Of a stretch of DNA of 25,467 nt, positions 1-25,467 are shown in pieces (within the stretch, counting starts at the first letter, position 1; every line of letters starts with the position of its first letter). The notes beneath the pieces were generated by a model. The model was not told the DNA's origin. It ran no database searches and worked only from the letters and a program-made list of their open reading frames with translations. Origin of the DNA: a virus. The stretch covers positions 1-25,467 of the IMG/VR virus record IMGVR_UViG_3300005534_000261; one strand, 5' to 3'. Made by a program: the position numbers and the translations under genes.

Positions 1-1
1 C

Positions 2-3000
2 TGTGACAGTGTTGGCTCATGGCAAAATTTTAGGGTTGATTGTGATCTCTATATTGATGGGACGTCTTTTCGCCCAAGTCTTGTGTACAGAACGACCAAT
101 TGGGGAAATGGTGATGCAAACTATGCATACGCGGCGGAATTCAATTTAAATGCTATCTCACTTCAAAGAGGATCAAATAGCTCATCTAGTTCAAATGGAA
201 CAAGAACACAGGTGGCAACCGCTTCTATTTCAATTGCAAGCGCCTCGTGGCATCGCGCTACATTAATCGTCAATGGTTCAAATCATCAAGTATTGGTAGA
301 TGATGTTCAATACATTAATGCTACTGACTCAACATATACAGCGTCAGGGCAATTTGCATTTAGAGCATCAAATGGTAGTGCTAGCGCTGGCTACCAAGCT
401 CAATTTAATAACTTTGGGATAACGGTTATTGGTCTAAGTGGGACGTGGGTTTCTCCTGTGCAAAGCTTGACAGCGGCGGGAACATACGGAGGGAGTGTCG
501 TTACTTGGCAAGATGTGAGCATAGGGACAGGTACATCAATCCTTGTTGAGTCAACCATCAATGGTGGTTCTACTTGGCAGACTGTTACCAACGGCGGGAC
601 CATTCCAAATTTGACGCTAGGACAGTCACTATCCGGCGTCAATCTCCAGATTCGGGTTACACTTTCAACCCAAACTGCTACTAGCATGCCTCAAATCCAA
701 TACTTGGTAGCGCGGGTTATGGGTGGGTACAGCTCAACAGGCACTAGGATTGCCCCTGTGTTGAGCCTAGCACCTGCTCTCTTTGCAGGGAGCACGGTTA
801 CCAATTGGAGCGCGAATCAGCCTCCAAATACAAACGTAGCAGTGGCTACAAGCACTGACAACATCACTTACACGAGCGTTGCGAACGGAGGTCCGATAGC
901 TGGTATCACGACGCAACCTATCCCAGTTCTCGACACATTTGCGGTTGACTCACACACCAACTATACAAGCACTAGTCAGACGGGCGGATCAACTGGTACG
1001 TGGTTGTGGGATACAACAAATAGCCGTGTAACTATCGCAAGTGGCACAAATGCGGCTCTCTTGTGGAATCCTGTTTGGTACAATACGAGCTATTTCTATC
1101 GAAAACAGATCACTATTAATCATCTGCAAGTAGCCGGCGGGGCTGATCTGACTAATTTCCCTATGCGTGTGTCGCTTGTTGACGCAAATCTTGCAACCGT
1201 TGCGAACGGCGGGCTTGTTACCAACTCCAACGGCTATGATATTATTTTTGTAGATATTGCAGTAGGGCAACTCTATCATGAGATTGAGAGCTACAATCCA
1301 GTAACAGGCGCAATTGAGATGTGGGTATCTATGGATGTTATTTCTCATACATCTGATACTGTTTTATACATGTACTTTGGCAATAATGGTATTTCTACAT
1401 CGCAAGAAAATGTCAATGGTGTTTGGAGTGTTGCGAGCTACGCGGCTGTATGGCATATGGATGAGGCGACGGGATCAAATCAGCTAGACTCAACCTCTAA
1501 TGCGCTTACCGCTACCCAGAACAATTCCCCCTTGCAAGGTGGAGGTGAGATAGGCAATGGTTTGTCTTTCAATGGATATACGCAATATTTGAGTGTTGCG
1601 CACGGCGGCGCGGCGGACATCACAGGCGACAAAACCATTGAGCTATGGATCAATGCAGCATCATTTTCGATTGACGCAAATGGAGCTGATCCTCGAGTCC
1701 TCATCAACAATATTGACGGGACGAATGTCTATCAGTTTGCGCTAGATAGCGCGGGTGGGGGGACGATTGGGTTTGCAGTCAATGACTCAACTGGACAACA
1801 TCTTATAGCAAATGTGACTAATAATATTTCAACATGGTATCACTTAGTAGGTACGTATGTTGCATCTACACATACAGTAGCTTTATATATCAATGGAGTA
1901 TCAGCGTCAAATAATGGAAGTTTATCACTTGCATTGGGTACTTCTAGCTTATTTAATATTGGGAGACGTACTGATGCATTAGGGTATTTTTCAGGAACTA
2001 TAGACGAGGTGCGAATATCTGCTAGCGCTCGTGGCGCGGGATGGATTGGGACCTCTTATAATAATCAGTCTTCCCCAAATAGCTTCTATTCAGTCGGAGC
2101 ACTCACATCACAATCTGCAATTAATTCCAAAGATGTAGATGAGATTGTCGATGCTGATCAAATCAACCAAGGGGGATTGGTTTGGAGATGGCAGGATGCA
2201 AGCAATTTTTACATGCTTCTTGTGTACGATAGCGCGTCAACGGCAGGCTCTACCAATATTGTTCAGCTCAAGAAAGTAGTTGCAAATACGGCAACTCAGA
2301 TAGGCTCAAATGTTGCTATCAGCTTCACAAGAGGCACCAATCATAGATTTCATGTAACAATGATAGGAACAGCTATCACGGTGTACATGGATGGAAATCA
2401 ACTCATCTCGACAACGGATAGCTCGCTCGCAGGTCCTGGAAGTGTTGGACTCATTCACGTCAGTGGCACAGGCGGGAATGGGGATTCTTACCATAATGTC
2501 CGTTTCCAAGCTCTAGGGCAATCTCTCAGTGGCGTGAATGCGTACACCAAGGTCACGCTTACATCAACAGATCCTACCCAAACTCCACAGCTTACTGACT
2601 TGACGCTAGCGGCTCTCCATCCCAACATCGGACTCGGTGCGTACGTTCCGACGGTTGACTATACACGCACGCTTTTCTCTGCCAATGCGGATGACCTTGC
2701 CAAGAAATCTGACTACTATTGGCAGATCACGCCCACAAAAGCGGCTATTTTTAGCCAGCGGATAGAGCAACCAGCGCCCTGGATTTTGACAAGCAATGAT
2801 GTGCTGTTTCCCGACGATGAGAGCCCCAACACTCTCTCGGTTGAGAATTCAGGGGACCTGTATCGCAACCGCATGATCTTGCGCGGCGTGCTCGCAACTC
2901 AAATCATCACAGAGACGCATCCTGGAGATGGGAAATCGACGTCTTGGACTCTCAAATTTCCGGTTGTTGGGAACAGTATTCCAACGATATCAGTCAACAA

Positions 3001-3571
3001 TCAGGCAAAGACCATCGGACAGAAGGGCATTGATACAGGCAAAGACTTCTATTATGCCCTAGGAAGTACATCTCTTGCTCAAGATGCATCAGGTACGCTC
3101 TTACAGCCCAATGTGGACAGCTTCACGATTGCCTATACGGGCCAAGCTGTTATCGATGTGGCCAGAGACAACACGGGCGGATTTCCAGGAACAACAACCC
3201 AAGCACAATACGCGGCGCTTACCGGAGGCGCGGGGATTGTAGAGGTTGTGGAAGATGTCAGTGGTCAGCAGATGAGTGTAGCAGCTGCGCAAGCCTACGG
3301 TGATAGCCAACTCCAACGCTACGGCGTGATAGGCCGGACTCTTCTCTGCCAAACCAATCGCACGGGCCTATCAGTAGGGCAATACATTCCCGTGTTCATC
3401 CCTGAATTAGGACTTAACGATGCATCCATGTTGATAACGGCTATGGATTTGAAGCCTGAAATAACCTTAGTCGGCAGTCAAGCATCAATGCTCTACTACT
3501 GGTCGTTGACGCTTGTAGAAGGCCCTAACCTTGGTTCCTGGCAAAAGACGCTTTTACAGGCATTTAACTAA
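2..3571 (+). CDS. Phage tail-tip/baseplate protein with DUF2341 and LamG domains (5' partial)
   Basis: The reading frame is open to the left edge of the window; the first in-window start-like codon (GTG at 83) is not convincing, so the gene starts outside. The N-terminal part is Ser/Thr/Gly/Asn-rich beta structure. Around nt 1070-1480 (starting YFYRKQITINH) it resembles DUF2341. Nt 1446-2090 resemble a concanavalin-like LamG domain (AVWHMDEATG, GLSFNG, TIELWIN, DEVRIS). A second LamG-like stretch runs about nt 2100-2520. The C-terminal 300 residues (NRMILRG, VNNQAKTIGQKGIDTGKDFYY, QRYGVIGR) resemble tail-hub/tail-tip proteins of siphophages. LamG domains in virions usually bind surface glycans, so a receptor-binding or fibre role is inferred. 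An 18-bp palindromic repeat lies inside a LamG loop at 1526. Virion structural role is likely; exact position in the tail is uncertain. Confidence 0.75.
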   Translation, partial: CDSVGSWQNFRVDCDLYIDGTSFRPSLVYRTTNWGNGDANYAYAAEFNLNAISLQRGSNSSSSSNGTRTQVATASISIASASWHRATLIVNGSNHQVLVDDVQYINATDSTYTASGQFAFRASNGSASAGYQAQFNNFGITVIGLSGTWVSPVQSLTAAGTYGGSVVTWQDVSIGTGTSILVESTINGGSTWQTVTNGGTIPNLTLGQSLSGVNLQIRVTLSTQTATSMPQIQYLVARVMGGYSSTGTRIAPVLSLAPALFAGSTVTNWSANQPPNTNVAVATSTDNITYTSVANGGPIAGITTQPIPVLDTFAVDSHTNYTSTSQTGGSTGTWLWDTTNSRVTIASGTNAALLWNPVWYNTSYFYRKQITINHLQVAGGADLTNFPMRVSLVDANLATVANGGLVTNSNGYDIIFVDIAVGQLYHEIESYNPVTGAIEMWVSMDVISHTSDTVLYMYFGNNGISTSQENVNGVWSVASYAAVWHMDEATGSNQLDSTSNALTATQNNSPLQGGGEIGNGLSFNGYTQYLSVAHGGAADITGDKTIELWINAASFSIDANGADPRVLINNIDGTNVYQFALDSAGGGTIGFAVNDSTGQHLIANVTNNISTWYHLVGTYVASTHTVALYINGVSASNNGSLSLALGTSSLFNIGRRTDALGYFSGTIDEVRISASARGAGWIGTSYNNQSSPNSFYSVGALTSQSAINSKDVDEIVDADQINQGGLVWRWQDASNFYMLLVYDSASTAGSTNIVQLKKVVANTATQIGSNVAISFTRGTNHRFHVTMIGTAITVYMDGNQLISTTDSSLAGPGSVGLIHVSGTGGNGDSYHNVRFQALGQSLSGVNAYTKVTLTSTDPTQTPQLTDLTLAALHPNIGLGAYVPTVDYTRTLFSANADDLAKKSDYYWQITPTKAAIFSQRIEQPAPWILTSNDVLFPDDESPNTLSVENSGDLYRNRMILRGVLATQIITETHPGDGKSTSWTLKFPVVGNSIPTISVNNQAKTIGQKGIDTGKDFYYALGSTSLAQDASGTLLQPNVDSFTIAYTGQAVIDVARDNTGGFPGTTTQAQYAALTGGAGIVEVVEDVSGQQMSVAAAQAYGDSQLQRYGVIGRTLLCQTNRTGLSVGQYIPVFIPELGLNDASMLITAMDLKPEITLVGSQASMLYYWSLTLVEGPNLGSWQKTLLQAFN
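1526..1543 (-). repeat. Dispersed 18-bp palindromic repeat, copy 1 (reverse orientation)
   Basis: Perfect reverse complement of TCCACCTTGCAAGGGGGA. It is in frame and encodes SPLQGG within a LamG loop, between DSTSNALTATQNN and GLSFNG, where family members vary in length. Confidence 0.85.
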
Positions 3572-3572
3572 A

Positions 3573-3590
3573 CCCCCTTGCAAGGGGAGA
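3573..3590 (+). repeat. Dispersed palindromic repeat, copy 2 (intergenic, next to an RBS)
   Basis: CCCCCTTGCAAGGGGAGA starts one base after the stop of the tail gene. Its 3' end merges into the purine-rich ribosome binding site (AGAAAGAGG) of the gene starting at 3601. This is the only copy outside coding sequence. Confidence 0.8.
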
Positions 3591-3600
3591 AAGAGGCATT

Positions 3601-4476
3601 ATGGCAAATATTATCTTACCTAGTCAAATACCTGAGAACAGGAGAAAATTAGAAGAGTGGAAGGCGAAAAGGTTACGCTCAGGCCTCCACTTGCCTTCCT
3701 ACAAATACTTGGCTGTTCCAGGATACTGGCGTAAAAATGTCAAGCCGGATACCTATGAGGAAGTGATAGCGCGGTCTGCAAGGCATCAATGCGTTTGGCA
3801 ACTGGAAAACTGGGACGCGAATACAGGGGAATTGTGGGAAAGAGGATGCGCTCACAATGTCATCACTGACAACGGTGGCATTAGCATGCTCAAGAACCTG
3901 TGGAATAGTGCAGGTTCAGCAATCGCCATTGGTTCTCACGTCACTGTTTCGCCCAATGGATTCGCGGCGAAACTTAGCGTGGCATCGGGTACTTCTGCTA
4001 CCACATCGCTCTCAGTTCAAGCGCTCGTAAACGGCCTTGCCAATGGCTCAACTATGACGCTTGGCTACAACGGCTCAAATCCGACGACGATCACGTTGAA
4101 TGCTACTGCTAGTGCAGGAAACACAACGTTAACTGTAGTGTCATTCACGCCTGCTATTAACTTCCCAATTGGAACGGACATCGTTGCTATCCCATCCGTT
4201 ACCGACAATCCATCTTCAGTCAGCGGTACGGTTGATAGCGGCGCTCTTGCATCAGGCGCGTTTACTTATAATGCAACAACTGGATTAGGTAATAGAAACG
4301 TTGTGATAGTTGCAACGATAACAGGCACAAGCGGAAATGCAGGAACATATAGTGAGGCATATACTGGCAACAATGCCACAATTGCTACAGGTACAACATT
4401 CTCACACATCATTATTCCTGGATTTGTCTTGAATTCGAGCACAAACGAGACCCTCACGCTAACCGAGAAATCGTGA
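3601..4476 (+). CDS. Probable phage tail/virion protein
   Basis: A 291-residue protein starting at ATG 3601 after AGAAAGAGG. The first ~100 residues are charged, with aromatic and basic clusters (GYWRKNVKPDTYEEV, WERGCAHNVITDNGG). The remaining ~190 residues are Ser/Thr/Gly/Ala-rich predicted beta strands with repeated NGS/TATTS-type stretches, as in tail-fibre or adhesin shafts. It lies between the tail-tip gene and other tail genes on the same strand. The N-terminal half probably anchors it to the virion and the C-terminal half forms the exposed part. No enzyme motif is visible. The specific family is not recognised; the virion assignment rests on context and composition. Confidence 0.6.
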   Translation: MANIILPSQIPENRRKLEEWKAKRLRSGLHLPSYKYLAVPGYWRKNVKPDTYEEVIARSARHQCVWQLENWDANTGELWERGCAHNVITDNGGISMLKNLWNSAGSAIAIGSHVTVSPNGFAAKLSVASGTSATTSLSVQALVNGLANGSTMTLGYNGSNPTTITLNATASAGNTTLTVVSFTPAINFPIGTDIVAIPSVTDNPSSVSGTVDSGALASGAFTYNATTGLGNRNVVIVATITGTSGNAGTYSEAYTGNNATIATGTTFSHIIIPGFVLNSSTNETLTLTEKS

Positions 4477-4502
4477 ATTACGGGCATAAAAGGAGAAACG
4501 AT

Positions 4503-4787
4503 ATGGCATATATTCCAGTAGATAGTACTCATTTGACTGTTTCGTTGCAGAATGATCTTCAGCAATGGAGAACAACCATCGCATGGGCGAAACAGCGATA
4601 TCAGGCGTATAATCAACAATTAACCCCTACTGTCATGACTGCTCTAAGCATTAGTGCTGCTGATCAGACGGCTATCACTGCTTTTGTGAACGATCTAGGA
4701 AGGTTTGTACAACTAGCAGGAGGGACGTTACCAGCAAACGCTACTGATATGATCACGAACATACAGAATGTGCTTGGAGTGATGTAA
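4503..4787 (+). CDS. Small tail-region protein of unknown function
   Basis: A 94-residue protein starting MAYIPVD. This ATG is preferred over an upstream start at 4473 because AAAAGGAGAAACG precedes it at good spacing, while the longer form adds an unlikely basic leader overlapping the previous stop. It is probably mostly alpha-helical (LQNDLQQWRTTIAWAKQRYQAYNQQL), with a Thr/Ala-rich middle. Its position between virion genes suggests a minor structural protein or chaperone. No motif supports a more specific role. Confidence 0.6.
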   Translation: MAYIPVDSTHLTVSLQNDLQQWRTTIAWAKQRYQAYNQQLTPTVMTALSISAADQTAITAFVNDLGRFVQLAGGTLPANATDMITNIQNVLGVM

Positions 4788-4790
4788 GCT

Positions 4791-6953
4791 TTGGGTACGC
4801 TTACATACTACGGTACTTCAGTAGCAGATACGACGCTTACAACTGCTTGTGTTATGGCATCAGCTAGTGGTGGGACTGAGACAAGCAAGCAGACGATCTT
4901 GACTGCCTCAAATGTCTATGGTGAGGTATGGTCAAAGGGGAATGCGGGATTGGCAACGGTAACAGCCATTCCTGCAACTCCGACTGGTAACGGGTGGATA
5001 TGCTACCCCGGGGCGGGAACGTTTGCAACCGGAAACTGGAGTGCTGTTTTTACCTTTGCTCACGTTGCAAGTACAACTTCTGATGTTACTATTCGTTTCT
5101 TTAAACTTGTAAGTGGTGTTTATACATCTATAGGAACAATTAATACAGCAACAAATACAGCAGCAAAAACGACGTGGACTTTTACAGCAACTTCAATGAG
5201 TACAATAACATTTAGCAACGCTACTGATGGTCTTTATACTGATTTATGGTATCACGATAATAATACTAATGCTAATGCAGATAACCCTACTATTTATATT
5301 GGCAACTCTTCTAGCGCTGGAGTCGCTAATGACATGCAAATCACCACATCAACGTTTACACCTGCAAGTACCACCAATACATTTACTGCTCCTGCTGAGT
5401 CTGTTTCTATTTCTGAAGTATATACAATTATCGGACTTCCATCTCCTGCTTCTGAGAGTGTTTCTGTTCTGGAATTAACTACTTTAATGGCAGGTCAGCC
5501 ATTTCCTACCGACTCTGTTTCACTGTTAGATTTGAACACGCTCGTGGGCTCAACTACGCTTGCATCTGAGTCAGTTTCTCTAGGGGAAACAAAGCTGATA
5601 GCTGGTGTACCGATGCCAGTTGAAAGTGTGTCAGTTAATGAAATTCTTAATTCTCAACTTGGATCATTTCAAAATACTGATAATGCTCCAATATCTGACC
5701 AGATTAATCCTACCGGGATAACAACAATAGCCGCTGAGAGTGTGTCTCTAGGAGAAACAAAGCTGCTATCAGGCGTTCCCATGCCTAGTGAAAATGTATC
5801 TTTGACCGACCTATCCACCTTGCAAGGGGTAACCTCAATTGCTTCTGAGAGTGTGGGATTGGGCGAGTCGACGCTCTTAACAGGGAAACCATCAGTTACG
5901 GACGCGGCGGTACAACTAGGGGAGTCAGGCCCGTCGCTTGTGGGCATGCCGTCATCTGCTGATAGCGCGGCGGTTGCGGACGTCGCAAACTTGCTAGGGA
6001 CAACTTCAGTAGCATCTGAGAATGTACAGCCAGGGGACAGCGTATCTAGCGCGGGCGCTCTCCAATCAACTGAGCTTGCCCAACTCTCCGAGCTATCTAA
6101 TCTATCCGGTTCAACTCAGATTGCTTCTGAAAGTGTGTCACCTTCAGATAGTAATTCCCAGTCAGGGCAAGCCCAAAACTTCGAAAGTGTGGGGCTTAGT
6201 GAGAGTACGTCTCAATATGGATCCATGCAAAGCTCTGATTCTGCTCAACTTTCAGAGCTTCCACAGCTCACAAATCAATCTCAAATTGTCGAGATAGCGC
6301 AGTTGGCAGAAAACTATTCTCTATTGGGCTCAACTCAAATCACGCCCGAGTCCGTTCAACTCTTTGAACTGCTCAATTTGCTAGGGCTGATCCAATCTAC
6401 CGATAGCGTTGCGCTAGGGGAAACGGTCTCTTATTTCACAGCAGTTGTTTTCATCGCACCACCTGAAGGTGTGTCACTCTCAGAACAGTACAGTTTAGCC
6501 GGCTCAACTCAGCAAGTCGAGAGTGCCCAACTCTCCGACGCATCCACCTTGCAAGGGGGAATGCAGGTAGCTCCTGATCAAGCGTCTCTTTCTGAACTGT
6601 TGCAGATGGTGGGGAGTGTTCAGATTGTTGAGAGTGCTCCAATCTCTGAACAGTATTCCTTGCTTGGAAGCATTCAACTTTCTCCTGATAGCGCATCTCT
6701 TTCTGAACTGCTCAATCTTGTTGGCACCATCCGTATAACCGACGCTGTACAGCTCTCAGAGCTTCTTCCATTGATGTACAACGCTATTCCTACCAATATA
6801 GTGCTCTATGCACGTGGCGGGAATGTCACGGTGTACACACGTCAAGGTCAGACTGATGTGTATGCACGTCAAGGCAATGTTGAAGTAAATACACGCGATG
6901 GCAGCGTTACTGTAAATGCACGTCAAGGAAATGCAAATCTGCATGAGGGGTGA
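4791..6953 (+). CDS. Tail-fibre-like protein with ~25 copies of an 18-19-residue ESVSLSEL repeat
   Basis: A 720-residue protein with a probable TTG start at 4791, preceded by GGAG about 11 bases upstream. Residues 1-195 look like a beta-sandwich (TTWTFTATSMSTITFSNATDGLYTD spread over several strands). From about nt 5397 to 6780 there are about 25 degenerate units with the pattern (E/D)(S/N)(V/A)(S/Q)LxELxxLxG and a polar spacer, mean period about 18.7 residues. The last 50 residues switch to five 9-residue units of the form VYARQGNVE (nt 6804-6938). This looks like a rod or solenoid ending in a small beta-repeat tip. Context supports a virion fibre. Units 8 and 21 carry the palindromic 18-bp repeat (STLQG). 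The structure is inferred; no known family was recognised. Confidence 0.7.
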   Translation: MGTLTYYGTSVADTTLTTACVMASASGGTETSKQTILTASNVYGEVWSKGNAGLATVTAIPATPTGNGWICYPGAGTFATGNWSAVFTFAHVASTTSDVTIRFFKLVSGVYTSIGTINTATNTAAKTTWTFTATSMSTITFSNATDGLYTDLWYHDNNTNANADNPTIYIGNSSSAGVANDMQITTSTFTPASTTNTFTAPAESVSISEVYTIIGLPSPASESVSVLELTTLMAGQPFPTDSVSLLDLNTLVGSTTLASESVSLGETKLIAGVPMPVESVSVNEILNSQLGSFQNTDNAPISDQINPTGITTIAAESVSLGETKLLSGVPMPSENVSLTDLSTLQGVTSIASESVGLGESTLLTGKPSVTDAAVQLGESGPSLVGMPSSADSAAVADVANLLGTTSVASENVQPGDSVSSAGALQSTELAQLSELSNLSGSTQIASESVSPSDSNSQSGQAQNFESVGLSESTSQYGSMQSSDSAQLSELPQLTNQSQIVEIAQLAENYSLLGSTQITPESVQLFELLNLLGLIQSTDSVALGETVSYFTAVVFIAPPEGVSLSEQYSLAGSTQQVESAQLSDASTLQGGMQVAPDQASLSELLQMVGSVQIVESAPISEQYSLLGSIQLSPDSASLSELLNLVGTIRITDAVQLSELLPLMYNAIPTNIVLYARGGNVTVYTRQGQTDVYARQGNVEVNTRDGSVTVNARQGNANLHEG
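5814..5831 (+). repeat. Dispersed palindromic repeat, copy 3
   Basis: TCCACCTTGCAAGGGG followed by TA (17 of 18 positions match the consensus). It is in frame, encoding STLQG inside one unit of the ESVSLSEL repeat array. Confidence 0.85.
6543..6560 (+). repeat. Dispersed palindromic repeat, copy 4
   Basis: Perfect TCCACCTTGCAAGGGGGA, in frame, encoding STLQGG inside another unit of the same repeat protein. Confidence 0.9.
6804..6938 (+). repeat. Five tandem 27-bp (9-residue) repeats at the fibre C-terminus
   Basis: Five in-frame 27-bp units encode LYARGGNVT, VYTRQGQTD, VYARQGNVE, VNTRDGSVT and VNARQGNAN. The DNA is also conserved (GCACGTCAAGG recurs). The alternating hydrophobic-Tyr/Asn-x-Arg-x-Gly pattern suggests a short beta-roll or tip. 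Confidence 0.85.
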
Positions 6954-6956
6954 AAT

Positions 6957-7316
6957 ATGACAACTGTAATTCCTGTAAACGATTATTCTCCGATACTTCA
7001 AGGGGACACTGGAAATCCATTTAGTATCTATGTTGCTCAAAAGAATGGATTTAAAAGTATACTAGGAGCAACTATCACCATGACTATGCAGAGTGTTACA
7101 AATCCTGCAACTATTCAAACGTGTACAGGTCCGTGGGCTATTGATCCGTCTGACAACGGGAAAGCAAATTATACCTACCAAGCTGCTGATGTAGCTATAG
7201 CAGATAGTTGGAAGATGTGGATAAAAATTGTCATGGGAGGAAAACCAGTACATGTTGATGATGGGACAGGGAATCCGATAGTGTTAGTGATTTTGCCCTT
7301 ACCATCAGGTGTGTAG
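6957..7316 (+). CDS. BppU-like phage baseplate protein
   Basis: A 119-residue protein four bases after the fibre gene stop, with GAGGGG as ribosome binding site. The sequence runs from YSPILQGDTGNPFSIYV through an Ig-like set of strands to a Tyr-rich NYTYQAADVAIADSWKMW stretch and a terminal strand VLVILPLPSGV. This layout matches the N-terminal domain of BppU/upper baseplate proteins, which attaches receptor-binding units to the siphophage baseplate. Here the domain stands alone. It could act as an adaptor for the preceding fibre, which is inference from position. No terminator is obvious behind it. Confidence 0.6.
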   Translation: MTTVIPVNDYSPILQGDTGNPFSIYVAQKNGFKSILGATITMTMQSVTNPATIQTCTGPWAIDPSDNGKANYTYQAADVAIADSWKMWIKIVMGGKPVHVDDGTGNPIVLVILPLPSGV

Positions 7317-7327
7317 TACTGACTATG

Positions 7328-7356
7328 TTCCAATTTGCAAGATAGTGGTCTATACT
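7328..7356 (+). promoter_or_regulatory. Possible promoter before the lysis genes
   Basis: TTCCAA and TATACT are separated by 17 bases in the only sizeable gap (62 bp) between the tail and lysis genes. The -35 box is poor (3 of 6). Confidence 0.35.
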
Positions 7357-7378
7357 GTTCAGAAAAGGAGAGAGTGAA

Positions 7379-8509
7379 ATGACAACTCCCCAGTTCGCAG
7401 ACCTATCACAATTTCAGCCATCGAATATTGACTGGCAAGCATATAAGCAATGGTCTATGCAAGGCGATGGGATAAGCCGCGTTGCCATTCGATCAAGCTA
7501 TGGAGTGGGCTACAAAGACGTGCATTTTGCTCAATACAGAGCTGGAGCACTCGCCGCTGGCATTGATCAAATTATTTTCTATCACTATGCCTATCCAAGC
7601 TTGAATAATGCTCTAGATGAGGCAAATTCACAATTCAACATTGTGGGGGCTATCCGCCCACAAGACATGATCATCTTGGATTTTGAAGAGCCAGTAGATC
7701 AGGCTAATAGCGCGTGGGCGTTCACGTGGCTTGCTCAGCAAGAATTGAACTATGGAAAGCTTCCAGGACTGTATGCCAGCTCTGCCTATATTCAGCAAAG
7801 ATTGCAGGATGCTAGGCTAGCCAGGTATCCCTTGTGGCTTGCCAATTGGCAATTCACGCCCGATGAACGCCCACCTGTTCCAAGTCCTTGGACAAGTTAT
7901 GAATTTGTCCAGTACAGCGATTCTGCTACAAATATTCCAGGAATTGCATCAACCGTTGATGTTGATATTTTCTTAGGAGTAGAACAACCATCGGAGGACC
8001 CAATCGTGACAATAGATTTAAGCAACGATACTGTTGCATCGCACTTTACTGGCGACTCTACCCAATGGGTGTGCAAGGAAACCAAGTTCACTCTGCATGG
8101 AGAGATCCTGGCTTTCTATCAATCCTACGGCGGGAGCGCGCTATGCGGACTCACGTACTTAGGACTTCCTCTCAGTGGGGAAACACCCGTGCCCAATCGC
8201 CCCGGAATTGTCTACCAGGCGTTTGAACGCGGGGTAGTAGCGTTTGATCCTGATCACATCATTGATAACCCACCTGGCAGTGGGCGCGTCTACATGATGC
8301 ACATCGACAAAGGATTGGGAATGGACCCACGTATTGGTCAGCAAGCAACTCAAATCGCCCAACTCACAAATCAGGTATCCACCTTGCAAGGGGAGAATGC
8401 AGCTTTGAAAGCACTCCCAATCGTAACCAACCTGACTCAAATTCAGACCGTTGGGCAGACGATCAAAGACGATGTTGACACGATTATGAAGCTTGCCCAA
8501 ATCCAATAA
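7379..8509 (+). CDS. GH25 endolysin (muramidase) with extra C-terminal domains
   Basis: A 376-residue protein starting at ATG 7379 after AAAAGGAGAGAG. Residues 1-200 are a glycoside hydrolase family 25 domain that would cut the beta-1,4 MurNAc-GlcNAc bond. The signs are the N-terminal Asp in FADLSQFQ (D8), the DFE motif (D101, E103), LYASSAY, PLWLANW and VDVDIFLG. Residues ~225-300 (FYQSYGGSALCGL, GLPLSGE, VYQAFERGVVAFDP) resemble short repeats common in secreted Chloroflexota proteins and may bind the cell wall. Residues ~315-350 form a coiled coil (QIAQLTNQVSTLQGENAALK) that contains a palindromic repeat copy, and may drive oligomerisation. No signal peptide is present, consistent with release through the holins encoded next. 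Confidence 0.85.
   Translation: MTTPQFADLSQFQPSNIDWQAYKQWSMQGDGISRVAIRSSYGVGYKDVHFAQYRAGALAAGIDQIIFYHYAYPSLNNALDEANSQFNIVGAIRPQDMIILDFEEPVDQANSAWAFTWLAQQELNYGKLPGLYASSAYIQQRLQDARLARYPLWLANWQFTPDERPPVPSPWTSYEFVQYSDSATNIPGIASTVDVDIFLGVEQPSEDPIVTIDLSNDTVASHFTGDSTQWVCKETKFTLHGEILAFYQSYGGSALCGLTYLGLPLSGETPVPNRPGIVYQAFERGVVAFDPDHIIDNPPGSGRVYMMHIDKGLGMDPRIGQQATQIAQLTNQVSTLQGENAALKALPIVTNLTQIQTVGQTIKDDVDTIMKLAQIQ
8378..8395 (+). repeat. Dispersed palindromic repeat, copy 5
   Basis: TCCACCTTGCAAGGGG followed by AG (16 consecutive consensus bases). It is in frame, encoding STLQG at the start of the lysin coiled coil. Confidence 0.85.
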
Positions 8510-8519
8510 GGAGAGGAAA

Positions 8520-8693
8520 ATGATGCATTTTCTTATGAACTGCTTACAGCCTGATGCGGTGCTAATGCTCTTTGTAGCTGCATCATGCTTCATTGGCTTT
8601 AGATTTAATCCTCGTGAATACGTTTGGTTAATCTGGATTTTTATCGGCATTTTAGCAATTGTGTCGTGGGTCCTACTTGTATTTGGAGGCTAG
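8520..8693 (+). CDS. Small two-helix membrane protein, holin-like
   Basis: A 57-residue protein. The ATG at 8520 follows AAGGAGAGGAAA just after the lysin stop, so it is preferred over an upstream start inside the lysin gene. Two hydrophobic segments (VLMLFVAASCFIGF and VWLIWIFIGILAIVSWVLLVF) are separated by a short basic/acidic loop (RFNPREY). Size, topology and place directly after the endolysin suggest a holin, antiholin or lysis accessory protein. The family was not recognised from sequence. Confidence 0.6.
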   Translation: MMHFLMNCLQPDAVLMLFVAASCFIGFRFNPREYVWLIWIFIGILAIVSWVLLVFGG

Positions 8694-8697
8694 TAGT

Positions 8698-9027
8698 ATG
8701 AATTGGGCACAGATAGTTAATACACTCATTTTTGTGTTTGGAGTATTCATAAGTGTACTAGAAGCTATTCATTTGGCAAACTTACAACGTCAAAAAATGC
8801 CTGACCACACAACAGTGAAATTGGAAAGATTTGCTCGTATGGCAGTTCAGCAAGTGGAACAGCAAGGGAAAGAAATTAATGGATCATCGAAAAAGCAACT
8901 TGCTGCAAACGCTATAGTAAAGCTTTTTAAAGCGTACAAATTGCCTGTTCCTCCCAGTGAAGCGGTGGATATAGCAATAGAATCCGCTGTTTTTCTTCTT
9001 CCAAAGGACAATACTTCTAAATCATAG
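8698..9027 (+). CDS. LL-H family phage holin, copy A
   Basis: A 109-residue protein starting at ATG 8698 after TTTGGAGGCTAG. One N-terminal membrane helix (IVNTLIFVFGVFISVLEAI) is followed by a soluble helical domain with the LL-H holin pattern: LERFARMAVQQVEQQ, KKQLAANAIVKLFKAYKLPVP, IESAVFLLPK. Holins of this family gather in the inner membrane and set the time of lysis. The C-terminal half aligns clearly with the protein at 9844-10188, so the two are paralogues. No second membrane helix is seen. Confidence 0.75.
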   Translation: MNWAQIVNTLIFVFGVFISVLEAIHLANLQRQKMPDHTTVKLERFARMAVQQVEQQGKEINGSSKKQLAANAIVKLFKAYKLPVPPSEAVDIAIESAVFLLPKDNTSKS

Positions 9028-9035
9028 GAGTATAC

Positions 9036-9395
9036 ATGAACGCAATTATCCAAGGTCTTAATTCTTATGCAGGATTATTTAGCATCATCATTGTGGTGGT
9101 CAGTGCTTTTTTTGCAAGTAAAGCAATGGCAAGAAGCAACGTAAACGATGAAACAAACCAAGCTCAAAACAATGCAATTAAAGCAATGGAGGAAGAAATA
9201 AAGTCGATACGAAGGATAATGGTAGATCTCACACGTGACAAAATCAAACTAGAGCAGACGATAGATACCATTTGTGCTGCTTTAAGAATTAGAGGACTTG
9301 TCATCACAATACAGGGAGAAATGATACACATAGAAGACAAGAGCGGGAAAACGACAACGACACGTATCAGAAATGAGGACAACGGGATATTATGA
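9036..9395 (+). CDS. Membrane-anchored coiled-coil protein, unknown
   Basis: A 119-residue protein after ATAGGAGTATAC. Residues 10-30 form a membrane helix (LFSIIIVVVSAFFASKAMA), followed by a helical, charged segment (NNAIKAMEEEIKSIRRIMVDLTRDKIKLEQTIDTI) likely to be a coiled coil. The end is a small strand-rich domain (GLVITIQGEMIHIEDKSGKTTTTRI). The anchor-plus-coiled-coil layout recalls spanin-like or holin-associated proteins, but no Gram-negative outer membrane is implied by the neighbours. It overlaps the next gene by ATGA, so the two are translationally coupled. Confidence 0.65.
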   Translation: MNAIIQGLNSYAGLFSIIIVVVSAFFASKAMARSNVNDETNQAQNNAIKAMEEEIKSIRRIMVDLTRDKIKLEQTIDTICAALRIRGLVITIQGEMIHIEDKSGKTTTTRIRNEDNGIL

Positions 9396-9847
9396 GATTA
9401 TTTGAACACAAGCCACATCGATACAGGATTAAAAACCTAAACGAGGTTCACGATGATCAGTTAACATTTGGGCAAAGGATAGCGGATAACGTTGCATCAA
9501 CCGTAGGATCGTGGCCCTTTATCATCATTCAAAGTGCCCTTCTTGCATCATGGATTGTTATTAATATCGTTGCGTTTACCCTACGATGGGACCCATATCC
9601 ATTTATCCTCTTAAATCTCATGCTCTCATTTCAAGCTGCTTACACAGGTCCTTTTGTGCTTATGTCCAGTAACCGACAAGCTGCAAAAGATCGACTTATG
9701 GCAGAACACGACTACCAAATCAACATGAAAGGAGAGGAAGAGACACGTCAGCTAATTCAGCATTTGTATGAGCAAGATGCTGAATTGCTGAAACAAACAA
9801 ACATGCTCATAGATTTACTTCAACACACGAAAGGAAACCAATCATGA
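9392..9847 (+). CDS. DUF1003 family membrane protein
   Basis: A 151-residue protein matching the DUF1003 pattern: an N-terminal FGQRIADNVASTVGSWPFII, two membrane helices (residues ~45-66 and ~71-95) and the conserved middle DPYPFILLNLMLSFQAAYTGPFVLMSSNRQAAKDR. The C-terminal third is a charged coiled coil. DUF1003 proteins are widespread in bacteria and their role is not settled; here the gene sits in the lysis block and is ATGA-coupled on both sides. It might act with the holins on membrane integrity, or may be a host gene picked up by the phage. Confidence 0.8.
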   Translation: MRLFEHKPHRYRIKNLNEVHDDQLTFGQRIADNVASTVGSWPFIIIQSALLASWIVINIVAFTLRWDPYPFILLNLMLSFQAAYTGPFVLMSSNRQAAKDRLMAEHDYQINMKGEEETRQLIQHLYEQDAELLKQTNMLIDLLQHTKGNQS

Positions 9848-10188
9848 ATCAGCTTATCACCGCTCTCATTCCCTACGTTGTCCCAGTTGTTTTGATTGTT
9901 GTTGGATACTTTGGACATCGGGTTATAAGCTACATTCCTGCTCAACAACGGGCCTATGTTGAGCAGTGGGCAAAGATTGCAGTCGCTTTTGTAGAGCAAA
10001 ACTATGCAGGAAAGTCTGATGAGGAAAAGAAACAGCTTGCAATGGATGCTATTAAGGGATTTTTTAAGGCGTTTAACTTGCCTCTTCCTTCAGATGACAT
10101 TCTGAGTGCGTTTATTGAAGCTGCGGTCAATGCCTTGCCCAAAGCTATACCTGCATCCACCTTGCAAGGGGGAGGGAAGCCCGCGTGA
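9844..10188 (+). CDS. LL-H family phage holin, copy B
   Basis: A 114-residue protein overlapping DUF1003 by ATGA. One membrane helix (LIPYVVPVVLIVVGYFGHRVI) is followed by the same helical domain as the 8698 gene: VEQWAKIAVAFVEQNYAG, KKQLAMDAIKGFFKAFNLPLP, IEAAVNALPK. The match between copies covers KKQLA, AI, FKA, LP and LPK at the same spacing. The last residues (STLQGGGKPA) come from a palindromic repeat, so the element has extended the C-terminus. Two diverged copies could act as holin and antiholin, which is inference. Confidence 0.75.
   Translation: MNQLITALIPYVVPVVLIVVGYFGHRVISYIPAQQRAYVEQWAKIAVAFVEQNYAGKSDEEKKQLAMDAIKGFFKAFNLPLPSDDILSAFIEAAVNALPKAIPASTLQGGGKPA
10156..10173 (+). repeat. 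Dispersed palindromic repeat, copy 6 (overlaps an RBS)
   Basis: Perfect TCCACCTTGCAAGGGGGA encoding STLQGG at the holin C-terminus. Its 3' GGGGGAGGGAAG is the ribosome binding site for the gene starting at 10185. Confidence 0.9.
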
Positions 10189-10538
10189 CTCTCCAGGACG
10201 ACCAAACAGCTATTGCAAATGCGGAGGCGGCGCTTACAGCTCTCGGTCCTTTATCGGCATCGAACTTTGACCAGGCGTTTCAACAGCTTGTAATTCGGCA
10301 TAACGCCCAGCAGGATATCAAGAAGTATCAGAATAACCAATTCTATCCTGATGCATTTAACTTGATCAGTCAAGTGAACTCAGCACAAGCGGGATCAGAC
10401 AAGGTTGTTTTGATTTCTCAGTTCTTGCGGACATATGCAGAGTACATTGCAACGGAGACACAAGCGCTAGAAGCTACGCATTCAACCGTGAAAGCAATTG
10501 TAGACGCTATCCCACCAATGACAGGACAAAGTGGATGA
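10185..10538 (+). CDS. Small helical protein of unknown function in the lysis block
   Basis: A 117-residue protein with a GTG start at 10185 that overlaps the holin stop (GTGA), with GGGGAGGGAAG as ribosome binding site. It looks fully alpha-helical and soluble (NAEAALTALGPLSASNFDQAFQQLVIRHNAQQDIKKYQNN, YAEYIATETQALEATHSTVKAIVDAI). No signal peptide or membrane helix is visible. Coupling to a holin and to a small membrane gene behind it (ATGA) argues for a lysis-linked role. The family is not recognised. Confidence 0.6.
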   Translation: MTLQDDQTAIANAEAALTALGPLSASNFDQAFQQLVIRHNAQQDIKKYQNNQFYPDAFNLISQVNSAQAGSDKVVLISQFLRTYAEYIATETQALEATHSTVKAIVDAIPPMTGQSG

Positions 10539-10798
10539 CGAGAGATCTTGGGACAACTGACATCGATAAGCTTACGACAATGCCAAGCATTGAAAGTATC
10601 GATACGCATCCGACTATCAAGAAGATCAGGCTACCTGATCCAACACGTAAAGCACCGCTCGTGTATGTTCCGGTTCAGATCTCAATAGAAAAGCCTGGAA
10701 GTGTAGCGCTAGGCATCGGCATCTTCCTAGCGCTAGCATCCTGCACAATGGGGAATGTATTTCTGATGTTTGTACATCAGATTATTATTGTGAAGTAA
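10535..10798 (+). CDS. Small C-terminally anchored membrane protein, unknown
   Basis: An 87-residue protein overlapping the previous gene by ATGA. The first 55 residues are polar with several Pro/Lys (DKLTTMPSIESIDTHPTIKK, then RLPDPTRKAP). A hydrophobic stretch follows (SVALGIGIFLALASCTMGNVFLMFVHQIIIV), probably one membrane span or a re-entrant hairpin. The next gene's ATG abuts its TAA. Likely a membrane partner in the lysis block; function unknown. Confidence 0.55.
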   Translation: MTRDLGTTDIDKLTTMPSIESIDTHPTIKKIRLPDPTRKAPLVYVPVQISIEKPGSVALGIGIFLALASCTMGNVFLMFVHQIIIVK

Positions 10799-11647
10799 AT
10801 GCCTACTCCATATGTTAGAAAGCGTGAACGCGCTAGAAACCGCAATGGCAGATGGCGCAAGAAACGTTCTGACTCTGGAAGGAAGAGGAAAAACAATTTG
10901 GCTACACACAGATATGGGTGGAATCCCCAATTGCCTGATCGAAGAGATCACAAGTTTTCGATGCGTGCAGATCTCGCGCTCCCTCCCTTGGTAGACTTGC
11001 GAGATCAGGACTCACCGATAGAGGACCAGGGACAGTTGGGCTCGTGTACCAGCTTTGCCACAGGCGCGGCTATTCGATTTGGCAGAAGGAAAGAAGGACT
11101 CCCTGACTTTGTTACGTCTCACCTGTTCCTCTACTACAATTCGAGAAGCTGGTATTCAAAGGGAACGGACTCCGGCGCGACGATCAGAGACGCTGTGAAG
11201 GCAGCTGCAAATCAAGGGGACTGTCCTGAAACCGATTGGCCCTACCTCATTGACCAATTTGCAGTCAAACCTCCCGCTAGAGCTTACCTGGATGCTAAGA
11301 CAGATAGAGCACTCAAGTATCAGGCAATTCCTCAAAACCTCACTGCCATGAAAAACTGCCTAGCTCAGGGACTTCCGTTTGTCATAGGCATATCGGTTTA
11401 TGAATCATTCGAGAGCGACACAGTAGCGCAAACTGGCATGGTTCCTCTTCCGAAAAACAATGAGCAGTTGCTTGGAGGTCACGCTCTCCTCTGTCTGGGA
11501 TTTAGGGATAAGGACTTGCAATTTATCGTGAGGAATAGTTGGGGAAGTGGATTTGGAGATGGGGGATACGTGTATCTTCCATACGCGTACTTGTTGGATA
11601 GTGGATTATCAAGTGATTTTTGGGTTATTCAGACGGTAGGGAAATAA
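10799..11647 (+). CDS. Papain-like (C1) cysteine peptidase
   Basis: A 282-residue protein. Its ATG abuts the previous stop, and the ribosome binding site is weak, so coupled translation is likely. The C1 catalytic set is complete: oxyanion Gln77 six residues before Cys83 (EDQGQLGSCTSF), His228 (GGHALLCLGF) and Asn246 (VRNSWGSGFGDGGY). The first 35 residues are strongly basic (RKRERARNRNGRWRKKR) rather than a normal propeptide or signal peptide. Phage C1-like peptidases are uncommon. At the end of the lysis block it could be a second lytic enzyme cutting peptide cross-links, a virion-borne protease, or an anti-host factor. Cleavage specificity cannot be read from sequence. It ends in a hairpin terminator. 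Confidence 0.85.
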   Translation: MPTPYVRKRERARNRNGRWRKKRSDSGRKRKNNLATHRYGWNPQLPDRRDHKFSMRADLALPPLVDLRDQDSPIEDQGQLGSCTSFATGAAIRFGRRKEGLPDFVTSHLFLYYNSRSWYSKGTDSGATIRDAVKAAANQGDCPETDWPYLIDQFAVKPPARAYLDAKTDRALKYQAIPQNLTAMKNCLAQGLPFVIGISVYESFESDTVAQTGMVPLPKNNEQLLGGHALLCLGFRDKDLQFIVRNSWGSGFGDGGYVYLPYAYLLDSGLSSDFWVIQTVGK

Positions 11648-11894
11648 AAAAGAAGAGGGAGTAATCTCTCTCTTCTTTTCCTTCCAATGTTGCAAAGAAC
11701 TTTTGCTGTGCCTTTTCCTTTTCAATCTTCTCAGCAGCAGCCTCATTCACAAATCGACTTCTCTCCCCGTCTGGGAGGCTGGCGATATATTCACCGGCAT
11801 CCTTGTCAAAGGTGAGGGAAAGCCTCACCTTACCTTGCGATGGGCGTCCCATCTTTTTCTTTGGTTCCATGTCACTCATCGGTCTCATAGCCAA
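11625..11894 (-). CDS. Ribbon-helix-helix-like small DNA-binding protein
   Basis: An 89-residue protein, possibly starting at an internal Met (MSDMEPKKK) since no strong ribosome binding site precedes either start. After a basic KKKMGRPSQG hook comes VRLSLTFDKDAGEYIASLP and RSRFVNEAAAEKIEKE, matching the strand-helix-helix layout of CopG/Arc-type repressors and antitoxins. Its 3' end reads through the shared terminator hairpin and overlaps the peptidase gene by 23 bp tail to tail. No toxin gene is evident next to it, so a regulator is more likely. Two 14-bp direct repeats just upstream may be its operators. Confidence 0.55.
   Translation of the reverse strand: MAMRPMSDMEPKKKMGRPSQGKVRLSLTFDKDAGEYIASLPDGERSRFVNEAAAEKIEKEKAQQKFFATLEGKEERDYSLFFFISLPSE
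11648..11679. terminator. Bidirectional terminator between convergent genes
   Basis: A 14-bp stem (one G:T pair), loop TAAT, with A-rich 5' flank and T-rich 3' arm. It follows the C1 peptidase stop and lies within the end of the opposing small gene. Confidence 0.8.
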
Positions 11895-11909
11895 AACTGT
11901 TGATAACCT

Positions 11910-11963
11910 GGACTGCTTGCCCTATTTGCATAGGACTCACAAATACCGAGGACTGCTTGCCCT
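11910..11963. repeat. Two 14-bp direct repeats GGACTGCTTGCCCT, 40 bp apart
   Basis: Identical copies at 11910-11923 and 11950-11963, 16 bp upstream of the RHH-like gene start. A third GGACT lies between them. The place and spacing suit operator sites. Confidence 0.65.
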
Positions 11964-12103
11964 GAGACTTTGCCTCTATTTGTACAGACAACCTAATGCT
12001 TCTCAAAATAATGATATTATTTATGAAAATGATAATTCTAAGATATATATCTGGCAGAAATATGAATGCAATAAATGATAAAATGGAGTTATGATACAGA
12101 AAT

Positions 12104-12142
12104 AAATAGGTACCGATTATTTAACACAATGAGTACCTATTT
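12104..12142. repeat. 10-bp inverted repeat AAATAGGTAC/GTACCTATTT
   Basis: Perfect arms at 12104-12113 and 12133-12142 with a 19-base AT-rich spacer. It lies between genes and could be an operator; the spacer is long for a terminator. Confidence 0.5.
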
Positions 12143-12155
12143 TAAAATGGCAAAA

Positions 12156-12189
12156 ATTTAGGGCACTCTGAAAAATGAGTGCCCTAAAT
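12156..12189 (-). terminator. Intrinsic terminator of the gene at 12203-12742
   Basis: A perfect 13-bp stem (ATTTAGGGCACTC and its complement) with an 8-base loop. On the minus strand it is followed by a T-run and begins 13 bases after the stop codon. Confidence 0.85.
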
Positions 12190-12202
12190 CTGCAAAGGGA
12201 GG

Positions 12203-12742
12203 CTATCCCCAAACTCCAGAAACAGCGATGAAAAGTTGACCAGCATCCTTGACAGCTTGAAAACTTTGATTCCATCTTGACTCTAATTCTTCAATAGCTT
12301 GATCATATGCACCATATTCATTCCATCGTCTTCCATCATCCTTGTCACAATCGTTACGCTCATTGAGTAACTGATAATAATAATTATCCGACCTTTCATC
12401 AATATACCTTCCATCTCGTTTTACCACTCGTTTTTCTATCGGTTTAGCCCAAGGTACATGAACATTAGATTTAAACAATTGCCCATCTTTTTCCCAAACA
12501 GTATGAAAATGATCACTGCTTTTGTAATTGCAGTCTTTATGTAAGTTTACCCACCCCCATATAATTCCGTTTAGTTCCCCTGTGTATTCATCTACCAATG
12601 ACCTTGACATAAGTTGGTTAAAAAGTGACTGAGTAACTTGCCTTGTTCCAATTGTGAGCACTTGCACAGTGACTTGTCTTTCTTGAATGCTTGTCTTCTC
12701 AATTGGCAACACGTTCTGTACTGGATTGTCTTTTGTTCTCAT
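12203..12742 (-). CDS. Unknown 179-residue protein, independently expressed
   Basis: ATG at 12742 follows GCGAAAGGATAGAACC. The protein has an N-terminal domain with VQVLTIGTRQVTQSLFNQLMSRSLVD and GELNGIIWGWVNLH, then a Trp/Tyr/charged-rich middle (YYYQLLNERNDCDKDDGRRWNEYGAYDQAIEEL spread over helices) and a hydrophobic end (AGQLFIAVSGVWG). It is soluble, with no catalytic motif recognised. It has its own promoter (12777-12805) and terminator (12156-12189), so it is a single-gene unit. This is the usual layout of phage accessory (moron) genes, which often alter the host or block other phages. That role is inference. Confidence 0.65.
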   Translation of the reverse strand: MRTKDNPVQNVLPIEKTSIQERQVTVQVLTIGTRQVTQSLFNQLMSRSLVDEYTGELNGIIWGWVNLHKDCNYKSSDHFHTVWEKDGQLFKSNVHVPWAKPIEKRVVKRDGRYIDERSDNYYYQLLNERNDCDKDDGRRWNEYGAYDQAIEELESRWNQSFQAVKDAGQLFIAVSGVWG

Positions 12743-12776
12743 GGTTCTATCCTTTCGCTATTGAACTTGAACCTTC

Positions 12777-12805
12777 ATTTTACAGCACTCCATAGCACTT
12801 TGCAA
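12777..12805 (-). promoter_or_regulatory. Promoter for the 12742 gene
   Basis: On the minus strand TTGCAA and TAAAAT are separated by 17 bases, ending 35 bp before the ATG. Confidence 0.65.
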
Positions 12806-12955
12806 TCTGCTCTATACTTTACATCGCTAGAAGCTATTGCCTTGCGTCTGAGATGGGCAAGGAGTGGCTTTACCCTATCATCCTGCTACCAAAGGTGGCC
12901 AAACCAAACTTGCCCTAAATCGCACTACAATCAAAAATTTGAAAATTGAGCACAA

Positions 12956-12991
12956 AAAAAGAGACATCCATTTTTCAGAATGCCTCTTTTT
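12956..12991 (-). terminator. Intrinsic terminator of the HTH gene at 13005
   Basis: A 12-bp stem with one mismatch (AAAAAGAGGCAT pairing), loop of 12 bases, followed on the minus strand by seven T. It starts 13 bases past the stop. Confidence 0.8.
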
Positions 12992-13004
12992 GCTTCTTGA
13001 GTGA

Positions 13005-13202
13005 TTAAGCAACTGCTGTTGATGTCATCAGCGTGTCTAGCGTTGAACGCTTAATCCGGTAGGCTTGCCTCTTGTTCGCATGTGGGAGACTGATAGCCTC
13101 TAGTGCTCCCGACTTTATCCACCGGCGTACAGTTGTGTCATCCACACGAAGCGCTTCTGCAACCTCGTGTACTGTAAGCAACTCTTCATTTACTTGTGCC
13201 AT
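13005..13202 (-). CDS. Small excisionase-like HTH DNA-binding protein
   Basis: A 65-residue protein. ATG 13202 (MAQVNEELLTVHEVAEAL) is preferred over an upstream in-frame start because CGAAAGGAAAGAAAACC precedes it. Residues 8-55 match the HTH_17/excisionase-type winged helix: LLTVHEVAEALRVDDTTVRRWIKSGALEA, then KRQAYRIKRSTLDTL. Such proteins act as transcription regulators, Xis-type directionality factors or replication initiators. Own promoter (13250-13279) overlapped by a 7-bp inverted repeat suggests autoregulation. No integrase gene is seen, so excision is not supported. Confidence 0.8.
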   Translation of the reverse strand: MAQVNEELLTVHEVAEALRVDDTTVRRWIKSGALEAISLPHANKRQAYRIKRSTLDTLMTSTAVA

Positions 13203-13249
13203 GGTTTTCTTTCCTTTCGATAAAAGACGGTTGAGATAGAACTGGTAGA

Positions 13250-13279
13250 AGTGTATCATAGTGCATGATCAGTTGTCAA
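13250..13279 (-). promoter_or_regulatory. Promoter of the HTH gene
   Basis: Minus-strand TTGACA (perfect) and TACACT with an 18-base spacer and an extended -10 (TGA before TACACT). Confidence 0.65.
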
Positions 13280-13286
13280 CACTATG
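13257..13286. promoter_or_regulatory. Inverted repeat over the HTH promoter, likely operator
   Basis: Perfect 7-bp arms CATAGTG/CACTATG with a 16-base spacer, overlapping the spacer and -35 box. The outer arm also shares TTGTCAACAcTATGG (one mismatch) with the operator at 20249. Confidence 0.5.
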
Positions 13287-13731
13287 GTACTTGCTCTATA
13301 GTTGTCTTCTGACTTCTCCTTTCCTCAATGTAAGCTTTCCACTCTTCCGTAAGATCTGGGTATTTTTTCCAATCCTCAACAGAAAATCCATACTCTCTTG
13401 ATTTTTGGATTATATTATCTCCCCAATCATCGCTTTCCATATCAAACAATGATTCCAACGCCTTAACATACAATTTATCAGGACATGATTGTCCTACAAC
13501 ACAGTTACAAGTACTCTCCAAATCAAGCTCTTCTAGATCCATCAAATCTACCCAGTCGGGTTTCTTCTCATCTAGCAGTTTCGCACCTGCTTCAATTTGA
13601 TCTTTAAACATCTCTTTCTCCTTTCGAGAAAACAAACTGACAAAACACATGATAACTAATTCAGCGAAAACAACTCCAAATCCAATACAAACAGTAAAAC
13701 CTACAAAGAAGTTCACAGCGCCGCTATCCAT
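13282..13731 (-). CDS. Small membrane protein with a probable second internal start
   Basis: The 149-residue long form starts at ATG 13731 after GAAGGAGAATG and overlaps the upstream gene by 8 bp. Residues 7-34 are a membrane segment (FFVGFTVCIGFGVVFAELVIMCFVSLF). A second in-frame ATG at 13611 (MFKDQIEAGAK) follows CGAAAGGAGAAAGAG, a stronger site than the first, and would give a 109-residue soluble form. The shared soluble part is acidic with four Cys (STCNCVVGQSCPD). This is the last gene of the early minus-strand operon. Function unknown; the two-start layout is a sequence observation, the two-product idea is inference. Confidence 0.6.
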   Translation of the reverse strand: MDSGAVNFFVGFTVCIGFGVVFAELVIMCFVSLFSRKEKEMFKDQIEAGAKLLDEKKPDWVDLMDLEELDLESTCNCVVGQSCPDKLYVKALESLFDMESDDWGDNIIQKSREYGFSVEDWKKYPDLTEEWKAYIEERRSQKTTIEQVP

Positions 13732-14191
13732 GCATTCTCCTTCTGACGATCACATCATAATCAATCGGGAATATAAATTCACGGGAGAAGGGAATGAGTA
13801 CTCCGATACAGGGGCAGAAGTGCCCAAACTTCAACAGGATGTATCTACTAAGGCATGGAATAATCTCATCAGGATAGTAACCTGTTTCTGTCCTGAAACG
13901 GCTTACAGCTTCAGACACCAAATCGATGGTATCCGCTGTGAGATGATCGAGCTTGAGAACTTGGTATCCTTCCTGATCAACATAAAGCTGATGTGGAAGG
14001 ATTGTCGCGATGGATCGAGATGGAGCAACAGAGGGAACTAACACGGTTGGCATAGCGGCTATTTTGTCAGTCTCTTTGATTGGATCAAGCGCTTCCAATT
14101 CCCCTGTGTTCCTTCTGTAAAGGTTGAGCAGGAAGGACTTGATGTCCCCTCCTGCTACGACTTCTTGGTACAAATCTTGTGGCTGATTCAT
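13724..14191 (-). CDS. Unknown early protein, 155 residues
   Basis: ATG 14191 follows TAGGAGAGTGAGCC, which overlaps the end of the preceding gene. The protein is a mixed alpha/beta fold: helical start (QDLYQEVVAGGDIKSFLLNLYRR), then VLKLDHLTADTIDLVSEAVSRFRTETGYYPDEIIPCLSRYILLKFGH and a hydrophobic strand pair (FIFPIDYDVIV). It has no membrane span and no motif I can name. Its place in a tightly packed operon with a single-strand binding protein and nuclease suggests a role in replication or host takeover. Confidence 0.6.
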   Translation of the reverse strand: MNQPQDLYQEVVAGGDIKSFLLNLYRRNTGELEALDPIKETDKIAAMPTVLVPSVAPSRSIATILPHQLYVDQEGYQVLKLDHLTADTIDLVSEAVSRFRTETGYYPDEIIPCLSRYILLKFGHFCPCIGVLIPFSREFIFPIDYDVIVRRRMHG

Positions 14192-14194
14192 GGC

Positions 14195-14821
14195 TCACTC
14201 TCCTAGGAGCTGAGAAGTTTTCTCGCGAAGTTCAGATTCGCATTCTTCCCACACATGATGTTCAGAAGCAGTGGAAACCGAATCTCGATCCTCTAAAAGT
14301 TTTCGCCACTCTTTCACCAGTTGTTCAAGCTCTTGAATGCGATTGCCTTGCTCTACAATATTCGCGGCCATGGCTACTCCAGACTCTTGCATCGTCGCAA
14401 GCTCATTTGACACATCTAAAAATGCTTCTTCTCCTTGCGCGTGGGCATACTTGGCTTCAGGTAAGCCAAGATCTCTCAGGATTGCCTCACATGTATCAAA
14501 TCCCTCTTGATCTTTTTCATTTTCGTAGTGATCAATATGCATCTTTATCACGCTCTTGACAAAATCGACACTAAGACTTTTCCCTTGCGTCGGTTCCAAT
14601 TGGCCCGTCTCTGCAAACGCTTGCAGGTAGGGCAGGAGGGTTTTGATGTCCTCTTGCGAGAATTCAAGCCAATCAACGACTCCTGGTCTGACTTGAAAAT
14701 TAAACTGAAGTATTGGAACTTTATTTTTAGATTGTACGTGAGCTTCACATCCATGATTGTCTGCATCATGAAATTTAATACCGGGGTTTCCCTCTATTAA
14801 ATTCGACTTTTCAATCTCCAT
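14195..14821 (-). CDS. Unknown early protein with C-terminal coiled coil, 208 residues
   Basis: ATG 14821 abuts the upstream TAA and follows AGAGGGAAG. The N-terminal half has strands and a short helical block (VVDWLEFSQEDIKTLLPYLQAFAETG). The middle (DFVKSVIKMHIDHYENEKDQEGFDTCEAIL) is helical. The C-terminal third (NIVEQGNRIQELEQLVKEWRKLLEDRD) is a likely coiled coil, suggesting a dimer or a binding partner. No enzyme or DNA-binding motif is recognised. It is co-transcribed with the recombination genes upstream. Confidence 0.6.
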   Translation of the reverse strand: MEIEKSNLIEGNPGIKFHDADNHGCEAHVQSKNKVPILQFNFQVRPGVVDWLEFSQEDIKTLLPYLQAFAETGQLEPTQGKSLSVDFVKSVIKMHIDHYENEKDQEGFDTCEAILRDLGLPEAKYAHAQGEEAFLDVSNELATMQESGVAMAANIVEQGNRIQELEQLVKEWRKLLEDRDSVSTASEHHVWEECESELREKTSQLLGE

Positions 14822-15271
14822 TTACTTCCCTCTTTCTTTCTCAATATCTAGCCTGATAATTTCAGCTTGCTCAGGAAGGAGTGGCACGCGAGCATTCATC
14901 GGCTTGCCCTCTTCCAAGTCAAAAATGACAGCCTTGTACGTCTCTCCAAGCGGTTGCAGGTGGGTCAGGACATGCTGCTCTCCATCGCCTTTTTTCACGC
15001 CTGTATTCATCGCGATAATCACGAACGTGTGGGTTATCTCAGAGAGGTCTAAATCCTTTGGGAGTGTGAAACCATCAAATTCACCAGGAATATAGTCACG
15101 CACAAAAGCGCATGATTTACGAATGATAAACCCAAGCTTGTCATTCCTGTAAATCTGGTCCAATTTTGAACCTACGGGAATAACATTGTACTGTTCGTTT
15201 TTCAGTTTCTCTGTAACAGTACAATCTTTAATCTGAACTTTTCCGTTTCTACGCACAAATGAACGTCCCAT
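14822..15271 (-). CDS. Unknown early protein, 149 residues
   Basis: Start chosen at ATG 15271 (MGRSFVRRNGKVQ) because GAAAGGATAGAAAGATA precedes it; this site overlaps the stop of the upstream nuclease gene, so translation is coupled. A longer form from 15304 would lie within that gene. The protein looks strand-rich (VIPVGSKLDQIYRNDKLGFIIRK, THTFVIIAMNTGVKKGDGEQHVLTHLQPLG, YKAVIFDLEEGK). No family is recognised. It follows the nuclease directly, so a role beside it is possible. Confidence 0.6.
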   Translation of the reverse strand: MGRSFVRRNGKVQIKDCTVTEKLKNEQYNVIPVGSKLDQIYRNDKLGFIIRKSCAFVRDYIPGEFDGFTLPKDLDLSEITHTFVIIAMNTGVKKGDGEQHVLTHLQPLGETYKAVIFDLEEGKPMNARVPLLPEQAEIIRLDIEKERGK

Positions 15272-15278
15272 TATCTTT

Positions 15279-16151
15279 CTATCCTTTCTTGTTAAAGCAC
15301 GCATTGCATGCTAAACATTTCTCTGCGTTTCTGTCACCCCGAGAACTGCATATCCGTGCAGGTAGCCCTAGATCATTCTCAGCTTTATGAAGTGCTGTTC
15401 TGAAATGGTAGATCCTGTCCAGATAGGGCTGGACTAAATCTTTGTCATACTCAACACACCAGACTTTTATGTCTTGTGTGTTTTTATTCTCGACTAAAAT
15501 CAATCCATGCTTCAATTCCAGGAGATGCATGTAGAGGTTGACTTGCTTATGCGCATCAATTGGAGCAGGACCGTTTTCATCAAACGACTCAAAAGTAGTA
15601 TAAGAACTTTTTGAAAACAGTCCTCCAACTAACTCTTTTACCGAATCATACAATGGTTTAATTCCATATCCTTTAATAAGATTGAGTACTTGTTTAAGCA
15701 CTTCTAGGAATTGAAGCAAGAGATCAGATTTATAGCCTTTGATCTCAATGATCATCTGCTCCCCTTCTACCTCGAGGATTGCGTCAGGAGAAAACCACAA
15801 CAGCCTTGTATCGTCAAAGTGACTGTAATCTAGCTCTGGAGTGGTGAGATTGCCGTTGAAGTACACGACTTTCCCATACTTCAAAAACAGCTCTTGATAC
15901 TTCTCATGCAGCTTCCATCCACTCTTGAAACGAGCATTGGTAAGCGTGTCCCAACTCTTAGTTTCTGGCCGCTTGCACTCATCAGGATACGCGGCGGCTA
16001 GTACCAGCTGGCGCATACAGAATGAATGGTCAGGAGCAAGGATGTTCGATGCATGTGGAAAGCCTGTGCGTAGGGGCTTATCCTCATTCCATTGATTGAA
16101 CATTTGCATCACATCTTGCTTGAAGAGAGCGGCGACGGTGCGTAGGTTCAT
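15279..16151 (-). CDS. Cas4/RecB-like PD-(D/E)XK nuclease with Fe-S cysteines
   Basis: A 290-residue protein whose ATG abuts the preceding TAA, with AAGGGAG as ribosome binding site. The PD-(D/E)XK core is visible: His82 (KLHEKYQ), Asp123 (FSPDAIL), Glu136-x-Lys138 (IIEIKGY) and the RecB-family QxxxY (Gln203, Tyr207). Four Cys sit as in Cas4 and AddB-type enzymes: Cys45 near the N-terminus and Cys268, Cys279, Cys282, Cys285 at the C-terminus, with at least four able to hold a 4Fe-4S cluster. This predicts a DNA exonuclease for end resection or recombination, next to the single-strand binding protein. No CRISPR array or cas1/cas2 is in view, so a Cas role is not supported. An unusually hydrophobic insert lies at residues 145-180. 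Confidence 0.8.
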   Translation of the reverse strand: MNLRTVAALFKQDVMQMFNQWNEDKPLRTGFPHASNILAPDHSFCMRQLVLAAAYPDECKRPETKSWDTLTNARFKSGWKLHEKYQELFLKYGKVVYFNGNLTTPELDYSHFDDTRLLWFSPDAILEVEGEQMIIEIKGYKSDLLLQFLEVLKQVLNLIKGYGIKPLYDSVKELVGGLFSKSSYTTFESFDENGPAPIDAHKQVNLYMHLLELKHGLILVENKNTQDIKVWCVEYDKDLVQPYLDRIYHFRTALHKAENDLGLPARICSSRGDRNAEKCLACNACFNKKG

Positions 16152-16418
16152 TTAAATCTCCCTTATTCGTTGATACTGTATTCCGTGTCTATCCCAAAAC
16201 TCTAATGCTTTTTGTTGCTGCTCAGGAGTAAGATATCTACGCACATGTCTCCTTAAGGTAGCCTCAGTAACTTCTATGCGCTCTCCTGCAATACCAATAC
16301 ATATATGCTTTTCAATCATATAAGCAGTAACACAATACATAGTGGCAAAACGAGTCACAGATAATGTTCCATGAGGTACTTGTTTTGCCACATAAGATTG
16401 AAATTTTGGCACTGCCAT
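16152..16418 (-). CDS. Small HTH-like protein
   Basis: An 88-residue protein; ATG 16418 (MAVPKFQSYVAKQVPHG) follows GCGAAAGGATAGAAAAC, which decides against an upstream in-frame start. The sequence TLSVTRFATMYCVTAYMIEKHICIGIAGERIEVTEA fits the layout of small phage HTH proteins in which a helix-turn-helix is followed by a strand and then a C-terminal helix (TPEQQQKALEFWDRHGIQYQ). DNA binding is likely but the operator is unknown. It sits between a terminator-like hairpin and the nuclease gene. Confidence 0.6.
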   Translation of the reverse strand: MAVPKFQSYVAKQVPHGTLSVTRFATMYCVTAYMIEKHICIGIAGERIEVTEATLRRHVRRYLTPEQQQKALEFWDRHGIQYQRIREI

Positions 16419-16444
16419 GTTTTCTATCCTTTCGCAAAAAGAAA

Positions 16445-16473
16445 GGGCATGGAGATACAGCTCTCGCATGCCC
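16445..16473 (-). terminator. Terminator-like hairpin between the SSB gene and the rest of the operon
   Basis: Arms GGGCATG/CATGCCC extended by an inner GAGA/TCTC pair, followed on the minus strand by TTTCTTTTT. Probably a partial terminator that raises SSB output over downstream genes. Confidence 0.6.
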
Positions 16474-16483
16474 GTACAACAAA

Positions 16484-17329
16484 CTACCACCCGTCTTGTA
16501 TTGTGTCGTCAAGTGGAGAAAAGTCCCCATTAGCAATTTTCTCCACATCATCTACCACAGCCTCAATAACTGCATTCGGATCAATATCTCTCCCCTTGCG
16601 AGGGGTGTCACTAAACGGATCTTCATTCCCTTCAGAAGTCTTGGGAGGGCAGAATGCAATGATTCGATTGTACATTTCCGGCTCTGTCACTTGAGCCGCT
16701 ATTTTCTTCAGTGTTTCATGCATGGGCTTGGGATTTTTTTTGTCAGGCATGAAGTTCTTGGCTTGCCCTTCTCCGATTTGCTCAATGGTAAAGTCGCGTT
16801 CATTGAGCAAGCCATTCTCAGGATCTTTGGGGAAATCTTTGAAGTACTTCAGAAGAGGCGCAACTCTGCCAAACGGAGTCAGCTCCAATAACCGAACTCC
16901 CTTGACTTCCTTGGTTACCTTGCTCCCATCCTCTTGTTTTTCCTCATAAGTGACAATTTTCCCGTCCTCATCTACCACTTGGTAGACATACACAGGGAGA
17001 AAGAACCACTCACCTGCAGTCAACTTTTTATTCTCTTTTGCCATCTCGCAATAGAGGCACGGTTTAGCTGGCTCAAGTTCACAAGCACAAATGGCATTAA
17101 CGTTGTACTCGCGATCTTTGTGCCAATGGTTGTGCTTCATCAGCTTCACGCCGCCTGACAATCTTCCGACTAGAGGACGAATTGTAGCTTTCTGTCCTGG
17201 TTTGAGCCACAAAAACAAGGGTTTCTTGCTTCCTTCTCTTGCGGCTTTCGCATCGGCAGCTGCTTTAGCCGCACGCTCAATTGCACGATCAATGGCCTCG
17301 TCAGTGTTCATGTGTCTTAGTGATTGCAT
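16484..17329 (-). CDS. Phage single-strand DNA-binding protein (gp32-like)
   Basis: A 281-residue protein; ATG 17329 is used, though ATG 17311 (MNTDEAIDRA) is possible because the ribosome binding site is weak. After a helical Ala-rich start comes PLFLWLKPGQKATIRPLVG, a strand-rich OB-like region, and a zinc site with Cys81, Cys83, Cys91 and Cys94 (CACELEPAKPCLYC), followed by WFFLPVYVYQV. This matches phage gp32-type SSBs with an embedded zinc ribbon. The C-terminal tail is acidic (VVDDVEKIANGDFSPLDDTIQDGW), as expected for recruiting replication partners. First gene of the operon, behind a near-consensus promoter and a structured leader. A variant palindrome (CCCCTTGCGAGGGG) lies in the linker before the tail. 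Confidence 0.75.
   Translation of the reverse strand: MQSLRHMNTDEAIDRAIERAAKAAADAKAAREGSKKPLFLWLKPGQKATIRPLVGRLSGGVKLMKHNHWHKDREYNVNAICACELEPAKPCLYCEMAKENKKLTAGEWFFLPVYVYQVVDEDGKIVTYEEKQEDGSKVTKEVKGVRLLELTPFGRVAPLLKYFKDFPKDPENGLLNERDFTIEQIGEGQAKNFMPDKKNPKPMHETLKKIAAQVTEPEMYNRIIAFCPPKTSEGNEDPFSDTPRKGRDIDPNAVIEAVVDDVEKIANGDFSPLDDTIQDGW
16592..16605. repeat. Variant palindromic repeat CCCCTTGCGAGGGG
   Basis: One base changed from the core of the dispersed repeat (GCGA for GCAA), with different flanks. It lies in frame in the SSB linker, encoding TPRKG. Confidence 0.6.
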
Positions 17330-17379
17330 TCTTTTCTTCTTTCTGCCTAGACATGGCTAGGACTTCAAATTTAATCAGT

Positions 17380-17442
17380 GGTTACGCGATGCGGTGCGAC
17401 CAGGAGTAAGGCTCGGTATCCACAAATTGTCACCGCGTAACC
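17380..17442 (-). ncRNA. Structured 5' leader upstream of the SSB operon
   Basis: The arms GGTTAC-GCGGTG and CACCGC-ATCGC-GTAACC (minus strand) form a 12-bp helix with a 5-base bulge on one side. Inside, ACC-GAG and CTC-CT-GGT can form a second hairpin with loop CCTTA. The element begins about 5 bases after the predicted transcription start. It could be a protein-binding site for autoregulation by the SSB, a riboswitch, or a replication primer RNA. No known riboswitch class was recognised. Confidence 0.5.
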
Positions 17443-17453
17443 TTCTGATGAAT

Positions 17454-17482
17454 AGTATAGACTAGTATTGTGTTTTTGTCAA
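17454..17482 (-). promoter_or_regulatory. Strong promoter of the SSB operon
   Basis: Minus-strand TTGACA (perfect) and TATACT (5 of 6) with a 17-base spacer. Confidence 0.85.
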
Positions 17483-17540
17483 TAGTATTGTTCATTCTCA
17501 TAAATTATTGACAATGATAGAGCAGTATTGTATAGTATTG
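17464..17540. repeat. Four AGTATTG motifs in the divergent promoter region
   Basis: Copies start at 17464, 17484, 17524 and 17534, so spacings are 20, 40 and 10 bp, placing them on one face of the helix. They sit in the minus promoter spacer, next to its -35, in the plus promoter spacer and over its -10. A regulator binding here would control both promoters. Confidence 0.7.
17508..17536 (+). promoter_or_regulatory. Strong promoter of the HTH/endonuclease/helicase operon
   Basis: TTGACA (perfect) and TATAGT (5 of 6) with a 17-base spacer, 41 bp before the GTG start. Confidence 0.85.
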
Positions 17541-17577
17541 ATAGTGAACAACCAATCTTCTGAAAGGAGAGAGATCC

Positions 17578-17796
17578 GTGAACAACACCGACGAAGTACA
17601 GCTTACCGTAGCTGAAATGAAAAATCTCTTAGGATACAAAAATGACGTTTCTGTATTGAGACTCATTAGAAGAGGCGAATTAAATGCTTCTTTTATCAAA
17701 AATAGATACCTTGTAGAGGATAGCGAATTTAATCGGTTTCTAGAGTCGAGAAAAGGCGCTAGAGCAAACGACGTACGAAAAAGAAAAGACAACTAG
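17578..17796 (+). CDS. Small excisionase-like HTH regulator
   Basis: A 72-residue protein with a GTG start after GAAAGGAGAGAGATCC. The HTH_17 pattern is present (LTVAEMKNLLGYKNDVSVLRLIRRGELNASFIKNRYLVEDSEFNRFLESR), ending in a basic tail (KGARANDVRKRKDN). As the first gene of a divergent early operon it is the best candidate for the protein that binds the AGTATTG motifs, acting as early switch or autorepressor. That link is inference from position. Confidence 0.75.
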   Translation: MNNTDEVQLTVAEMKNLLGYKNDVSVLRLIRRGELNASFIKNRYLVEDSEFNRFLESRKGARANDVRKRKDN

Positions 17797-17845
17797 CAAA
17801 TCAAAAGAAAGCAGATCTGATGATTTTGTTGAAAGGAGTAGTAGA

Positions 17846-18589
17846 ATGATTGAATTGTTCCCTGATCAGCAGGAAGCATTAGATAGAGTCCTGGAACGCT
17901 ATAAAGAAATGCCAATAGGCGGAAGGGCACTTGTAGTAGCTCCGACCGCGTGGGGGAATGAAGATGTCCTTACAGTTAAAGAAGCCGCTAAAAAGTTACA
18001 CCTTCCTGACTACACAGTTAGAAAGATGATAAAACGTAAAGAACTAGAAGCAACATCAACATCAATAACTGTAAACAAACAACTTCAATATAGGATTTTC
18101 ACAAAGTCAGTTGAAAAATATATTGAAGCACATCCACCCAAACAAAAGGAAATTCTACCACCAAACAAACGCAGATGCATTGATTGCAAAGAAATAAAAC
18201 TTGTAGAAGCATTCTTTGAAGGTAGAAGAAAATGCAACGAATGTCGCAAGAAAGGATATCGGGATAAATACAACAGCAATCCTGATATCCTTAAAGCCAA
18301 CATCAGAAAACGACTGTACGGGATTTCTCAACAAGAATATGAACAAATGATTAAAGATCAAAACAACCTATGCGCAAGTTGCGGAAATCCTGAGACAACC
18401 ATACGCTATGGCAAACTTGATGCCTTAGCTGTTGATCATTGCCACGCTACGGGAGCGGTAAGAGGTCTTCTTTGCGCTAACTGCAATAGGGCACTAGGAA
18501 TGCTTCAAGAAGATCCTGAAAGAGTCAAAGCGCTACTTAAGTATATTGAAAATTATGTGACACATAAGGAGGTGTCCACAAATGCTTGA
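17846..18589 (+). CDS. Endonuclease VII-like HNH protein with HTH and helicase N-terminal stub
   Basis: A 247-residue protein after GAAAGGAG. Residues 1-37 look like the start of an SF2 helicase: a Q-motif region (LFPDQQEALDRVL) and ALVVAPTAWG, where GKT would be expected but the sequence goes to NED. Residues ~40-95 are an HTH (VLTVKEAAKKLHLPDYTVRKMIKRKELEA). Two Cys pairs follow (111/114 and 130/133). Residues ~150-238 match recombination endonuclease VII: Cys176/179, the DHCHATG core (197-203), RGLLCANCN with Cys210/213, and the following LGMLQEDPERV. Such proteins are phage HNH nucleases, many of them mobile. It overlaps the intact helicase gene by 8 bp. The stub lacks a working Walker A, so it cannot be a helicase. 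Confidence 0.8.
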   Translation: MIELFPDQQEALDRVLERYKEMPIGGRALVVAPTAWGNEDVLTVKEAAKKLHLPDYTVRKMIKRKELEATSTSITVNKQLQYRIFTKSVEKYIEAHPPKQKEILPPNKRRCIDCKEIKLVEAFFEGRRKCNECRKKGYRDKYNSNPDILKANIRKRLYGISQQEYEQMIKDQNNLCASCGNPETTIRYGKLDALAVDHCHATGAVRGLLCANCNRALGMLQEDPERVKALLKYIENYVTHKEVSTNA

Positions 18590-20237
18590 GCTAAGGCCGT
18601 ATCAAGAGGAATGCGTAAGGCTTGTTCTTGAGGCATTTAAAAAAGATAGAAGCGGCTATGAGATAATCATTTTACCCACAGGTGGAGGTAAGACTGTTTG
18701 TTTTGGGCAAGTTGCTTACAACATACAAAAGCAGCATGGTGGGAATGTATTAATAATAGCGCATCGTGAAGAGCTACTTGACCAAGCTGCTGACAAGTAT
18801 CGCATGATTTGCCCCAACGCTATCATAGGGAAAGTTGGATCAGGCGTACACGAATATGGATGTGAAGTAACCGTAGCATCCATCCAAACTATCAGCAGAC
18901 CAGACCATCTGGAGAAACTACAAAGCATTGGATTTGCCCTCATTATCGTTGACGAGGCACATCACATTGCGAGCAATTCATATCAGAAAGTGCTTCAAGC
19001 ACTGCCAAATGTTTTTACATTAGGTGTAACGGCTACTCCAGACCGTCTTGATAAAAAAGATATTTTGAAGGGTAAAAAACCACTTTTCAGCAGAAATATC
19101 ATTGAAATGGTTCAAGATGGTTATCTTTGCAATTTCAAGGCTATTGCAATTAAAACGCACATTAATCTTGATAATGTGAGCACTTCTATGGGCGATTATA
19201 ACGAGGGGGAATTGAATGATGCAGTCAACACCCCTGCTCGCAACGCTTTAATTGTTGAGAAATACAAAGAGCATGCGAATGGGAAAAAGGCCATTACCTT
19301 TTGTGTATCCGTTGCACATGCAGAAGCTCTTGCCCAAGCTTTTAACGAAGGTGGAATACCATCTGAAATGATAGAGGGAAACACACCAGGGGACAAACGA
19401 AAATTAATTCTCCATAATCACCGAATTGGAGAATTAACAAACATAACCAATGTAAATATCCTTAGTGAAGGATATGACGAGCCACGTGTAGAATGCATCA
19501 TCATGGCACGACCTACACAGTCAAGAGGATTATACGTGCAACAATTTGGACGCGGGCTTCGGCTAGCGCCTAGAAAGAAAGAATGCATCCTTCTCGACAT
19601 AACTGACAACTGTATGAACCATCGGTTATCACCTCAAAACCTCCGCAAGGCCATTGGTAAGCACCTCAACGATAATGAGACACTGTTAGAAGCTCTTGAA
19701 AGAGAAAAACTTGAGAGTGAAGAGCGGGAAATCCAGGTCCGCAAACTCAAAGAAAAACGGCTTGCAGATATTCAGATTGACCTATTCGAGAAGCTCGAGT
19801 GGAAAGAGCTTCCAAACAATGTGTTCTTGTTGGAGGTGGGCCCACAAAAGCATAAGATTGCATTGACACCTAGTCGGAGCAATCCAGAACTGTACTATGT
19901 CCAATTCAAGAGAGCGCCGTATAATGGCTCTCATGACAAAGCTCAGAAACTTACAAATGACCCGATGCCGATTGACTGGGCACAACAGGAAGCTGAAAAA
20001 GCCGCTCGCAAGATACTAGCAGAGCCACGCGGGATTAACTTGGTAGATCCGTCAGCTCCTTGGAGAAGTAAACCTGTTTCAGACGGTCAACGAGGGATGT
20101 TGAAAATGTACCGTATTGATATTCCTGAAGGAATGACAAGCGGACAGGCTAGTGATATTATCAGCAAACACAAAGATGAAATTGCAAAGAGGAAAGCGGA
20201 AAAAGCAGCACGCAAACGAGCAAAACAAGAGGCGTAA
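18582..20237 (+). CDS. SF2 DEAD/DEAH-box helicase
   Basis: A 551-residue protein; ATG 18582 follows AAGGAGGTG, an ideal ribosome binding site. Helicase motifs appear in order: Q-region LRPYQEE, Walker A LPTGGGKT (31-38), IIAHREELLDQA, VASIQTI, DEAH (124-127), TATPDR (150-155), ITFCVSVAHAEALA, LSEGYDEP and QFGRGLR (321-327). It most resembles the single-protein helicases of phage replication and recombination blocks related to RecQ/RadD and type III restriction helicases. The C-terminal 150 residues add a charged, partly coiled-coil region ending KAARKRAKQEA. Likely unwinds replication or recombination intermediates for the phage. Confidence 0.85.
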   Translation: MLELRPYQEECVRLVLEAFKKDRSGYEIIILPTGGGKTVCFGQVAYNIQKQHGGNVLIIAHREELLDQAADKYRMICPNAIIGKVGSGVHEYGCEVTVASIQTISRPDHLEKLQSIGFALIIVDEAHHIASNSYQKVLQALPNVFTLGVTATPDRLDKKDILKGKKPLFSRNIIEMVQDGYLCNFKAIAIKTHINLDNVSTSMGDYNEGELNDAVNTPARNALIVEKYKEHANGKKAITFCVSVAHAEALAQAFNEGGIPSEMIEGNTPGDKRKLILHNHRIGELTNITNVNILSEGYDEPRVECIIMARPTQSRGLYVQQFGRGLRLAPRKKECILLDITDNCMNHRLSPQNLRKAIGKHLNDNETLLEALEREKLESEEREIQVRKLKEKRLADIQIDLFEKLEWKELPNNVFLLEVGPQKHKIALTPSRSNPELYYVQFKRAPYNGSHDKAQKLTNDPMPIDWAQQEAEKAARKILAEPRGINLVDPSAPWRSKPVSDGQRGMLKMYRIDIPEGMTSGQASDIISKHKDEIAKRKAEKAARKRAKQEA

Positions 20238-20246
20238 GCTCATCTA

Positions 20247-20287
20247 TTTGTCAACATTATGGATATTTTGCCTACAATGTTGACAAA
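20247..20287. promoter_or_regulatory. 12-bp inverted repeat over the -35 box (operator 1)
   Basis: Perfect arms TTTGTCAACATT/AATGTTGACAAA with a 17-base spacer; the right arm contains the -35 TTGACA of the promoter at 20280. Confidence 0.75.
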
Positions 20288-20309
20288 ATCATAGTTCCTC
20301 ATTTATACT
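20280..20309 (+). promoter_or_regulatory. Promoter of the 20376 gene
   Basis: TTGACA (perfect) and TATACT (5 of 6) with an 18-base spacer. Confidence 0.8.
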
Positions 20310-20320
20310 ATTTGAGGAAC
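20294..20320. promoter_or_regulatory. 8-bp inverted repeat around the -10 box (operator 2)
   Basis: Perfect arms GTTCCTCA/TGAGGAAC with an 11-base spacer that contains TATACT. Confidence 0.65.
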
Positions 20321-20375
20321 AACTACCACTTAATCACCTTGTATAACGTTTCACATAAATGAAAAAGAGGTTCCA

Positions 20376-20621
20376 ATGAACGCTCTCCCCGCAAATGTTA
20401 CGTACGTAACAAATGACACTGAACAGTCTTTCAGCTACATGAAAGACGGAATTCGTACCAACCTCTCCATCCTATCACCTGCAGGTGACGACCCCGCTTG
20501 TATTTGCCATGCTCAATATGACGATGGGCATGACGCGCCTCTCAAACGAGAAATGATCCATATCAGCTCAGAAGAAAAGGGACTTTTGTCCGAGCTGCTT
20601 AAACGCTCCAAATTCATTTGA
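20376..20621 (+). CDS. Small unknown protein under a doubly covered promoter
   Basis: An 81-residue acidic protein; ATG 20376 follows AAAGAGGTTCC. Strands at the start (VTYVTNDTEQSFSYMKDGIRTNLSIL), two Cys in PACICHAQYDDGHD, then a helix (SSEEKGLLSELLKRSKF). Not recognised. It has its own strong promoter overlapped by two inverted repeats and its own terminator, so it is a tightly controlled single-gene unit. Such layouts fit an anti-host, anti-defence or immunity factor, which is inference. Confidence 0.65.
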   Translation: MNALPANVTYVTNDTEQSFSYMKDGIRTNLSILSPAGDDPACICHAQYDDGHDAPLKREMIHISSEEKGLLSELLKRSKFI

Positions 20622-20631
20622 AGAATTTGAA

Positions 20632-20666
20632 AGGCCCTAGAAATTTCTAGGGCCTCCCTCTTTTTT
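20632..20666 (+). terminator. Terminator between convergent genes
   Basis: A perfect 24-bp palindrome (AGGCCCTAGAAA and its complement) followed by CCCTC and six T. The opposing gene ends at 20665. Confidence 0.9.
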
Positions 20667-20964
20667 AATCCTCGTTACTCACCTCATCTACTACCCGTCT
20701 TAATTCATCGTTCCACTCTTGCTCACGTCCTACTTTTACAGATTTACGAAACACGTCTAATATACGTTTGTCATGATAAACATTTTGATCATTAAAAGGA
20801 AGCCTAAACAATGGAATAACTATTCCATTCTCTCTTTTAACTCTATCCACTTTTCTCCTAAAGCCACTATCCGTCATGCTTACGTATCTGGATGCATTTG
20901 TCCAATTGTAGTACGCTTTGTTGTTGTGGATAGCGTATTCTATCCCATTTTCATCTTCTGGCAT
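20665..20964 (-). CDS. Small wHTH-like protein
   Basis: A 99-residue protein; ATG 20964 (MPEDENGIEYAIHNNKAYY) follows CGAAAGGAAAGGTATCA, which decides against an upstream in-frame start. The part YYNWTNASRYVSMTDSGFRRKVDRVKRENGI followed by NVYHDKRILDVF fits a winged helix-turn-helix with recognition helix SGFRRKVDRV. Charged C-terminal helix (EWNDELRRVVDEVSNED). It has its own promoter (21029-21058) with perfect TATAAT and an AGTATTG block upstream, so it may belong to the same early regulatory circuit. DNA-binding role is tentative. Confidence 0.55.
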   Translation of the reverse strand: MPEDENGIEYAIHNNKAYYNWTNASRYVSMTDSGFRRKVDRVKRENGIVIPLFRLPFNDQNVYHDKRILDVFRKSVKVGREQEWNDELRRVVDEVSNED

Positions 20965-21028
20965 TGATACCTTTCCTTTCGAGACTGCACACACACAAAT
21001 AGATGGAACAATAATCCCTCTTACCTAA

Positions 21029-21058
21029 ATTATACAGTACTATCTTTCACTTTGATAA
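21029..21058 (-). promoter_or_regulatory. Promoter of the 20964 gene
   Basis: Minus-strand TTATCA and TATAAT (perfect) with an 18-base spacer. Confidence 0.7.
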
Positions 21059-21075
21059 GTCGGAAAGAGGGACAA

Positions 21076-21089
21076 AATAGTATTGTTCA
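21076..21089. repeat. 14-bp block shared with the divergent promoter region
   Basis: AATAGTATTGTTCA is identical to 17481-17494. It lies about 20 bp upstream of the -35 of the 20964 promoter, consistent with a shared regulator site. Confidence 0.65.
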
Positions 21090-21121
21090 GTATAGTAATC
21101 GTTAAAGCTATGCCAAAAGTA

Positions 21122-21155
21122 ACGCTCAATATAGCAAAAGAACTATACTGAGCGT
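21122..21155. terminator. Bidirectional terminator after the primase gene
   Basis: A 13-bp stem with one mismatch (ACGCTCAATATAG), 8-base loop; TTATTTTTAT follows on the plus strand and TACTTTTGG on the minus strand. It ends the primase operon. Confidence 0.7.
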
Positions 21156-21194
21156 TTATTTTTATGCTTTCTTTATATTCCATCCCAGCAAGGG

Positions 21195-22607
21195 CTATTT
21201 CTTTCTTTTCTTATCGAGGGCCCTTTCCAACACCCATTTTCCCCACACCTCCTGGCAGGGACAATCTTTATTAAGACATATACCAGGAACTAAATGAGAT
21301 CTCTCATATTCTTGAATGGTTAGGATGTTCAAATCTACTTCGGGCCCATACACCTTCATTTTAGAAAGAGCTTCTTCCCAATCTTGCAAATCTTTTTGTG
21401 ACCAGGGAGGGAGGTGATTTTTTGATTGCAAAAGCGACTCCACCTTGCAAGGGGGGATAGAGGGCACGTTTGCATCCCCCTCACTAGGGGGAAAGACAAA
21501 AGGGAGCGCCAGCTCAAACTCCACCTTGGCAGACTCAATTCCCGACTGTACCCAATCTCTTAGAGAGTACCCACCTTCTCTTTTTGCCCAATCAAAATAT
21601 TTCCCTCTCAAAATGTCATTTGGATCTTTCGCAACGAGCGGACTCCAGCGCATGCACTTCTTGAGATTTTTCAGCCAATATTCTGCACCAGTATCGCCTG
21701 ACTCATCCTCATCAAACGATTGGAGGACATGGGAAGCTAGTCCTAGTTCTGCTATCCATCGATTGAGCCGGCCTCTTGTTGTACTCCCTGTTGCGACACA
21801 AGCTACCAAGTTCCCACACTCCTGCTCAACCGACATCGCGCATATTTCTCCTTCCACAATCATGGCCGGCGTATCATATTGGACCTCACCAACATTGAAC
21901 AAACCTTCCCCTGACCCAAGAACTTGACCATACTCATTCTTGTCAATGCGCTTTAATCCTAACCTCCAAAGTGTAGATCCATCCATCCAAGGGATGAGAA
22001 TACCGTTAGGTATTCTAACTTTATCCTTGGTTTCTTTCGCCGGATCAAGTCCCCATTGCTCCAGCTCAGCTTCATAAAAACGTCCGTTGGATTGGAGAGG
22101 GATATAACCAAGCTTCTTTTTCTTGATAATATCATCACCTAGCCCCCTACCGTGCAGATAATCTAGCATCACGCGGCCTTCTGACGTGTGCCACAGCGCA
22201 TGTACAGCACGCTCTACAAGTAGCATGCCTGTCTCTATCCATTTAGCATTTGGAGGTTGTTCATTGCCAACGTGAGCGGATTGAAAGGGAATGGAAGGTA
22301 CAAAGTCAGCATTGGCTTCAATCTGGAGTATCTCGCAAGCTTCAGAGTGTGACATGTGCATAAAGTCCTTTAAAAAATCGATGCAATCGCCATGGCGTCC
22401 GCATCCTGACGAGCGGATAGCGTGTGAATAGTCCCCAAGCTCAGGACGCATGATAAAGCTATCTCTTGAGCCAGGACACCAGGGACAATTGGAGTGATAC
22501 TCCTGTACACCGTTGGAGGTAGACGGACGTCCTTTGTTGGCATATTGGATAGAGGCATACCGCTCGATGAGCGACTTGATATCGTAAGTTGGACTAAGCG
22601 TGGGCAT
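21195..22607 (-). CDS. Phage DNA primase with CHC2-like zinc finger and Toprim domain
   Basis: A 470-residue protein; ATG 22607 follows GAAAGGACATC. Zinc site near the N-terminus: CPWC (41, 44) and CGRHGDC (69-75). Toprim signatures follow: MIVEGE (about 250) and the DxD-type FDEDESGD (about 300). This is a DnaG/phage-type primase that would make primers for the helicases encoded nearby. No helicase domain is fused. Residues ~380-405 form a Pro/Ser-rich linker built by two adjacent 18-bp palindromes (PPSEGDANVPSIPPCKVES). The C-terminus adds a Cys cluster (CLNKDCPC) of unknown role. Confidence 0.8.
   Translation of the reverse strand: MPTLSPTYDIKSLIERYASIQYANKGRPSTSNGVQEYHSNCPWCPGSRDSFIMRPELGDYSHAIRSSGCGRHGDCIDFLKDFMHMSHSEACEILQIEANADFVPSIPFQSAHVGNEQPPNAKWIETGMLLVERAVHALWHTSEGRVMLDYLHGRGLGDDIIKKKKLGYIPLQSNGRFYEAELEQWGLDPAKETKDKVRIPNGILIPWMDGSTLWRLGLKRIDKNEYGQVLGSGEGLFNVGEVQYDTPAMIVEGEICAMSVEQECGNLVACVATGSTTRGRLNRWIAELGLASHVLQSFDEDESGDTGAEYWLKNLKKCMRWSPLVAKDPNDILRGKYFDWAKREGGYSLRDWVQSGIESAKVEFELALPFVFPPSEGDANVPSIPPCKVESLLQSKNHLPPWSQKDLQDWEEALSKMKVYGPEVDLNILTIQEYERSHLVPGICLNKDCPCQEVWGKWVLERALDKKRKK
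21439..21456 (+). repeat. Dispersed palindromic repeat, copy 7
   Basis: TCCACCTTGCAAGGGGGG (17 of 18 match). On the coding (minus) strand it is in frame, encoding PPCKVES in the primase linker. Confidence 0.85.
21475..21492. repeat. Second 18-bp palindrome with a different core
   Basis: TCCCCCT-CACT-AGGGGGA, same length and similar ends to the dispersed repeat but a different centre. It lies 18 bp from copy 7 in the primase linker. Confidence 0.65.
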
Positions 22608-22625
22608 GATGTTAAGATGTCCTTT

Positions 22626-22922
22626 CTAAAGCAACTCTAATTGCCTTGGTCTTTTTGACTCTGCAATTTCAGCTTTTAATTCTTTATAAAGCTGTTTCAA
22701 AGAAAAGATCTCGAAATAGGGCACGCCTTGTACTTTCGTGACAGCTACTTTATCATTTGGGATTGCCCTTGGCTTATCTCTCCAGATAACAGTTCCGCAA
22801 ATTTAGGCAGAATATTCTGTCCTCTCGCATTTTTCATGGCTTTGCAAAAGAGACTCCAGAGAGTCGCCTCTCTTAACATATAGCCGGAGGAAGTCCTTAG
22901 CCGCGTTACGTACAACTGACAT
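22626..22922 (-). pseudogene. Small gene interrupted by an in-frame TAA
   Basis: Reading from ATG 22922, two bases after the methyltransferase stop and behind GAGGCGG, one frame encodes MSVVRNAAKDFLRLYVKRGD and so on for 39 residues to a TAA at 22803-22805. The same frame then stays open for 58 more residues (…NDKVAVTKVQGVPYFEIFSL… LELL) to a TAG at 22626 that overlaps the primase ribosome binding site (TAGAAAGGA), as for intact genes here. Both halves look like real protein, so a single 98-codon gene with a nonsense change is the simplest reading. An alternative 44-residue ORF in another frame (22745-22879, MLREATLW) also exists. Function unknown. Confidence 0.5.
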
Positions 22923-22924
22923 TG

Positions 22925-23887
22925 CTACACCGCCTCTGCTACTTCATCATCAAACATCGTCATCTGACTGCGCTTATCTAGCACATTTTTGAAGTTTTTA
23001 CGAGCTACCTCAATATACGCTCGTTTTAGTTCAATTCCCACGAACTTTCTCCCCAATCGTAAAGCTTCATGTCCTTCACTGCCAATTCCTGCAAATGGAG
23101 AAAAGACGGTATCTCCTGGATTCGTCCATAGCTCTAACGCTCGTTTTATGACATCAAGCTGCAATGGGCAAATGTGTTTTTCGTCTTGCGATTCTCTTGC
23201 TTGCTGAATGTTCAACACGTTGGTTTGCTTGATATCAAACCAAACGGGGCTAGCGTAATTTTGCCATTTCCTAGGCCATGGCCTTTTGTGTTGAGCGTCG
23301 GGAGGTGCCATTCCAAAATCTTCTTCATTTGTTTCATCATGGCTTACTGGCTCCATTTTTGCCTCTTCCTCTTCGTTCTTAGGCCATCTACGAAAGATTA
23401 CAAGATAATCAGGAAGCCCCATTCGAGAAACCGAAGAATCAATCATGAGCTGTTTGTGAAGCAATCCGTGCGCTTCTGTTCTCTGCTGCTCGATGACTGG
23501 ATCTTTCCAGATGCACACCTCGCTATGATACGCCCACCCAGCCTCAACAAAATGACGGATGATTTCCCCTCTGAAATCTCGCAACCCTGCCTCTCCATCT
23601 CTCCCCTTGTAATTCACAAGCTGTTTACAATGGACAGCGCACAAGCGACCAGGAATTGTAATCCTGAAAAGCTCTCGAATTAAGAAGTCAAAATGCTGAA
23701 AGAATTCCGCGTCGCTTTTGCAGTTACCTGCATCACGGTCACTGTCTGAGTAGATGTACAAATTGGCGAACGGAGGACTAAAGATGCTAAAGTGAATAGA
23801 GGCATCAAGTAAAGCCCTTGCGATTTCAACACAATCCCCATGGTATAAAGCGTAATTCTCAGTGATAAATTGATCTAAAACGTTCAT
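22925..23887 (-). CDS. Beta-class DNA methyltransferase (N4-cytosine or N6-adenine)
   Basis: A 320-residue protein overlapping the helicase stop by ATGA, with GGAGGTATCGC before the ATG. The catalytic motif FSPPF (36-40) near the N-terminus and the AdoMet site SPFAGIGSEGHEALRLGRKF near residue 265 give the beta-class order (IV before I). SPP-F/Y is typical of N4-cytosine enzymes, but N6-adenine cannot be excluded. No restriction enzyme is adjacent, so it is probably a solitary phage methyltransferase that protects phage DNA or marks it during replication. Confidence 0.8.
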   Translation of the reverse strand: MNVLDQFITENYALYHGDCVEIARALLDASIHFSIFSPPFANLYIYSDSDRDAGNCKSDAEFFQHFDFLIRELFRITIPGRLCAVHCKQLVNYKGRDGEAGLRDFRGEIIRHFVEAGWAYHSEVCIWKDPVIEQQRTEAHGLLHKQLMIDSSVSRMGLPDYLVIFRRWPKNEEEEAKMEPVSHDETNEEDFGMAPPDAQHKRPWPRKWQNYASPVWFDIKQTNVLNIQQARESQDEKHICPLQLDVIKRALELWTNPGDTVFSPFAGIGSEGHEALRLGRKFVGIELKRAYIEVARKNFKNVLDKRSQMTMFDDEVAEAV

Positions 23888-25287
23888 GCGATACCTCCAA
23901 TATCTCTTCCGGTATAACTACACAACCAATCGGGTAGCTTCATCGGGACCTGTGGATTGTAGGCTGTAAGTGTCAAATCCTCCTGCAAAGAGAGAGAATT
24001 GACATTCATCGCGCTCGCTAGCTCTAGATGCGCTTGCATTTTGCGCTCCAGGCTAGAAACAAGAGGACCTTCAGTGTCGGCAGCTATGATGTAGACATTC
24101 ACTGGCATTGTTTGCCCAAATCGATACGAGCGCCGGATAGCTTGGTAAACATCTTCAAACGAATAACTAAGACCAACAAACGCTACATTGTGGCAGTGTT
24201 GCCAATTGAGCCCATAACCCGCGATTCCAGCTTTTGTGATCAGTACGCGGGTTTTCCCTTGGGTAAAATCGGTAAGTTTGCGCTCTTTCACCGCAATGGA
24301 TTCTGAACCACGTACTTCTACCGCGTCGGGAATGCGCTTGGTCAGCTCATCTGCTTCATAGTTTGTGTTACACCAAATAACCCAAGTTTCATCTGAATTA
24401 TTCACGAGGTCTGCTACCGATTGCGCTCGATCTGCAGATGTGATCCTCATCTCTTTGTGAAGAGATGTAGCTGACATAGTAGGGAGTCTGAAGAGTTGAC
24501 CTTCCGGTACGTCTTGAGTGATGTCAGTTTTTACATACCTGTAGATTATCTGAAGTTCAGGCAGGACAAAACCATCATCGCTAAATCCAAGATCGGAGGG
24601 ACGCCGGATGGATACCGCCCAGCTGGCTACCCACTCCCAAAAATCTTTAGATGCATGGCCCTTGAGCCTGTATTTTCCGTTGCTCATGGTATCATTGATG
24701 AACCACCGCATGAGCATCTCAGAGGACGGCATGATGCCTAGAAATTCGGAATGGTTCCCTAACTCCATATGGTCGTTGGGAGCAGGAGTAGCAGTACAGG
24801 CTAACCTGTAAGGAGTACTGGAGAAAGAGTCTACTAGGGCACGTTTGGTTTTGCCCATATAGGATTTGAGGATAGAAGATTCATCAGGTATCACGCCCAC
24901 AAAATGACTAGGATCAAAATGTTGCAACATCTCGTAATTTGAGATGTTTATGCCTGACTTCACATCAGCCTGTGATCGACATGGATGCACTTGGATACCA
25001 AGCTTTCGCCCTTCAGATATCGTCTGATGCACTACCCCCAAAGGAGCAAGAATTAAGATATCACCATTTGTGTACTTGTGAACAAGACGCCCATACTCTA
25101 ATTGCATGAAACTCTTGCCCATTCCACAGTCTGCAAAAAGAGCACATCGTCCTTTTTTAAGCGCCCATTGCACAATAACTTTCTGCCAGTCGAAAAGCAT
25201 AGGATGGATATCTTCCAAGCTCACTTCCAAGCCGCTCGTTTGGGCGACGGTTCGCTTACTGGCAAGGAATGTTTGATAATCTAACAT
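23884..25287 (-). CDS. SNF2-like SF2 helicase/ATPase
   Basis: A 467-residue protein; ATG 25287 follows AGAGGTGTG, one base after the preceding stop. Motifs: Walker A ADCGMGKS (52-59), LAPLGVV, a DEAH-box variant DESS (135-138), TATPAPND (165-172), WVIWCNTNYEADEL, ITKAGIAGYGLNWQ and the SNF2-type VI motif QAIRRSYRFGQ. It lacks the extra domains of chromatin-type SNF2 proteins. Phages often pair this helicase with a DNA methyltransferase, as here (ATGA overlap), which suggests they work on the same DNA during replication or modification. Confidence 0.8.
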   Translation of the reverse strand: MLDYQTFLASKRTVAQTSGLEVSLEDIHPMLFDWQKVIVQWALKKGRCALFADCGMGKSFMQLEYGRLVHKYTNGDILILAPLGVVHQTISEGRKLGIQVHPCRSQADVKSGINISNYEMLQHFDPSHFVGVIPDESSILKSYMGKTKRALVDSFSSTPYRLACTATPAPNDHMELGNHSEFLGIMPSSEMLMRWFINDTMSNGKYRLKGHASKDFWEWVASWAVSIRRPSDLGFSDDGFVLPELQIIYRYVKTDITQDVPEGQLFRLPTMSATSLHKEMRITSADRAQSVADLVNNSDETWVIWCNTNYEADELTKRIPDAVEVRGSESIAVKERKLTDFTQGKTRVLITKAGIAGYGLNWQHCHNVAFVGLSYSFEDVYQAIRRSYRFGQTMPVNVYIIAADTEGPLVSSLERKMQAHLELASAMNVNSLSLQEDLTLTAYNPQVPMKLPDWLCSYTGRDIGGIA

Positions 25288-25288
25288 G

Positions 25289-25467
25289 TCACACCTCTGT
25301 AATATCTATTCCATACAAAGCTTTTACAAGCTTACGCTTTAAATTGTACACAGGCGTTTTCATGCCCTTTACATCTTCAATCACACTATTTCCCGTTGAC
25401 ACATCTTTATAGCGGAAATCACCTTTGTAGAAACCGATCTTCTGATTATTTACAACCAAATCAAAAC
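25289..25467 (-). CDS. DUF1064 family nuclease-like protein (C-terminal part)
   Basis: The last 59 codons of a gene running off the right edge. The residues FDLVVNNQKIGFYKGDFRY, the VIEDVKGMKTPVYNLKRKL block and the end YGIDITEV match the DUF1064 pattern (…DFVY…VVEDVKG-K-T…KLKKKL…YGI…EV). This family is related to PD-(D/E)XK nucleases and Holliday-junction resolvases; the E-D-V-K here would be part of the active site. The stop lies one base before the helicase ATG. Confidence 0.75.
   Translation of the reverse strand, partial: FDLVVNNQKIGFYKGDFRYKDVSTGNSVIEDVKGMKTPVYNLKRKLVKALYGIDITEV

Follow-up and report, generated by a model that had tools for sequence, protein, structure and literature searches.

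Mobile endonuclease open reading frames (ORFs) with swapped gene ends have been described in fungal mitochondrial DNA, in atp6 of Allomyces macrogynus and in atp6, atp9, cox2, and nad3 of a Glomus sp. (PMC3630166). Among phages, free-standing homing endonucleases occupy split genes, as with mobE in nrdA of phage Aeh1 and mobA in gene 60 of phage T4 (PMC2988022), and the harm done by a phage homing nuclease to a co-infecting rival through cutting of one of its genes has been documented (PMC11620839). Most proteins with a C-terminal Endonuclease VII (Endo VII) motif group with homing and restriction endonucleases in one clade, for which F-CphI supplied the name DHHRN; resolvases lie apart from this clade, most of them with an N-terminal motif (PMC6083498). 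A home-and-rescue gene drive, HomeR, has been engineered with Cas9 in Drosophila (PMC7968924).

The window analyzed here is a virus record of 25.5 kb in which a helicase start (the stub) is fused to an Endo VII-type nuclease directly before an intact helicase (Table 1). This arrangement is real and unusual, and it varies on a type of mobile gene that has been described before. It resembles the fungal ORFs in that an endonuclease lies in a conserved gene, the original end is displaced, and a divergent foreign copy is supplied to give a working hybrid gene. In the fungal genes, however, it is the C-terminal end that has been exchanged, with the old end left downstream, whereas in the window it is the N-terminal core, and the old start lies upstream, fused to the nuclease; moreover, the fungal cases are mitochondrial and of the LAGLIDADG or GIY-YIG types, and the present one belongs to a phage and is of the Endo VII type. 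As with mobE and mobA, the nuclease gene sits in a critical region of a phage replication gene and uses the expression signals of its host gene. Both halves of the host gene are kept in those two cases and reassemble as proteins, whereas the stub is apparently a dead remnant followed by a complete, different allele. To our knowledge, phage homing genes lie between genes, in introns or inteins, or within a gene whose halves still cooperate; here, unlike in those, the target has been destroyed and a different allele stands in its place.

Structure of the fusion gene and its uninterrupted relative

Table 1. Features of the fusion locus and of the helicase that follows it (window positions)
Feature	Position	Strand	Details
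Small HTH_17 gene, preceding the helicase in relatives	17578..17796	+	Pfam HTH_17, 1.7e-6
Helicase leader, Shine-Dalgarno AAAGGAG	17797..17845	+	Homolog precedes the intact helicase in L003 and L005
Three-part nuclease fusion ORF	17846-18589	+	ATG start, 247 aa; IMGVR_UViG_3300005534_000261
Helicase type B stub, residues 1-37, ending within Walker A	17846..17956	+	34/37 aa and 88/111 nt identical to L003:4001-4111
HTH_17 domain (41-96) and linker, in frame with stub	17957..18145	+	Pfam E, 1.7e-9
Zinc ribbon and Endonuclease VII domain	18146..18589	+	Pfam, 2.4e-22; PHROG endonuclease VII, 4.7e-33
Intact SF2 helicase, type A, 551 aa	18582..20237	+	Pfam ResIII, 3.3e-33; Helicase_C, 9.3e-13
Helicase core segment, residues 1-235, L006/L009-like	18582..19286	+	74-88% aa identity to L006 versus 31-65% to L003
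Helicase tail segment, residues 441-551, L003/L005-like	19902..20234	+	~70-79% aa identity to L003 versus 38-64% to L006

A first-pass annotation of this DNA had described residues 1 to 37 of the fusion ORF as the start of an SF2 helicase running up to the Walker A motif, where the sequence was said to break, at about nt 17957, into an HTH and a nuclease. Each of these points was borne out. The stub matched the intact helicase of viral contig IMGVR_UViG_3300050821_005740 (L003), the sole viral contig returned for these residues (tblastn, 8e-22; 92% match). It ends in APTAWG, the beginning of Walker A, after which NEDVL stands in place of KT; the HTH_17 domain and a zinc-ribbon/Endo VII nuclease (residues ~108 to 236, with the Pfam Endonuclease_7 match at 154 to 236) make up the remainder of the ORF. 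In L003, an uninterrupted helicase of 559 aa (4001-5680) occupies the same syntenic place, the shared gene order running from a minus-strand gene and a small HTH gene through the helicase to a small plus-strand gene, another minus-strand gene, and a primase-like gene. This is a relative of the kind that the annotation had suggested seeking, with a helicase N-terminus that matches the stub. DNA identity to L003, high through nt 17956, fell thereafter to near chance (12/30, 10/30, 13/30, 5/30, and 5/30), and the loss fell at the Walker A lysine codon (in L003, TGG GGA AAA ACA encodes W G K T; in the window, TGG GGG AAT GAA encodes W G N E). The stub differed from L003 silently at 14 codons and with a change of residue at 3, which indicated divergence mostly as working helicase sequence; this pattern would fit an insertion of fairly recent date or constraint of some kind acting on the fusion.

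No in-frame ATG, GTG, or TTG was found between the stub and the HTH, so the HTH-nuclease part relies on the start of the helicase. Since, moreover, the stub takes the very position of the native helicase start and follows the native leader, the earlier view that the nuclease had taken over that start held. The small HTH gene upstream was 69% identical to the one directly before the helicase of the related record L005. For the HTH part of the fusion itself, the nearest match was an excisionase-like HTH_17 gene on the minus strand of the same contig (13005-13259; 49% identity over 47 residues, E = 6e-7, to 13053-13190), and this domain also resembled HTH genes of Dictyobacter; the fusion was therefore perhaps assembled within this phage-host group. 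The GC3 of the insert was 29%, the lowest among the genes compared.

The stub-nuclease junction was present in one contig only, and searches of other viral contigs, a set from which near-identical records may have been withheld, returned no further junction. Likewise, only the window's copy of the three-part protein was found in searches, so it is not the widespread protein unlinked to helicases that would have spoken against the annotation. A pattern scan for the type B stub or P-loop elsewhere matched only the contig of L003 among true relatives, and a duplicate-stub test, which looked for nuclease genes close to a second copy of a gene start, gave no second case in 75 nuclease loci. A contig from another metagenome accession (IMGVR_UViG_3300027986_000288) was 100% identical to the window over 5,397 bases (18838-24234), indicating that the same phage is present in at least two assemblies; this contig starts downstream of the nuclease. 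An assembly chimera is an unlikely source of the junction, since the fusion keeps the frame, follows the native leader, and shares 8 nt with the start of the helicase, for which a ribosome-binding site is also present.

Several other candidates were considered and rejected. The fusion ORF contained no Hint or intein splicing domain by Pfam, and no Rfam intron match was obtained in 17300-20400 up to E = 1. Matches to HTH-nuclease sequences of Klebsiella phages extended out of frame or through stops and are not relatives of the three-part protein. A small hairpin (GACAC/GTGTC, 18559-18576) was observed within the nuclease gene, its loop holding most of the Shine-Dalgarno sequence of the helicase, and RNA of 17940-18600 folded better than shuffled versions (z about -4, 20 shuffles).

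The nuclease domain

The C-terminal part of the protein, a putative endonuclease, resembles F-CphI and the DHHRN family (PMC6083498). The Endo VII motif is C-terminal in the 247-aa protein, as in DHHRN homing endonucleases, and the two zinc-binding CxxC pairs and the D, H, H, R, and N residues of the family are all present. The active-site residues (D197, H198, H200, R206, and N214; DHxH...R...N) are intact and fall in conserved columns of the alignment; the zinc cysteines are C176/C179/C210/C213 in the nuclease and C111-C114/C130-C133 in the zinc ribbon. F-CphI adjoins an intron-containing psbA gene, whereas the HTH_17 domain and helicase stub are, as far as seen, particular to the present protein. 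In a predicted structural model, the zinc ribbon and nuclease were confident (residues ~101 to 240, pLDDT mostly 85 to 98) and the HTH was moderate. The stub was modeled poorly (residues 22 to 42 below 50), from an alignment that had no stub homologs; this is weak evidence that the stub may be a passenger.

The nearest solved folds to the modeled nuclease were those of Hpy99I, a restriction enzyme, and T4 Endo VII, a resolvase. This shared fold, together with a DNA methylase gene in the window (22925-23887), would be compatible with the nuclease being the phage's normal Holliday-junction resolvase or restriction enzyme, located beside the helicase by chance. We consider that reading most improbable. 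A C-terminal motif with extra HTH and zinc-ribbon domains is unlike the resolvase clade, the methylase also occurs in the related record L009 without the nuclease, and no Endo VII match was found in the records of L003, L006, or L009, which are possibly incomplete. The record of L005 held a weak, different Endo VII match ~12 kb away. The nuclease is not common throughout the phage group, being absent at the helicase locus in L003, L005, L006, and L009.

Helicase types and a putative route of homing

The annotation had described the helicase that follows as intact, with an N-terminus similar to the stub. It is indeed intact: its Walker A reads PTGGGKT, and its ATG lies within the end of the nuclease gene, with a Shine-Dalgarno sequence (AAGGAGG) inside the nuclease coding region. 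The similarity was, however, only 38% identity over the same stretch, and the two starts are of different types. Type A (IELRPYQEEC...) is the N-terminus of the window's intact helicase and of L005, L006, and L009, each of which has an intact helicase at the same position; type B is that of L003.

The window's intact helicase is a mosaic, with an L006-like core and an L003-like tail. Sites matching only L003 versus only L006 numbered 8 versus 83 in the core and 34 versus 2 in the tail (Fisher p = 7e-21), the trees of the two segments conflicted, and identity to L006 dropped to about 40% over the last ~110 residues in a codon-aligned comparison. The left part of the type B target is present as the stub, and the tail is L003/L005-like, but L005, in which a type A core is joined to the same tail, shows that this tail is not specific to type B. 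The rest of the type B core (residues 38 to 235), the missing remainder for which the annotation had advised a search, was absent from the window, where the only significant match was the homologous type A helicase. Composition was no marker of a foreign type A core, since the GC3 of core and tail differed in L006 and L009 as well.

We put at about even the chance that a homing-type Endo VII (DHHRN) gene landed in a type B helicase at its P-loop codon, function being kept by a type A core and the shared tail. The nuclease gene would have entered at or beside the P-loop lysine codon of the type B allele, and the HTH-nuclease would be translated in frame with the stub, relying on the leader, ribosome-binding site, and start that it captured from the helicase. 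Viability of the phage would be maintained by the full helicase directly downstream, with a divergent type A core that has its own start and that may have been joined to the shared tail by recombination. The nuclease would most likely cut type B P-loop DNA in co-infecting relatives; repair from the carrier, with a crossover in the conserved helicase tail, could then copy both the nuclease and the type A core in one event. Immunity of the carrier itself would follow from its sole complete P-loop being the type A version. The annotation had likewise proposed the landing of a mobile gene followed by replacement of the helicase; the real allele start, the break in Walker A, and the mosaic helicase of a different type agree with this, while mobility and the order of events, like cleavage and the target site, are matters that we infer from the sequence.

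Homing is favored because the uninterrupted type B helicase of L003 stands in the same place and begins exactly like the stub, because the break falls in the GK/T codons, near the site between P-loop Lys and Thr that phage intein work describes as the classic intein insertion point (PMC5050341), and because a relative in Ktedonobacter racemifer has an intein in another catalytic motif. The absence of the nuclease at the locus in the four relatives, the recombinant helicase with its conflicting trees, and the loss of the remaining type B core argue in the same direction, as do the difference between the type A P-loop DNA of the window and the type B site, the intact C-terminal motif shared with the F-CphI clade, and the low GC3 of the insert. 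The reading is weakened by the junction being present in a single contig. It is also weakened because, among the relatives, neighboring genes show mixed types even where there is no nuclease, and because L005 has the type A core with the same tail, so that ordinary recombination can make such mosaics. Nor was any donor found in which the nuclease adjoins a type A helicase and the stub is missing.

Two alternatives, either of which would produce an identical arrangement, draw on the mosaic nature of the phage group, in which L009 or L006 has the nearest counterparts of most genes neighboring the window's helicase, and L005 that of the HTH gene. The order of events might have been the reverse: the stub-nuclease would have formed in the type B helicase of another phage and then been placed by recombination ahead of a type A helicase already resident there, as a free-standing homing gene with an old address label. 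That L009 and L006 both carry type A, that the stub is 92% identical to L003 where the neighboring genes of L003 and the window are mostly 33 to 67% identical, and that L005 joins core and tail without a nuclease all speak for this order. It would, however, need a right-hand junction precisely at the type A start codon, given that the stub lies exactly at the native start and follows the native leader, and searches elsewhere gave no such stub-nuclease; we regard it as rather unlikely. Alternatively, illegitimate recombination inside the helicase gene might have joined a nuclease-helicase segment to a truncated helicase, with no homing and with the Walker A position a coincidence. The different nearest relatives of HTH gene, core, tail, and neighbors would be expected from such plain mosaicism, but the join is in frame and exactly in the P-loop codons, the nuclease type has a characterized homing member, and the insert replaces the gene start while a full replacement is kept. 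This origin we consider unlikely.

Returning to homing by insertion into the type B P-loop, a further and somewhat doubtful step would make the locus a natural phage home-and-rescue element, in which a P-loop-cutting nuclease travels with a divergent, cut-proof helicase core and homing replaces the replication allele of a rival. The logic would be that of HomeR, an insert in a needed gene together with a carried version that the nuclease cannot cut; HomeR, however, was engineered with Cas9, whereas the present case would be natural and is read from DNA letters only. If nuclease and allele travel together, the element would be the equivalent, in a phage, of the mobile ORFs of fungal mitochondria and of engineered home-and-rescue drives, and, if true, this would help to explain allele swapping in phage replication genes. 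The putative target, a short stretch of P-loop DNA, is directly testable.

Host and relatives of the helicase

The closest chromosomal relatives of the helicase were in Ktedonobacteria (Dictyobacter, a Ktedonobacteraceae metagenome-assembled genome, and K. racemifer), and the host of the virus is therefore probably a member of the soil Ktedonobacteria; relatives in cultured phages were ~31% identical or below. The helicase family appears to be a target of homing elements at its catalytic motifs, since the K. racemifer relative (NZ_ADVG01000004.1; L116:3642-7322) is interrupted within the DECHH motif by an intein (Pfam Intein_splicing, PT-HINT). Within this intein lies a DUF559 nuclease-like ORF (4363-4992) in a different reading frame; the same gene has, after EGYD, a second intein-like interruption, which spans a stop and is unrecognized by Pfam. 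Among Ktedonobacteria chromosomes, Endo VII genes occurred in 10/47 genomes, with an HTH or stub in none of those inspected. In two Ktedonobacteria-class genomes (L159 and L160), Endo VII-type genes whose N-termini carry a double zinc ribbon occurred as tandem pairs. In the window, the methylase gene adjoins an SNF2-like helicase gene (22925-25287, minus strand), and in Dictyobacter (L114:7437-9770) one long open frame seemingly encodes a methylase and an SNF2-like helicase fused as a single protein.
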